Of a stretch of DNA of 57,596 nucleotides, positions 1-57,596 are shown piece by piece. Position numbers and translations under genes: made by a program. The stretch is taken from assembly GCA_016935665.1 (NCBI GenBank), contig JAFGQN010000193.1:1-57596 (forward strand), written 5' to 3'. The notes beneath the pieces were generated by a model. It searched no databases. It worked only from the letters and a program-made list of their open reading frames with translations, and was not told the origin of the DNA. This stretch comes from Deltaproteobacteria bacterium (GTDB taxonomy: Bacteria > Myxococcota_A > Polyangia > JAAYKL01). Numbering within the stretch: position 1 is the first letter of the stretch; each line of letters opens with the position of its first letter.

Positions 1-8
1 ATCTGCCG

Positions 9-85
9 CCGCAACCAGTTTTCGGCCGGGGATAAACCCCGGGCCCTACATTATTTTGCTGCAGCGACGACTTTGCGATTGCCCT
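9..85. repeat. 77-bp dispersed repeat, copy 1
   Basis: This stretch is identical base for base to 51665-51741, in the same orientation. Its core is a G4/C4 palindrome around a short AT loop (GGCCGGGGATAAACCCCGG), which would fold as a hairpin on either strand. The bases just outside the 77-bp block differ between copies. Shorter relatives of the core lie near 3258 and 46861. It behaves like a REP-type intergenic repeat. No gene or terminal inverted repeat goes with it. Confidence 0.85.
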
Positions 86-423
86 ACTGGAACGCCCAGC
101 CATATCCCCTCAAGCCATGACATGATAAAAACTCGTTTCCAGTGCTTTGGATATTTGCCGCATAACGAATAGGCGTTTACCGGAGTCGAGCGCGCACGAA
201 GGTGTGATGCGGCGCCGGATGTTTATAAAGCGAGCAGTCCGGGAAGCGGCGTGTTGAGGGGACCTCTCAACTCAAATCCCATTTATTTCTCTTGAAAAGG
301 CCGCCGGTAAAATACATTGATGAGAATGGAAACGAATACTATCCTGGAGTGCAAAAAAATCCCCCCCTCTCGGGTCTTGCCCAAACGGCAGATCGGAATA
401 CAAAAGAACCATATTCCAATACA
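86..423. other. Intergenic stretch, no supported gene
   Basis: Between the repeat and the end of the WYL regulator I see no gene with a good ribosome binding site. A short plus-strand open frame beginning with TTG at 292 reads KRPPVKYIDENGNEYYPG, which looks protein-like. It runs into the regulator on the opposite strand, has no recognisable start, and could be a gene remnant at most. Confidence 0.4.
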
Positions 424-1116
424 TCACAAAAAGGGCGCTTCGTTTCGCACTTTGTCAAGAAAATCGTCGATCGTCTTTCCCTTTTCATCGCTGAAACATT
501 CGGTGCCAACGGATAGCTCGCAAATTCTATCAAGACGAAAATTTCTAAAGTCACTGCGTCGCTCACACCATGCGTTCAGTGTCCACAGTGATCCAAAAAC
601 AGTCAGACTTAATGGGCGTACCAAACGGGTCGTGACGGTATTTGTTTTGTCAACATACGTGAGCTCCACCTTGTTGCGTTTGGCGATAGCCTGACGCAAC
701 TGCTTCAGGTACGCAAATATCTTTTCTGTGGTGTCAAAGTTTACCGCAAACAATGGCGTCATATCGATTTGCGCCTTCAAATGCCCGGGGAGCACCTGTT
801 CTATTTTCTGCAGGGCCGCTTTGGCCGACAGGGACAATGAGTCATCGGTCCAGCTGCCAACAATTCTAGCGCCAAGAGTAATAGCTGCGATTTCGTCTTC
901 TGAAAACATGAGCGGCGGCAGGTCATATCCTTTTTTGAGTGTATATCCCACCCCTGCCTCGCCGTATATGGGAACGCCGGAAACAATCAAATCGTTTATG
1001 TCCCTGTAAACGGTGCGCATCGACACTTCAAGCTGTTCAGCCAGCTGTTTCGCAGTGGTTAGTTTATTGCTGCGAATAATCTGAATTATTTGGAATAGTC
1101 GATCGGCGCGGCGCAT
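424..1116 (-). CDS. HTH/WYL-domain transcriptional regulator (YafY type)
   Basis: Likely a cytoplasmic DNA-binding regulator of the DeoR-like HTH plus WYL family, 230 residues. The N-terminus (about 1-55) is a winged helix: RLFQIIQIIRSNKLTTAKQL, then EVSMRTVYRDI, the usual recognition helix. It is followed by the short linker typical of YafY proteins and a C-terminal WYL-type domain (about 130-205, SLWTLNAWCE... FRLDRI). WYL domains are known to sense ligands or nucleic acid. A VOC-family gene lies 19 bp upstream on the same strand, so the two are probably co-transcribed, and the regulator may control that small enzyme. The ligand and operator are unknown. Confidence 0.9.
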   Translation of the reverse strand: MRRADRLFQIIQIIRSNKLTTAKQLAEQLEVSMRTVYRDINDLIVSGVPIYGEAGVGYTLKKGYDLPPLMFSEDEIAAITLGARIVGSWTDDSLSLSAKAALQKIEQVLPGHLKAQIDMTPLFAVNFDTTEKIFAYLKQLRQAIAKRNKVELTYVDKTNTVTTRLVRPLSLTVFGSLWTLNAWCERRSDFRNFRLDRICELSVGTECFSDEKGKTIDDFLDKVRNEAPFL

Positions 1117-1135
1117 GGGTTCCTTGACTGGTGGC

Positions 1136-1537
1136 TCATTCTTTGACGAACGCCTTAAATTTGTCGGACACGGGAATCACAGAGTAGACATACACCTGAA
1201 TTCCCAGCGGATCTACGGTAATCGCACTTCGATCGCCCCACGGATTATCGGTTGGCGGCTGCACAAAAGTAAGTCCGCTGTTGCACAAAGCCTTGTGGCT
1301 GGCGTCCACATCGTCCACTTCAAAACAAAACACCAGACTTTTGCAGTCGTAAGGCGTCATCATCTCTTCGTCACCGGGTTTCATAAACGACATCTCAAAC
1401 GCCCCATCCGCTGAGCGCAACCCAACAAAATTGTCGGAATCAAAAATAGTTTTGAACCCAAAATGTTTTTCATAATAGGCTTTTGCAATTGAGGGTTCTC
1501 TGGTGCAGACCAATGGTACATTCTGTTTAATTTTCAT
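1136..1537 (-). CDS. VOC (glyoxalase/bleomycin-resistance fold) family protein
   Basis: A 133-residue protein of the vicinal oxygen chelate superfamily, with two beta-alpha-beta-beta-beta halves. Visible marks are PLVCTREPSIAKAYYEKHFG at the start, FEMSFMKPG mid-protein, LVFCFEVDDVDASHKAL opening the second half, and SAITVDPLGIQVYVY near the end. I chose the ATG at 1537 because GGGAGAATAAC sits directly before it. An open frame continues further upstream but lacks homology. VOC proteins include metal-dependent lyases, dioxygenases and drug-binding proteins, and the reaction here cannot be told from sequence. It probably forms an operon with the WYL regulator downstream. Confidence 0.85.
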   Translation of the reverse strand: MKIKQNVPLVCTREPSIAKAYYEKHFGFKTIFDSDNFVGLRSADGAFEMSFMKPGDEEMMTPYDCKSLVFCFEVDDVDASHKALCNSGLTFVQPPTDNPWGDRSAITVDPLGIQVYVYSVIPVSDKFKAFVKE

Positions 1538-1761
1538 GTTATTCTCCCTGGTATATGTGGGCAGCATACACAACATTACTATCGTGAATGGTGCTGCTGC
1601 GCTGTTTGTACCCGTCAACATAACCGATGCCTGCTGACAGCATTATGTCAGCAGTGATCACGCCATCGCGAAATTTGATTTTGGCTCACGTATGTATGCG
1701 AAAAGGGCCCTATGTGTTTTTGCAGGGCTAAAGGCTAAAGGACAAATTGGCACATAATCGC

Positions 1762-2481
1762 TCAGTATATCCCTGGAATCAATCGATAGCGAACGCGTTG
1801 TGCATAATTTCGATACCCCGACAACTCTTTTTGTAAAGTCCGGTCTTCAAGTGTGGTTCTAATCACGCCGATTACCGTGGCTGCCGCCGCAGGTATCAGT
1901 GTCCATACTGAATTCAGAGCAAGAACAATTCCGAACAGGGCAAGCATAATTCCAGTATAACCAGGGTGACGTACAAACCGGTATGGACCAGAATCACACA
2001 CCATATGCCCTCGATTCGTCTGGATACGTACCACGCTTAAAAAAAAGTTATTTTCCGCCATGGCCCAGGCGCCGAAGGCATAGCCAAACGCGACAATAAT
2101 AAATCCTGCCACGCTGAACCATATCGGAAATTCGGGGGACCAGTTGAAGCGATGGTCCAGCCCCGCGACAACGACCAGAGGTAACACGACACTCACCGAC
2201 ATCAGTGGAGCAAGCACTTTATCAAAGGCCTTTGCGTTTTGGAAATTTCCCATATTTTGCCTTTCGGCTGTTAATCCGGGATGCCGCTTTTCCGCCCATA
2301 TGCGCCCACCGATACCAGCGGTCAAAAACAACATGGAATATAACCACGCATGCCACCAGCGATGGTCGCCACCGCACATAAATAAAATCAACGGGAATAA
2401 AAGATACACCAAAACCAATCTGATCCACTGGCGAGTGGATACTGTTTGAGATGCCTTGTCACTACCTCTCTTCGCTGACAT
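1762..2481 (-). CDS. Isoprenylcysteine carboxyl methyltransferase (ICMT/PEMT-like) family membrane protein
   Basis: A 239-residue integral membrane protein with about five hydrophobic segments (LVLVYLLFPLILFM; WLYSMLFLTAGIG; SVSVVLPLVVVAG; WFSVAGFIIVAFGYAF; LALFGIVLALNSVWTLIPAA). The C-terminal signature DSGPYRFVRHPGYTGIML followed by LEDRTLQKELSGYRNYAQRV is the SAM-binding region of the ICMT/phospholipid N-methyltransferase family. In bacteria these proteins methylate isoprenoids, lipids or quinone-like substrates, and the substrate here is unknown. The start at 2481 is set by GGAGGATAAC just upstream. A longer frame to 2646 lacks such a site and adds residues unlike the family. Confidence 0.85.
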   Translation of the reverse strand: MSAKRGSDKASQTVSTRQWIRLVLVYLLFPLILFMCGGDHRWWHAWLYSMLFLTAGIGGRIWAEKRHPGLTAERQNMGNFQNAKAFDKVLAPLMSVSVVLPLVVVAGLDHRFNWSPEFPIWFSVAGFIIVAFGYAFGAWAMAENNFFLSVVRIQTNRGHMVCDSGPYRFVRHPGYTGIMLALFGIVLALNSVWTLIPAAAATVIGVIRTTLEDRTLQKELSGYRNYAQRVRYRLIPGIY

Positions 2482-2656
2482 GTTATCCTCCATATCTAAA
2501 CGGTTTTGCGTATTTTCCCAATAGTGCATCGAGGGGGAATCCCCATAAATCTCAGCGCCGCATTTTAAAAGAGGTTGCCATCTAAACATCTGCATCCAAC
2601 GTAGCTTTAATCGATTTGTATTTAAGGTCGCTGCGTTGCGTGTCACGACCTATCTT

Positions 2657-3151
2657 TCATTGTTGGATTTTTTGTCTCCAACCTTCATATGCACGTGCAC
2701 TTTGGCGTTCCAGCTTCGAATTATGCTGTGCACACCAGCCACTCTTTTCGAAACTGCGACATTTGCCCAAATCGTCTACTAAAAACACTCTACATAAATA
2801 CGGTTCTCCCCACGTATCTTTGCGCAACACGGATTCGTTGGGATTTTCTTTTAGGCCAAATTTTAGCTCCACAGTTGCTCCTTTGATTTGATATTCTTCA
2901 AATCCAACAGCTTTCAACCGAAAAAAAAGGTATTCCCTGAAATATGAAATCAATGGTCCTGCATTCCGAATCGGGGGTTGAATATCACCTGTCAAAAGAT
3001 TTAACTGAACTACAGTAGAACCATTTCTGACTGCATCACGATAAAGGACACCCAATGCCCAATACCCGCCGATGTCATTGTTCCTTGACGAAAATTTACC
3101 AACAATCCCAGCTGCTATTCCTTTAATTTCCCGTCGATTAACCATTATCAT
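2657..3151 (-). CDS. Conserved-looking hypothetical protein
   Basis: A 164-residue soluble protein that I do not recognise. It opens with a basic segment (NRREIKGIAAGIVGKFSSRN) followed by NDIGGYWALGVLY, and its last 35 residues are rich in basic and aromatic residues (CRSFEKSGWCAQHN, ending EGWRQKIQQ). There is no signal peptide or membrane segment. Two in-frame ATGs (3151 and 3145) compete. GGGAG lies 3 bases before the first and 9 before the second, so the second (MVNRRE) has the better spacing. Codon use looks coding throughout. It stands alone between the methyltransferase and the V-ATPase operon. Confidence 0.6.
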   Translation of the reverse strand: MIMVNRREIKGIAAGIVGKFSSRNNDIGGYWALGVLYRDAVRNGSTVVQLNLLTGDIQPPIRNAGPLISYFREYLFFRLKAVGFEEYQIKGATVELKFGLKENPNESVLRKDTWGEPYLCRVFLVDDLGKCRSFEKSGWCAQHNSKLERQSARAYEGWRQKIQQ

Positions 3152-3257
3152 TTTCTCCCACCAGGGAAAGAATGCGCCCCTTTTTATACTCCGGCAACGG
3201 GAGTCTGGGGTGTTTCCGTACAGCGTTTCCCGGCATTGGCAGATTGTGCCACAATTT

Positions 3258-3285
3258 CGGATGGGGATAAACCCCGAATTCTACG
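3258..3285. repeat. REP-like palindrome, divergent copy
   Basis: The core GGGGATAAACCCC flanked by CGGAT and GAATTCTACG shares the palindrome and the following CTAC with the 77-bp repeat at 9-85, but the flanks differ. It sits in the 214-bp gap between the V-ATPase K gene and the unknown gene at 2657, which is the usual place for REP elements. It may also act as a transcriptional end structure for the V-ATPase operon. Confidence 0.55.
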
Positions 3286-3365
3286 TTAAAACTGATACGT
3301 CCAGATTTGCGACAGGTCTTCAGACCCGTGTTTTCGCCCTTTGAACATGGGACTATTTTCCGATT

Positions 3366-3812
3366 TCACCCCGGAACAGCGATATACAAAAATGCCAGGC
3401 CCAGAATGCCCACTGTTTCCACGATGCCCATAGCGATGATTAGAAAGGCGAAACCTTTGCCGCTTTCGGCGAGGCAGCGGATGGCGGCGGCGCCGATTTT
3501 GCCCTGCATGAAGGCGCTGAACATTTCGGCCAGTCCCCCCGACAGGCCGATGCTCAAGAGGAGGGCGCCCTCAGCCGCGACAATTTCGGGCGGGGTGCCC
3601 AGCATTTTGCGCATGAGTATCATGGCGTAGAGGGTTTGTGAGATGGGCATTCCTAAAAGGATGATGTAGTTGAAGCTTAAGGGGGCGTCGCTGCGGGCCT
3701 GTTTGGCCCAGGCGCCGGCTGCGGCCTGACCGGCGATGCCGATGCCGATGGCGCTGCCCAGAGCGCCCAGACCCAATGCCAGTACCAGTCCCAGTTGACC
3801 GAGCATTTCCAT
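3366..3812 (-). CDS. ntpK: V-type ATPase subunit K (rotor proteolipid)
   Basis: Membrane rotor subunit of the V-type ATPase, 148 residues, with four transmembrane helices as two fused hairpins (first helix LGLVLALGLGALGSAIGIGI). The ion-carrying glutamate is E132 in GIVETVGILG. The Enterococcus hirae NtpK Na+ ligands have counterparts here: S58 and Q59 in MPISQTLY (Thr64 and Gln65 in hirae), Y62 (Tyr68), Q103 in FMQGK (Gln110) and E132 (Glu139). This pattern predicts Na+ rather than H+ coupling. It is the last gene of the operon and starts three bases after the stop of subunit I. Confidence 0.93.
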   Translation of the reverse strand: MEMLGQLGLVLALGLGALGSAIGIGIAGQAAAGAWAKQARSDAPLSFNYIILLGMPISQTLYAMILMRKMLGTPPEIVAAEGALLLSIGLSGGLAEMFSAFMQGKIGAAAIRCLAESGKGFAFLIIAMGIVETVGILGLAFLYIAVPG

Positions 3813-3815
3813 GGA

Positions 3816-5642
3816 CTAGTTCTCCTTCCCGGCCAAACCAAACGGGGTGTATGGATACCCCGTCCAGCCCATGCCCAGATGGTTTGAAAATTCGAGCATA
3901 TTGAGACGCACGCCGTGTGCAAACAGGGCCACCAGCGCCAGCGCGATGTTCAGGCTGTGTCCAAGTACAAACACGGCGGCCGCTCCAATCAGCGACACCT
4001 GCGCCACTTCTTCAGCCAGCAGATTAAAAGTGGCGCCCAAAATGGTGGATGCGAGGCCCACGGCCATCAGTCGAATGTAACTGATGGTGTCCCCAAGGAC
4101 GCTTAAGGCCCCAAGCGGCAATCCCGCCACGCCCAGCGCCAGTCGCTTGAACAGTTTTTCCCCAGGTTCCGAAAACAGTACTACCAGTGCGGCGCCAAAG
4201 GCCATCAGCGGCTTCATCAGGGGATTAACGGGCGCATCGAGCACCAGCGTGTTGGTTAAAAACAACATGCCCCACACAATTGCCGCCCATCCCAGGTGCG
4301 ATAACGTCTGCCACGACGGCAAACAAGACCAGCCGCGCCACACGCGGGCAAACGACATATGAATGGCGCCCAGCACAAACGATACAGCCATCATCTGATT
4401 GACCACATGGGCACTGGAGAGGTCGGCTTCAAACAATCGAATGCTGCTGCACATATAGCAAAAGGTTGCCAGCCCCCCCGAATGTTGCGTGAGTTCGCCA
4501 AGGTCAAAGCCAAAGAAACTCGCAATCATTATTCCCCACAGCACGGCCGCCACACCGATAATCAGGATAAGCTGCGCCATTTCTTTGGCGGGGCGCGTCT
4601 TTGCGATTTTGAATCCTATCATCGCCGAAAGGACCAGCAACAGACCATAGCCCCCATCGGCTATCAGCAGGGCACAGAAGACGGGCAGCGCCACCATAAA
4701 GCTTAAGGACACATCGTTCTCGCGATACCCGGGCATGACGCCCAGAATGCGAAACAGGGCGTTCACCGGACGCGCCACTGCCGGCGGTGTCCACAATGTG
4801 GGGGGCTGCTCTCCTTTTTGGGGTGGCACGAACTGAAGTCCCACCACAATTGGCGCCGCATCAATCTGGTGCTGCAACGCATCTTTTCGACGAATGGGAA
4901 TCCACCCCGTTGCAATGAATACACTCTCATCGCTAAACGCACCTGCCATGGCCTGTTGCCAATGCAATATGTTCAAAAGCGAATCCTCTCGGTGACGCAG
5001 TGTCAGCAAAGAAGCCGCCAGCTGCTGCATCTGTCTTTTCAATTCAAGCGCTTCTATTTCAAGTGTATACAACTCCAGGTTAAGAACATTTGCGCTTTCC
5101 CGTGGAAACTCCAGCGGGATGGCTTCGGCCTGTTCCAGTTGTTTTTGGGGCAATCCGTTTGCGACCACCACCGCATGGTTTTTCCCATGGCCACTATCAA
5201 TCACGATGAGATTGGCGTCTGTGAGCCGTGAAAGTTTGCCTGGCGCTACCCGCCAGAAGGACAAGGGCAATCCAGCATCGGTTAGCTGTGCCACATCCTG
5301 CATTGACACATCGCCGAACCGGGCCTGCCTCTCCAGCTGCAGCCGCAATCGAGTGATGTTGTGGCCTGTATTTTCAATTTCCCGCTCCACCTTAAGAATC
5401 TGTGTGACCAGTTCGTCCGGTGTCATCTCGGTCCATCCAAAAGACGACGCCTTCACGGCGGCCGCAATCTTTATGGCACGACGGGTCAGATTCAATTGCG
5501 TTTCAAGATGCGACAGGTCGAGATGGGGATGGTCATCAACAGGAACCAGATGCAGGGCACAGAGGCCCCGCACCAGACGAAGCATGCGCTTTTTGTCCTG
5601 CTGACGGCAAACCAGCAAAAGCTTTTCCATGGGTTCAATCAT
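3816..5642 (-). CDS. ntpI: V-type ATPase subunit I (stator membrane subunit, a-type)
   Basis: Membrane stator subunit, 608 residues from the chosen start. The cytoplasmic N-terminal half is coiled-coil rich (LERQARFGDVSMQDV; LYTLEIEALELKRQMQQLA). The C-terminal half has about seven transmembrane segments, with the conserved SYIRLMAVGLASTILGATFN carrying the arginine that faces the rotor glutamate. I chose the ATG at 5642 ([12 protein letters not shown]) because it matches family N-termini and has GGAGG upstream. It overlaps the end of subunit D by eight bases, so translation is probably coupled. A start at 5660 would place that Shine-Dalgarno sequence inside the gene. Confidence 0.92.
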   Translation of the reverse strand: MIEPMEKLLLVCRQQDKKRMLRLVRGLCALHLVPVDDHPHLDLSHLETQLNLTRRAIKIAAAVKASSFGWTEMTPDELVTQILKVEREIENTGHNITRLRLQLERQARFGDVSMQDVAQLTDAGLPLSFWRVAPGKLSRLTDANLIVIDSGHGKNHAVVVANGLPQKQLEQAEAIPLEFPRESANVLNLELYTLEIEALELKRQMQQLAASLLTLRHREDSLLNILHWQQAMAGAFSDESVFIATGWIPIRRKDALQHQIDAAPIVVGLQFVPPQKGEQPPTLWTPPAVARPVNALFRILGVMPGYRENDVSLSFMVALPVFCALLIADGGYGLLLVLSAMIGFKIAKTRPAKEMAQLILIIGVAAVLWGIMIASFFGFDLGELTQHSGGLATFCYMCSSIRLFEADLSSAHVVNQMMAVSFVLGAIHMSFARVWRGWSCLPSWQTLSHLGWAAIVWGMLFLTNTLVLDAPVNPLMKPLMAFGAALVVLFSEPGEKLFKRLALGVAGLPLGALSVLGDTISYIRLMAVGLASTILGATFNLLAEEVAQVSLIGAAAVFVLGHSLNIALALVALFAHGVRLNMLEFSNHLGMGWTGYPYTPFGLAGKEN

Positions 5643-6294
5643 GAAGTGATATCCCTCCAAAGGACACAGCCCTTTCGCGCGCGGCTCGTCGTTTTTTCAA
5701 TTGTTTGGTCCGAGCCAGTTTGGCGCGTCCCACCGCAGCGGTCTGCTCATCCCCCAGATAAATACGAATACGATGAATGGCAGATTTGGTCTTTGGAATC
5801 ACCACCTTTTCAAACAGATTGAGTCGCTGGTTCACTCTGGCAAACTCTCTGCGCAATGCATTCCAGCGTTCCTGCTCTGCGTCCCTTTGCAATCTCACTT
5901 TGGTGCGTTCTGTCAGTCGTTCCAGCAATGCATCCACATAGGGCGGCGTGAACAGGGCGCTGTACTCCGGAGTTGGAAATTGCGCCGTTTTAAACAAAGG
6001 AATTTTAACCCCCGCCACATTCTTCTCCACCATGGTGACATCCACTGGAGTGGAAAGCGCCTCCAAATCAATGCAGGAGGGAAGGTCATTCAATGGGCGC
6101 AATGCCGATACCGCGTCTTCACGACTGGCAAGCTGCGCGTTTGCCCGCTGCAAATCCCGTTCGGCGTCGAGCAGGCTTTGCTGCAACAACTGATGTTTGA
6201 GTTTGAGCGTGGGCAAAAACCGTTCATACCGGGCGAGGGTATCCCGTTGTCGTTTGAGTTCCGGGCGTGTGAGTTTGACTTTATCCGCTTTCAT
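5635..6294 (-). CDS. ntpD: V-type ATPase subunit D (central stalk)
   Basis: Central shaft subunit, 219 residues, linking the A/B hexamer to the membrane rotor. It is almost entirely helical, as expected for the long antiparallel coiled coil. The N-terminus runs [19 protein letters not shown], and the C-terminal helix carries the family signature [19 protein letters not shown]. The ATG overlaps the stop of subunit B (ATGA), so the two are translationally coupled. Length is normal for the family. Confidence 0.92.
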
Positions 6295-7595
6295 GCGCCC
6301 CTCACTTTGGGCCAGTGCGCCGCGATGAGTTCTCTTTTAATACCGGTTTCACGGGGTTCGAAGCAACCCGCCAGAATTTCCCAACACAAATCCAGCGCCT
6401 TTTCCAACGAAATATCCACCTTTAAATCCATGATTCGGGATTCAAAAAGTTTGCCGTATTTGAGCAGTTTGCCATCCCACGCGCTCATTTCGAAACCCAT
6501 GCTGCGCTTTTCCATGGTCTCCAGGTAGCCCGAGTACAACTGAATGCACCCGTCCATAATGGCGCGATGATCATCCCTGGTGGCGCCGTTGACCCGCTGC
6601 TTCAAACGACTCAGACTCCCAAAGGGCTCAATGCGTCCGCCGCGCAGATAAAACTGCCCCTCGGTAATATACCCGGTGTTGTCGGGCACCGGATGGGTCA
6701 CGTCATCGCCAGGCATGGTGGTTACCGCCAACACGGTAATACTGCCTGCATCCTCCAAATCCACCGCCTTTTCGTAGCGTTTGGCCAGCTGTGAATACAA
6801 ATCGCCGGGATACCCGCGGTTGGACGGAATCTGTTCCATGGTGATGGCCACTTCCTTAAGCGCATCGGAAAACGCCGTCATGTCGGTGAGCAGCACCAGC
6901 ACCCGTTTGTTCTTTCGAGCATACGCCTCGGCAATGGCCAAAGACAAATCCGGCACCAGCAGCGCCTCCACTGTGGGTTCCGAGGCGGTATGCACCACCA
7001 TGACCGTACGGCTTTTTACTCCTCTGGAAGCAAAGAGATTGCGGAACATCAGGTAGTCGTCGTGGCGCAATCCAATGCCGCCCAAAATGATCACATCGGC
7101 TTCTGCCTGCAATCCAATACGCCCAAGCAATGCATTGTACGGTTCTCCGGCTGGTGCAAAAATGGGAATCTTTTGCGATTCCACCAGGGTATTGAATACG
7201 TCAATCATGGGAATTCCCGTGCGCACCATTTTGTCCGGCAATCGCCTGACCCAGGGATTCACCGACGGTCCCCCCACCGGGATGGGGGCATCCTGCAATG
7301 CCACGCGACCATCCCTTGGCCGCCCTGCCCCATCCAGAATTCGCCCCAGCAGATTGTCGCTGAACGGCACTTCCATGGGGTGCCCTAAAAATCGCACCCG
7401 GTCCACCGTGGAAACCCCCTGGGTTCCCGAAAACACCTGCAGTGTGACTTCATCGCCTTCCAGCCGAATCACCTGGGCCAGAGAAGCGCCCCGTTTGGTT
7501 TCCAGCACCGCCAAATCATCAAACCCCACTCCCGTGGCGTGCACGGTAATCACCGCGCCGGATACTCTGGAGATATGATCGAAAAACTTACGCAT
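6291..7595 (-). CDS. ntpB: V-type ATPase subunit B
   Basis: Non-catalytic nucleotide-binding subunit of the V1 hexamer, 434 residues. Family marks include the N-terminal beta barrel ([19 protein letters not shown]), [19 protein letters not shown] and [17 protein letters not shown]. The P-loop is lost, as normal in B, where it reads [15 protein letters not shown]. The region [17 protein letters not shown] follows. I chose the ATG at 7595 ([11 protein letters not shown]), which overlaps the last codons of subunit A by eight bases and follows GGAGG. The frame extends upstream to 7751 but only inside the A gene. Confidence 0.95.
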
Positions 7596-9336
7596 CCATT
7601 GCCTCCACGGAGTGCTGCCGTTCAATGAACGCGTCAACGTCACGCATGGCCGCAGCGAATTCATCAGACCCGAAGGGCTGGTGGTTCCAATGACGAAACA
7701 AATCCATCGCCTCGAAGATGGCCTGACGCGCCTGCGCCTTGTCGTCAACACGCAAAGGCGTTCGGATAAACGTCAGCAAAACGTCAAATACTGTTTGCTG
7801 ACGTTCCCTTTGCGATGAACTGTCCACGACTTCAAATGCGTTTTGCTGCAGATAAACGCTGTCAAACAAATCCGCCTTGAGCATGGTGACAAAATCCGCC
7901 GTACTGGTGCCTTCCTCGCCCACCACCGCCATCATTTGCCGGATTTCGTCGCCTTTTTTGAGCAGCGCCATGGCCGTTGCCGTTTTGGAGTTTTCAATTA
8001 TTCCCTGGTACGTGCTCCACGACAAAAGCGGGTCAATGGCGGGGAATTTCCGCGCATCGCTTCGAGCGCGACTCAACCCGTGAAACGCTCCCACCACCTT
8101 GAGAGTGCCTTGAGTCACCGGTTCTTCAAAACTGCCGCCCGCGGGCGACACCGTACCGCCGATAGTCACCGAGCCCACCCGTCCGTCTTTGAGTTTGAGG
8201 CATCCCGCTCGTTCATAAAAATTGGCAATGCGGCTTTCCAGATATGCGGGAAACGCCTCTTCGCCAGGAATCTCCTCCAGGCGTCCCGACAGTTCGCGCA
8301 GCGCCTGTGCCCAGCGACTGGTGCTATCGGCCAGCAGCAATACGTTCAGCGCCATTTGACGATAATACTCCGCAATGGTCACCGCCGTGTACACCGATGC
8401 CTCTCGGGCGGCCACCGGCATGGATGACGTGTTGCAGATAATGACCGTGCGTTCCATCAGGCTGCTTCCGGTGCGCGGATCGGTCAGTTCGGGAAACTCA
8501 CGCAGCAGCTCCACCACCTCCCCGGCCCGCTCCCCACACGCTGCCACCACCACCACATCTATCTCGGCATGCCGCGAAGTGATTTGCTGCAGCACCGTTT
8601 TCCCCGCGCCAAACGGTCCCGGGATACAATAGGTCCCTCCTTTTACAATGGGAAAAAGCGTATCGAGAATGCGCACCCGGGTCACCAGTGGTTCAAACGG
8701 CAGCAATCGTTCCTTTCCGATGGCCAGAGGGACCTTTACCGGCCATTTCTGCTGTAACGAAAGGGGATGGCGCACGCCGGCCCGGTTTTCCAGCATACCA
8801 ATTTCATCCTGTGTAGTGAACTCCCCTTCTTTGGCGAGCTGACTCAGTGTCCACTCGCCCATCATCTGAAACGGGATCATGATGTGATGTTTAAAAATGC
8901 CTTCATCCACAATGCCCACGGTCTCCCCAGCGGATAGTTTGGCCCCCACCGCTGCGGTCGGCGAGAAATGCCATTTGCGCTTTGACGGCAACGCTTCTAT
9001 ATAAGTGCCGCATGTCAGAAAATTTCCCGCCTGCTTTGCCAGCTGTGGCAGGGGATTTTGCAACCCGTCAAACACCTGCCCCAAAAGCCCCGGTCCCAAC
9101 GATACCGACAGCATTTCCCGCGTAAAGTGAACGCGGCACCCCACCCTAAGACCGCGCGTATCTTCAAACACCTGAAGGTCCACCTCGTTGCCGCGAATAC
9201 GTACGACCTCGCTGAGCAGTTTAACGCCGTCGGGGCGTTCGCAGTAGGCCACTGAATTGAGCATGGCGAAGTGCGATACCCACGCGGTCACCAGATTGCC
9301 AAACACCGTGATGAGTTTTCCGTCTTCAACATTCAT
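7588..9336 (-). CDS. ntpA: V-type ATPase catalytic subunit A
   Basis: Catalytic ATP-hydrolysing or synthesising subunit, 582 residues. It has the N-terminal barrel, the A-type non-homologous insertion (about 110-200), the Walker A motif GPFGAGKT at 240-247, and [19 protein letters not shown] with the catalytic glutamate. [20 protein letters not shown] and the [18 protein letters not shown] region then follow. The start codon overlaps the stop of the preceding DUF2764 gene (ATGA). Length and motifs are complete, so the enzyme should be active. Confidence 0.96.
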
Positions 9337-9950
9337 TGCGCAGCGCTCCAGTTCCAGCGGGAGACAGGTGCGCGAAACCTCAGCGCCGCTGCGGGCATCT
9401 GCGCCGCAACCACCGCCGCCTCAATGCAAACAACCAGCATTGCGCTGTATGCCACAATTTCATCGCCCAGAAATGAAAACCACTGTCCCTGGGCGCGCAT
9501 CCACTGCAGACGTCCATTGAGCAAAAGCCGATATCCATTCACCGGGTCATCGGTGTTGGCCCATTTTGCAGCAAGGGATACCGCTTCGCCATCGTATGCC
9601 ACCGTCCGTTCACGCATTCGCTCCACGCGGGGACGCAGATGGGGATTTCGTTTAAATCGCACCAACTCAAGTTCATACGCCAACGCCAGTTCGAACTCTG
9701 CCAACTGACACAAAAACCGAATGTGCAGTTGTTTTCCCAACGCATTCAATGCAGAGAAGTAGTCAAACCAGCGCGATTCAACAAGCGGCAATTCCCGCTG
9801 CAATGCCATTCTTTCAAAGACCGCCAGCAGCGCCAGTTGCAATTCGGGATGCGGCGCCAGTTCTTCAAGCAGCTCAGACGGCATAATGGGCGGCGGATTT
9901 CCCGGGGCCGGCAGTGACGGCAGAGAGGATATGGCATAATAGTATTTCAT
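9333..9950 (-). CDS. DUF2764 family V-ATPase-associated protein
   Basis: A 205-residue protein placed exactly where chlamydial, spirochaete and Bacteroidetes V-ATPase operons carry a DUF2764 gene, between E and A. The N-terminus MKYYYAISSLPSLPAPG matches that family. The rest is helical and rich in Leu, Glu and Arg (LLEELAPHPELQLALLAVFE; RFKRNPHLRPRVERMRE). No canonical subunit C, F or G is encoded in this operon, so this protein is the natural candidate for a subunit C-like (d-type) connector, but that role is inferred from position. It overlaps subunit E by one base (TAATG) and subunit A by four. Confidence 0.85.
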   Translation of the reverse strand: MKYYYAISSLPSLPAPGNPPPIMPSELLEELAPHPELQLALLAVFERMALQRELPLVESRWFDYFSALNALGKQLHIRFLCQLAEFELALAYELELVRFKRNPHLRPRVERMRERTVAYDGEAVSLAAKWANTDDPVNGYRLLLNGRLQWMRAQGQWFSFLGDEIVAYSAMLVVCIEAAVVAAQMPAAALRFRAPVSRWNWSAAQ

Positions 9951-10612
9951 TACGTTTGGTCCGAAGCACTTGCGGATTCACGATTTTGTGACACCGCCTC
10001 CTGCACACGTTTGGATACTTCCTCAGATAAAAGGGGCCTCAGCAACGATACCACCGCACCGGGCGTCACCTCCACGCCACCTCCCCCCTGCCGATATTCG
10101 AATCCCAAATCCAGCAGTCCGGTTTCCACTCGAAAAACAGGTTTGGCAATATCGCCAGAAGGAACTGTCAATTGGGTAAGCGCTTTGTTCACCACGTCTT
10201 TGGCGTCATCGCCGGCAACCCGAAACACTATCGCTTCATTGGGTTTCTCTGCCTGCTTAGCGGCAAAAGTCACCGCCACCTGTTGGATAAATGTTGCAAG
10301 CATGCCGTGGTCGCGAAACACCTCTGCGGCGCTGTTATCGATCATTCGCTCTACCGCGTTGCACAGTCGATGCTGTAACTCCAGCACGGCATCTCTGGCC
10401 GCCAGCGCCAGCTCTTCGGTCTGCCGCAAGGCCTCAACTTCCTGCTGTTTTCGGGCGTCGGCCAGTATCTCGGCCGCCTTTGCATTGGCTCTGGCAATGA
10501 TTTCTTCGGCCTCGGACTCGGCCACAAGGAGCAACTTGTCCCCAGCCGCTTTTCCCGCAGCCACACCATCTTCCTGTAACGTACGTACAAAGGATTCTAT
10601 AGATTGCTGCAT
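9950..10612 (-). CDS. ntpE: V-type ATPase subunit E (peripheral stalk)
   Basis: Peripheral stalk subunit, 220 residues, and first gene of the operon. The N-terminal half is a long charged helix (SEAEEIIARANAKAAEILAD; TEELALAARDAVLELQHRL). The C-terminal domain carries the E-type end (FRVETGLLDLGFEYRQGGGG, then VEVTPGAVVSLLRPLLSEEV). I chose the ATG at 10612 (MQQSIESFV), which has AAGGGGGA upstream. The frame stays open to 10867, but that extension is Cys/Trp-rich and not like the family. No partner G subunit is seen. Confidence 0.88.
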   Translation of the reverse strand: MQQSIESFVRTLQEDGVAAGKAAGDKLLLVAESEAEEIIARANAKAAEILADARKQQEVEALRQTEELALAARDAVLELQHRLCNAVERMIDNSAAEVFRDHGMLATFIQQVAVTFAAKQAEKPNEAIVFRVAGDDAKDVVNKALTQLTVPSGDIAKPVFRVETGLLDLGFEYRQGGGGVEVTPGAVVSLLRPLLSEEVSKRVQEAVSQNRESASASDQT

Positions 10613-10639
10613 ATGGCATGTCCCCCTTTGCCATTTACA

Positions 10640-10645
10640 ATTATA
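10640..10645 (-). promoter_or_regulatory. Putative -10 element of the V-ATPase operon
   Basis: On the minus strand a perfect TATAAT lies 27 bases before the ATG of subunit E, with AAAG just upstream. I see no good TTGACA at 16-18 bp, so the promoter assignment rests on the -10 hexamer and its position at the head of the operon. It implies a short leader of about 20 bases containing AAGGGGGA. Confidence 0.4.
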
Positions 10646-10805
10646 CTTTAATGTACAGCAGGCAGCGCCATGGACAAGCAAATCGCCCCACGAACACAAG
10701 AGAGGGCAACAGAAGCCGTTAACTGACCTCCAGCTGAAAAGTGTTCCGTTCTCCTGCCTAATATCCATTGCGAAAATGTGCCGTTCGAGAGTCCCTGTTC
10801 CCGCG

Positions 10806-11399
10806 ATGCAAAGTACACACCCCGGAGCTTGCATCATTGATATCGGTCTGTGGCGTGCGCCGTACATGGGACTCTATGTGGCCATCAGGTTTCCGCTGTT
10901 GATTTTTCTCACCATTCTATTCACTGCGCTCATCAACTGGATGCTGGCCCACGTTATTGGCGCAGATTTCTCATTTCGCCAGTCCCTTCTGGCGCAACTG
11001 ATGGCGTTTACAGTGGCCGCCATGATTCTGGCCGCCATTGCCCCCATTACGCTTTTCATTTTGCAAAATACGCCACCCATTTCCACAGGAGAACTGTTTG
11101 GGCATCACTTGTTCCTCCTGATAAACGTGATAGTTCTCGCGCTGGCGGGGATCGCGACCAACGGACGACGCTACCAGTTCTTCGCCCAAAAGACCGCGAC
11201 GCCCATCATTGCACGGCAGGTACTGGTTGCATGGCTGGCGGGCAATCTCCTGGTGGGCGCACAATTGTCGTGGAATTTACGACTGTTCATTGGTTCGCCG
11301 CATCTGGCAGTGCAGTTCTTAAGGTCCAATCCGTCTGAAGGTAATTTTTATGAATCGGTCTTTTATAACACAATGGCGCTCATCCAAACCGCACAATAA
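10806..11399 (+). CDS. Yip1-like multi-spanning membrane protein
   Basis: An integral membrane protein of about 197 residues with five hydrophobic segments (FPLLIFLTILFTALINWMLA; LMAFTVAAMILAAIAP; LFLLINVIVLALAGIA; LVAWLAGNLLVGAQLSWNL; plus the first turn). The motif IGLWRAPYMGLYVAIRFPLL, then FRQSLLAQLMAFTVAA, is characteristic of a Yip1-domain membrane family seen in deltaproteobacteria, verrucomicrobia and planctomycetes. Function in bacteria is unknown. The start is uncertain: in-frame ATGs occur at 10776, 10806 and 10866, and none has a strong ribosome site. The N-terminus is shorter than I would expect. It is divergent from the V-ATPase operon. Confidence 0.7.
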   Translation: MQSTHPGACIIDIGLWRAPYMGLYVAIRFPLLIFLTILFTALINWMLAHVIGADFSFRQSLLAQLMAFTVAAMILAAIAPITLFILQNTPPISTGELFGHHLFLLINVIVLALAGIATNGRRYQFFAQKTATPIIARQVLVAWLAGNLLVGAQLSWNLRLFIGSPHLAVQFLRSNPSEGNFYESVFYNTMALIQTAQ

Positions 11400-11486
11400 T
11401 GCAGGGCAAACAAATGTTCGCATCGATTCCAGTCGCGCAGCATCGTTCAACGCTGTGTTAAGTCGAAACGGACATCGTACTCGCTA

Positions 11487-11858
11487 TCATGGATAATAAC
11501 GGGCGCGAGAAGCATCGTTCTCCCAAACATCACAGCATTTCACCGTAATCTTTCCGTTCGCAGGAAGTCGCTGTTCGACCTCCTCAAAGATGACTTTGGC
11601 AAGCAGCTCGGAAGAAGGGCTGTCTTCAATAAAAGGCGGAACTTCATTTAAATGTCGATGGTCAAACGCCTCAATCGCTTCTTTCATGATGGCATCGAGT
11701 TCGTGAAAGTCCAGCAGCATACCGGAATTGTCAAGAGAATCGCCTTTAAGGTGCACGCGAACTCGCCAGTTATGACCATGGAGCCGCTCACATTTGCCAT
11801 TATAGTTTCTCAATTGATGTGAAGCCGAAAATGTACACTCTCTATATATTTCAAACAT
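11487..11858 (-). CDS. queD: 6-carboxytetrahydropterin synthase / 6-pyruvoyl-tetrahydropterin synthase family (QueD)
   Basis: A 123-residue enzyme of the QueD/PTPS family that converts 7,8-dihydroneopterin triphosphate to 6-carboxytetrahydropterin in queuosine or deazapurine synthesis. The zinc ligands are visible as SASHQL and the HGHNW pair. The catalytic cysteine lies in NGKCERLHGH, followed by FDHRHLNEVPPF and the late glutamate in WENDASRARYYP. The ATG at 11858 (MFEIYREC) is preceded by GGAAGTAATA, so the slightly longer frame to 11876 is unlikely. No other queuosine gene lies nearby. Confidence 0.92.
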   Translation of the reverse strand: MFEIYRECTFSASHQLRNYNGKCERLHGHNWRVRVHLKGDSLDNSGMLLDFHELDAIMKEAIEAFDHRHLNEVPPFIEDSPSSELLAKVIFEEVEQRLPANGKITVKCCDVWENDASRARYYP

Positions 11859-11965
11859 TATTACTTCCACTGACAAAAAAAAATGTTAATAATTACTCTC
11901 ATGAGCACAACTTATATATTCATTCGTACATCGGAAAGCAATGATTTCTATCCAGAGGTTACACG

Positions 11966-12616
11966 ATGATTTCGCGCAGGAAACCCCTTGCAATCGCATT
12001 GGGTACAATGACGATATTTCTACTGTTCGCGTCCGCCGCACTGCCGCAGCAGGTAGAAACGGGAATATTAAACATTGACTCCATTCCCGGTGGGGCAACG
12101 GTATATGTGGATGGCCGGATTCGAGGTACCACCCCTGTGCTGCTGGAAGTTTTAGCCAATGAACATACCATTATCATTGAGCAACGCGGGTATGAAACAC
12201 ACAAATCAAACATCACAGTAAAAAAAGACAAAGTGGTGCGCACCAAAATCAGACTAACAAGACAAAAACCCAAACCGAACAAAAAGCGCGCACAAACAGC
12301 CTCCATTACACCAAATGCGATTCAGATTAAAGAAAACATCAGAATACATCGCCCCAAAAACAACAGTGCGCCAGGAACCGTTTTTCTGGATACGACACCT
12401 CAGTCTCTCACCGCATCCATTGATGGGTATACCATATCCAAAACAACACCTGTCGCCTTCGATATCCGTCCGGGCATTTATGAACTAAAACTTTTTAATG
12501 ATAAAAACGAAATAGTGTATCAGAAAACGATTTTTGTGCGTTCGGGCAAAACCCTCTCTCTGGATATTATCATACAGAAAAAACGTACAATAGATTACAC
12601 TGATCCGTGGAAGTAA
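11966..12616 (+). CDS. Exported protein with two PEGA domains
   Basis: A 216-residue protein with an N-terminal signal peptide (LAIALGTMTIFLLFASAALP, cleavage likely after the Ala-rich end). The first PEGA domain (about 32-98) reads GILNIDSIPGGATVYVDGR, then GTTPVLLEV and HTIIIEQRGYETH. A basic linker (RQKPKPNKKRAQT) leads to a second, more divergent PEGA-like domain (about 138-205: GTVFLDTTPQSLTASIDGY). PEGA domains are small beta folds on the outside of the membrane, often following kinase transmembrane segments. Here they stand free, so a periplasmic structural or adaptor role is likely. Confidence 0.8.
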   Translation: MISRRKPLAIALGTMTIFLLFASAALPQQVETGILNIDSIPGGATVYVDGRIRGTTPVLLEVLANEHTIIIEQRGYETHKSNITVKKDKVVRTKIRLTRQKPKPNKKRAQTASITPNAIQIKENIRIHRPKNNSAPGTVFLDTTPQSLTASIDGYTISKTTPVAFDIRPGIYELKLFNDKNEIVYQKTIFVRSGKTLSLDIIIQKKRTIDYTDPWK

Positions 12617-12675
12617 CAGCCCTTCCTTTTAGTCCGCTGCCCTCTCTCCCAAAAATACACTCTCATCAAACCTTT

Positions 12676-12704
12676 TTGACTTGATCCCATACTGCAAATA
12701 CTGC
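12676..12704 (+). promoter_or_regulatory. Possible promoter before the AgmX-like gene
   Basis: TTGACT at 12676 is followed about 17 bases later by TACTGC, a weak -10. It lies in the 290-bp gap between the PEGA gene and the AgmX-like gene, which otherwise holds no gene. The -10 match is poor, so this is only a candidate. Confidence 0.2.
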
Positions 12705-12906
12705 TACGATGCCGCGATTTCTGTGCATTAAATCAACCAAATGCATACAGAATCAAACGGAATTATTTACAGAACCGTTTATTTTTTTTGACCACTGATA
12801 ACTGGTTCTGGTTTATGATAGCCATAGATCCTGAGAAGGATCTGAAACGTATTGTGTGTCAGGTTTCCCACACGGGGAAACATCCCATACTCAGGAGGAT
12901 AGATTA

Positions 12907-14118
12907 GTGAGCAGCTCTGAGAACGACCCCAAAAAAGCGGAAGAGATGTCGTTGGCCGAACTTTTAGGAACGTCCGAGGCCGCCAACATCTCAAATGAAG
13001 AAACTCCGGCAGAAGATTCAGACGATGATAAATCCGGCCTAATCAATCTGTCCCAAATGGCAGCGTTGCTGGCAGCCCCCACGCAACCGCAGGCGCAGCC
13101 AGAGGCGCCCGTGCGTCAAAGCATGGAACCAATGTCCGGATATCAAGGTGGTATGCCAGGGGCTGGATCTATACCTCCCGCACCTCAGCAATCTCTTCCG
13201 ACCAGTTATCCCCCGCCATCGGCTGGCATGCGTGCAATGAATGACTATGCCGATGTGGCGCCACAAAAAAAGAAAAGCCCGGTTGCACTTTTCGCCATAG
13301 TTGCCATTGCAGTTATTGCAGGGGGAGTGGGAGCGTTTGTTGCACTGTCCGGTAATAGCGACGACAAAGCCGTAAAGGTGGCACAACTCGAAGCGGAACT
13401 GGCAAAGGCAGAATCCAATGTTGCCACTGCAGACAACACTGCTCCGACAGCAGCACCAGAGGCAACCGCTGAAGCGGAGCAGCCCGCCGCGGCAGTGGCA
13501 GAGTCTGCAGATGCGAACACCGAAGATGCGACCGCTGAAAATGGAAGCGCTGATGATAATGAGGATTATGTAATCGAAGAGGAAGAAGTTGACGACGGCA
13601 AAGGCGGTAAAAAACGCCGAAAGGTTCGAAGAGTTCGACGCAAAGCGTCCAAAGCATCATCCTCTGCCTCTGCCCCCAAAGCCACTGCAGCAGCGGTTGC
13701 GGAAGCGCCTAAACCCGCTGCCAAAGCCGCCGCTCCCGCTCCGGCGCCAAAATCAAAGACTCCTGAAAAAAGCGCAGACAAAACATCCGACCTCGATAGC
13801 CTTCTTTCGGGCGGAGGCGGTGGGGGATCTGCCGGCAATGACGGCGGATTGCCTCAGAAACCGAGCAGAGGGCAGGTTCAGAGCGCCATGGGAAGCGTCG
13901 CCCGGAAAGCAAAAGGGGTTTGCGGCAAATCCGGTTCCGGCAAAGTGAGCGTTCGCATCATCGTGGGTAGTAATGGTGTGGTTCGGGACGCCATACCGCT
14001 GGGTGCTCATTCAGCAGATACTCTCGGCAGATGTGTTGCCACGTTTGCCAGAAGAACGGCTCGGCTTCCCGCATTCAAGGCTCCCACATTTACCTTTACG
14101 TACCCGTTTAATATTTGA
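12907..14118 (+). CDS. AgmX/PglI C-terminal domain membrane protein
   Basis: A 403-residue single-pass protein. In order: an acidic and Pro/Gln-rich cytoplasmic N-terminus (1-120), a transmembrane helix (about 126-148, VALFAIVAIAVIAGGVGAFV), and an Ala/Glu-rich spacer. A very basic patch (KKRRKVRRVRRKA) and an Ala/Pro stretch come next, then a Gly-rich hinge. The last 75 residues (MGSVARKAKGVCGKSGSG to TFTYPFNI) resemble the TonB-like AgmX/PglI C-terminal domain of myxobacterial gliding proteins. I chose the GTG at 12907 because AGGAGG lies eight bases before it. An ATG at 12856 is in frame but has no such site. It may span the periplasm like TonB. No ExbB or ExbD partner is adjacent. Confidence 0.75.
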   Translation: MSSSENDPKKAEEMSLAELLGTSEAANISNEETPAEDSDDDKSGLINLSQMAALLAAPTQPQAQPEAPVRQSMEPMSGYQGGMPGAGSIPPAPQQSLPTSYPPPSAGMRAMNDYADVAPQKKKSPVALFAIVAIAVIAGGVGAFVALSGNSDDKAVKVAQLEAELAKAESNVATADNTAPTAAPEATAEAEQPAAAVAESADANTEDATAENGSADDNEDYVIEEEEVDDGKGGKKRRKVRRVRRKASKASSSASAPKATAAAVAEAPKPAAKAAAPAPAPKSKTPEKSADKTSDLDSLLSGGGGGGSAGNDGGLPQKPSRGQVQSAMGSVARKAKGVCGKSGSGKVSVRIIVGSNGVVRDAIPLGAHSADTLGRCVATFARRTARLPAFKAPTFTFTYPFNI

Positions 14119-14149
14119 CAAATCCGCAATTCGCTCTTTTAGTGACAGC

Positions 14150-16669
14150 ATGAGAATGCTGTTACACATACCCAACTATTATCACTTTGTATTTACGATC
14201 CTCTCAATTCTGCTCGGTACAATCGTTGTGTCCCCGGCGAATGCAACGGACCCGCGCATAAGCGCACGGGCGGCATTTCATCCACAGGAAATCCAACCCG
14301 GCAAACACGCTGTTTTGACGGTGGAAATAGACGTCCCCGAGGGTTTCATACTGTACAGCCCGGTCCGCATACCGGACGGTCCGCTGGCGTTGCAGATGGC
14401 GCCACAGGCCCCGGCGCTCGAACCGAGAGGACCCTGGTACGGCACTAGGCCTCGGGTCAAATGGGACGATGCGTTCGAAAAGAAAGTGGAGTACTATAAA
14501 AAGCGAGCAACCTTTGAGCGTTTATATGCGGTTGACACGCCAGGGCGTATCAGTGTGCCCATTTCCATTACGGGTCAAATATGTGATGATAAAAGTTGCT
14601 ACAATCAAAAAACGACAACGACGGCATCAATTTCAGTCTCCGAAAACGCCCCCCCCGCCAATCCACCAGCAACCTTATCCGGAGTTGCGTTTGACGATTC
14701 GCACACACCAGGAGAGATCACAACATCAACCGATGGCAACCACTTAACTGAGGATTCGGCACGAAATCGTCCTGAAACCATTGGCCTTTTGGCGTTTTTA
14801 CTCATGGCAGTTGTGGCTGGTTTTGGCGCATTGCTCACACCGTGCGTTTTTCCGATGATTCCAATCACAATAAGCTTTTTTTCAAAGAATCAGAATCTGT
14901 CTTCGCGGACCAGTTTGTTCCTGGCAGCTGTCTACGCCATTTCCATTATCATCGTGTACACCATACCAGGGGTCGTGTTGTCGATGATTTTTGGTGCCGG
15001 GAGCATGCAGGCCATCTCCACACATCCGGCATTCAACGTATTCATCACAATGCTGTTGATCTTTTTTGGGCTCAACCTCATCGGTCTTTTCGAGATCCGA
15101 CTGCCTGGCTGGCTGATTAACAAATCCGCACAGAAGGAGCAGTCTTACACAGGTAAGACCCCAACACTGCGCAAACAGATCGCTGGTGTGTTCTTTATGG
15201 CTGTCACGTTCACGCTGGTTTCCTTTTCGTGTACCGTCGGCTTTGTTGGCGGGTGGGTGCTTCCACTGGCGGCACGAGGAGACGCATTTTACCCCATTGT
15301 AGGCATGTTGGCGTTTTCGTCGGCATTCGCTCTGCCCTTTTTCCTGCTGGCACTTTTCCCCGCAGCGGCAACACGACTGCAGGGAAAAGGCGGCGATTGG
15401 ATGGTTGCGGTTAAAGTCGCATTTGGTGTTATTGAGCTGGCGGCCGCCATGAAGTTTATATCCAATCTGGATTTACATTTTCAGTGGGGCATCGTGACAA
15501 GAGACGTTGCGTTGTGGGTCTGGGTAGTCGCATTTCTTCAGGGCGCCCTCATTGTGCTGAAAGTTTATCAACGCCGAAAACCCGCTAATACCGGTCCCGG
15601 TATCGTTCGAATTGTACTGGCTGTCATTCTTATTGGATTTGCTGCCAAAAGCTATAGCGGTACGGGAAACAGCAATCCCATGGGCGGCTGGATAGACGGC
15701 TGGCTCCCCCCATTGCCGTATCCGTTGTCTGTTGACGAACAAAGCGATACCATTTCGGGGGGACACCTTCCATTCCTGAAGGATAATCTGAACAACGCCA
15801 TGGCCACCGCCAGAGAGCAGAAACGCCCGCTCTTTGTGGACTTTACCGGTTTTCAATGCGCCAACTGCCGCCAGATGGAATCGAATATCTTTGTGCGGCC
15901 TGAGGTTAAAACACGGCTTCAGGAGATGGTGCGCGTAAAGCTGTACACCGATGGCCCCAAAACCGTACACCAGCAGCAGCGGGAGTACCAGTTTGAGCGA
16001 TTTAATACCGCGGTATTGCCATTTTACGTTATTGTAAATCCTTTTGATGATACCGTTCTCGCCACATTTTCCAGTATGACCAATTCAGAAGCGGACTTTA
16101 TCCGCTTTTTGGACAAGGGCCTCTTTGCCTTCAGACAGATAAAGACGTCGACTGCGGATACCCCGAAACCGACCGCAAAAGAGTTGGTAAATTCAAAGGT
16201 GGAAGACATGCCTGAAATCCATCTGTTGCGAAGGGGGATTCCGTTCAAGTTCGATTTACCACTTCTGCTCACGGATGGTCGCGCAACAGAAGAACGTATT
16301 CTGGGCAAGTGGACGCTGGTGAATTTTTGGGCGTCATACTGCGCCCCCTGTAAAAAAGAACTGAATCGTGACATTCCAGAGGCACTGAAAAAACATCCAG
16401 ATATTCAGTTTGTCAGCATTGCCGTGGAACCCGAGGAAACCGTTTCATCGGCCAAAGCGTTCCTGAAGCGTGTCGAGCTTGAGCAATACACTCATTTGTT
16501 GGCGCCTGAGGATTGGCCGGAAGAGACGCTGCCAAAAGAAATACAAAAGTATTTTGCACTTCCATCCAGCCTGTTGCTCAATCCCGAAGGGGAGATCATA
16601 TGGGCGCAAAAAGGTTCCATCGACGAACAATTGCTTCTCACACTCTTTAATCAGATAATAAAAAGGTGA
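14150..16669 (+). CDS. dsbD: Thiol:disulfide interchange protein DsbD with extra C-terminal TlpA-like domain
   Basis: An 839-residue inner-membrane electron transporter that passes reductant from cytoplasmic thioredoxin to the periplasm. Domains in order: signal region (10-32); alpha domain with the pair C145/C150 (ICDDKSC); eight-helix beta domain (about 210-505) with its two cysteines C232 (LLTPCVFP) and C361 (SFSCTVGF); and thioredoxin-like gamma domain with C570/C573 (QCANCRQ). Unusually, a further redoxin domain of the TlpA/ResA type follows (about 690-835) with C731/C734 in NFWASYCAPCKKEL. Most DsbD proteins end after gamma. The start at 14150 lies just after the AgmX-like gene, leaving a 31-bp gap. 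Confidence 0.93.
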   Translation: MRMLLHIPNYYHFVFTILSILLGTIVVSPANATDPRISARAAFHPQEIQPGKHAVLTVEIDVPEGFILYSPVRIPDGPLALQMAPQAPALEPRGPWYGTRPRVKWDDAFEKKVEYYKKRATFERLYAVDTPGRISVPISITGQICDDKSCYNQKTTTTASISVSENAPPANPPATLSGVAFDDSHTPGEITTSTDGNHLTEDSARNRPETIGLLAFLLMAVVAGFGALLTPCVFPMIPITISFFSKNQNLSSRTSLFLAAVYAISIIIVYTIPGVVLSMIFGAGSMQAISTHPAFNVFITMLLIFFGLNLIGLFEIRLPGWLINKSAQKEQSYTGKTPTLRKQIAGVFFMAVTFTLVSFSCTVGFVGGWVLPLAARGDAFYPIVGMLAFSSAFALPFFLLALFPAAATRLQGKGGDWMVAVKVAFGVIELAAAMKFISNLDLHFQWGIVTRDVALWVWVVAFLQGALIVLKVYQRRKPANTGPGIVRIVLAVILIGFAAKSYSGTGNSNPMGGWIDGWLPPLPYPLSVDEQSDTISGGHLPFLKDNLNNAMATAREQKRPLFVDFTGFQCANCRQMESNIFVRPEVKTRLQEMVRVKLYTDGPKTVHQQQREYQFERFNTAVLPFYVIVNPFDDTVLATFSSMTNSEADFIRFLDKGLFAFRQIKTSTADTPKPTAKELVNSKVEDMPEIHLLRRGIPFKFDLPLLLTDGRATEERILGKWTLVNFWASYCAPCKKELNRDIPEALKKHPDIQFVSIAVEPEETVSSAKAFLKRVELEQYTHLLAPEDWPEETLPKEIQKYFALPSSLLLNPEGEIIWAQKGSIDEQLLLTLFNQIIKR

Positions 16670-16754
16670 AGTAACCTTTGCCCGCAACTCGCGAAATATC
16701 AGGAACTTCTTCACCACATCTAAAATTTTTCCGAAATGTGTCGACTTTAGAGGC

Positions 16755-18089
16755 ATGGGATTTTTAGAAAACGCCTTTAACAAATCAAATGAAGTTCAAC
16801 GCGGGTTGCCAGTGGCGCTGTGCATCAGCGAAGATAAATCCTTTCTCAACAGCATGCGGGTCCATCTGGGCAAAAGCGGTTTCGTTGCGATAGTAACCAG
16901 TAACCCCACTGAAGCGTTAATGCTGGCCGAAGACAACAAACTGGATGTGATTATCTGCGACTACGAATTATCGCAAATTGATGGTATCAGTCTTTTTGAG
17001 AAAATTCAGCAGAACAAGGGCGAGGACAACACACCTCCCACGCTTATTGTGACCGAAAAATACGCGGCGCCTCTGCTGTCTCGCTGTGTCACAGCCGGGG
17101 CATCGGGACTTCAGGCGAAAAACGAACCCATCGACATGATCATTGAGCGGGTTATTTCTCTGTTGGATGACACAGAGCTTCGCAATGAACTCGAAATGAG
17201 TGTCACCAGGCGCGCCACTGAGGGTGGAACAGACCTGCTTACTCGAATCGCTTCCAGAAAACATTTTTCAAGGCGGTTTTCCGCAGAGTCCGTGGCGTCC
17301 TATCGCGATCGCAACGACATATCTCTGTTGATGCTCTCAGTGGATCGTTACGAGGTATTTGAGGAACGCCACGGAACGCAACCCATGGAGAACATGCTGG
17401 CCAACGCTGCCAAAATCATTGAAGGAGAGTTGCGCTCCCGGGATTGCGTGGGACGCTACTCGGACCATACGTTCGCCATCGTTTTGCCTGAAACACCTCT
17501 GGATGCAGCCAAAGCAGTGGGGGATCGCCTGCGACGCCTCATCGGTTCAACGGAGTTCGGCAGTCTGGATGCTCCGATACAGGTGTCTCTGAGCGTTGGC
17601 GTCAGCTCCAGGCCCACCGGGGTTCGCGCGTCTCCCAGCGAAATGATTACGCAGGCGTTGCGCAGTTGCACTGCGGCCAGAGAGCTGGGAGGAAACCGGG
17701 TGGTTACAGATAAAAAACTGTCCGGGCAACCCATCGCGCTTCTGGTGGGAGACCAGGAGCCACTGCTGAGTCAATTAACCACTAGTCTGCAGACCGCCAG
17801 TGTAGAGGTTCGCGCAGCTGCAACCATGGATGAAGCAAGAGATATTCTCGAAAATCTGCCCACCAAACTAATTGTTCTGCTGCATACAGGCAATGATCTC
17901 ACAAGCCTGGACTTCCTCCGGTGGACCAGAGACAAATATCCACGGGCAAAACGCATTTACGTCAATCCCAATCCATCGCCACATCAACTGCAGATGGCCA
18001 TCAACAAGGCGGGAATCCATTATTACCTCAGCGATCATTGGCAACAATCTGATTTAAACGAATTCGTGGAAGATCTCGTATATACCTGA
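16755..18089 (+). CDS. Response regulator with degenerate GGDEF domain and C-terminal pseudo-receiver
   Basis: A 444-residue cytoplasmic protein. The N-terminal receiver (about 18-135) keeps its phosphate-accepting aspartate D69 in VIICDYELSQIDG. The middle domain (about 155-322) has the diguanylate cyclase fold (SLLMLSVDRYEVFEERHG; SVGVSSRP), but the signature reads SDHTF at 236-240 instead of GG(D/E)EF, so cyclase activity is unlikely. The C-terminal domain (about 325-444) again looks receiver-like (QPIALLVGDQEPLLSQL), but LIVLLHTGND has no aspartate at the usual site. It could bind c-di-GMP or a partner protein as a signalling scaffold. No histidine kinase is nearby. Confidence 0.85.
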   Translation: MGFLENAFNKSNEVQRGLPVALCISEDKSFLNSMRVHLGKSGFVAIVTSNPTEALMLAEDNKLDVIICDYELSQIDGISLFEKIQQNKGEDNTPPTLIVTEKYAAPLLSRCVTAGASGLQAKNEPIDMIIERVISLLDDTELRNELEMSVTRRATEGGTDLLTRIASRKHFSRRFSAESVASYRDRNDISLLMLSVDRYEVFEERHGTQPMENMLANAAKIIEGELRSRDCVGRYSDHTFAIVLPETPLDAAKAVGDRLRRLIGSTEFGSLDAPIQVSLSVGVSSRPTGVRASPSEMITQALRSCTAARELGGNRVVTDKKLSGQPIALLVGDQEPLLSQLTTSLQTASVEVRAAATMDEARDILENLPTKLIVLLHTGNDLTSLDFLRWTRDKYPRAKRIYVNPNPSPHQLQMAINKAGIHYYLSDHWQQSDLNEFVEDLVYT

Positions 18090-18106
18090 ACCAATGAGGT
18101 TTAACG

Positions 18107-18138
18107 AAAAGGCATACGCCTTTATAGCAGGCGTGTTT
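18107..18138. terminator. Hairpin between convergent genes
   Basis: ATACGCC and GGCGTGT form a seven-pair stem (one G-T pair) around an AT-rich loop. It is followed by TTTTAATTT on the plus strand and by CCTTTTCG on the minus strand. It lies between the convergent response regulator and PP2C genes, so it may end both transcripts. Confidence 0.55.
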
Positions 18139-18143
18139 TAATT

Positions 18144-18905
18144 TCAGTCTTCCAGAATGGTAACTGCCACCGATGTGATGTTGTCTTTTCCGCCCCGTTC
18201 GTTGGCCAAATCAATCATTCGACTGCAAATCAGCTCAAAGTCTCCAGCGAAAATTTCTGAGATTTCATCCCTTTCCAAATAGCCATGCAGACCATCTGAA
18301 CACAGCAGGAACTGATCATTGACACGGACAGATAAGATCTGGGTATCCACGTCGACATAGTCCTTGCTCCCCACGGCACGGGTAATGATGTTTTTATAAG
18401 GCGCATGTTCCGCCTGTTCTCGCGTGATCACACCTTCCCGGATTTGCCAGTTCACCAGAGTATGATCTTCTGTCAGCTGCAGCGTCTCTCCGTCGCGAAT
18501 ACAATAGATGCGACTATCACCCACTTGCGCAGTAATGGCATATGCCCCCGCAATCAGCATGGCAGACACAGTCGTCCCCATTCCCTGATGGGCCGGACTC
18601 TGTTCCGCCATTCCATACACCATGTAAGTGGCGGATTGCACTGAACTCTCAAGCAACCGACATATCGTGTGTGACGATTCCTGAGTTATCGGTTTGCTGG
18701 CAAAGTCATCGATAACCGCACGATTTCGAACAATCATATCGTGGACCGCGTCCACTGTCTCCTGGGACGCGATTTCTCCACCGGCATGCCCCCCCATGCC
18801 GTCAGCCACGATAAAAAAACCAATTTCTTCATCGATTAAAAAAGCATCCTGATTTATTTTGCGGCGCATCCCCACATGGGTATCTCCACAGGCACGTAAT
18901 CGCAT
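18144..18905 (-). CDS. PP2C-type serine/threonine protein phosphatase
   Basis: A 253-residue Mn/Mg-dependent phosphatase with all PP2C motifs: GDTHVGMRRKINQDAFLID (first metal region), FFIVADGMGGHAGGE, VGDSRIYCIRDGE, TEDHTLVNWQIREG, LLCSDGLHGYLE, and the final metal site RGGKDNITSVAV. It has no membrane segment, so it acts in the cytoplasm. It is the natural opponent of the two Hanks-type kinases in this window (32794-34515 and 55171-56502), although it is not next to either. It is transcribed alone, convergent with the response regulator. Confidence 0.93.
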   Translation of the reverse strand: MRLRACGDTHVGMRRKINQDAFLIDEEIGFFIVADGMGGHAGGEIASQETVDAVHDMIVRNRAVIDDFASKPITQESSHTICRLLESSVQSATYMVYGMAEQSPAHQGMGTTVSAMLIAGAYAITAQVGDSRIYCIRDGETLQLTEDHTLVNWQIREGVITREQAEHAPYKNIITRAVGSKDYVDVDTQILSVRVNDQFLLCSDGLHGYLERDEISEIFAGDFELICSRMIDLANERGGKDNITSVAVTILED

Positions 18906-19082
18906 AACTCCAATTCACCTTTGCAATATTCAATTTGCCACTAAATATACTTCAAATTTATAGCACATAATACGTTCCGTCGAGCGTGTACTCAAGTGTT
19001 TTGGTGTATGATTTTAATACATAACAGAAATTATGCACCAGAATACAAGCCGGTCGAACGATTAATTGCCCAGAGGCAAAAA

Positions 19083-19094
19083 TTGAACGTTCAA
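19083..19094. repeat. 12-bp perfect palindrome
   Basis: TTGAACGTTCAA is a perfect palindrome in the 275-bp gap between ndk and the PP2C gene, about 180 bases before the PP2C start on the minus strand. It could be a dimeric regulator site. I see no second copy beside it. Confidence 0.3.
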
Positions 19095-19180
19095 CAAAAT
19101 CGCTATTAGCGTCGACGGAAAGATTCAAGGATGCCCCTGACTATTAAGGGGCCACAGCGCAGCTCCGTGAAAAGTTTGGG

Positions 19181-19600
19181 TTAAAGAATGGAGAAATTAT
19201 CAAAATAAAAAGCGATTTCGCGGGCTGCCGATTCGGGGGCATCAGAGCCATGAACGGCATTTTCAGTCATGCTGGCCGCATATAATTTACGAATGGTGCC
19301 TTCATCCGCCTTCTCGGGATTGGTCGCCCCCATCACTTTTCTGCAAACAGCGATAGCATCGTCGCCTTCAAGTACCATGGCGACCACTTTGCCGGATGTC
19401 ATGAATTCCTTCAAACCATCGAAAAACGGTTTACCCACATGCTCGGCATAAAAGGCTTCCACTTTATCGGTGGAGAGTCTGGTCATTTTCAAACCAACCA
19501 CCTTCAATCCCGCGTCTTCAAGCATTTTAATAATTGCACCGATATTGTTGTCTTTTACAGCATTGGGCTTCACTACACATAAAGTTCTTTCTGTTGTCAT
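19181..19600 (-). CDS. ndk: Nucleoside diphosphate kinase
   Basis: A 139-residue housekeeping enzyme that transfers the gamma phosphate of ATP to nucleoside diphosphates through a phosphohistidine. The catalytic histidine is H117 in TENAVHGSDAPESA, the family signature. The N-terminus (ERTLCVVKPNAVKDNNIGAI) supplies the lysine and base contacts. Length is typical. It follows an unknown exported protein gene by 15 bp on the same strand, so the two are probably co-transcribed. Confidence 0.97.
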   Translation of the reverse strand: MTTERTLCVVKPNAVKDNNIGAIIKMLEDAGLKVVGLKMTRLSTDKVEAFYAEHVGKPFFDGLKEFMTSGKVVAMVLEGDDAIAVCRKVMGATNPEKADEGTIRKLYAASMTENAVHGSDAPESAAREIAFYFDNFSIL

Positions 19601-19615
19601 AATTCAGTCTCCTCG

Positions 19616-20128
19616 TTATTCGTCATGATTCTGATTGAGGTCATCCTCAGTTAATTGCAATTCCTCTTCGGTCGCTTCCTCGTCAACAGCTTTCCCTTTT
19701 GTTTCAGCCTGCGTCGCGTTTTCTGCCGCGGCCGTCTTATCGGGGCCCACAAATTTCGCGTCCGGGGCCATACCATATTCGCTTTTCAGTTTTCTTTCCA
19801 GCTTCTTAAACAAAAGACTTTCGATGTATTTCGGTTGTCCATGAATGTTCATTTGAACCCGAACGTATTCACGATTGTTTTTGACCACTTTCAATACTTC
19901 CAGCGAACCATTGGCCGATATTCCCGCATCTCTGTATTCGAAAAGCAAGTATCCGGTTTCCTTGTCCTTTTCGAGAATCTGAAACCCATTATCGACGCGA
20001 ATGAAACGCACCGCACAGCGCCATACAACAGTCTCACTGTACGTTAGCTCCTTAGACATGGACGCAGCCAGACCATGTCCCGCCAACAGAACACCGCACA
20101 AAACGGTGAGTATCAATATATTCTTCAT
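19616..20128 (-). CDS. Exported hypothetical protein, acidic C-terminus
   Basis: A 170-residue protein with a clear signal peptide (NILILTVLCGVLLAGHGLAA). The mature part begins SMSKELTYSETVVWRCAVRF and has an alternating beta-like pattern (VDNGFQILEKDKETGYLLFE; GSLEVLKVVKNNREYVRVQM). It then ends in a Glu/Asp-rich disordered tail (DEEATEEELQLTEDDLNQ). I do not recognise the family. It sits between ndk and the pilus operon, 15 bp from ndk and 156 bp from the lipoprotein gene upstream. Confidence 0.7.
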   Translation of the reverse strand: MKNILILTVLCGVLLAGHGLAASMSKELTYSETVVWRCAVRFIRVDNGFQILEKDKETGYLLFEYRDAGISANGSLEVLKVVKNNREYVRVQMNIHGQPKYIESLLFKKLERKLKSEYGMAPDAKFVGPDKTAAAENATQAETKGKAVDEEATEEELQLTEDDLNQNHDE

Positions 20129-20284
20129 CGCAGACCTCCTGTATGTATTACTACTACATCAGACGACATCATCCAACTTTTCATCCAATTTGGTTCAGAT
20201 TGAATAGAAAATGGGTTGCTCGCACCTCACCACCAGCAAAACGAATCGCCAACAAATCGCAACATGAATGGATTTGTGCCAGTC

Positions 20285-21019
20285 CTAAATTTCTGTAAAA
20301 TATGGACTCTGGTAATCCTGGTCGGTCAGCCGTTGTCCCTTTGACATTTTTTCGATTACATCGAAAGTCGCTTTGTCTCGCTGTTTTCGGGTTTGAAATT
20401 TCACTTTGGGCCGCTGCGCATTTTGATTTCTGGACAAATCCCGCTTCCCCAAAATATTTCCCATGGTACTTGTGCCGCTGGAGGTAAAAATGTCAACAAC
20501 TTCCTGCCCCGGAAGCGCTTCCCATATGTCCAGACTGGCGCCTCCAAGACTGCCCTCAAAGATTTTGATATTGTACTTCTTCGACAAAGTATCGACGTTG
20601 CCAGGGTCTCTCTGAGAGCTGGCTGGAACTGCGCTTGCAAAAAAATATCCTTCGCCAAACTTATTGTGACGCACATCCACCCGGCCGGCGAGCTGTTTTT
20701 CGATATACCGCTTCACCGACTCAATGGAATGCGTTCCTTCGAAGCGTTTCACTTTATCTCCCGCTTCAATGGGAATCATTCCTTTGGGAATGCGAATCCC
20801 AAACACCATGTGATTTCCGTGGGCCAGCACGGACACATCATGCGTTGCAACTTTGGAATCGGTATCTTTGGCTGCCGGCATTGGCGGCGCCTTCCGTGTT
20901 ACGTTGGCGGGCGCAACAGTTTCTGAATCCACCTCACTGGAAATCTCCTGCTCTCTCTCGCAGCCAAAGGCGAGCACCCACAATATCAGCAGCAGTCCAC
21001 ACAAAACCCCAATGCGCAT
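20285..21019 (-). CDS. Hypothetical lipoprotein of the pilus operon
   Basis: A 244-residue lipoprotein with signal and lipobox at the N-terminus (LLLILWVLAFGCEREQ; lipidated Cys at about 20). The first part of the mature chain is low complexity. The rest contains MVFGIRIPKGMIPIEAGDKV and SIESVKRYIEKQL, which look like a small alpha/beta fold, and a basic C-terminus. No family recognised. It is the last gene of the minor pilin operon, 13 bp after pilY1, so it may help anchor or assemble the pilus tip machinery at the outer membrane. Confidence 0.7.
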   Translation of the reverse strand: MRIGVLCGLLLILWVLAFGCEREQEISSEVDSETVAPANVTRKAPPMPAAKDTDSKVATHDVSVLAHGNHMVFGIRIPKGMIPIEAGDKVKRFEGTHSIESVKRYIEKQLAGRVDVRHNKFGEGYFFASAVPASSQRDPGNVDTLSKKYNIKIFEGSLGGASLDIWEALPGQEVVDIFTSSGTSTMGNILGKRDLSRNQNAQRPKVKFQTRKQRDKATFDVIEKMSKGQRLTDQDYQSPYFTEI

Positions 21020-21032
21020 ACTGCACCTCCAA

Positions 21033-24000
21033 TCACATCACAATGGACCAGGAATCGATACCGACGCGAGTGAAGCCTCTCGCGGGAACGGGCAACGGCA
21101 CCGAAATGGTCGAAATTTGCGGTTTGGTCGAATTCGGCGGCAATGGTGCGCCACTGTCGGGATCCATGGCACGCGTTTGCGCCATCAGAGTAAACCCTTC
21201 ACGGCCGCCGCATGGAGGATTACGAACGAGTTTGAGCCCTGTCAGTACGGTGCCGTCATACACCATGAACGGTTGCAACGCATCTTCGCCTTCGACTTCC
21301 ATCTTATTGAACACCCCCGTCAACTGATTGCTCGAATCGACTTCATTGAGGGTGTTGTAGTTCACCCCCCAGATTTTGGAACCACCGTCGCCGCATGCGT
21401 TGGTGGACGATTCGCTCAATGGTACGAATGTGGAAAAATACGCCACCTTGTCAAACACAAATATCCGCCCCAGCAGTTTTTCACCGAGTCCAAAAAATTC
21501 GTAACCATCCACAGCCGTGACCTGTCCCTCGGCTTTACGAGCGTCGGTTGCATTTGTGGAAGTCTCCTCCACCATTTGCATCTGGTAGGGCAGCAAACCG
21601 GAATTCGCGGAAATAGTAAACGGTAGATCACCGGCCACAATCGGTTCTCCTATCCACCAATTGATTTTGGGCGGCGCCATATTCAGGGTAGAGGTTGTCG
21701 CGCCCCCGGATTCAACCACTTCAATCAGAGGCGTCTGCGTGATGGAATATACGCGATGGTGATCCAGATTTTCCATACCGTCGATTTGACCCGTGCCAAA
21801 CAAAAGTACGTTGTTCAACTCGTCATCCTGCACAACTGTCGGCGGCGCCAGCATGGGAATTCGCGGAAACGGGAACTCCTTATTCACACATGCCTGTCCG
21901 GTGCAGGCATTCATGCCGAGATCACTTTTGGTTAGGGTGCCACTAAACATGGCCTTCTGCTCATCCAATGAACACGGCAGGGAGACATCGATGTCCTTTG
22001 CCCCGCAGCACCCCTTGGATTTAGATTTGGCAGCCCCCGGAGCTGAATCGCTCAGGCAATCGTAGTAGGGATAGTGCTCTGCCAGCAATGTATCGAAAAA
22101 CAGTTTTAACTTCCATTCCGAAGGATCGGTGCTGCTCAAATCTATTTGCCAGATACGTCCCCGATCATCCCCGATAAACGCCTGGTCGGCCACTTTGCCG
22201 GTTTTTATACTGTTGGGCACCACTGGCTGACCAATCAACTGCGCCACGCGCGCTCTGGCAATATCGCCATTAAACAAAGGTGATATGAACAGGGAAGTAT
22301 CTGTTAAATCCACATCGGCGTCCACGGTGGGATTGAGGTATCGAAGCAGTTTGCCATCTCCAAGGCGCACGATGTAGACACCGGTGGAAACGCCCAAACC
22401 GCCGTTTTCACCAGCCTTGTATCCCCCTGGCAAAATGGCCACAGCCACCTGGTGTTCGGCGGATGTTGCCTTTTCAATGGGCAGTGGACCTTTCATGTAC
22501 ACATATGCCAGCTCCGGCCTTGCCAGCCCCATGCCCATTTCTCCAAACATTCGCCGGACCTGGGCCGCTTCAGAGGTGGGATCTTCTCCATCAGGGGGAT
22601 ATCTGGATGCGTTTGTGCCAAATCGATCGGGCGACAGTTCCCACCGAAACACGGGCCTGTGCTCGGGGGTTTCTGTCACATCCAGCGCAAAGTATCCATA
22701 CCCGCCCTTTCCAAGGCCACCAACAACGATGGAGCGCCAGTATTTCAGCTCATTTTCCGGCGAATCCAGTTTGCGGTAAAGCAGCACATCGGCCGCCACC
22801 GGAGGACCATCCACACCAAAAATATGCTGGTATCCCCCCACTCCCGCCTCCACCTCGTAGTCAGATGTGTAATCGCCATCCACAAGTGTGTTGGTTCGCT
22901 TAATCCCAATGGGAAACTGTGTACCAATGGTGGGCAACAGCGCAGACGGGATGAAGCCCCAGCCTTCGGGTTTAAAGCTATCCGTTTTTGTTGGATCGTA
23001 CATCAGATTAAAGGAATGCAAAATACCATCGTTGGTCCCCACATAAAGCAATGGTTTGCGCTCGGATAATGTCTTCTTCTCCCCAGCGCCATCTGCTGTA
23101 AAGGTGGAGGCGCGATACTCCTGATAAGAGGCGTACGGAACGCGCTCATTGGCAGGAGGCAGTACAAATGGCGTGGAACTGTATATATCTCCCATGGGAT
23201 GCTCTGCCCTGGGGCCAATCGATGGCGTGTCCGTAAGAGCTGTACTGTCCGGGTACAAATAAACTGCCACCATTTTTGCGTATTCCGTTGATGTTTCAGC
23301 CTCTGATTCCGCAAGTCCCAAATCGTTGTCATACACCTCGCCTGATTTAAATTCCGTTAGTACATCCGGAAGTCCCAGCTGGAATGTGGCTTTGCTGCCA
23401 TCGTACTCAAGCTCTTTGTCGGTAACATCCGGTTTGACCACATACAAACTGCGACCTTCGTCTTCTATCTGACTGGTGAGCAAATCGTGAAATGCCGTCA
23501 CGTTATTGACGATTTCCGCGGACGTATCAGAATCGGTATCGGTTGCTGTTTCGTCTTTGCACAATTGTCCCTCCCGATACAAATACCCTTTCCATGGACC
23601 ATCCCCGGAAGTCTGATAACCGGAATTCATCACCCACTGGGCAGCAATGCTGGTATTTTCCACACCAAACTCCGGATTAATGGCAGTCACCACCTCCGTC
23701 CGGGAAGATACGGTTTCCGGAGATATGGACTGCAGCACCATACTGATTACCATGCTCAGGTCCTCGGCAGAATTCACAAAGAGCGCCCCATTGGCCTTTT
23801 TGTCCTCGTGTTCGCCACCACAATTATTGAACCTGTCAAATTCATCCTTGTCCCGTTCGCACCAATCATTAACCAATACGCCGGAATCATCGCGTTCACG
23901 CCAGGGCGCTTCTCTAAACACACTCTCCCCATAAAGAACCGCGTCCTTTTTTTCCGGCCAACCTTTAAGGGCGAGCAAATTCAAGTATTGTCGCGGTGTC

Positions 24001-25706
24001 ACCCATACCTGATCGTTGGCTGTCTCCACATCCGCTTTGCACTCTGCTTCGCTCAACTCTCTAAGCACAATGCAATCATCAGCCGGTTTGGGGCAGTAGG
24101 CTTCACCCGACACGGTGTCCGTTTGCCAGCCGGGAAAATTATCCGGATCAATGTCGCACCGATTCCGCACATCGGAATCCTTTCCTTTCATGTTGACGCC
24201 AATGACCACCAGGTACAGGGGTTCCACCGAAGCGGGATTGGCCGCGAGCTTCGATACCACCTGATACATCTGTTCCACTTCGGTGGCGGTGGAGTTAAAC
24301 GGACAATTGTACGCATCATCCCCTGTGGCCGTCCATGGCGCGGGAGGAGCGCCGTTCATCAGTGTTTCAGCCAGCGACGTGGTGCTGTTCAACGTTTTAT
24401 CCTTGCTGCAATACGCCTGCGGAAACTCCAGTGAGTCTGTCTGAATGCCATCCGTAATAAAAAAAGCCACCTTGGGACGACAGTCGTAAAAGAAATCCGA
24501 TCCCTGGTTGTATGCCGGACGCACTTCGGGCGAATTGTAATAGTACTCCCCGGCGTCATCAAACATGGCGGCGTCAAACGAACAGTGATTGGGCTCCACG
24601 CTATTGAGCATCACACGCGCGTCATGGTTGGAATTTTCAAAATCGTTAGAGATGGGAATCATTCGTCCCACGGCCTGCGGATACGGTCCACGGACCCCGG
24701 CATTCCAGTACTTGCTGGCCGATCCCGTTGGCACGACGTTGTAGTAACTGTCCGGATCTGCGGGATTGCGCTGCTCATACGCGGTAATAAACCAGCGCGT
24801 ATCCACCCCGTAATCCCAGCCGGACCGATGTATGTCCAGGTAGTCCGAAGATAAATCCCATTCCGCCGACGTAAAGTTTTTACTCGCTGCATTCCAGGTT
24901 TTTTGTGTAGGAGCCGGCAGATTGTCAAAACTCATTAGATTGAATCTGCCCAGCGTTCGAAATCGTTCCAATATGCCATCTGTGCTGCGATCGAGCGCCA
25001 AAGGATGATAATCGAAGCAAATGTGCCGAGTATTGTTTGGGTTATTCTTATCCACGACCTCTACATGGTCTTCATTTTTACACCAGCGCCGCTGTCCGGA
25101 CATGGTGGAAAACTGTACCCCCAACCCACTCACGCTGGGCAGATTGCCGATGCACTGCTGGAAATCCTCATTCCAGTCCCCTCGACCACCGCCACTCTCA
25201 CTGCTGCGGGGATCCCGACAATTCACCAGGCGAAAATGAGGCTCACGGCTATACTCCCAATACTCTGCGGTCAGCTTTGATATATCCTCATACATAGAGT
25301 TGCCGGCAGTGTCTGTGTCTGCATCTCCGGGTATGCCAGAAAGGGTATCTGCTTTGAGCATGGGGCGAATTACAGCTTCCTCATAAAAGCAATGCTGATA
25401 ATGCGCTGGAATTGTCCCCATCAATGCTTCCATCACCATTTGCCAGGATGTGGAGAGCGACCCATAATCCTCCATTTCATTCATTTTATAACACTGCGCC
25501 TCGGCATCACGGGTTCTCTGGTCCGCCGTTGCATTGTAGCTATCGGGCGACTGGGGCTTTGTCCAATTCATACCGCGTCCCGTATCGAGGAGAATAGTCA
25601 CATTGGGATTGATATATTGCCCCGGCAGCTGCGCTGTGGCATTGCCCGCAAACAGAACGCCCACCCAAAGCAGAATCGCGGATACTAAATATTGGTTTGT
25701 GTTCAT
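21033..25706 (-). CDS. pilY1: PilY1-like type IV pilus tip/adhesin protein
   Basis: A 1557-residue exported protein with a signal peptide (LVSAILLWVGVLFAGNATAQ). The N-terminal half holds a von Willebrand A-like region (NVTILLDTGRGMNW; later KVAFFITDGIQTDS) with long Cys-containing insertions. The C-terminal half is the PilY1/PilC beta-propeller (KPLLYVGTNDGILHSFNLMY; LKYWRSIVVGGLGKGGYGYF; DQAFIGDDRGRIWQIDLSST). Such proteins sit at the pilus tip, prime pilus assembly and bind surfaces. The MIDAS motif is DTGRG rather than DxSxS. I chose the ATG at 25706 with GAGGATAG upstream. It is the fifth gene of a six-gene pilus operon. Confidence 0.9.
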   Translation of the reverse strand: MNTNQYLVSAILLWVGVLFAGNATAQLPGQYINPNVTILLDTGRGMNWTKPQSPDSYNATADQRTRDAEAQCYKMNEMEDYGSLSTSWQMVMEALMGTIPAHYQHCFYEEAVIRPMLKADTLSGIPGDADTDTAGNSMYEDISKLTAEYWEYSREPHFRLVNCRDPRSSESGGGRGDWNEDFQQCIGNLPSVSGLGVQFSTMSGQRRWCKNEDHVEVVDKNNPNNTRHICFDYHPLALDRSTDGILERFRTLGRFNLMSFDNLPAPTQKTWNAASKNFTSAEWDLSSDYLDIHRSGWDYGVDTRWFITAYEQRNPADPDSYYNVVPTGSASKYWNAGVRGPYPQAVGRMIPISNDFENSNHDARVMLNSVEPNHCSFDAAMFDDAGEYYYNSPEVRPAYNQGSDFFYDCRPKVAFFITDGIQTDSLEFPQAYCSKDKTLNSTTSLAETLMNGAPPAPWTATGDDAYNCPFNSTATEVEQMYQVVSKLAANPASVEPLYLVVIGVNMKGKDSDVRNRCDIDPDNFPGWQTDTVSGEAYCPKPADDCIVLRELSEAECKADVETANDQVWVTPRQYLNLLALKGWPEKKDAVLYGESVFREAPWRERDDSGVLVNDWCERDKDEFDRFNNCGGEHEDKKANGALFVNSAEDLSMVISMVLQSISPETVSSRTEVVTAINPEFGVENTSIAAQWVMNSGYQTSGDGPWKGYLYREGQLCKDETATDTDSDTSAEIVNNVTAFHDLLTSQIEDEGRSLYVVKPDVTDKELEYDGSKATFQLGLPDVLTEFKSGEVYDNDLGLAESEAETSTEYAKMVAVYLYPDSTALTDTPSIGPRAEHPMGDIYSSTPFVLPPANERVPYASYQEYRASTFTADGAGEKKTLSERKPLLYVGTNDGILHSFNLMYDPTKTDSFKPEGWGFIPSALLPTIGTQFPIGIKRTNTLVDGDYTSDYEVEAGVGGYQHIFGVDGPPVAADVLLYRKLDSPENELKYWRSIVVGGLGKGGYGYFALDVTETPEHRPVFRWELSPDRFGTNASRYPPDGEDPTSEAAQVRRMFGEMGMGLARPELAYVYMKGPLPIEKATSAEHQVAVAILPGGYKAGENGGLGVSTGVYIVRLGDGKLLRYLNPTVDADVDLTDTSLFISPLFNGDIARARVAQLIGQPVVPNSIKTGKVADQAFIGDDRGRIWQIDLSSTDPSEWKLKLFFDTLLAEHYPYYDCLSDSAPGAAKSKSKGCCGAKDIDVSLPCSLDEQKAMFSGTLTKSDLGMNACTGQACVNKEFPFPRIPMLAPPTVVQDDELNNVLLFGTGQIDGMENLDHHRVYSITQTPLIEVVESGGATTSTLNMAPPKINWWIGEPIVAGDLPFTISANSGLLPYQMQMVEETSTNATDARKAEGQVTAVDGYEFFGLGEKLLGRIFVFDKVAYFSTFVPLSESSTNACGDGGSKIWGVNYNTLNEVDSSNQLTGVFNKMEVEGEDALQPFMVYDGTVLTGLKLVRNPPCGGREGFTLMAQTRAMDPDSGAPLPPNSTKPQISTISVPLPVPARGFTRVGIDSWSIVM

Positions 25707-25717
25707 TCTATCCTCAC

Positions 25718-26377
25718 TTAATTCCCGTAGGCAGCAATGGGACCGATGGTGACCTTGCCTTTGCCGTTTGCCCGGGCCGTCTCGATGAATTGGCGATCCC
25801 ACAGCCCATACGCTGTTCCAAAGCGCACGGACACATTAATTCCAAAAATGTACCATCCGTAATTCTGATCATCAAAACAGGAGTAGCCCGGGGGACACGG
25901 GCCCACCAGAGGCGCGTCATATGTAATCACAGTCTGATAATTTTCGTTCGAACTGCTGCTGACATCGCTTAAATCCGGCATAAACCCGGGAGGACAGTCG
26001 GTCCCCTCGGCAAACGTACATGTGCCAGGTACGCCTTTGGTATAAAAGTTATCAGAAAGGCTGAACGCGTATTGCACCTGCCAAAGATTGTTCTTGTCGC
26101 CAATAATCTCCTGGGCCTCTTCGGACCCGCCCGCTTTTGGAGAAAGAAACCGCAATCGATAATAATCCGGTGAGCTGCGCAAATCTGTAATGGCCACTGC
26201 CATGGCGCTCTCAACCAGGGCCACCGCACGGGTGGAATCCACATAGGCGCCAGTGGAAAGCGCTTCCTGTCGAGAATGTCGAATGGCCAGCAAGCCAATG
26301 CCGCTGATCATTATTATCAGCAAAAGCACCATGATAAGCACAAACCCCCTCTGTGATGATGTCCCGTGTGGTCCCAT
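25718..26377 (-). CDS. pilX: PilX-like type IV pilus minor pilin assembly protein
   Basis: A 219-residue protein with the PilX-type N-terminus: a short polar leader, then QRGFVLIMVLLLIIMISGIG, a prepilin-like hydrophobic helix after a glycine. ARAVALVESAMAVAITDLR-like sequence follows (VDSTRAVALVESAM), as in PilX/GspK-type proteins. The rest is the globular head, with several Cys (TCTFAEGTDCPPG; GPCPPGYSCF). It lies between pilW and pilY1 with gaps of 12 and 11 bp. GGGGAG precedes the start. Confidence 0.85.
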   Translation of the reverse strand: MGPHGTSSQRGFVLIMVLLLIIMISGIGLLAIRHSRQEALSTGAYVDSTRAVALVESAMAVAITDLRSSPDYYRLRFLSPKAGGSEEAQEIIGDKNNLWQVQYAFSLSDNFYTKGVPGTCTFAEGTDCPPGFMPDLSDVSSSSNENYQTVITYDAPLVGPCPPGYSCFDDQNYGWYIFGINVSVRFGTAYGLWDRQFIETARANGKGKVTIGPIAAYGN

Positions 26378-26389
26378 AACAACTCCCCG

Positions 26390-27643
26390 TTATATATTCA
26401 GCGTTTCGCCATTTTGAAACAGAGCCATCTGGCTTTCAATGTTTGGCAGTTTAACTTCAACGGTAAACCGGCGAATTTTGTAATTTCCCACATCCAGTGG
26501 CTTGCCATCGGCATCGGCTGGGGCATTGGCCAACTCATTGGTGAGCACGCTTCCTGCCGCGCCCCCGCGCTCCTGCAGCTGATCCGTGCGTTCCATGCGA
26601 ACAGCCAGAGAAATGATGGCGGACCGCACATGCTCGGGAAACACGCGTTTATCATTAATATTTCCCGCTGCCGGTATTGGCAAATGTCCGGTACGCGACT
26701 CATTCACAATCGTGTCTGTATCAGAGGGAAGGGTTGTTCCCGCCGCGTTGGTGTAGTAGGCCTGATCGGCGCCCCTGTTTATATCCGGACCACTTTCAGA
26801 AGGATCCACCGCTCGAAACCACACCTGGAAATCCACCACATTTTCCGCAATCACCACCGCTCCCAGACGACTCGTGTTCGAAAGGCCCGAGGTAGGAAGG
26901 GTACTGGCAGTACTGCTGTCATAATTGATAAAATAGCGCATGAGCACCTGTCTGTTTGGAGTGTTTGGCGTGGGGGATTCAACCCGATACATCACGGCCT
27001 GATTGGCGCCAATTTTCACGTTTCTCTCGCCAAACGCCTTGTCAATCAACTCACCACTCATGATGTGAATCGTACACTTCTGACATACGCCATCGCTGCA
27101 CTCCTCTTCCACCGGCGGATCCGCGGCATTCACCTTGGCTTCGTGTGTCTGACCTTTGGCGGTAACCAAATGGGCAAACGCATAATTGCCATCAAATTCC
27201 CTGCGGCACATGCCTTCGCGAAAAGCGGAAAAAATGGTCACTTCGTCGTTATCGGCATCCACCATTCCCTCGTACATGTTGTCCCCAATAAAATTTCCCA
27301 CAAGAATGACCGTATCCGGTCCGGTGCCCCCCGAATTCAGATGGACGATTGGATTGCGGAAGTAGGCCTGATGCATCCCCGCTCCTCCACCTTGCCTGGA
27401 GACCATGGAGTTTTTGTTGTCATCATGCCTCGGATTGGCCGCGTAAAACATTCCTGTGCGCATAAAGTCGAATCGCAGCATATCGATGCCGGCCCGCGCC
27501 GCCTGGGACGCCTCAACAATCATCTGTTCATTCTGCGCCGTCTGGGTCATGGAACGGGTGATCAGTGTCAGCGAGATGGCCGCAATAGAGCCCAGCAACA
27601 GCGCCACCATCATTTCTATCAACGTAAATCCGCGTTGTCTCAT
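26390..27643 (-). CDS. pilW: PilW-like minor pilin
   Basis: A 417-residue prepilin-like protein. The cleavage site and helix are clear: RQRGFTLIEMMVALLLGSIA, with the conserved Glu at position 5 of the mature chain. The head includes RAGIDMLRFDFMRTGMFYAA, a usual PilW feature, and a long variable C-terminal region. It belongs to the initiating complex of minor pilins under the PilY1 tip. Spacing to pilV upstream is 15 bp and to pilX downstream 12 bp. Confidence 0.9.
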   Translation of the reverse strand: MRQRGFTLIEMMVALLLGSIAAISLTLITRSMTQTAQNEQMIVEASQAARAGIDMLRFDFMRTGMFYAANPRHDDNKNSMVSRQGGGAGMHQAYFRNPIVHLNSGGTGPDTVILVGNFIGDNMYEGMVDADNDEVTIFSAFREGMCRREFDGNYAFAHLVTAKGQTHEAKVNAADPPVEEECSDGVCQKCTIHIMSGELIDKAFGERNVKIGANQAVMYRVESPTPNTPNRQVLMRYFINYDSSTASTLPTSGLSNTSRLGAVVIAENVVDFQVWFRAVDPSESGPDINRGADQAYYTNAAGTTLPSDTDTIVNESRTGHLPIPAAGNINDKRVFPEHVRSAIISLAVRMERTDQLQERGGAAGSVLTNELANAPADADGKPLDVGNYKIRRFTVEVKLPNIESQMALFQNGETLNI

Positions 27644-27658
27644 TACATCTCCTGTGGA

Positions 27659-28321
27659 CTAGTCCGGTTCCACCTTGTTGGCAAAATCCCTGGTCAGAAT
27701 CTGTTCCAGCAACAGAGAATGAATATTGGGCTGCACCATGGTCTCACCTTCTGTCGCTGCGGAATCGGTATCTGTCCCCTTGACGAGATGGGTACTGCAG
27801 TCGGCCCAGTTTCCGGCATCCTTCTCCATATATCGCCCTTCTTTGGCCCATGTGATCATCACACTTGCATGAAACAGATTTCCCGGCAGCGCCTTTTCCG
27901 AGCCCGGGCGGACGTCCGGTATAATCCGAAAGTGAATGCAGTATTTGGCCGTGTTGACCGTACTGTAACCAGGGTCGGTCGAATTCCTCAGATACTCGTC
28001 AAATCGAACCGTATCCGATAGCGTTATCCAATTGCCATTGGCATCAAACCCGGATTTAAGCAACGGGAGGTAATTCACACTGGCCGAAGACAGTGGTGGG
28101 TCGTCGGGGGCGTATGCCGATACCTCATTGTGAAGCCAGGTCATGGCGAACTGGGCCAGATTGGCGGCGGCTGTACGTTCTCGACCGAACACCGACGCAT
28201 TCATTGAAACCTTGTTCAGCGCCACCAGTCCCATGGCGGTTACCGAAAATATCACAACCGCAACGAGCACTTCCAGTAAAGAAAATCCAGCCGCGTTTCT
28301 GCATTGACGTTTACTGCACAT
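27659..28321 (-). CDS. pilV: PilV-like minor pilin
   Basis: A 220-residue minor pilin. The leader MCSKRQCRNAAG is followed by FSLLEVLVAVVIFSVTAMGL, the processed N-terminal helix with Glu at position 5, and then a PilV-type continuation (GLVALNKVSMNASVFGRERT). The head is unlike others I recognise. AAAGGAG precedes the start. It is part of the FimT-PilV-PilW-PilX-PilY1 order common to type IVa pilus minor pilin operons. Confidence 0.88.
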   Translation of the reverse strand: MCSKRQCRNAAGFSLLEVLVAVVIFSVTAMGLVALNKVSMNASVFGRERTAAANLAQFAMTWLHNEVSAYAPDDPPLSSASVNYLPLLKSGFDANGNWITLSDTVRFDEYLRNSTDPGYSTVNTAKYCIHFRIIPDVRPGSEKALPGNLFHASVMITWAKEGRYMEKDAGNWADCSTHLVKGTDTDSAATEGETMVQPNIHSLLLEQILTRDFANKVEPD

Positions 28322-28335
28322 CGAAAAATGCTCCT

Positions 28336-29115
28336 TTACTCTCCAGCGCCAATGAGTTTCACATAGGGATGACCACCCGCAGGCACCATCACACGTCTGG
28401 TGACGTCCACTGCGTTGGTCGGCGCCCCGTCTCCAGCGGGACAGGCAGCTGTACCGGAATCAAACCGGTTGAACCGAATATCGGCGCCACTCATCCAGGT
28501 TTTTTTATCCGATGACGGGGTGGCGCCCAACCACCCCACACACGCCCTTTCCCAAACTGCCGTGGTATCCACATCTGTGCCGTCAGTGCAGTCGGTATTT
28601 CCCACCATCCGCTCTCGAATCCACAACTGCCCCGTCCCATTATAGCAAAGCGCGATTGACATGCCCGAGGCGGGTTGTCTCACTACACATGCGCTACCCG
28701 CAACAAGTGCCACGCGAACATCACACATGGCCACACCCGCGTCCACAAATTCGTCAGTAGCCAGATACACTTTTGAATGGATGGGATCGGCAGGTTCCAG
28801 CGTCGCATCAACGCCATCATTCTCTTTAAGGTCGAAGCATCGTTTGCGCACGTTGTCGCTGCAGTCCGCGCCATCCAGCAGATTCACCCACATGGCGTTG
28901 TTTCGAATCTCAACCACAACCGCCTGGCGGCTTTTCATTGCCAATGCTCTGGCATCCGCAATGGTCCGCTGCACCAGATTGGTGGCATCAGAAAGCCTGT
29001 TGCGGCGCTTGATTTCGGTCAGTTTGGGAACTGTGACGGCAGCTAGAATAGCTATCAACAACACGGTTATCATGAGTTCGATAAGTGTATACCCTCGATT
29101 ATACGCTTTTTTCAT
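28336..29115 (-). CDS. fimT: FimT/GspH-type pseudopilin
   Basis: A 259-residue pseudopilin and first gene of the pilus operon. The prepilin motif is NRGYTLIELMITVLLIAILA, followed by AVTVPKLTEIKRRNRLSDAT and LVQRTIADARALAMKSRQAV, typical of GspH/FimT. The C-terminal head has several Cys (DCSDNVRKRCFD; SACVVRQPASG). I chose the ATG at 29115, which has AGGAGC upstream. The open frame continues to 29271 without family resemblance. Confidence 0.88.
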   Translation of the reverse strand: MKKAYNRGYTLIELMITVLLIAILAAVTVPKLTEIKRRNRLSDATNLVQRTIADARALAMKSRQAVVVEIRNNAMWVNLLDGADCSDNVRKRCFDLKENDGVDATLEPADPIHSKVYLATDEFVDAGVAMCDVRVALVAGSACVVRQPASGMSIALCYNGTGQLWIRERMVGNTDCTDGTDVDTTAVWERACVGWLGATPSSDKKTWMSGADIRFNRFDSGTAACPAGDGAPTNAVDVTRRVMVPAGGHPYVKLIGAGE

Positions 29116-29339
29116 TGTTAAAAAATGCTCCTGCAAACGCCAGAATTCCAAAAATGCAATAATTATACCGCAGTGTCGTGAAAGGTACATCCGATGTGGC
29201 TGAGATAAAATTGTCGGCGAAGACACAGCGATAATTTCTTTTAAATCTCTCGATTCATGACTATAAGGCATTTAAAAAGACATGCGAATTTTATGCAGTT
29301 TTTTCATCACTACGCAACTTTTTCATAGCAGGAGACGAT

Positions 29340-30344
29340 ATGTCCAATACCACTAAAATCGCCGCCGCCGCCGGGCTATCACTGATCCTTGGATGCGGCC
29401 AGGCCAAAGATGCATCCAGGCAGCCCGACGCTAAAAACAACAAACCGAATATTCCCGCGAATGTGGAAAAAACACCCGAAGCACCGGCGTTCGACGCCTC
29501 GAATATCACGTTCAAGGGACCGGGGCTGGTCCTTCAAAAGGCGTTTGACGACTGGAAAATCGCCAGCGCACCCAGGTATTTCGGCGCGGACAATCTGTAT
29601 GATTTGATAAATGGCGGCTCAGAAATCTTTGTCGCTTACGGATTTTTGCAAATCGTTACCACCGACTACAAACACAGCGCACACCCCAGCATCACCATCA
29701 CTGCCGAGGTGTACGACATGAACACACCGCTCGGGGCGTTTGGGCGCATATCCAAATACCTCGAAAATCTAGCTTCACCCAGGGACGCCGGCAAAGGGCT
29801 GTCCAGCGCCATGGAATCAGTGGGCATTCTGGGGGATGGCGATTTGATATTCTGGAAAGACAAATACATTGTACACCTTATGCTGATGGACGAGGACCCC
29901 GAAGCCACGCCCGACAGCATTGCGGCGTTCTCCAGCAAGGTTATTCCCAAAATGGGAGAGGCGATATTCTCAAACATCAAGGAAAACGGAACCATTGATA
30001 TGGTTTCGGTTTTTCCGACCGGCCACCTTGTGCCGCGTACAGAAGGGTACTTTTACGATTTCGAAGCAGGCGATGTTAAAACCAAAGCGTTCACCGCCAG
30101 ATATAAAAAAGACGATATTGAATGGACGCTCTTCGTGACGGCCCCCGAAAAACCCGCGGCGGAGAATGCCGCTTTAATGAAAGCCGCCAAAGGCACAACC
30201 GATGTTATGGATATTCGTCAGCTTAAAGAGCACGTATTCGGCGCAACTTTCAGTGGTGATAAAAAACCGGATAGTAATCTTATCAAAGCGCAATTGGACG
30301 AACTGCAGGGGGCACTGAGCGCAAAGAACGTCAAGGATCTGTAG
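29340..30344 (+). CDS. DUF6599-like lipoprotein
   Basis: A 334-residue lipoprotein with a lipobox (GLSLILGCGQA, Cys at about 19). After a disordered Lys/Pro/Asn linker, the mature domain contains YFGADNLYDLINGGSEIFVA, then YGFLQIVTTDYK. This resembles the DUF6599 family, in which a conserved Tyr-Ile-Asn-Gly-Ala-Glu segment is usual. The family has no assigned function. It is divergent from the pilus operon with a 224-bp shared upstream region, and CAGGAGACG precedes its start. Confidence 0.7.
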   Translation: MSNTTKIAAAAGLSLILGCGQAKDASRQPDAKNNKPNIPANVEKTPEAPAFDASNITFKGPGLVLQKAFDDWKIASAPRYFGADNLYDLINGGSEIFVAYGFLQIVTTDYKHSAHPSITITAEVYDMNTPLGAFGRISKYLENLASPRDAGKGLSSAMESVGILGDGDLIFWKDKYIVHLMLMDEDPEATPDSIAAFSSKVIPKMGEAIFSNIKENGTIDMVSVFPTGHLVPRTEGYFYDFEAGDVKTKAFTARYKKDDIEWTLFVTAPEKPAAENAALMKAAKGTTDVMDIRQLKEHVFGATFSGDKKPDSNLIKAQLDELQGALSAKNVKDL

Positions 30345-30449
30345 GCACTATCAAAATCGCGCCATCGCTGAAATGGCATAAAATTGAAAATCCAATTCCA
30401 TCTGGCATTACCGCACCATGACCCAATTTATCGTCCATGTGGAACCGAG

Positions 30450-30854
30450 CTAATGACTTATAAGATAAGCGATGATTCCGGCAAGTGACAACATCGCCAC
30501 TGCCACCATATGATACCGGATACTGTCTGACTTGCGTTTCAACCGCTGTGTATTAATAAAGAGGCCTATTAAAGATAGGAAAAAACCAAATATGCACAAC
30601 CCAAACAGATACCTTAAAATCAGCGGCGACCAGTAAGTTTTCAGGGGCAGTCCCCTATACATGGAGTGAAAAGAGTCCGGTTTCGCTTCCGCCAGAAGTA
30701 CCGCTGCGACGATCACAACTGCCGTATTCACATACCCCATCACCGTCAGGATCATTAAAAAAGCATCTTTTCCCCGCCGTCGCTCATTCCGCTTCGTTCG
30801 TGGGCGCCAGATTCGAGGAGGAGGCTGGGGTGTCATTTTGGGATAAAAGGCCAT
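30450..30854 (-). CDS. Small hypothetical membrane protein
   Basis: A 134-residue protein with a basic Pro/Arg N-terminus (MTPQPPPRIWRPRTKRNERR) and three hydrophobic helices: FLMILTVMGYVNTAVVIVAA, LRYLFGLCIFGFFLSLIGLF and MVAVAMLSLAGIIAYLIS. By the positive-inside rule the N-terminus is cytoplasmic. No family recognised. It stands 54 bp downstream of the carbohydrate-binding lipoprotein gene and could be the last gene of that operon. Confidence 0.6.
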   Translation of the reverse strand: MAFYPKMTPQPPPRIWRPRTKRNERRRGKDAFLMILTVMGYVNTAVVIVAAVLLAEAKPDSFHSMYRGLPLKTYWSPLILRYLFGLCIFGFFLSLIGLFINTQRLKRKSDSIRYHMVAVAMLSLAGIIAYLISH

Positions 30855-30908
30855 ACCCCTATTTTACCCCGTTTTTGTCCTGCTGCATGCGTTGGAATTT
30901 GCCTTGTT

Positions 30909-31751
30909 CTACTGCGATTTCAATGCATTGGGATCATACGTTTTACTGGTTGTTAATATGATTTGGTCAACCTCCAAACCCGCCTCACGCATATACAACT
31001 CAAAAGTGATGATGCCCACTTCGGGAATATCAAGCACGGCGCAGGAATCATTCATCAGGTATCGAATATAATACCATTGTCCTGTAATGCTTTGTTCATG
31101 ATCCCGAAAAGCCAACGCTGATCCAGATGCAATGTGGCCATCTCTGCCATACCATACCGAATCATCACTGCGGCCAGTGTGCGCTGCCCGAACCCAGATG
31201 TACACTGGCTCTGCCTTGACCATCCGAATGGTATATTGCAACACCGGTGCATTTGTCTCGGCAAATACGAGGTCGGCATTGTCTTTGTAACCAATACCCG
31301 ACGGCGTGGCTTTCATCGCACCATGACCTGAATATGCCGCAATATCATATGAGGCTTCCCATGTGCTGCCATCATTACCACTGCGCACATTGGAATAATC
31401 CTCGGCTTCAATAACAACCAGCCCCATCTCCCCAGACGATTGCGTAAAGTCTTCAACATCACTGAAATCCGTCCCCTTTTCGGAATCGTCTTCCGTCCCC
31501 TTTTCGGAATCGTCTTCCGGTGTATCCGAAGCCGTATCGAAATCAGAAAGGTAACTATCCGAGTCCCCGGTATCTTCATCGTCACTGGAATTGGAATCAA
31601 CAGCCTCCGCATTCGAACTGGTATCTCCCACACCAATCGGCTTCTCGTCACTTATCACTTTACTGTCTGTGTCCAGCTCTAAAGACGGCACATCCACCAC
31701 ACAGCCGCACACCATCATCGCTACGGCAAGAAGAATTACGGCCCCCCTCAT
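30909..31751 (-). CDS. Lipoprotein with Asp/Ser-rich stalk and carbohydrate-binding-like domain
   Basis: A 280-residue lipoprotein. The signal peptide ends in a lipobox (AVAMMVCGCVVD). Residues 22-105 are a disordered Asp/Ser/Thr/Glu stalk that includes an exact duplicated 24-bp unit (EDDSEKGT twice). The C-terminal domain (about 110-275) starts VVIEAEDYSNVRSGNDGSTW and has a jelly-roll-like pattern with YIWVRAAHTGRSDDSVWYG. This resembles CBM6/CBM35-type and related glycan-binding modules. No catalytic domain is present. Its ATG shares one base with the stop of the TPR-PEGA gene (TAATG), so it is translationally coupled to a kinase operon. Confidence 0.75.
   Translation of the reverse strand: MRGAVILLAVAMMVCGCVVDVPSLELDTDSKVISDEKPIGVGDTSSNAEAVDSNSSDDEDTGDSDSYLSDFDTASDTPEDDSEKGTEDDSEKGTDFSDVEDFTQSSGEMGLVVIEAEDYSNVRSGNDGSTWEASYDIAAYSGHGAMKATPSGIGYKDNADLVFAETNAPVLQYTIRMVKAEPVYIWVRAAHTGRSDDSVWYGRDGHIASGSALAFRDHEQSITGQWYYIRYLMNDSCAVLDIPEVGIITFELYMREAGLEVDQIILTTSKTYDPNALKSQ
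31471..31518. repeat. Tandem 24-bp repeat inside the lipoprotein stalk
   Basis: Two exact, adjacent 24-bp copies (31471-31494 and 31495-31518) encode two eight-residue units in the Asp/Ser stalk of the lipoprotein. Since the unit is a multiple of three, copy-number change would lengthen or shorten the stalk without breaking the frame. Confidence 0.85.
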
Positions 31752-32797
31752 TAAAACCTCCCCTGCACGCCGATTGTGCTGCGAACGTCCAAAGACACAT
31801 GCAATCGTCGTGCATTCCGTCTACGCAATCGATTGTCGATAATCTTCATTGTCACAGCGCCCGCGGCCAGCAGAGAGGTGACGCCAATAAAAATATTCGT
31901 CATTTTTTTATTGTGAAGCGTTTTGTCGCGCAGTGCCGCGTCTGTGTAATCCGAATCGGTGTAATCAGATTTTGCATTCATTGTTTTCACTCCATAAATC
32001 GCCGTCACAACAAAGCTGGCCATCGCCGCGCCCAATAGTGAATAAAAAGAAATCCGCAATCCTGATGAAGACCACTTCGGGCCAGTTGTGTCCCAGGGAA
32101 GAGTCCCATCAATCGCTTCAGGGGTGTGTGATTCGTTCCCTTTCGATGAAGTAGTTCGTTGAACGGACTCTGCCGACACGAGGGGACCGTGAACGCCGGC
32201 AACAGAAAAGCGCGCGTTGGTGACAGCTCCCGCTTCAACGCGATACTGACGATTCACCATCTGTTGCTTATCCCCACTCACCGTCACGGTATAGTTTCCA
32301 GGAGTCATAAGAACAACCGTTTTCCCGTTGACGGTGCGTCCTTTCTGAACGCCATCCACTTCAACATTACAGTCACCGGGGTGGCAGGAAATGTGAATTT
32401 CTCCCACCAGCATCTTTAACATGGCCAATCGACTGCGCACATCGGCGATGGTCTTTGGATCTTTTTTACAATCCATAGCCAGGTATTTATTATAAATCGC
32501 AATGGCTCGGACGTGTTCTCTCGCATACTCATAACTGTACCCCACATTCACCAGCGCTGCGGGGTGGGGCGCGAGATCATGCGCACGCTGGAACGCAGCT
32601 GCAGCGTCCATATATGCCCCCTCATCGAAAAGACGTTCTCCTCTGGCGAACATCTTTTTTGCAGTCTCCACATCGCTGGCATCGTCAAATTCCACCGACT
32701 CTTTTGAGGGAATATCCGCACAGCGCGCATCTTCCACAACAACTGAAACGAACAGTGTTACCAAAACGACATGACACACTAAAATACGAAACATCAA
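31751..32797 (-). CDS. Exported TPR and PEGA-domain membrane protein
   Basis: A 348-residue protein with a signal peptide (RILVCHVVLVTLFVSVVVED). A TPR-type helical region (about 44-115: AKKMFARGERLFDEGAYMDA; PHPAALVNVGYSYEYARE) is followed by a PEGA-like domain (about 130-200: GEIHISCHPGDCNVEVDGVQ; TVVLMTPGNYTVTVSG). Two membrane segments come near the C-terminus (ISFYSLLGAAMASFVVTAIY; IFIGVTSLLAAGAVTM). It overlaps the upstream kinase gene by four bases (ATGA) and the downstream lipoprotein gene by one. It is probably a periplasmic adaptor of the kinase. Confidence 0.78.
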   Translation of the reverse strand: MMFRILVCHVVLVTLFVSVVVEDARCADIPSKESVEFDDASDVETAKKMFARGERLFDEGAYMDAAAAFQRAHDLAPHPAALVNVGYSYEYAREHVRAIAIYNKYLAMDCKKDPKTIADVRSRLAMLKMLVGEIHISCHPGDCNVEVDGVQKGRTVNGKTVVLMTPGNYTVTVSGDKQQMVNRQYRVEAGAVTNARFSVAGVHGPLVSAESVQRTTSSKGNESHTPEAIDGTLPWDTTGPKWSSSGLRISFYSLLGAAMASFVVTAIYGVKTMNAKSDYTDSDYTDAALRDKTLHNKKMTNIFIGVTSLLAAGAVTMKIIDNRLRRRNARRLHVSLDVRSTIGVQGRF

Positions 32798-34515
32798 TAC
32801 GGATTCCTGTTTAAAACCTGTTTGGTTTGGCTTTTGCCGCTTTTATTCCGGGCTTTTCTTTTTATGGGAGCGGGCATCTTCGATTGCGCTCCGTCGCTTG
32901 TTATTTGATTGGATGTCGAAATCGAACTGCGAGATAATTTGATTTCCAAAGTCTCGCCTTTTTGAGCACGGACTGTATATTTTGCGGTCACATACCCAGA
33001 TGCGCGGGCCTCGACTTCGTATTGTTGCCCGTCATTGGGAAGTCGAAATGCATTCGACGCCACCTCAATCGGAGCGCCTTCCAGTAACAATTCTGTTTCT
33101 GCGGGTTGAAGCGTTACGGGAATGCGAACAACATTCGAAACGCCGCTCGCGTCTCTGTTTTTCGCATCATGCACTGTTTTCCCCATTTGAGAGAATTTAA
33201 TATTGGCGTTTTTTTCTGTTGCAACGCCATCTTCTCCGACACGCTGCACTCCCGTCTCAGGAGACGCAACGGGGTGGCTGCGTCCCCCGTCACTCCCGAC
33301 AAAACCCAATCCATATAGCAACGCCGCTGCCAAACAAAAGACCAGGAAAGCGCCCCCCCCCCATGTCCACATTTTCCATTTTCCACCCGCGACACGCAAC
33401 TGTTTGCTGGTTGGCCGACACAGCACCGTTGTCGACAATTTGGTGACATGATCTGTGGAGCGCGTCAGATAAACAACGTTGTCGTCCGTCGCGACGTCCA
33501 CTTCAACCTGCTGCTGTTTTTGCTTAAATTCCAAAACCTGTTTTTGATGGCTTTCCCGCTCTTCCGCAAACAGAGACTGCATCAAAGGGCCCAACTCCGA
33601 AGCGCCGAATTTCTCACCTGAAGCAGAAATATATTCACGAAGCGCGGTTTCCAGCTCCGACGCCTGCTGATATCTTTCTTTTGGCGAGACCGCCATCGCT
33701 TTGAGAATAATGCATTCAAAATGGCCATCAACCGTTGGTGATAATTTCGATGGGCGCGTCATGTCGCACGTGAGTGTTTTTTTGAGCCGTTCCGCCTCAC
33801 TCTTTCCAGGGAACGGATGTTTTCCAGTGGCGAAGAGATACAAAATCACTCCGAGGGAAAAAATATCTGCCCGACAATCCAGAGGCTCCCCTTTGATTTG
33901 CTCAGGCGAAATGTATCCTATTTTACCTTTCAAATTCCCAGGACTTGTATGCGAAAGTCGATTTTCAGCAAACGCCACGCCAAAATCGATGAGTTTTACC
34001 CATCCATTATACGAAATCAGAATGTTGCTGGGAGAAATGTCCCGATGTACCAGATGCAACGGAGTGCCTTCGTCATCAGTTAAATCATGCACGAATTGAA
34101 GCCCCTGGCATACTTCCGCACAAATCCAGGCTGCCTGAGTGCAGGGAAGCATTATCTCTCGCCGTTTACTCTCTCCAAGCAAATGTCGCAGGCTGTTTCC
34201 ATCCACAAACTCGGCGGCAATAAACAATTGTCCGCGATCCTCCACAATTTCGTATATCTCACCAATATTGGGATGATGAATTCTGGCGGCAATTCGCGCC
34301 TCGTCCAGAAACATATCAACAAATTCCCGTTGCGTGGAAAGATGGGAGTGGATCAGTTTCAGAGTAACAAGCTTTTCAAATCCAGCCATGCCGGACAATC
34401 GGCCCACATATACATTGGCCATTCCACCAACGGCCAAAGGATAAATCACGTCGTATCGGCCAACGCGCTGTCGTTCAAAAGGAGGTGGTGCTTCAGTCTT
34501 GATTTTACGTATCAT
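32794..34515 (-). CDS. Hanks-type serine/threonine kinase with periplasmic PEGA domain
   Basis: A 573-residue membrane kinase. The N-terminal kinase domain (about 20-290) has the Gly-rich loop AVGGMANVYVG, the ATP-binding Lys in VTLKLI, the catalytic loop HRDISPSNILI, the Mg loop IDFGVAF and the APE-region equivalent YISPEQIKGEPLDCRADIFS. The HRDISPSN variant (Ser for the usual Lys) is frequent in myxobacterial kinases. After a linker comes one transmembrane helix (GAFLVFCLAAALLYGLGFVG). Outside it a PEGA-like domain (about 475-545: VTLQPAETELLLEGAPIEVA) and a basic tail follow. It is the first gene of a coupled three-gene operon with a TPR-PEGA protein and a glycan-binding-like lipoprotein. 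Confidence 0.92.
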   Translation of the reverse strand: MIRKIKTEAPPPFERQRVGRYDVIYPLAVGGMANVYVGRLSGMAGFEKLVTLKLIHSHLSTQREFVDMFLDEARIAARIHHPNIGEIYEIVEDRGQLFIAAEFVDGNSLRHLLGESKRREIMLPCTQAAWICAEVCQGLQFVHDLTDDEGTPLHLVHRDISPSNILISYNGWVKLIDFGVAFAENRLSHTSPGNLKGKIGYISPEQIKGEPLDCRADIFSLGVILYLFATGKHPFPGKSEAERLKKTLTCDMTRPSKLSPTVDGHFECIILKAMAVSPKERYQQASELETALREYISASGEKFGASELGPLMQSLFAEERESHQKQVLEFKQKQQQVEVDVATDDNVVYLTRSTDHVTKLSTTVLCRPTSKQLRVAGGKWKMWTWGGGAFLVFCLAAALLYGLGFVGSDGGRSHPVASPETGVQRVGEDGVATEKNANIKFSQMGKTVHDAKNRDASGVSNVVRIPVTLQPAETELLLEGAPIEVASNAFRLPNDGQQYEVEARASGYVTAKYTVRAQKGETLEIKLSRSSISTSNQITSDGAQSKMPAPIKRKARNKSGKSQTKQVLNRNPY

Positions 34516-35263
34516 TTTTGGTTTCCCCCTTTTTGCGTTCCAGATATTCGCATGTTTATTGCCGGGTTCCAGATACAGTTAGACACTCACAGAACAATCC
34601 ACTGTCACTGAGTCATATTCACATCGATTTAGTAAAGTCGCCTAACTTTCAAGTTCCGCAAACTCGACAATAAGGGCAATGTTTTTCAAAAAATGATTTC
34701 GCTCGGCAGTATTTCTCTTAAGGCGCGCAAGACCCCGAGTCATGCTCAATTGGGAGGCAACATTTTTTTTTGACCACATCGCGAAAATCAACATCAATTA
34801 CTCCCATTATACAAAGCAATCTGTGGCGAACCAATGGACTGCCTGTTTTAATAATCCACTGACCAGGTTTTAGTATCGCATAAGCTTATTTAAGTTGTAT
34901 TACCAGGTTACCGCAAACACATACCCGACTGCAAGTATAAATCCCATTCAAGACATCCAAATACTGCCAAACCCCACCTGTGAAAACAGTAACAACTATC
35001 AGCTATGGCATGTATGGAATACAGGGACACAACACACTGATTTCATGAAAATCCCAGTGATGTCACGCGTACATATCCGTTTCTGATCACGCTGAATCGA
35101 ATCCCGCAACATTGACGAAATGCACGGCGAAACGGCTCCCTCTCGGCAGCAATTGCATGTCTGTTTTTTTTTGCGCAATCACGCAAGCGTCATTGGAAAC
35201 AGTTGCATTCCCTCGTGAACGACGTATTTTTTTTTAAAACCTTCTATTGGAAGTGGGTGCACA
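34516..35263. other. 748-bp divergent intergenic region
   Basis: This AT-richer gap separates the kinase operon (minus) from the exported Pcm gene (plus) and must hold both promoters. I see no convincing gene, tRNA or riboswitch. Several T-runs occur, and GGAAGTGGGTGC just before 35264 is the ribosome site of the Pcm gene. Short open frames inside lack starts or coding character. Confidence 0.5.
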
Positions 35264-36007
35264 ATGCCCAGTGCTCGCAGAACCGCGATGGTCGCAATGG
35301 CGCTTGTTATTGTGGGACAGATAACACTGACGTGCAAAGAGAATCGCCGCAATCGCGTCAATGGAGAAGAGGACAACTTGACACAGAAAAGAAATGACAT
35401 GGTGGACACCCAGCTGGCGGGTCGTGACATCATGGACGCTAAAGTGCTTCAGGCAATGAGAACTGTGCCACGGCATGCGTTTGTATCGGATTCATTGCAG
35501 AATCAGGCATATGCGGACTGGCCGCTTCCAATTGGTTATCAGCAAACCATCAGTCAGCCCTATATTGTTGCCTTCATGACGGAGGCCCTCGCTGTTCGGT
35601 CCGGGCACAAAGTTCTGGAGGTGGGCACTGGTTCGGGTTACCAGGCGGCTGTTCTGGCGGAACTTGGCGCGGAGGTTTACACCATTGAGATTATTCCCGA
35701 ACTGGGTAAACACGCCGCGGAAACATTGAAACAGCTGGGATACAACGTGCATTCCAGAGTTGGTGATGGTTGCAACGGCTGGCCGGAAGCGGCGCCTTTC
35801 GATGGAATACTGGTGACAGCCGCGCCGGAATTCGTCCCCGCACCGCTAATCGAGCAGCTAAAAGAGGGTGGACGTCTGGTGATTCCGGTGGGTCGGTATG
35901 AACAAACACTGAAAGTGCTGCAGAAGAAAAATGGTCAATTATCACCCCTTGGATCATTGCCGGTCCGTTTTGTACCAATGACAGGTAAAATCCAGGACCG
36001 CAAATAA
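35264..36007 (+). CDS. pcm: Protein-L-isoaspartate O-methyltransferase with export signal
   Basis: A 247-residue enzyme that methylates L-isoaspartyl residues in damaged proteins. The methyltransferase core is complete: MRTVPRHAFVSDSLQNQAYA, PIGYQQTISQPYIVAFMTEA, and the SAM-binding loop VLEVGTGSGYQAAVLAELG. It then has FDGILVTAAPEFVP and GGRLVIPVGR. Unusually the N-terminus carries a basic start and hydrophobic stretch (RRTAMVAMALVIVGQITLTC) before the enzyme, so it may be exported or lipid-anchored (the lipobox is imperfect, LTC). GGAAGTGGG precedes the ATG at 35264. An internal start at the MVDTQLAG methionine would give the ordinary cytoplasmic enzyme. Confidence 0.9.
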   Translation: MPSARRTAMVAMALVIVGQITLTCKENRRNRVNGEEDNLTQKRNDMVDTQLAGRDIMDAKVLQAMRTVPRHAFVSDSLQNQAYADWPLPIGYQQTISQPYIVAFMTEALAVRSGHKVLEVGTGSGYQAAVLAELGAEVYTIEIIPELGKHAAETLKQLGYNVHSRVGDGCNGWPEAAPFDGILVTAAPEFVPAPLIEQLKEGGRLVIPVGRYEQTLKVLQKKNGQLSPLGSLPVRFVPMTGKIQDRK

Positions 36008-36020
36008 TGGCGACTGAACC

Positions 36021-37991
36021 TCACTTTGCCATATCCGTTTGCGAGTGCGACACCTGAGACACTTTAACGGTGTCTGGGTGCACGTCTGCAGAACGTACAT
36101 CTCCGGGTTGCTGCGCCCCCAGCTCCGACAGACTGAGTTCCTTTTTCCAGTGTTTGACCGATTCTTCAATCTCAAGCTGTTTCAGCTTATATGCAGGGTT
36201 GGTGGCCAGATTGGTCAACTCGCCAGGGTCTTTTTCCAAATCGAACAGATATTTGGTTGTCGTTCCATTCTCGTAATGCTGCACGTACTTGTATTTTTCG
36301 ACACGGTAAACGCGATAACGTCCAAAGGGGATGTTCAGCGGTTCCTGCGCCGCTCTCGCGTTTTCGTCAAACCTGGACGCTATCAATTTCTTTTCATACC
36401 GCTCTGCTATCACCGGCTGTGCCGCTATTGGATGCGATGCGGATGCATCACTGTTCATCAACGGCAACAGCGACCCCCATTGAACACTGTCTGGAGGTGT
36501 CATACCGAGCAAATCAAAAAGAGTAGCGAAAACACCCAAAGTGGAAACCGTTTGGGAGACACGCTTTCCGGCTTTTATCTGAGATGGATAGCGGAACATG
36601 AACGGGACCGCCAAATCTTCCTGATATACAGAGAGCATATGACCAAACGTTTTGTGTTCTCCAACATGTTCACCGTGATCCCCCAGTACCACAAATATCG
36701 TATTATCCAATGTGCCTCGCTGCTTCCAAATGTCGATAATCTTTCCCAAAAGGTAATCTGTATACTTTATGCCACCATCATAGAGATCGAGGATAGGCTG
36801 GGAAATTCGATCGCGCTCCGACTCGGAAAGCTGACGGCCGAGCTGCACACCAAATGCAAGTTGACCATCTTGTCTCAGTTTGGAAATCGGCTCATCGGTA
36901 AACGCATTTCGAAATTTATCAGGGAGCTGATGCGCGGGAAAATGCGCTTCAAGAAAATTGACAAAAACAAATGCGGGAGGCCCATCTTCAGGACGATTTG
37001 CCATCCAGTCTCTCACGTTTTCAATGACTTTGTTTCCCCCTTTATCCTCTGGCATAAATCCCATCAAATCCACCAGTCGATAGATGAATGCAAATCCCCG
37101 GGCGCCTTCACCCGCAAGCCAGGCTTTGTCTGTGGAATTGAATCCGCGCGTCAGGCCAAAACCGGAACTGATGTACGAATTGGCTGTAAAACATTGTGTA
37201 TCAAATCCGGACTCTGTCATCACCTGTGCCAATGTGGGCAATTTGTCGTCCAGATAATTGGACTCTCCATGAGCGCCATGCACAGATGGCACGGTACCTG
37301 TAAACAGAGACGCGTGAGACGCGAGTGACCACGTGCCTGGTGCTGTGGCATTTTCAAACAGAGCACCCTCTTTGGCGAACGCATCAAACACTGGGGTGGT
37401 TTTGCGTTCGTAGCCATAGGCGGAAACATTGCGGGCGCGGACGGTGTCCATCACAACAAAAACAACATCCGGAGCGTCTTTGGGAGCGTTGCGTATCTTA
37501 TGGGCCTGCGGGACATCGTAACCGCCAATCGCATTAAAACGCAGCACTGGCAACAGCAATGCCAGAACCGGCATGATCACCGCAACAGCATACACCACCC
37601 AATGTTTCTTTCGCCAAACCCGCCAAAAGCCATAGAAAAAAAGAAGCGCCAATACCGGCGGCATAAGCCACATGCCAACTTTGGCGGGGTCAATGGCCAC
37701 CACTCGCTCACATACCACCCAGATGACGGCCATTAACGCGGGATGAATGTAGCGTCCCTTTGAAAAATAAAAAATCGGCGAAATCAAGGTTCCAACAACG
37801 ACCGCGATTAGGGGTTCAATAAGGAGGGTTTTGGCGCAAAACAGCGTCATTGGCGCCACCCCCATCGCCATGGTCACCAGGACCCCAATAATAAGATGAA
37901 CAATGCATACTGTCAGACCATATCCCAGACCGAAGAGAAGGCCAGTTTTTATCCAATGGATGACAGGATGAATTCGATTGCCGGTAGACAT
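36021..37991 (-). CDS. Membrane-anchored sulfatase-family hydrolase
   Basis: A 656-residue protein. The N-terminal 190 residues contain about five transmembrane helices (WIKTGLLFGLGYGLTVCIVH; LLIEPLIAVVVGTLISPIFY). The rest is a sulfatase/alkaline phosphatase-superfamily domain: DVVFVVMDTVRARNVSAYGY (metal Asp), then TWSLASHASLFTG at the nucleophile site, and later FVVLGDHGEHVGEHKTFGHM (second metal cluster). The formylglycine motif C/S-x-P-x-R is replaced by S-L-A-S-H, so the nucleophile may be an unmodified Ser/Thr, as in phosphoglycerol or phosphoethanolamine transferases. I chose the ATG at 37991 (GGGGG upstream). The frame runs on to 38243 without support. Confidence 0.82.
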   Translation of the reverse strand: MSTGNRIHPVIHWIKTGLLFGLGYGLTVCIVHLIIGVLVTMAMGVAPMTLFCAKTLLIEPLIAVVVGTLISPIFYFSKGRYIHPALMAVIWVVCERVVAIDPAKVGMWLMPPVLALLFFYGFWRVWRKKHWVVYAVAVIMPVLALLLPVLRFNAIGGYDVPQAHKIRNAPKDAPDVVFVVMDTVRARNVSAYGYERKTTPVFDAFAKEGALFENATAPGTWSLASHASLFTGTVPSVHGAHGESNYLDDKLPTLAQVMTESGFDTQCFTANSYISSGFGLTRGFNSTDKAWLAGEGARGFAFIYRLVDLMGFMPEDKGGNKVIENVRDWMANRPEDGPPAFVFVNFLEAHFPAHQLPDKFRNAFTDEPISKLRQDGQLAFGVQLGRQLSESERDRISQPILDLYDGGIKYTDYLLGKIIDIWKQRGTLDNTIFVVLGDHGEHVGEHKTFGHMLSVYQEDLAVPFMFRYPSQIKAGKRVSQTVSTLGVFATLFDLLGMTPPDSVQWGSLLPLMNSDASASHPIAAQPVIAERYEKKLIASRFDENARAAQEPLNIPFGRYRVYRVEKYKYVQHYENGTTTKYLFDLEKDPGELTNLATNPAYKLKQLEIEESVKHWKKELSLSELGAQQPGDVRSADVHPDTVKVSQVSHSQTDMAK

Positions 37992-38639
37992 AATACCCCC
38001 GTTCAGTAGTAGCGATGCAATAAAAACAACATCAGAAATCAGCGCAACCTGTGCTGCAAATGCGACAACCACAGTTGAGCTGCTTCTCACAGCTCCACAA
38101 CTGCCAATCATCGAACACTTAAACCGTTTGAAAACCCAAATACACGGAGTTAAAAAAAAAAGAAACCGTAATCCGTCACAATATGACAACAATTTTCGCG
38201 GAACCATGAATCCATATAAAAAAACGCAACTAAATCCTGGCAAAATGGCAATACTGCGAAGAATCCTCTGTTCAAAGAGTCCAACTGAGACCTCCTTTTC
38301 AGGAGCGTTGTCAGTTCACTCGCATATCAAATCAACACGGCTGTTTTTTTTTTGCAGCCACACATCCATCCGCCCACTACTGTTATTAAAAAAAGACAGG
38401 ACTGGCCGTCTCAGGGAAAGACGACCAGTCCCAGGGCAATTGCGCTTAAATTGCAGTGTCTCTCCCACGTGCAAAGTGGCTCAAAATCGTTATAGTTTTT
38501 GATTTTCGAGCGCACCGTGTATGATGGATTCCCCATCAACGCCCAATTTTTGTGTGCAACTGTATTTTTTTCAATTTGCCCTTTACAGCATTTTTTTGCA
38601 GGGAACATAAAACCAAAAGTTGTGATATGGTCGCGAATT
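37992..38639. other. Divergent intergenic region with a strong hairpin
   Basis: The gap between the sulfatase (minus) and pectate lyase-like (plus) genes holds long A and T runs and the hairpin listed at 38388-38431. I see no supported gene. The open frame upstream of the sulfatase start has no family resemblance. Confidence 0.45.
38388..38431 (-). terminator. Strong intrinsic-terminator-like hairpin, minus strand
   Basis: GGACTGG-C-CGTCT pairs with AGACG-A-CCAGTCC (12 pairs and one mismatch) around a seven-base loop. On the minus strand the stem is followed by CTGTCTTTTTTTAATAA, a classic intrinsic terminator tail. No minus-strand gene lies upstream of it for about 8 kb, so the transcript it ends is unknown and may be a small RNA starting between 38432 and 38640. 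Confidence 0.6.
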
Positions 38640-39812
38640 ATGTATGTGCGCACCTTAAATCTGATACTTTTACTGATTTGCAGCTGCCAGTTGACCTGTG
38701 CTGAAAAATTACTGACACCGGTGACTGTGGAACCGGCTTCTTCAGAGGATAGCGAAATCACAGATACAGGCGAAGACTCAGAAACCGACACATACCCGTA
38801 TCAAAAATCCGCTGTTCAGACGATGGTCGGTTACGCAACGGTAGACAACGATGGAAATCCTTACAATTTCACCGATATTTTCGACGAAAAAGCAATGACT
38901 GTTACAGTGAGTTCCATCGCCGAATTTGATGCTGCGTTAAACGCGAAAACAGATCCCGATACCGCGTTGATTGTTTTGTTGGCGGAATCCGACGACTGGA
39001 CAGCACCAACTACCGAGCCCGAACAATTAAATATCGAAGGTAAACAAAATGTTTATGTCGAGGGGGACGGCAGCGCTGTCGCACTTACAGGAATTGGCGT
39101 CAGAATTAAGGACAGCTCCAATATTGTGGTCCGGAATCTGAGAATTCAAAACGTACCCACTGAACAGGTGGACTGCATTAATGTCGACAATTCCCAACAT
39201 GTCATCATCGATCATTGCGAGGTATTTAATGACAAAGATGCCGATCGCGATGCGTATGACAGCCTGCTGGACATTATCAACGGCAGTGACTTCGTGACCG
39301 TTTCGTGGAATCGTTTCAGAGACAACGTAAAGGGTCTCAATGTGGGCAACGATGACATCAATGACGTAGATAAGGGGAAGCAACATGTCACCTGGCATCA
39401 CAATTACTTTTCGAATATAGCCGAAGGATTTATCAGCATTCGATTTGGAACAAATCACGTGTTTAACAATATTTTTTCAATCGGAAACGACCTTTCCACC
39501 ATCGCTGTCAGTTCCCGGATGGGCGCTTGCGTCCGTGTGGAACTGAATAAATTTGACGGTTTTGGAAAAGTCGATGCTGAGAATATTCCATTGCGAACCA
39601 CCGAATCCGGCACGACAGAAGACACCATTGGATATATCGCAGAAATTGCAAACTACTTCGGAGAATCAGACCCGGGAGAATCATCACCCACATGCAGCGG
39701 TGACGATTTGCCCCCGTATGAGTATCTGTCCGTCATCAATTCAACCGCCAACCTCAACAATGTTCTGGTTGCGGGCAAAATTGGTTGTGTAGACGACCTG
39801 CCCCCCCTCTGA
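38640..39812 (+). CDS. Secreted pectate lyase-like (PL1-type) beta-helix protein
   Basis: A 390-residue exported protein with a signal peptide (YVRTLNLILLLICSCQLTCA; possibly lipidated at C16). It continues with an acidic Ser/Thr/Asp linker (about 31-55), then a parallel beta-helix of the PL1 pectate lyase type. Family marks are HVIIDHCEVFND (188-198), DSLLDIINGSDFVTVSWNRF (207-226) with the calcium-type acidic residues, and HVTWHHNYFSN (249-259) leading to RFGTNHVFNNIF. The catalytic Arg expected in RxPxxR appears as Gly in GFISIR (263-268), so activity is uncertain. The start at 38640 fits the signal peptide. A longer open frame has none. Confidence 0.82.
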   Translation: MYVRTLNLILLLICSCQLTCAEKLLTPVTVEPASSEDSEITDTGEDSETDTYPYQKSAVQTMVGYATVDNDGNPYNFTDIFDEKAMTVTVSSIAEFDAALNAKTDPDTALIVLLAESDDWTAPTTEPEQLNIEGKQNVYVEGDGSAVALTGIGVRIKDSSNIVVRNLRIQNVPTEQVDCINVDNSQHVIIDHCEVFNDKDADRDAYDSLLDIINGSDFVTVSWNRFRDNVKGLNVGNDDINDVDKGKQHVTWHHNYFSNIAEGFISIRFGTNHVFNNIFSIGNDLSTIAVSSRMGACVRVELNKFDGFGKVDAENIPLRTTESGTTEDTIGYIAEIANYFGESDPGESSPTCSGDDLPPYEYLSVINSTANLNNVLVAGKIGCVDDLPPL

Positions 39813-40356
39813 AACAGTACCATTTGTTTTTGCAATCCTATCCGCTTACATCAAATAACGACATTTCAAAACTGGAGATGACCCGGGCCGGCGTCCAAAT
39901 CGGCGCTATATTGGATTCACCGCAATACGCACAGAAGGAGGAACATTTATATGGAAACAAACCGTTGGGGGACAAATTAAAAAGCCATGAGGGTTGTATC
40001 CTGTAATGTGGGGGAGAATTGGTGTTCATTGTCGGAGATGCAGATCACCCGACGGTTTACATCTATTTCGAATTTCCAGGGGGCGGGCATCCGGCATCCT
40101 ATCTTTTTTAGGCGCCGATTCAGGCAGCACCGATTCAGACAGTGGATGCAGATTCGGGTAGTGTGTGAAATGCAAGTGCAGCAACAGCACAATCGCATCA
40201 CGACACTTCCGAGGCACTGACATGAATTTCCTACGATATTGCAAACACTTATAGGATTATCCAATCCGCTCGCCATTTATTTTTTCCATCCAAAAAAATG
40301 AGCTATGCTTTGTTCTAACCATCAACCTTTAAAAAACGGAAGAAAAGCGATATTCC
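39813..40356. other. 544-bp gap with possible decayed secreted-protein remnant
   Basis: No intact gene is seen. AGGAGG at 39936 precedes an ATG at 39951 whose frame closes after nine codons. Near 40115 a plus-strand frame reads GADSGSTDSDSG before a stop, like the acidic stalks of neighbouring secreted proteins. These may be scraps of a lost gene. The last 60 bases contain the leader of the SLC12 gene. Confidence 0.3.
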
Positions 40357-42648
40357 ATGAGTACAAGAGAAAATGTCAAAGTAGCTCCTGCAGAATCCAA
40401 CGGACAAAATCAGTTTGGCATGTTCGGTGGCGTTTTCACGCCGTGCGTGCTTACCATTCTGGGCGTTATCATGTTTATGCGCGCCGGCTTCGTGGTGGGA
40501 CACACCGGACTGTGGCTGGCGCTGGTGATACTGGGATTCTCCAAACTGATCACCACCATGACTGGGCTATCCATTTCCGCCATCTCCACCAACATCAAAA
40601 TGAAAGGGGGTGGCGTCTATTACATGATTTCCCGTGTACTGGGCCCGGATTTCGGGGGCAGTATTGGTATCACGCTCTTTTTGGCCAACGCGGTGGGAGT
40701 CGCTTTTTATATCATCGGTTTTACCGAGGCGCTCTTTTCGGTGCTGGCGCCAATTATGTCCAAAATTCATCTGTGGGGCATGGATGGCAACCAACTGGTG
40801 GCCAAATTTAAAATCGTCAATATTTTCTCCTCAGTCATTGTTCTGGGTCTGTTCAAACTGACGGCCAAGGGCGCAGATGTGGCCATTAAAACCCAGTACT
40901 TTGTTTTTGCCATTCTCATGCTGTCGGTGGCATCGTTCATCATTGGCGGTCTCATGAAGTTCGACATGGCCACCTACAAGGCCTCCACCGGGCCTCAGTT
41001 CACCGACGGAATGGGATTTTGGATGGCGTTTGCCATCTTCTTCCCCGCCACCACGGGCATCACCGCCGGGGCCAACATGTCCGGCGATTTAAAAGACCCG
41101 GCCAAATCCATTCCCTGGGGAACAGTGCTGGCCATTCTGTTTACCGCGGCTATCTACGGCACACAGCTGATACTGGTGGCCGGCGCCAGTCCCAGAGCGG
41201 ACTTGAAAAGTGGTCCATTTGAAGCCCTGCAGGAAATGAGTGTGTTTGGTCCCCTGATTATCATGGGCGTTTTTGCCGCCACACTCAGCTCAGCACTCGG
41301 CAGTTTCCTTGGGGCACCTCGCATTCTGCAGGCCATGGGCCAGGATCGCCTCATGAAGGTCATGGAATATTTCGCCAAAGGCGAAGGCCCCGCCAACGAA
41401 CCCAAACGGGCCACCGTATTGACCTTTGCCATTGCAGTGGGCATCATCTGGGCGGGCGATTTGAACGCCGTGGCGGAGGTAATCTCCATGTTCTTCCTCA
41501 TCGCCTACGGTATGATTAACCTGTCGGCGTTTGTGGAATCCAAAAGCGGCAATCCCAGCTTTCGGCCCACATTTAAATACTTCCACTGGATAACCGCCCT
41601 CATTGGCGCCATCGGCTGTGCCGTGGCCATGATGAAAATCAACGACACCTACGCGCTCATTGCGTTGGGTATTACCGCGGTGATCTATTTTTATCTGAAA
41701 AAAAGAGACATTCAAACCAGCTATGGCGATGCCAAACGGGGATTCGTCTTTCAGCGCACCAAAGACAACCTCATTTATCTGGAAGACAGCAAAGTGCACC
41801 CCAAAAACTGGCGTCCCATCATGGTGGCCCTGTGTGACGACGCCGAAGGCGACCATTCCATTGTGCGCACCGCTGGATGGCTGGAAAGCAGTCGCGGTCT
41901 GCTCACGGTCGCCAACCTCATTGAACGGGAGGGCGATCCCACGGACAAAAAAATCCGGCTGCGTAAAACCAGAGAAGAAGAACTCAAACGGGTGCTCTCC
42001 GACGAAGGTGTCAAAGCGTTTGCTCAGACGGTGATTGTAGACAACTATTTCGCCGGCCTGACCGTGTTTTTGCAGAGTTATTCCATTGGCGCCCTAAAGC
42101 CCAACACCGTGCTTTTGGAAATGCCTCATACCGATGCCGAAGAGAAGTTGCGGGCCTTTTACGATAAAGTGGAAATTCTCGGCGCATTCAATTTCAATCT
42201 GACCATCCTGAAACCCGGCAATTTTTCTCCAAACAAAAAACGCCGGCGCATTGACCTGTGGTGGGGCGGAGACGAAGGCAGTCGCAACGGCAGTCTCATG
42301 GCGATTTTTGCCTACCTGATGACACTGCACACCACCTGGACCGGCGCCCAGATTCGCTTCATGCGCATCATTACCAATCCAGAGGAACAACCTGAAGCGG
42401 AGCGGCAGATGGAAGAGTTGCGTAAGAACATCCGCATTCCGGCGGAAGTGAAAATCATTACCAGCGAAGAACCGTTTGGCAGTGTCATTGCCAGAGAATC
42501 GTCTTCATCCGACTTTGTTTACATGGGCATGCGGGCGTCCGACTCGCAGGAAGCACGCCGCTCCATCGAAAGTCAGCGTGACACACTGGCCAAACTGCCC
42601 ACTACTATCATGGTCTGGTCCAACGGCGACGCCAACATTATGGAATAA
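40357..42648 (+). CDS. SLC12-type cation-chloride cotransporter / APC superfamily permease
   Basis: A 763-residue transporter. The first 450 residues form about 12 transmembrane helices with the APC fold. The first is VFTPCVLTILGVIMFMRAGF, which matches bacterial homologues of Na-K-Cl cotransporters, and KGGGVYYMISRVLGPDFGGS, then GITLFLANAVGVAFYIIGF, are further marks. The rest (about 455-763) is a cytoplasmic domain like the SLC12 C-terminus (RPIMVALCDDAEGDHSIVRT; FMRIITNPEEQPEAERQM). It probably moves ions or amino acids in symport, with the substrate unknown. Translation of the next gene begins one base after its stop. Confidence 0.9.
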   Translation: MSTRENVKVAPAESNGQNQFGMFGGVFTPCVLTILGVIMFMRAGFVVGHTGLWLALVILGFSKLITTMTGLSISAISTNIKMKGGGVYYMISRVLGPDFGGSIGITLFLANAVGVAFYIIGFTEALFSVLAPIMSKIHLWGMDGNQLVAKFKIVNIFSSVIVLGLFKLTAKGADVAIKTQYFVFAILMLSVASFIIGGLMKFDMATYKASTGPQFTDGMGFWMAFAIFFPATTGITAGANMSGDLKDPAKSIPWGTVLAILFTAAIYGTQLILVAGASPRADLKSGPFEALQEMSVFGPLIIMGVFAATLSSALGSFLGAPRILQAMGQDRLMKVMEYFAKGEGPANEPKRATVLTFAIAVGIIWAGDLNAVAEVISMFFLIAYGMINLSAFVESKSGNPSFRPTFKYFHWITALIGAIGCAVAMMKINDTYALIALGITAVIYFYLKKRDIQTSYGDAKRGFVFQRTKDNLIYLEDSKVHPKNWRPIMVALCDDAEGDHSIVRTAGWLESSRGLLTVANLIEREGDPTDKKIRLRKTREEELKRVLSDEGVKAFAQTVIVDNYFAGLTVFLQSYSIGALKPNTVLLEMPHTDAEEKLRAFYDKVEILGAFNFNLTILKPGNFSPNKKRRRIDLWWGGDEGSRNGSLMAIFAYLMTLHTTWTGAQIRFMRIITNPEEQPEAERQMEELRKNIRIPAEVKIITSEEPFGSVIARESSSSDFVYMGMRASDSQEARRSIESQRDTLAKLPTTIMVWSNGDANIME

Positions 42649-42649
42649 C

Positions 42650-43720
42650 GTGTCCGCCACTTTTCTCGATCATCTGGCGCAAGCACTGCAGCAGGAACTG
42701 CAAACCGGAGTCGATGAACAGGTCTTCTCTGGCGCACAGGCCAGCTTTTGTATTTGCGGTGGCGCTGTTCACACTGTCACCGCCGGACATACGGCATATC
42801 CCTTTTTGCGCACAGAGAACAGGCAGCCGGCTTTTCCAATCGAACCGGACACGTTGTTCGACATCGCCTCCCTCACAAAACTGTTCACAGCCACGATAGC
42901 GCTCCGCCTTGTAGACAACAAAAAACTCACCCTCCAATCCCATATGTGGAACGGCTTTTCACTGGAAGCGCTACTGGCACACGAAACCGGACTGCCCGCA
43001 TGGCAGCCGTATTTTAAACGTGTGCCACTGAATCAACGCGCAACCCCTGGGGCTTACAAACAAATTATAAAAGAGGTGCTCGATACGCCCGCCACTCCCC
43101 CAATGCGGGATGCCGCAGTATATTCCGATGTGGGATTCATCGGTCTTGGCCATCAACTGCAACAAATCACCGGACAGTCACTGCCCACTCTTGTAAAAGA
43201 CGTCATCACCATACCGTTGCAAATGGGACACACCGCATTTGGTGCAAAGTTGCCGCCATCATCTGCGAACATCGCCTGTACTGAGAACTGTCCCTGGCGA
43301 GGGCGTATTTTAAAAGGTGAAGTACATGATGACAACGCCTGGACCATGGGAGGCGTGGCCGGGCATGCGGGGTTATTCTCCACCTCGGAGGATATGGTTC
43401 GATTGGGCATGGACTGGCTCGACGCTCTAAAGGGAGACGGCATCATCTCCCTGCACCTCGCAAAGCAGTCGGTCGCCAGACGCAAATCGGGACGCGGTCT
43501 GGGATTCGATATGGTCACAGCAGGCGCCAGCAGCGTTGGGGATTTCGCCGGCGATGCCACGTTTGGTCACCTGGGGTTTACCGGCACCTCCATTTGGATG
43601 GATCCCAAAAAAGACGCCGTTATCTGCCTGCTGACCAATCGAGTGCATCCCACCAGAGACAATATCCGCATTCGCCGATTCAGACCCTCGTTTCACAATA
43701 TCTTTTTTTCGGTGTTGTAG
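42650..43720 (+). CDS. Serine beta-lactamase-like hydrolase (class C / esterase family)
   Basis: A 356-residue protein of the beta-lactamase/penicillin-binding-like hydrolase family. The Ser-x-x-Lys motif is S74-L-T-K77 in LFDIASLTKLFTATIAL, the second motif is Y158-S-D (AAVYSDVGFIGLGHQL), and the third is near FGHLGFTGTSIWMD. GGVAGHAGLFSTSEDMVRLG is also typical. There is no signal peptide, so it seems cytoplasmic, unlike penicillin-binding proteins. I chose the GTG at 42650, one base after the stop of the transporter gene, which implies coupling. No ATG is available near it. The substrate is unknown (ester, D-peptide or muropeptide). Confidence 0.85.
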   Translation: MSATFLDHLAQALQQELQTGVDEQVFSGAQASFCICGGAVHTVTAGHTAYPFLRTENRQPAFPIEPDTLFDIASLTKLFTATIALRLVDNKKLTLQSHMWNGFSLEALLAHETGLPAWQPYFKRVPLNQRATPGAYKQIIKEVLDTPATPPMRDAAVYSDVGFIGLGHQLQQITGQSLPTLVKDVITIPLQMGHTAFGAKLPPSSANIACTENCPWRGRILKGEVHDDNAWTMGGVAGHAGLFSTSEDMVRLGMDWLDALKGDGIISLHLAKQSVARRKSGRGLGFDMVTAGASSVGDFAGDATFGHLGFTGTSIWMDPKKDAVICLLTNRVHPTRDNIRIRRFRPSFHNIFFSVL

Positions 43721-43827
43721 TTCATGCCAAAAACCGTCTGGAACTTTCCAATACATGGAGTGTCCACTCCTCTAACTGCCGATAACGGCAACAAAACTCT
43801 GCCTCCAGCCTGACGTCCTGGCAGCGA

Positions 43828-43850
43828 GACAAAAACATCGTTTTTGTCTG
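43828..43850. repeat. Perfect 10-bp inverted repeat
   Basis: AGACAAAAAC and GTTTTTGTCT are exact inverted copies around ATC, between the serine hydrolase and the ExbD-like gene. There is no T-run after the stem, so it is a weak terminator. A regulator site or mRNA hairpin is also possible. Confidence 0.5.
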
Positions 43851-43899
43851 GTCAATGCAAAGGTGTCACTTTGGGGCAACCTTGAGGAAGGAGAACACC

Positions 43900-44388
43900 A
43901 TGAAATATCATCGCGACACCCCTGTGGACTCGGGCGATCCACTGATTCCCATTTTGAACCTGGTATGTATGCTGATACCGCTGCTGCTGTACGGTGCGGT
44001 GTTTGTTAAATTCAAGGTGCTGGATGTGCAGCCCCCCCGAATCACCCATATTCGCGGCGAGGTGAACGACGAAAAATCACTGAAATTGCGGGTCATCGTA
44101 GCAAAGGAAGGATTTTACATAAAAGTCGATCCCCGCTATCGCAAAGCATGGATGGCAGATGCCAATTCGGGCCCGGATATTCCCAAAACCGACAATGGAT
44201 TCGATTTTGCGGAACTGCACAAAAAACTGTCAGAGCTCAAAAGCGAGCACATGAAGGAGCAAACCATTCATATCGGCGCCGAAGATGATATCGAATACGA
44301 AATACTGATAAAAACCATGGACTACACCCGCGGAACGGCAAAAAAACCCCTGTTCCCCAACGTCCAGCTCACCCGCTCACTGGTATAA
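43900..44388 (+). CDS. ExbD/TolR-like biopolymer transport protein
   Basis: A 162-residue protein with the ExbD layout: short cytoplasmic N-terminus, one transmembrane helix (PLIPILNLVCMLIPLLLYGA), and a periplasmic domain with alternating beta strands. The usual membrane Asp of ExbD lies in an equivalent place only loosely (SGDPLIPILN has D13 before the helix). AAGGAG lies just before the ATG. No ExbB/TolQ gene is next to it, which is uncommon, and the AgmX-like protein at 12907 would be a possible TonB-type partner. It may be part of a motility or gliding motor, but this is inference. Confidence 0.7.
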   Translation: MKYHRDTPVDSGDPLIPILNLVCMLIPLLLYGAVFVKFKVLDVQPPRITHIRGEVNDEKSLKLRVIVAKEGFYIKVDPRYRKAWMADANSGPDIPKTDNGFDFAELHKKLSELKSEHMKEQTIHIGAEDDIEYEILIKTMDYTRGTAKKPLFPNVQLTRSLV

Positions 44389-44482
44389 TTCTGGCAGTTG
44401 GTGACCTTTGTGAATAATTGAGCTGTTTTGGAGCCCATTGTTCACCCAATGCGCTAAGATGGGTAGGGAAAGGACACCAACC

Positions 44483-46435
44483 ATGATTGCCAATCGTTAT
44501 TTTTCTCTCGCTGTTATCGCATTTGCATTTTCAATTTCATTTCATACGTTTGCCGCGCTGGCGGATGTCAGCGATGATATCCGGGTCTCCTCGGTGGGAT
44601 ACCCATCGGTCACAGCGAAAATCGCCTCTGTTGTGGGACAAACATCTGGCAGCTTTTCAGTAAAAACCGAAGATGGCACCCAGGTATTTGAGGGACAGCT
44701 CAGAGGAAACGGGGCCGTGGGTCAGGCGGATTTTTCATCGCTCACCCAGGCTGGAAAGTACTATGTGGACGTGCCGAATGTGGGGCAATCCATCGTTTTC
44801 CCCATTGGCGAAGATGCGGCACTGGCGCCTTTCAAAGCCGTCATGCTGGGTTTCTATGCGTGGCGTTCGGGAATCGATATTGCGTTTACATGGAACGGCG
44901 AAGAGTTTGCACACAGCGCAGGCCACCTCAATGACGGACTGCTGGACTTTGTGGCCCCGAACGCAAAGGGAACCACAAAAGATGCCACTGGTGGCTGGTA
45001 CGATGCGGGCGACTACGGTAAGTATATCGTCAACAGTGGCTGTGCGTTGGGTCCCATGCTTAGGGCATTTGAAGAAATGGGCGACCGTATTGCGGCGGTC
45101 ACTCTGCCGTTTATCCCCAAATCAGGCGGTCAGATTCCCGATTACCTCGATGAGGTGAAATACAATCTGGACTGGATGCAAAAAATGCAGTTTGAGGATG
45201 GCCGCGTGTCCCATAAGTTAACGCCCATTGAGTTTGCAGAGTTTGTCATGCCCGCCGATGACCCCCTGGACCGTTATATTTCACCATGGGGCTCGGCTGC
45301 TACCGCCGATTTCACTGCGGTTATGGCGCAGGCATCGCGAATTTACCGTCCCTATGACGCGGCCTATGCGGACCAGTTGCTCGCCGCAGCCACACTCTCC
45401 TACGATTACCTGGTTGCGCATCCCAATGATGTGAGAGCGGATTTGTCGGATTATGACAATCAGCAGTACAGCACCGACGACTGGGACGATCGCATCTGGG
45501 CCGCCTCGGAAATGTGGGAGACCACCGGAGACGCCAGTGCCCTTGACGATTTTGAAACCCGGGTGAGCAATCAACCCGTCGATCGCAACGGCAATTCCCC
45601 GGACATGGTGGAACACGTATGGGATTGGCCCAACCAAAAAAATCATGGCATTTTCACGTACCTGGCGTCAAAACGCGACGGCCGGGACGATGCGCTGGTG
45701 CGCACGCTGGAAGACGCTGTGATTAAATCCGCTGACAAAATCGTTACAGAAGCGTTCGACGGTCAGGAGGGCTTTGGCCGCGGATATGGCACCGACGACT
45801 ATTTCTGGGGCAGCAACGGACTGGTGGCGCGCGGATGCATGGTGTTGCGCCGAGCGTATGAACAGACCGCCAATGAAACCTATCTGGACGCCTGCATGCA
45901 ACAGGTAGCCAATCTGTTTGGTCGCAACCAGTACAATCGCTCGTACATCACCGGTGTGGGACTCAATCCGCCCCAGCATCCCCATTGCAGGCGGTCCGGC
46001 GCCAGCGGCCACACCTATCCGGGATATGTGGTGGGGGGTGGGCAGTCTGATGACGATTGGCTCGATGAAGAAGAAAGCTACCAGACTAACGAAATCGCCA
46101 TTAACTGGCAAGGCGCGCTCACATATGCGCTGGCCCAGTTCCTGCCGCTTTCGGACGATGTGGATACCGACACCGATACCGGCGGAGATGCGGATAGTGA
46201 CAGCGATACCGATACTGACGCCGATACCGATGGTGACGCGGATTCAGACAGCGATAGCGATGCAGACGGCGACACCGACGGCGACACCGACACCGACGGC
46301 GACACCGACAGCGACTCTGATGTGGACGCCACCGACTCCCAAAGCGACAACAGCAGCAATTCGAGCAGCTGCGGGTGCGCGCAGGTGGGCAGCGACCGCA
46401 TCGTCCGTTGCATTTTCACCCTTTTGTTCCGCTGA
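44483..46435 (+). CDS. Secreted GH9 endoglucanase with Asp-rich C-terminal stalk and sorting-like tail
   Basis: A 650-residue cellulase. After the signal peptide (RYFSLAVIAFAFSISFHTFA) comes a CelD-type Ig-like domain (about 30-110, IRVSSVGYPSVTAKIASVV). The GH9 (alpha/alpha)6 domain follows (about 115-550). The catalytic base pair is D174 and D177 in GGWYDAGDYGKY. The late histidine/arginine region is GLNPPQHPHCRRSGASG, and the acid Glu lies in YQTNEIAINWQGALTYALA. Residues 557-612 are a stalk of Asp alternating with Ser, Thr, Gly and Ala. The last 21 residues, beginning CGCAQVGSDR, end in a hydrophobic stretch and Arg, like a degenerate MYXO-CTERM signal. It should cleave beta-1,4-glucans on the cell surface. 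Confidence 0.9.
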   Translation: MIANRYFSLAVIAFAFSISFHTFAALADVSDDIRVSSVGYPSVTAKIASVVGQTSGSFSVKTEDGTQVFEGQLRGNGAVGQADFSSLTQAGKYYVDVPNVGQSIVFPIGEDAALAPFKAVMLGFYAWRSGIDIAFTWNGEEFAHSAGHLNDGLLDFVAPNAKGTTKDATGGWYDAGDYGKYIVNSGCALGPMLRAFEEMGDRIAAVTLPFIPKSGGQIPDYLDEVKYNLDWMQKMQFEDGRVSHKLTPIEFAEFVMPADDPLDRYISPWGSAATADFTAVMAQASRIYRPYDAAYADQLLAAATLSYDYLVAHPNDVRADLSDYDNQQYSTDDWDDRIWAASEMWETTGDASALDDFETRVSNQPVDRNGNSPDMVEHVWDWPNQKNHGIFTYLASKRDGRDDALVRTLEDAVIKSADKIVTEAFDGQEGFGRGYGTDDYFWGSNGLVARGCMVLRRAYEQTANETYLDACMQQVANLFGRNQYNRSYITGVGLNPPQHPHCRRSGASGHTYPGYVVGGGQSDDDWLDEEESYQTNEIAINWQGALTYALAQFLPLSDDVDTDTDTGGDADSDSDTDTDADTDGDADSDSDSDADGDTDGDTDTDGDTDSDSDVDATDSQSDNSSNSSSCGCAQVGSDRIVRCIFTLLFR

Positions 46436-46446
46436 AATTTACTTTC

Positions 46447-46560
46447 TTACTTTGCGACAGTTATTGTTAAAGATACATCGGACTGGCAGTCCTGTTCGGT
46501 ACACAGTTCGCCGGTACAGGTGGCGCTCACAATAGCGGAGGTAACGCTTTCAATTAGGTG
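46447..46560 (-). pseudogene. Possible C-terminal fragment of a Cys-rich secreted protein
   Basis: Read on the minus strand to the TAA at 46447-46449, this stretch encodes ESVTSAIVSATCTG, then ELCTEQDCQSDVSLTITVAK. The pattern of three evenly spaced cysteines and a final alternating beta-strand looks like the end of a real exported protein. The frame is closed upstream by a TAA near 46658, and no start or signal peptide is seen. I take it as a decayed gene end, with low confidence. Confidence 0.25.
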
Positions 46561-46860
46561 GACAAAGCAGACGGCGACAGTCACGCCCCCAAAACCATGT
46601 GACTGCCGCCATCTATCAGGAGTTCCTTTTAAAACAGGGAACTCATTCCCCCCCGGTTAATCCAATGTCATTTTGATGAACAAATATTAAGTAGCGCTGC
46701 ACTTCAAACTGGACCAGACTTTTTTAAAAAAGTGCATTTTTTCTTCATTATCCATTATTCGTGCAACTATTCAGTCAAACTGGTCACTCGGATCATTGAA
46801 GGAACTCAATTCGTAGCCCATCACTCCGGATTCAGTTGGAACCAATTCCATGGTACTCCA

Positions 46861-46886
46861 TCCCCGGGTTTTACCCCGAATTTCGC
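46861..46886. repeat. REP-like palindrome, divergent copy
   Basis: CCCCGGGTTTTACCCCG with GAATTTCG to one side resembles the reverse complement of the palindromic core seen at 9-85, 3258 and 51665. It lies in the gap after the beta-helix gene stop on the minus strand. Confidence 0.4.
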
Positions 46887-46957
46887 GTCTTACCGCCAAT
46901 TGGTGCGCCCTGAGTCTCTTCATTCATCGGGAAATCGAGCATCGTCCATGCGCCGAC

Positions 46958-48607
46958 TTATTTTTCGCAATACTCCGAAGCCCCCATGTCCGGCGCGCCG
47001 CCACAGGGAACCGGGTGACCGTCAACGTCTGTCCATTCCTGCCATGTATCGGTGTGGCCAATATCAATGGCTGGGCTTTCTGAGGTTAAACGCCAGTCGT
47101 CAGTGAACTTTACGTCCGCCGCTTCGATAGAACCTTCGCCGAGGTCCAGTCCCATAGGTGCTTTGGGTGAAAACAGATTGCTGTACTGATCCGGAACGCC
47201 ATTCATCATCATGCCGGCGCCATTCTCCACCACGGCAAAAATGTTGTTTCTAACAATCACCATTCCGGGTTGCAGGGGATCTGCCTCGTACCCCTGATCA
47301 CTATTGACAAGCAGTCCCATTGAATTACGCGCGGCCTGCTCGAAATCGGAGTCATTTTGGGGGGTGTGCACAATCGTGTTGTGTTCAAACACCATATTCT
47401 CAAAATCGGTATTCACCGGCTGCAGGAGATACAGCCACATGGCATCGACCGAAATGTTATAGGAGACATAGCAGTTTTTAATTTTCCCATGATTCTCCTG
47501 AATCGCATCGGTTCCGCGAAAATTCCCCGAACACCCTTCGAACAGACCAATACTGCGTTCGCAGTAATTATGATGAAAATACACATTTTCAATGGTGGAA
47601 TTGGCGGCAGGATTCACAATTTCAAGACAACCCCCTTCTTCACCCCCCAGGGTGTCATTTTTTCCATGACATTCGCTGGCGCTGTTGTAAGCAATTTCAT
47701 TGTTGGATGCCATAATCATATATGCCTCCGCGCCACCGGAGGTATTCATGTCACCGGAGTCTCCCGACATTCCGGAAAGATGATGCACGCTGTTGCCAAT
47801 AATCAGATTGCCTTCACTCATCACACTGAATCCCAATTCGAACACGCCATCGCTGCCGTCCACTTCACAGTCGTGAACAATATTTCCGGTAAGCCCACCA
47901 CTCTCCTCGCCGCCAAATCCGCCCCAGCTGCCCATCATAATTCCGGATGAGGCACTGGTCCCCTTGAATTTCAATCCATCCAAAACGATGTTGGTCCCGC
48001 TCACCATGGCAACTCCCATGAAGACAGGCCGGTCGCCTTCCCCAAAGGTGGAATAGGTCACTCCGGATACAGGCGAAAATCGTTCCTCATCAATGACCGT
48101 TCCCCGTTTGATATATACGGCATCCCCTGCAGATATCCGGCGACCCGCCGGAAGGTTCTTCCATGGCGCCTCCGGCGACGTACCCGACGCATCATCATCG
48201 CCATTTTCGGGATCTACATAATATTTGGCGCCACTTACCTTTGGCAGTTCAAAGTCCGGCCCAGTAAATTTCGGTTCAATTCCGCTATCGCCGTCTGAAT
48301 CTGTATCCGAATCCGTGTCTGCATCACTATCTGAATCGGTATCCGTATCCGTATCCGTATCCGCATCAGTATCGGAATCGCCGTCTGAGTATCTGTCTGA
48401 ATCGCTATCGCCATCCGCATCGCTATCGGTATCGGCATCCGTGTCCGCGTCTGAATCCCCGTCAGCATCAGCATCCGCATCCGCATCTGTGGCAGAATCC
48501 GCATTGTTATCTTCTTTTGAATTATCCTGTTTAAAACCCTTTTCTGAGCAGCTCCATAGTCCGACTGCCAACAGACACATTATTATTGCGTAATTTAATG
48601 TATTCAT
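46958..48607 (-). CDS. Lipoprotein with Asp-rich stalk and right-handed parallel beta-helix
   Basis: A 549-residue lipoprotein. The lipobox is AVGLWSC (Cys20). Residues 38-108 are an extreme Asp stalk, Asp alternating with Ser, Ala, Thr or Gly, encoded by near-repeats of six bases. The rest starts [20 protein letters not shown], then APWKNLPAG, the usual opening of secreted beta-helix glycan-active or polysaccharide-binding proteins. It continues with turns such as [30 protein letters not shown] and [12 protein letters not shown]. It ends with [20 protein letters not shown], then [11 protein letters not shown], a common close for this group. I chose the ATG at 48607 after AAAGGTG. No lyase catalytic set can be assigned. 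Confidence 0.85.
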
Positions 48608-48763
48608 GGCGCGCACCTTTCTGTAAACAGATATTGTTGTTCCTCGTAATCAAATACAGGGTTCAAAAAATAGAATTTCGGGAATTAAAATATTAAAACC
48701 CAATACGATAGACTCATCCGTCAGAGAATTTCGACTGATTTTACAGTTGGGGGCTTCATCTAT
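48608..48763. other. Intergenic, upstream region of the beta-helix lipoprotein
   Basis: This holds the leader of the beta-helix gene (minus strand). I see nothing else apart from the tail of the decayed transposase frame, which stays open until a TGA near 48650. Confidence 0.35.
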
Positions 48764-48940
48764 TGGATTATATATATCATCTGCCCAATTGAATGGATTG
48801 TTCTCAATATATTTTCGCCGAATGTCCAATTTGTTTTCATCGCGCAGGATACGTTCTTAATAATTGCGTTGCCATACCCGTTTATGAAAAGCAGGCCACC
48901 TATGTTGTTTGACACCGGTAATGTAACCATTTGTTGTCCC
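48764..48940 (-). pseudogene. Decayed REP-associated tyrosine transposase (Y1_Tnp/RAYT) C-terminal fragment
   Basis: On the minus strand this reads TTNGYITGVKQHRWPAFHKR, then VWQRNY, a TAA at 48857-48859, and in the same frame ERILRDENKLDIRRKYIE, then NNPFNWADDIYNP. The order WQRNYYE...IRDE...YI..NP.NW is the C-terminal signature of REP-associated tyrosine transposases. The stop replaces the second residue of the Tyr-Tyr pair. The N-terminal two thirds of the enzyme are missing, since the AlbA-type gene ends at 49026 immediately upstream. It is clearly inactive, but the genome has, or had, such transposases, which fits the REP-like palindromes in this window. Confidence 0.75.
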
Positions 48941-49025
48941 CCACCCTTCGTCCCCCACCCTTTCGAGCGCATCGGCTGACACCTCAGTGGCGACAGGTTT
49001 GCAGACAAACCATATCAAACAGGAA

Positions 49026-50816
49026 TCAGTTTTCGACTTTGGATAATTCTGTCCGAAGGCTGTGTTCATGGGGCAGCAACTCGATCGCTTTTTGATAGGC
49101 GACCACAATCTCACTGGTCGGCCGCTTCAGCCGTCGCTTTACCCTCGCCAAATCACGCCAGGCGAACCCGTGTCTGGTTTTATCCGCGTCCATCTGGAGC
49201 ACCCGTTCGAGCAGTTCCTGAGCTTCCTGAAGCAATCGCTTTTGAGATGCTCGGATTTGTGGATTCTGCTCTCGTCCCGCCTTGCCTGCCAGCTTGATCT
49301 TGGTTTGCGCGAATTCGTGCAAAGCGCGCGTATCATATAGTACTGCGTCACCCGCTTTTTCAAAGTAGCGATGTGCGTTTTGCTGTTTCCCAAGACGGCG
49401 TGACAGAATGGCAGCGTCAAGAGCGTCGTCACTCGCCAGCAGTTGGGGCATTGATTTCATGTAATCAGCTGCTTTTTTGTTCAGCCCCGAATCGAGCAGT
49501 ACTTGTACAAGTACATTCGCAACTGAGGGCACGAATTCTGTCACTGCTTCATCCTGAAACTGCAAAAATACGTCCTCTGCGGCCCCTGTCTTACCTTTCA
49601 TTCCAAGCAGGCGAATGTACTCGACGGTAAGAGTCGGTGACGTGGGCATTTTGTTCCATGCTTCCTCTATTCGCCTGAACGCGTCATCTTCGCTACCGAG
49701 CGCTTTTAAGTGTGCGGCATCACGGAGAGCCGATATGGCCACGTATTCCGGATGCGCAGGGAGCGTTACGCGAAAATATGTCCGCGAATCATCGAAATCA
49801 AACATCGGGTCAGAGGAACCATTTTCCCGCATCGCTCTAAACAGTTTGCGCAAGCCGGTTCCCCGGCCCTCAGCCAGTTTCAATTCTTTTAAAAATTCGC
49901 CAACCCTGCGATTTCGCGCCGGCACTGGTAGTATTGGTTTTTGTTGCAGCAAATGCGCCATCTGTATCGCCTGATGCGGCCCGGGATAGCTGATGATTTC
50001 AATACGGTCAGGATACAGATATACCTTTACGGGTTCCGAACTCTCTTCGTAGCTGCGGTGGTAAACCGCATTCACCAACGCCTCCCTTAGCGCCGGGATG
50101 GGATAGCTGACCCATCCTTTTACTCTAAATGAACGGGCCTGCTTTTCAATATGATGCGCAGATATGTTTTCAAGGTACGCAAGGGCATTTTTCAGTTGTT
50201 CATGAACTCCACCTCTGAACGTTTTTTCTTCGAGCAGGTTTCCGGAAGAATCATCAGCGTACTGAACTATTTCAATGCGAGAGCCGGGAAACCAGTGATC
50301 CGCATCTTCGCTGAACATCAACAATCCGATTTTTTTCGGCGCGTCGTGCCCGTTTACGGGAACCGCAATTCTTAGTTTTCTATAAAGCTCGCGGGTTATT
50401 GTTTCGTCTAAAAGACCACTGCGTATGTCCCTTAAAAACTCTCTGACCTTCGTTTCCCGAAAATCGTCGGTGGTTGCACGGAGCTCACGTCTGTCGTCAA
50501 ATGGAACCCGCGCGGTCAGCTGGAGCAGCTCTTCCAACACACCATTTTTCTCAGCATCGACACTTTCTGAACCAATTCTAACCCAATATTTTCTTTCCCC
50601 CTTTTCACCATCCGGCGCCCTGTGAGGTCTGTTGTCGCTGGCAGGAACCCATATCACAAATATATCCCGTCCATTAATCTTTTCGGGTGACATAATCGGC
50701 TGGAATTCAGGGTCTATTCGATTGCAATTGCCACGTGCCCATTTATGGATTTCGTCTATTTGCCCGGTAGACACGCCTTTAGGCGGCAGCACCGCGCAAC
50801 CATTATCCTCTGCCAC
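49026..50816 (-). CDS. Schlafen/AlbA_2-domain ATP-binding regulator with TPR-like C-terminus (5' end broken)
   Basis: 596 residues from the GTG at 50816. It contains the later part of an AlbA_2 (Schlafen-type) domain (MAEDNGCAVLPPKG, then ERKYWVRIGSESVDA) and a GHKL-like ATPase-type region (PALREALVNAVYHRSYEESS; KVYLYPDRIEIISYPGP; EGRGTGLRKLFRAM). A helical repeat half follows (about 370-596: DDAFRRIEEAWNKM; NAHRYFEKAGDAVLYD; EIVVAYQKAIELLPHEHS). Such proteins are putative regulators, sometimes linked to defence. The domain clearly begins upstream of this start, where an in-frame TAA interrupts it (see 50817-50996). The product from 50816 would lack the first AlbA strands. Confidence 0.75.
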   Translation of the reverse strand: MAEDNGCAVLPPKGVSTGQIDEIHKWARGNCNRIDPEFQPIMSPEKINGRDIFVIWVPASDNRPHRAPDGEKGERKYWVRIGSESVDAEKNGVLEELLQLTARVPFDDRRELRATTDDFRETKVREFLRDIRSGLLDETITRELYRKLRIAVPVNGHDAPKKIGLLMFSEDADHWFPGSRIEIVQYADDSSGNLLEEKTFRGGVHEQLKNALAYLENISAHHIEKQARSFRVKGWVSYPIPALREALVNAVYHRSYEESSEPVKVYLYPDRIEIISYPGPHQAIQMAHLLQQKPILPVPARNRRVGEFLKELKLAEGRGTGLRKLFRAMRENGSSDPMFDFDDSRTYFRVTLPAHPEYVAISALRDAAHLKALGSEDDAFRRIEEAWNKMPTSPTLTVEYIRLLGMKGKTGAAEDVFLQFQDEAVTEFVPSVANVLVQVLLDSGLNKKAADYMKSMPQLLASDDALDAAILSRRLGKQQNAHRYFEKAGDAVLYDTRALHEFAQTKIKLAGKAGREQNPQIRASQKRLLQEAQELLERVLQMDADKTRHGFAWRDLARVKRRLKRPTSEIVVAYQKAIELLPHEHSLRTELSKVEN

Positions 50817-50996
50817 GCCAATGACAATATATCCGCCATTTAAATTATGCAGATCATTGGCGAAAGCACATATTGTTTTCAGGACCTGATAACCAACTGT
50901 TTTCGCATTCCAGCTGGCTTTAAACTCGATTCGCGCGGACTCTACCCCCTGGCAATGAAGCAGCTCTTAAATGTTTACGGTCAGTATTTTGCTCAT
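50817..50996 (-). pseudogene. 5' part of the AlbA_2 gene with an in-frame stop
   Basis: The same frame continues upstream of 50816 as ELLHCQGVESARIEFKASW, then NAKTVGYQVLKTICAFAND and LHNLNGGYIVIGV. That is the true start of an AlbA_2 domain. Nine codons further on lies an ATG at 50996 (MSKILTVNI), but codon 10 is TAA (50969-50967). A single base change from CAA, GAA or AAA would explain it. The only alternatives are a CTG start at 50963 or the internal GTG at 50816. Either the gene is freshly inactivated, the start is non-standard, or the base is an assembly error. Confidence 0.65.
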
Positions 50997-51664
50997 TAAT
51001 TCACTTTCGACAAAATGGGCTCAATCACCTATTGGGCGCAAAAGCCGAGTATTTCAGATAATCCTGGATATTATGATGTAAATTACCCAGTCAATTTGTA
51101 ACCGTGTTATGCTTGGGAATCCGCCATTAAAACCGCCCAAACTATTATTTGCATCACTCAATCTGCCGTTTTGACATATCAAATTTGTTTGCCGCGGGGG
51201 CAAATAGAGGTTTGTTGATGATTTCCCTTCATTTCCAAAGCCCCCGCCCCGGTTGGATTCTCATGAGTTGTTCAAACACCCATCTTCGAATCGGCGATTG
51301 ACATCAATTGGATGACTGGCATCGAAATTTTGCTTTGATGTCAGCGGCGCCGTCATCAAACACGTGCGCGCAATGGGACATTTGGGGGAGCATGGCACAC
51401 GAATCCATTGTGCTGCCGCATTTTTAAAACATCGGTGCTGACAGAAAAAGCGGGTGCTATCCAGGCGCTACGTTTACGTTTACACCGAGGTGAATCCGCA
51501 GAGCATATATTCCCAACGCCATCGGGGACGCAGCACCGCCATCGGGGACGCAGCACTACCACCGTCGCGGGAATCCAGAAAGCACTGAAAATGTGAGCAA
51601 ACTGGACCCCCGCGGGGGTGACGTTTTACGCTGTCTTTACCAGCACTTTTTGAAAAGCTACCCA
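50997..51664. other. Gene-free stretch with a 20-bp tandem repeat
   Basis: No supported gene lies between the AlbA gene and the 77-bp repeat. A 20-bp unit (CGCCATCGGGGACGCAGCAC) occurs twice in tandem at 51517-51536 and 51537-51556. The short open frames here have no ribosome site and change reading sense across the repeat. This looks like decayed or spacer DNA. Confidence 0.45.
51517..51556. repeat. Tandem 20-bp repeat, two copies
   Basis: Two exact adjacent copies of CGCCATCGGGGACGCAGCAC. A unit of 20 is not a multiple of three, which argues against a coding repeat. It lies 109 bases before the second copy of the 77-bp repeat. Confidence 0.85.
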
Positions 51665-51741
51665 CCGCAACCAGTTTTCGGCCGGGGATAAACCCCGGGC
51701 CCTACATTATTTTGCTGCAGCGACGACTTTGCGATTGCCCT
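51665..51741. repeat. 77-bp dispersed repeat, copy 2
   Basis: Identical to 9-85 over all 77 bases and in the same orientation, with the same GGGG/CCCC hairpin core. The next 140 bases, up to the end of the Cys-rich protein gene at 51886, hold no clear gene. A minus-strand open frame (51658-51864) reads across the repeat and looks partly protein-like (REVVPRGCDNEEEFNKPYEE), but has no family or ribosome site. Confidence 0.85.
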
Positions 51742-51885
51742 GGTTTCCCGGTGCAGTTCTTCATAGGGTTTATTGAATTCTTCCTCGTTGTCGCATCCTC
51801 TTGGAACCACCTCTCTAAAACCTCCGCGGTTCAAAATTGCGCGACTGGCGTGATACAGGAACACGCTATTGGGTTTGGCTGCAGA

Positions 51886-52986
51886 TTAAGGGCCCATGGG
51901 ACCCGGCGTGATGACTTCAAAGGCGCTGGCCGGGACGTCTTTGAGTTCCTGCTCGTCACCATTCCAACCCGGATTTGTTTCTGCCTGGAAATAAAACGCC
52001 GATCCGTTGTCGGCGAGAATCATGCCGTAGCGCTTCATGGCCCGGAGGATAATTTGCGCGGTTGGGTTGAACGAAGATATGTCATAGTCTGCTTTTAGAC
52101 GTACCCGCAACCCCATGGGCGGATGCGATGGCTCGTCACCGCAGCCGCCGGGAACTGCATAGTGAGACGCTGGCGCGACATAGTTGCTACGGGTGCAGGG
52201 CATGGTGAAACGAATGGCGTGACGGATTTCGCCTTCGGTGATTTCACTGTAGCGAATCAGCCCCGCTGCGATGGATAGACCGGCCGCATCGGCGGAGGTC
52301 CAGCCCATGGGGCGCTGGCCAGAGCTGTTTTCACTTAAATCAAATATCGCGCCACAGCCACAATGCCAGCCATCGGACAAATACGTGCAGTTGCCCGACT
52401 CGTACAGCATGCATGTGCCTTCCTGCAGGGTGAGCAGGTGACAGTCGCCATCGCAATTGTAGGCGTCGCCGCCTTCAATCCGCGCGTCGTCCGGCGTGGG
52501 GAAGGGATAGGGACCGGGGTCGCTTTCCTCGGGGTACCAGTCAAAGGATATGGGGCGCATGGGTTCGGTTTCGGGTACGATGTTGATGGGAATTCCCCAT
52601 TCCTGATTGTCCCAGTTGCCAAAATCCGGATGCAGGTTCACATTCCCGGCAAGCGCCAGGACATTGCTGGTCCATGCCGCGTCCACGGAGGCGTTGGAAA
52701 TGTCGCGGTTCCATTCGTCATCGGCCGTAAATATGGTACATCCCGCGATGACCGGCAATGTGGTGTTGCTTCCCGTGCCGGTGTCTGTATCCGCCCCGGT
52801 ATCCACTCCGGAATCACTGTCAACATGGGTGACAGTGTCGTGCGGTGAGCTGGAATCAGCTGTTGTGCCGGAATCTGAAGTCGACGATGTATCAGTGGTG
52901 TCCGGACCATCGCCGGAACCGCCGCTGTCAGAACAACCGAGAACTCCAATTGTCAGAACAATGGCCATTATGCATCTGACTGTCAT
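51886..52986 (-). CDS. Secreted Cys-rich lipoprotein of unknown function
   Basis: A 366-residue lipoprotein with lipobox LTIGVLGCSDS (Cys18), a Ser/Thr/Asp stalk (about 20-75), and a globular domain. The domain begins CTIFTADDEWNRDISNASVD and includes LHPDFGNWDNQEWGIPINIV, then DPGPYPFPTPDDARIEGG. It closes with RPMGWTSADAAGLSIAAGLI, EIRHAIRFTMPC and IILRAMKRYGMILADNGSAF. I recognise this as a recurring secreted family in actinobacteria and deltaproteobacteria without assigned function. The conserved His, Asp and Glu could form an active site, but none is established. GGGAAGC precedes the ATG. Confidence 0.75.
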   Translation of the reverse strand: MTVRCIMAIVLTIGVLGCSDSGGSGDGPDTTDTSSTSDSGTTADSSSPHDTVTHVDSDSGVDTGADTDTGTGSNTTLPVIAGCTIFTADDEWNRDISNASVDAAWTSNVLALAGNVNLHPDFGNWDNQEWGIPINIVPETEPMRPISFDWYPEESDPGPYPFPTPDDARIEGGDAYNCDGDCHLLTLQEGTCMLYESGNCTYLSDGWHCGCGAIFDLSENSSGQRPMGWTSADAAGLSIAAGLIRYSEITEGEIRHAIRFTMPCTRSNYVAPASHYAVPGGCGDEPSHPPMGLRVRLKADYDISSFNPTAQIILRAMKRYGMILADNGSAFYFQAETNPGWNGDEQELKDVPASAFEVITPGPMGP

Positions 52987-53271
52987 GCTTCCCTCTCTTT
53001 GCTTGTGCCCTAAAACAGGGAGTTGTCGTGAAAAAAACAGTTTAGCACATCCCGGCGTCGAGATGACACAGAATGCAATATCCGGAACAGCTCAATCCGG
53101 GTCGCCGACTGTTCCATTGCGAATTCATCATTTTCATTTTATTCCAGCCCCCCACACCGCTTGAGCGACCGAATCACCCGGTGAACTGTTTTTTCTGCGA
53201 TTCAATTCGACCACAGTCCTGAATGCGTTAAAAATTATGTTCAAAGCAACGGGAACCTCAAGGAGTACAGG

Positions 53272-54813
53272 ATGAGCAAAGTGATTTATGCATTTCTAAT
53301 TTTTGTTTTCTCGCTGTGGGGTTGTTCCTCTGATACCGATGACAAAGGGAGTGGCGGAAAAACAGATACGACGAATGACAGCGAACGCAGCGGCGGAGAG
53401 GAGCTTACTGTTGATATTGACGATGTTCTTTCCTTTGGCCCCCTCGACTACGAAAATATCAGGGCGGCTACCATCCACATCGCTCAGACAGCGCGGGGCG
53501 CGGATACCGGAAATGATGCCGCCAACGTCCATTCTATCGGGTGGTTTAATGATATTTCAAACTGGGGAACCGGTACTGGTCAAATAGCGCCCGGCGCGGT
53601 GGTGGCCTTTCATGATGAAATTACGACGGCGTTAACAATACAGGGAGACGGCGCAACGGGAGAGGGCCAAAGCATACAGATTGATTTTTCAGACGCAACG
53701 CTAAACACTCCCCAACCAGTAAAGATTCATTTTAACGGGCATAAACATATTACGGTTTCCAGGGTCACATTTGACAGCAGTATCAACTCCGGAGTTCTAT
53801 TTCAGCTGGGGCAGAGCGCGGACTTTGCACGAATTCAGGACTGCAGCTACACCGGTTCGTTTGATAGCGAAGCAGACGCGATATATCACCAGTATGCCGC
53901 GAACAGTTTGATTGAAGGAAATACCTTTATCAATGTCAGGCAGGGAATCTATGGTGATTCGCTCCTGAACCACAATATCACCATAAGAAACAACACGATT
54001 TTAGGCTGCACCGGTGCGGTCGATATGGCACAGGATATTGTCCGCTTTGGGGATGCCTGCAATGTTCTCATCGAAGGAAATCATTTCGCCGTCCGGAAGG
54101 ATGTGTATCCCAACAATATGGATGACGATCATAGCGATGTTCTGCAAACCTACAGAAAGGGAGGTGGCAATGCCTCGTATGTGGAAAACTGGGTGATTCG
54201 TTATAATCTATTTGAACTGGACACCCCCAACCCGAACCACAGAAGCTGGATGATGGTGGGAGATCCAAATGGGATTTTTGTTATTTACAGCAATGTTTTC
54301 CTTGGGACGTCCGGGGGAAGTCAGGCGAATGGGATACGGATGGGGGCAATGGCGTCCGATGGCGCAGTGGAAATCTGTAATAATACCTTTGTTGTCAAAG
54401 GCGGTCCCAATAACCTGATTTACCTGGATGCCAATGACACCTATCGATTATTAATGAAAAACAACATATTTCACGCGTCCATTCCAATATCCATCATTAG
54501 CAGGATTCCCGCAAGGACAACACGCAGCAACAACATTTACTACGGTGCCCAAAATTTTTCATTTGTTGGCGGTGACGCGGACGCGTGGCTTAGCGGGATT
54601 GAAGGGTCCATTAACGGCCAGGATCCGATGTTCATGGATTTTGATTCAAATGATTTTAGAATACAAGCCACATCTCCGGCAAAAGACAACGGCATTTCTT
54701 TAGGTAAGGCCTATGATACAGGTCTGAATAATTCTTCACCGGTCTCATTTCCGAATCCATCCCGAATTTTGCGTTCCGCTGACAACAGGTGGAATACCGG
54801 CGCATACGAGTAA
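53272..54813 (+). CDS. Lipoprotein with right-handed parallel beta-helix
   Basis: A 513-residue lipoprotein with lipobox FVFSLWGCSSD (Cys18) and a short Asp/Ser/Gly linker. A right-handed parallel beta-helix follows (about 60-505). Turns are visible as HKHITVSRVTFDSSINSGVL, NSLIEGNTFINVRQGIYG, NHNITIRNNTILGC, NVLIEGNHFAVR and VEICNNTFVVKGGP. It ends with PAKDNGISLGKAYDTG and WNTGAYE, the usual close of secreted beta-helix proteins. Its fold is like the lipoprotein at 46958 but the stalk is much shorter. AAGGAG lies before the ATG. Substrate is unknown, probably a polysaccharide. Confidence 0.82.
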   Translation: MSKVIYAFLIFVFSLWGCSSDTDDKGSGGKTDTTNDSERSGGEELTVDIDDVLSFGPLDYENIRAATIHIAQTARGADTGNDAANVHSIGWFNDISNWGTGTGQIAPGAVVAFHDEITTALTIQGDGATGEGQSIQIDFSDATLNTPQPVKIHFNGHKHITVSRVTFDSSINSGVLFQLGQSADFARIQDCSYTGSFDSEADAIYHQYAANSLIEGNTFINVRQGIYGDSLLNHNITIRNNTILGCTGAVDMAQDIVRFGDACNVLIEGNHFAVRKDVYPNNMDDDHSDVLQTYRKGGGNASYVENWVIRYNLFELDTPNPNHRSWMMVGDPNGIFVIYSNVFLGTSGGSQANGIRMGAMASDGAVEICNNTFVVKGGPNNLIYLDANDTYRLLMKNNIFHASIPISIISRIPARTTRSNNIYYGAQNFSFVGGDADAWLSGIEGSINGQDPMFMDFDSNDFRIQATSPAKDNGISLGKAYDTGLNNSSPVSFPNPSRILRSADNRWNTGAYE

Positions 54814-55170
54814 AACAGTATCGTAAATATCCGAGACCAACTTTGGGGTCACAGATGTTTACAATAGAAACTTTTTCAAAATACCGTTGCGTCCATTGCT
54901 CATTAAATCGCCACATGAAGAAATTATCACTTTATCAGGAACGCGAGAACCCATCGCCTCTTGAGCAAATATCAATCGGCGACATATTTATCAGTTGCCA
55001 TGCGTTTCTTTTTAAAGCCAATTCGCAATCGCCATTATCTTGTCGTCCATAAATGTGACAACACCATATGAATGGGCTAAACTTCATTCAGGAATCTGTA
55101 AATGTGCGCCACTATGTATTGCAAATTTTCGATATGGTAATAATATTAGCTGCTTAAGTTAAGGAACGGC
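54814..55170. other. 357-bp intergenic region
   Basis: This lies between the beta-helix lipoprotein and the second kinase gene. It is AT-rich towards the kinase start (TATGGTAATAATATTAG just before AAGGAACGGC), so the kinase promoter is probably there. No gene or RNA seen. Confidence 0.45.
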
Positions 55171-56502
55171 ATGATAGAACGAATTGGCAACTGCAGAATT
55201 ATCGAAGAAGTCGGCGCTGGCGGCATGGCCGTGGTGTACAAGGCCATTCAGGAGCCTCTGGGCAGAACGGTTGGTATCAAGGCGCTAAAATCTTCCATTG
55301 CAGTTGAAACCCAGTTCGCCGAGCGATTTGAACGGGAAGCCCGTTTTATGGCATCGCTTCAGCAGGAAAATATCATCAACGTCTATGATTTCATCAAATA
55401 TGGTGGCACGATGTTCATCGTGATGGAGTACGTGGAAGGGATTGACCTGTACGATTTGCTCGACAAATTTAAAAAAATTCCGGTGGAAGCGGCCACCATT
55501 ATCGCGCTGCAAGTGGCCCGGGCACTGAATCACGCACACTTTCGCGGTATTATTCACCGGGACATCAAACCCGCCAATGTGATGATTTCCAAACGCGGTG
55601 ATGTAAAACTGATGGACTTTGGCATTGCCCGTGATGAAACCCTCTCCGATTTGACCGAAACAGGGACCGGGTTGGGAACGCCTTCCTATATGTCCCCGGA
55701 ACAGATTCTGGGAGACAAACTCGACCAGCGCACCGATATCTGGTCTCTGGGCGTCGTGTTCTACCAGATGCTGTGTGGTAAAAAGCCGTTCATTGAAGAT
55801 GCCAAACGATCTGTGCTGCAGAAAATCCGGCTGGACAGGTACGTACCGGTACGCAAACTCAATTCCAGGGTCCCACGGGTTCTTGAGCGCATCCTGGGAC
55901 GCTGTATGGAAAAACAGCCGGCAGATAGATATCCCTCCATGCAGGCGCTCATCCACGATCTCGAAGATTTTCTCGCTTCGCGTGTGGTGGTGAATTACAA
56001 CGCGTGGATGGTGAAATACCTTTTGGAATCCAATGTTGTATCAGATGACGAGGCCAGCGGTATCCTGACCGCCGGGGCACTGCGGGAAGGGGGAAAAGTG
56101 GTGCGCGAAGATCGCCGTGCCCTGCGCAATATCGGCGTGGTGCATGCGGCCGTGCTGGCGGTTTTCCTGTTTGCGGGAATTGTGATTCAGCTCGCTTCCC
56201 AGGAACCGTCCTATACCAGTGAAAAAGTGGTCGCGGTGACCAGTCCGGCGGACATGGGGCATTTGAAAGTAGTTGCCGTGCCATGGGCCAAGGTACTCGT
56301 TGATAACGAGGAGGTGGCCCTCACGCCGATTGCAGCGCCCATATCTTTGCCTGCCGGCAAACATTTCGTTGAGTTAATCAATCCGTATTTCAAACCCAGA
56401 AAGCTGGAGATAGATATTCAACCCAAACAGACACTCGAAATAGTCGAAGAATTGGCGCTGGATGCAGGAGCGCCGCCTGAAAATCCACACGAAAAAAAAT
56501 AA
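55171..56502 (+). CDS. Hanks-type serine/threonine kinase with periplasmic PEGA domain
   Basis: A 443-residue membrane kinase. The kinase domain (about 5-270) has GAGGMAVVYKA (Gly-rich loop), VGIKALK with the ATP Lys, the catalytic loop IIHRDIKPANVMI with the normal Lys, MDFGIARDETL, and GTPSYMSPEQILGDKLDQRT. One transmembrane helix (VVHAAVLAVFLFAGIVIQLA) leads to an extracellular PEGA domain (about 365-435: HLKVVAVPWAKVLVDNEEVA; GKHFVELINPYFKPRKLEID). PEGA is thought to bind partners or the wall. The stop shares one base with the ATG of the LysM gene, so the pair is coupled. Start at 55171 follows AAGGAACGGC. Confidence 0.93.
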   Translation: MIERIGNCRIIEEVGAGGMAVVYKAIQEPLGRTVGIKALKSSIAVETQFAERFEREARFMASLQQENIINVYDFIKYGGTMFIVMEYVEGIDLYDLLDKFKKIPVEAATIIALQVARALNHAHFRGIIHRDIKPANVMISKRGDVKLMDFGIARDETLSDLTETGTGLGTPSYMSPEQILGDKLDQRTDIWSLGVVFYQMLCGKKPFIEDAKRSVLQKIRLDRYVPVRKLNSRVPRVLERILGRCMEKQPADRYPSMQALIHDLEDFLASRVVVNYNAWMVKYLLESNVVSDDEASGILTAGALREGGKVVREDRRALRNIGVVHAAVLAVFLFAGIVIQLASQEPSYTSEKVVAVTSPADMGHLKVVAVPWAKVLVDNEEVALTPIAAPISLPAGKHFVELINPYFKPRKLEIDIQPKQTLEIVEELALDAGAPPENPHEKK

Positions 56503-57425
56503 TGATGCGATTCAAAATCTCCATATTATTGCTTGTTGTGCTTTCAATCTGTGCTGCATCCAGGACAGCAAAGGCGTGGATTCATGTTGCCAGAGATGGG
56601 GAAACACTGGAGCAACTCTCCAATTTCTATTATGGCTCCCCCGACAAAGCCATCATTATTCGCGCGGCCAACGGCTTTATGCATCCGGATGATGGTTCCG
56701 TTCTGCAGGGGGAACGGATTGAAATACCCGGTGTGACATACCATCAGGTAGAGAAAAACGAAGATTGGTATTCTCTGGCCAATCGCTACCTGGGCTCTTC
56801 AAGCCGCGCCAAATTCCTGGCCGAGTTAAACAGTCGAAAGGTGGAAACATCTGTGGCGGCGGGGCAGATTGTCAAAATTCCCTACCAGTTGCTCTACATT
56901 TTTGCGCCGGACGAAACCATCAAGAGTGTTACGCGGCTCTTTATGGGCGCCAAACGCTCGCCCCGATGGCTGCTCGCCTACAATCTAAAAAAGAAAAAGA
57001 AGTACGGCAGAGGCGATGCACTGCTGATTCCACTGATCAACGTGGAATACACCGATGCCGCAAAAAAGGAGATTGACAAACGCAAAACCAGGCAATTCTC
57101 CCAGGAAGACAAAGAAGCGCAGATTCAGGCGGTGGCGCAGATTTCAAAACTCCGTGAATCCTATGCGAAAGGGAAATACCTGGAAATCGTTGTGATTGGA
57201 CAAAAACTGCTGGCCAACCGCCGCCTCACCAATCCGCAAAAAGTGGGGGTTTACCAGTACCTGGCGTTCGCGTATGTTGCGTTTGATGAAAAACCGCTTG
57301 CAGAATCGGCATTCAGGAAAGCACTTGAATTACAGCCTTCCATGGAATTGTCACCAATTACAGTGTCGCCAAAGATTCTGCAGGTCTTCCAGAAAGTGCA
57401 AAATAAATTGTTGTCCAAACCATAA
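56502..57425 (+). CDS. Exported LysM/TPR-like peptidoglycan-binding protein
   Basis: A 307-residue exported protein with signal peptide (KISILLLVVLSICAASRTAK). Three LysM-type repeats follow: about 25-72 (IHVARDGETLEQLSNFYYGS, then LQGERIEIPG), about 74-125 (YHQVEKNEDWYSLANRYLGS, then AAGQIVKIP) and about 128-178 (YIFAPDETIKSVTRLFMGAK, then GDALLIPL). A helical segment comes next with a TPR-like unit near the end (FAYVAFDEKPLAESAFRKAL, then ELQPSMELSP). LysM modules bind peptidoglycan or chitin. It starts inside the kinase stop codon (TAATG), so it is probably the periplasmic partner or wall sensor of that kinase. Confidence 0.85.
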   Translation: MMRFKISILLLVVLSICAASRTAKAWIHVARDGETLEQLSNFYYGSPDKAIIIRAANGFMHPDDGSVLQGERIEIPGVTYHQVEKNEDWYSLANRYLGSSSRAKFLAELNSRKVETSVAAGQIVKIPYQLLYIFAPDETIKSVTRLFMGAKRSPRWLLAYNLKKKKKYGRGDALLIPLINVEYTDAAKKEIDKRKTRQFSQEDKEAQIQAVAQISKLRESYAKGKYLEIVVIGQKLLANRRLTNPQKVGVYQYLAFAYVAFDEKPLAESAFRKALELQPSMELSPITVSPKILQVFQKVQNKLLSKP

Positions 57426-57567
57426 CCGGCCGTACAATTTCCCATTAATAGGTGTCAAAAATTTCCGTTCTGAATGTTGTTTGATTACAACTGATGAATA
57501 AAGAATGAATTGATACCCTGCGGGCGCGTTTAATAAGGTATTTACCTAACCCATTGGAGAAATCAGA

Positions 57568-57596
57568 ATGAACACACAAAACAGGAATTCAAAAAT
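57568..57596 (+). CDS. Start of a gene cut by the window edge
   Basis: An ATG at 57568 with GGAGAAATCAGA before it opens a frame reading MNTQNRNSK up to the end of the window. Too short to identify. The spacing and ribosome site make a real start likely. Confidence 0.5.

Follow-up and report, generated by a model that had tools for sequence, protein, structure and literature searches.

Three contiguous genes on the minus strand of the window (the whole stretch of DNA analysed, 57 596 nucleotides of a Deltaproteobacteria bacterium contig) raise the question of whether a kinase, a TPR-PEGA protein and a lipoprotein form one system, and of what kind. The kinase gene (34515–32794) is followed by that of the TPR-PEGA protein, called here the adaptor (32794–31751), and by the lipoprotein gene (31751–30909). 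The first-pass annotation had recognized these three adjoining genes and the 1-base overlap TAATG (gap −1) between adaptor and lipoprotein, and both observations hold. The kinase/adaptor junction, read there as a four-base ATGA overlap, is TGATG with an overlap of 1 base (stop TGA 32796–32794, ATG 32794–32792); an overlap of four bases would need TTG at 32797. A small membrane protein (30854–30450) had been suggested as a further part. It is excluded here because its copy in the same genus, 75 per cent identical, sits in an unrelated neighbourhood that lacks the cassette.

This trio is a single copy of a cassette family that is present many times over in this bacterium and its relatives. There are 42 adaptors of the TPR-PEGA-hairpin type in the searched DNA of this genome, and an Asp-stalk lipoprotein is encoded directly downstream of 29 of them, versus 11 of 427 other genes (2.6%; Fisher p = 3e-27), the background rate being taken from about 0.7 Mb of sampled contigs of this genome, part of them selected around adaptors. 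In two genomes of the same genus, a stalked lipoprotein lies directly downstream of 27 of 39 adaptors. The window cassette follows the same pattern: a TPR-PEGA-hairpin gene, then a lipoprotein with a hydrophobic base. The adaptor sequences are very divergent (approx. 20–30% identity).

A kinase is located upstream of only 10 of the 42 adaptors. The adaptor/lipoprotein pair must therefore act without a linked kinase in the other 32 cases, and the presence of a kinase is not associated with a higher rate of downstream lipoproteins (8/10 versus 21/32, p = 0.47). The same three-gene order was found for nine of the 10 kinase–adaptor pairs of this genome (one by eye), and at least six further families of the class show it too. 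Among the other genera of the family, just three of 14 kinase–adaptor pairs adjoin a stalked lipoprotein. Contigs were scanned with the kinase alignment as the query, the adaptor alignment being without conserved stretches. Of the 89 matches, nine are paired with an adaptor and the majority are unpaired kinases; the cassette is therefore not general in this kinase superfamily. The trio is not a single conserved orthologous operon either: no full-length lipoprotein orthologue adjoining an adaptor was found, and two relatives of the lipoprotein are located in sigma-factor cassettes. No published description of the cassette was found in the open-access literature, where the papers mentioning 'PEGA domain' include none on these bacteria, judging by title.

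The kinase (573 aa) comprises a kinase domain, one membrane helix, a PEGA-like domain, a basic linker and the C-terminal residues NPY. The kinase domain (PF00069, E = 4e-36, 125 bits) is intact, with the catalytic K53, HRD (157–159) and DFG (177–179), all conserved in the subfamily, and with D159, N164 and D177 in place as expected of a protein kinase; it would be cytoplasmic, the usual orientation in kinases of this type. The predicted membrane helix (approx. residues 385–405; 33301–33363) is the hydrophobic stretch GGGAFLVFCLAAALLYGLGFV. A run of ten G at 33353–33362 corresponds to the first codons of this helix; poly-G was rejected as a common cassette feature, as the other run of ten, in L098, falls between genes. 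The PEGA-like domain (residues 463–534; 32914–33129) is supported by hhalign comparison with the adaptor family and by Pfam matches in the subfamily. Of the membrane kinase with an external PEGA domain proposed earlier, the helix is predicted here too; Pfam gives no PF08308 match in this copy (and matches in three of 14 kinases of the subfamily), and the support for the PEGA-like domain comes from profile–profile alignment of the kinase family with the adaptors and their PEGA domain (70 columns, 87%, E = 4e-6).

The C-terminal NPY (32797–32805) belongs to a class of tails defined as Pro-[YFWL] followed by at most six residues to the C-terminus. Such a Pro-aromatic tail is present in eight of 10 adaptor-paired kinases of this genome versus two of 25 unpaired ones (p = 7e-5), in all 16 paired kinases of the family and in nine of 14 in the class. 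Its strict form occurs in one of 65 unpaired kinases elsewhere. We propose that it is a docking peptide for the TPR domain of the adaptor.

The adaptor (347 aa) has a signal peptide, TPR and PEGA domains, a linker, a two-helix hairpin and a C-terminal GRF, of which F347 is invariant in a 55-row alignment; its AlphaFold2 model has a mean pLDDT of 80. The TPR domain (residues 39–129; 32408–32680) was identified in the model and by profile and fold matches, which include the TPR domains of CHIP, Hop, Sgt2 and PEX5; a TPR_16 match is under the Pfam cut-off. The TPR domains of these four proteins bind C-terminal peptides. A CHIP-like carboxylate clamp of the EEVD type is not claimed for the adaptor, because, on visual inspection, conservation seems limited to the Asn of the second repeat. 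The PEGA domain (residues 131–197; 32204–32404) is a beta sandwich modelled with high pLDDT; it scores 17.8 bits against PF08308 (cut-off 20.8) in this copy, a threshold that is passed elsewhere in the adaptor family. The protein had been described as a periplasmic TPR-PEGA protein. Both domains are supported as above, but it is not simply soluble, as two long hydrophobic helices near the C-terminus (245–280 and 286–328 in the model) form a predicted hairpin (31811–32062). In a phylogeny that is a quick tree only, the window adaptor is divergent, with a long end branch, and falls in a clade linked mostly to kinases (18 of 23 rows, SH-aLRT 97).

The lipoprotein (280 aa) consists of a lipobox (VCG/C17), a base segment, an Asp/Ser/Glu-rich stalk (approx. 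residues 28–105; 31437–31670, from the sequence and a stalk score) and a head (30927–31427). The head was predicted with a pLDDT of 84 and matches CBM35/CBM6 modules in Foldseek (E approx. 1e-6, probability 1.0) and the CBM35 of CsxA (2vzp) by profile (E = 9e-5); the lipoprotein also matches PF17829 (GH115_C) with 25.1 bits (cut-off 24.1). The CBM-like domain reported from the first reading is thus confirmed as a carbohydrate-binding fold, and the head presumably binds a polysaccharide. Its relatives with known structure include the CBM35 of Clostridium thermocellum (2w47); the similarity is one of fold with weak profile similarity, and the cassette head is free-standing on a lipoprotein stalk, without a catalytic domain. 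The first-pass annotation had made its reading depend on the gene order recurring elsewhere and on the head being related to carbohydrate binding; the order recurs and the head has such a fold, so neither objection arises.

The base segment CVVDVPSLELD (31671–31703), hydrophobic and acidic, lies directly behind the lipid cysteine. It was scored as present when at least three residues of the set FILMVWY occur at positions +1 to +12 after the cysteine; the window lipoprotein has five. By this measure, picked after the sequences of all sets had been inspected, the segment is found in 28 of 31 adaptor-adjoining lipoproteins versus 10 of 48 others in this genome (p = 6e-10), and in 20 of 23 versus one of 10 in two genomes of the same genus; the AUC for an adaptor neighbour is 0.89 and 0.92, respectively. 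The divergence of the base tracks that of the adaptor, also where the lipoproteins compared have unrelated heads (rho 0.22; 1/500 in a permutation over all pairs), a co-variation that could also come from linked inheritance.

The heads, by contrast with this constant chassis, are exchanged. They include Notch/LDLa, LRR, RCC1, Lcl_C, beta-helix and LVIVD domains, besides the CBM35/CBM6-like head of the window. Two cassettes of one same-genus genome (L274 and L275) are 88 per cent identical in DNA over 3088 bp, covering kinase, adaptor and lipoprotein base; the identity stops inside the stalk region of the lipoprotein gene, and the heads are unrelated. Similarly, the sister adaptors L095 and L097 go with LRR and Lcl_C heads, respectively. 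The earlier view of a set system of kinase, adaptor and glycan-binding head is not borne out in that form, as the head is exchangeable and most adaptors lack an adjoining kinase. Two relatives of the window lipoprotein, in the genus and in the family (G002 and G010), are encoded next to a FecR-TPR protein and an ECF sigma factor. A head of this kind is thus also connected to a different signalling kit; the window operon itself has neither a sigma factor nor a FecR gene.

We tentatively favour, at somewhat less than even chances, the reading of the cassette as a receptor with an exchangeable head. The lipoprotein, anchored by its lipidated cysteine, would hold the recognition head at the cell surface on a long acidic stalk, and its membrane-proximal base segment would be gripped by the dedicated adaptor, itself fixed in the envelope through the predicted hairpin. 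In kinase-bearing cassettes, the adaptor TPR would clasp the Pro-aromatic tail, which would be periplasmic, behind the PEGA-like domain of the kinase. A ligand or the mechanical state at the head might then alter the complex of base and adaptor and, by way of this complex, the kinase, whose targets of phosphorylation would be cytoplasmic. Concrete contact points for signalling from lipoprotein to adaptor to kinase would be the C-terminal motif of the kinase and the base segment of the lipoprotein. What the sequences and models show is the anatomy, the folds, the linkage of the genes, the tie of the two short motifs to cassette membership and the exchange of heads; the two contacts, exposure at the surface, the ligand and the direction of signalling are inferred.

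A rather unlikely alternative, although the best-placed one, is that the TPR-PEGA protein is a chaperone or anchor that reads the base segment and delivers the lipoprotein to the right membrane or to the surface, or keeps it there, any kinase regulating display instead of receiving a signal. Lipoprotein sorting signals usually sit just behind the lipid cysteine, which is where the common feature of these lipoproteins lies; what stays constant is the adaptor with its lipoprotein, without the kinase, and the heads represent a variety of folds for binding or adhesion. However, the 48 stalked lipoproteins counted in the same genome without an adaptor partner show that display does not need the adaptor, and display alone leaves the Pro-aromatic tail of paired kinases unexplained. 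It is improbable that the lipoprotein simply serves attachment or degradation by binding prey, matrix or some other polysaccharide, next to an ordinary signalling pair of kinase and adaptor sharing the operon by chance. The CBM35-like head, the fact that long open frames, and hence large proteins, contain most relatives of this domain, and a polysaccharide-lyase lipoprotein adjoining one relative (L044) fit this idea, but lipoproteins with unrelated heads are systematically linked to the adaptor, base and adaptor co-vary, and the chassis is conserved while the head is swapped. Still less probable is that there is no functional unit and that tandem and dispersed block duplication, as seen in L274/L275 and in neighbouring copies on L061 and L067, keeps unrelated proteins together with a hitch-hiking base segment, since the linkage recurs in other families between such divergent adaptors and the base is retained while the head just past it is replaced.

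The receptor reading resembles known systems in part. In the Rcs system, as outlined in two reports, the outer-membrane lipoprotein RcsF relays envelope signals via the inner-membrane protein IgaA to the kinase relay RcsC/RcsD, a similar three-tier logic (PMC9907809, PMC5978795). The comparison concerns the way of working only, with no homology claimed: Rcs is a two-component phosphorelay with one fixed sensor, whereas the cassettes have a Ser/Thr kinase and dozens of exchangeable heads. To our knowledge, the Rcs system includes neither TPR nor PEGA domains. The PASTA kinases PknB/Stk1 (NF033483) share the cytoplasmic kinase domain, single membrane helix and external sensor part, but the cassette kinase has a PEGA-like domain and a Pro-aromatic tail in place of PASTA repeats, and its partners are an adaptor and a lipoprotein. 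The window kinase scores 242 bits against NF033483 (cut-off 450), the match ending at residue 443, and has no PASTA match in Pfam.

At the scale of the genome, it is possible, with more reserve than for the single cassette, that dozens of receptors, each made of one adaptor and one lipoprotein, constitute an unnamed class of modular surface receptors for many targets. In each, a readily swapped head would sit on a constant base, formed by the segment at the lipid anchor and the TPR-PEGA adaptor and, in some copies, by a kinase docked through its Pro-aromatic tail. If this is right, a general rule would apply to hundreds of 'hypothetical' proteins of Myxococcota: the adaptor gene flags its lipoprotein, the short segment behind the lipid cysteine flags the partner lipoprotein, and the Pro-aromatic tail flags the kinase that belongs. 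It would also account for what part of the large kinase sets of the myxobacterial type listen to, and would provide a natural case of receptor diversification by the swapping of heads on a fixed chassis.

The kinase, TPR-PEGA and lipoprotein genes of the window are contiguous on the minus strand and encode a Ser/Thr kinase of 573 aa (34515-32794), a TPR-PEGA protein of 347 aa, here called the adaptor (32794-31751), and a lipoprotein of 280 aa (31751-30909). These parts largely fit their description in the first-pass annotation. Of the two overlaps that it reported, the one-base TAATG between the adaptor and lipoprotein genes is confirmed and the four-base ATGA is absent; the kinase/adaptor junction is TGATG, with a one-base overlap.

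In the kinase, the catalytic motifs are intact; a single membrane helix and a PEGA-like domain (E 4e-6 against the adaptor PEGA by hhalign) follow, and the protein ends in NPY. The kinase reading frame contains a G10 run (33353-33362) where the membrane helix begins; two runs of at least nine G or C were counted in the 769 kb of source-genome sequence sampled. Slippage at G10 would cut off the membrane, PEGA and tail regions from the kinase domain, and the run is a candidate site of phase variation, or else a weak point in the assembly. The adaptor model (pLDDT 80) comprises a signal peptide, a TPR domain similar to TPRs receiving C-terminal peptides, a PEGA sandwich, a loose linker and a pair of long hydrophobic helices. 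An acidic loop, often with two Cys (66 of 151 adaptors), joins these helices, and the K/R-rich tail past the second one (31754-31810 in the window) has F or W as its last residue in 143 of 153 adaptors, features that poorly fit a simple two-span adaptor behind a cleaved signal peptide. The lipoprotein carries a lipobox (VCG|C), an Asp/Ser-rich stalk and an outer head. Modelled at pLDDT 84, the head matches CBM35/CBM6 modules in a Foldseek comparison (E about 1e-6), and a profile search links it to the CsxA CBM35 (E 9e-5).

Elsewhere in the window, a small protein (12059-12583) has two PEGA matches, one of them the best in the genome (60.9 bits), and a further Ser/Thr kinase (55198-56448), which has a PEGA match and ends in ENPHEKK, is the genome's strongest kinase match. 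Three minus-strand genes (26390-29271) with type IV pilin-like N-termini (GFTLIEMM, GFSLLEVL and GYTLIELM) probably encode minor pseudopilins.

An adaptor profile search of the examined DNA of the source genome (8.2 Mb, 249 contigs) found 42 adaptor copies, and relatives are present in 92 of 96 genomes of the class. Adaptor and lipoprotein genes are linked: a lipoprotein with an Asp-rich stalk directly follows (-60 to +150 bp) 29 of the 42 adaptors versus 11 of 427 other genes (p 3e-27), and 27 of 39 adaptors in two same-genus genomes. Four further stalked lipoproteins of the source genome that escaped the lipobox pattern (loci L063, L074, L076 and L080) were recognized by eye after adaptors; at L098 the lipoprotein is present but short and stalkless. 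A kinase of the same subfamily stands directly in front of 10 of the 42 adaptors, the genome having about 63 kinases in total. In class and phylum loci outside it, 22 of 61 adaptors are preceded by a kinase, and lipoproteins, mostly without the Asp stalk, follow 12 of these 22 versus 3 of 59 other genes. In a quick tree, the window adaptor falls within a kinase-linked clade (18 of 23 rows with a kinase); a second such clade has 6 of 9. A double cassette (L061, G007:C206 2730-9181) has the order kinase, adaptor, stalked lipoprotein, adaptor, stalked lipoprotein.

Two marks distinguish cassette members. The first is the lipoprotein base segment, just behind the lipid cysteine. Stalked lipoproteins away from adaptors mostly start like CSDSGG or CGGDSD, whereas adaptor-adjoining ones have a hydrophobic/acidic start (e.g. 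CQLFTDLDGYYW, CLDFDIP, CTAFLDD), as does the window lipoprotein (CVVDVPSLEL). At least three of FILMVWY in +1..+12 are found in 28 of 31 adaptor-adjoining lipoproteins versus 10 of 48 others in the source genome, and in 20 of 23 versus 1 of 10 in the two same-genus genomes, counts that are descriptive, the measure having been fixed after all sets were viewed and adjacency extended to 400 bp. Base sequence also tracks how far the adaptors have diverged (rho 0.22, a value reached in 1 of 500 permutations), even with unrelated heads, and linked inheritance can contribute to this. One lipoprotein, CQLITDFDGYLYGDG (L107, G000:C27; minus strand, with its start around 3791 in reverse-strand numbering), has the base segment, and no adaptor was found beside it in the DNA examined there; it may mark an orphan or divergent adaptor. 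The Asp/Thr-stalk lipoprotein at 51886-52986 of the window, about 4610 nt along its minus strand, starts with CSDSGGSG, lacks the base segment and is an example of the adaptor-free kind.

The second mark is a kinase C-terminus of Pro-[YFWL] plus at most six residues, present in 8 of 10 kinases adjoining an adaptor versus 2 of 25 unpaired ones in the source genome (p 7e-5). Paired kinases carry it in 16 of 16 cases in the family and 9 of 14 in the class, more distant ones ending in, for example, LDPDDPWK or IDADNPYAH; the strict form occurs in 1 of 65 unpaired kinases of other genomes. One kinase of the source genome (L331, G000:C201:22500-26500), beside which no adaptor was detected, has the Pro-aromatic ending IDYADPWGE.

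Heads are exchanged between cassettes. Those behind adaptors include LDLa/Notch, LRR (alone or with Ig-like), beta-helix, Lcl_C, PD40, LVIVD with EGF, lamin-tail-like, RCC1 and Big_2 types. The clearest case is a pair of cassettes in same-genus genome G001 (L274 and L275), whose DNA is 88% identical over 3088 bp. This stretch spans the kinase (identical at 464 of 518 aligned residues), the adaptor and the beginning of the lipoprotein, from its signal through the base to the initial portion of the stalk. Identity ends within the stalk region; one head is RCC1-like and the other unrelated. Two sister adaptors of the source genome, L095 and L097, are paired with LRR and Lcl_C heads, respectively, and heads are unrelated in 27 of 39 relatively similar adaptor pairs.

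We propose that the lipoprotein base docks onto the adaptor, that the adaptor TPR docks the kinase tail, and that head ligand or mechanical load would thereby be relayed to the kinase. The main rival is that the adaptor serves lipoprotein display or sorting. Counting against a pure kinase story, 32 of the 42 adaptors lack an adjoining kinase, and a stalked lipoprotein accompanies only 3 of the 14 kinase-adaptor pairs in other genera of the family. A hint of a signalling role comes from two relatives of the window lipoprotein, one in the genus (L043, G002:C86 1226-3912) and one in the family (L044, G010:C306 1086-5455), which adjoin an ECF sigma factor and a FecR-domain/TPR protein. Both have a low base-segment score (2 each), and at L044 a polysaccharide-lyase-14 lipoprotein gene lies ahead of the relative, sigma factor and FecR genes; these loci make up another type of signalling cassette that includes stalked lipoproteins.

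Every single part belongs to a known kind, and under the proposed relay the window trio fits one as well, the cross-envelope receptor with a lipoprotein sensor. No published description of the cassette, its two marks or the head swapping was found in the open-access literature. Taken more broadly, the family may represent a repertoire of swappable receptors, a reading that we put forward tentatively, as possible rather than probable.
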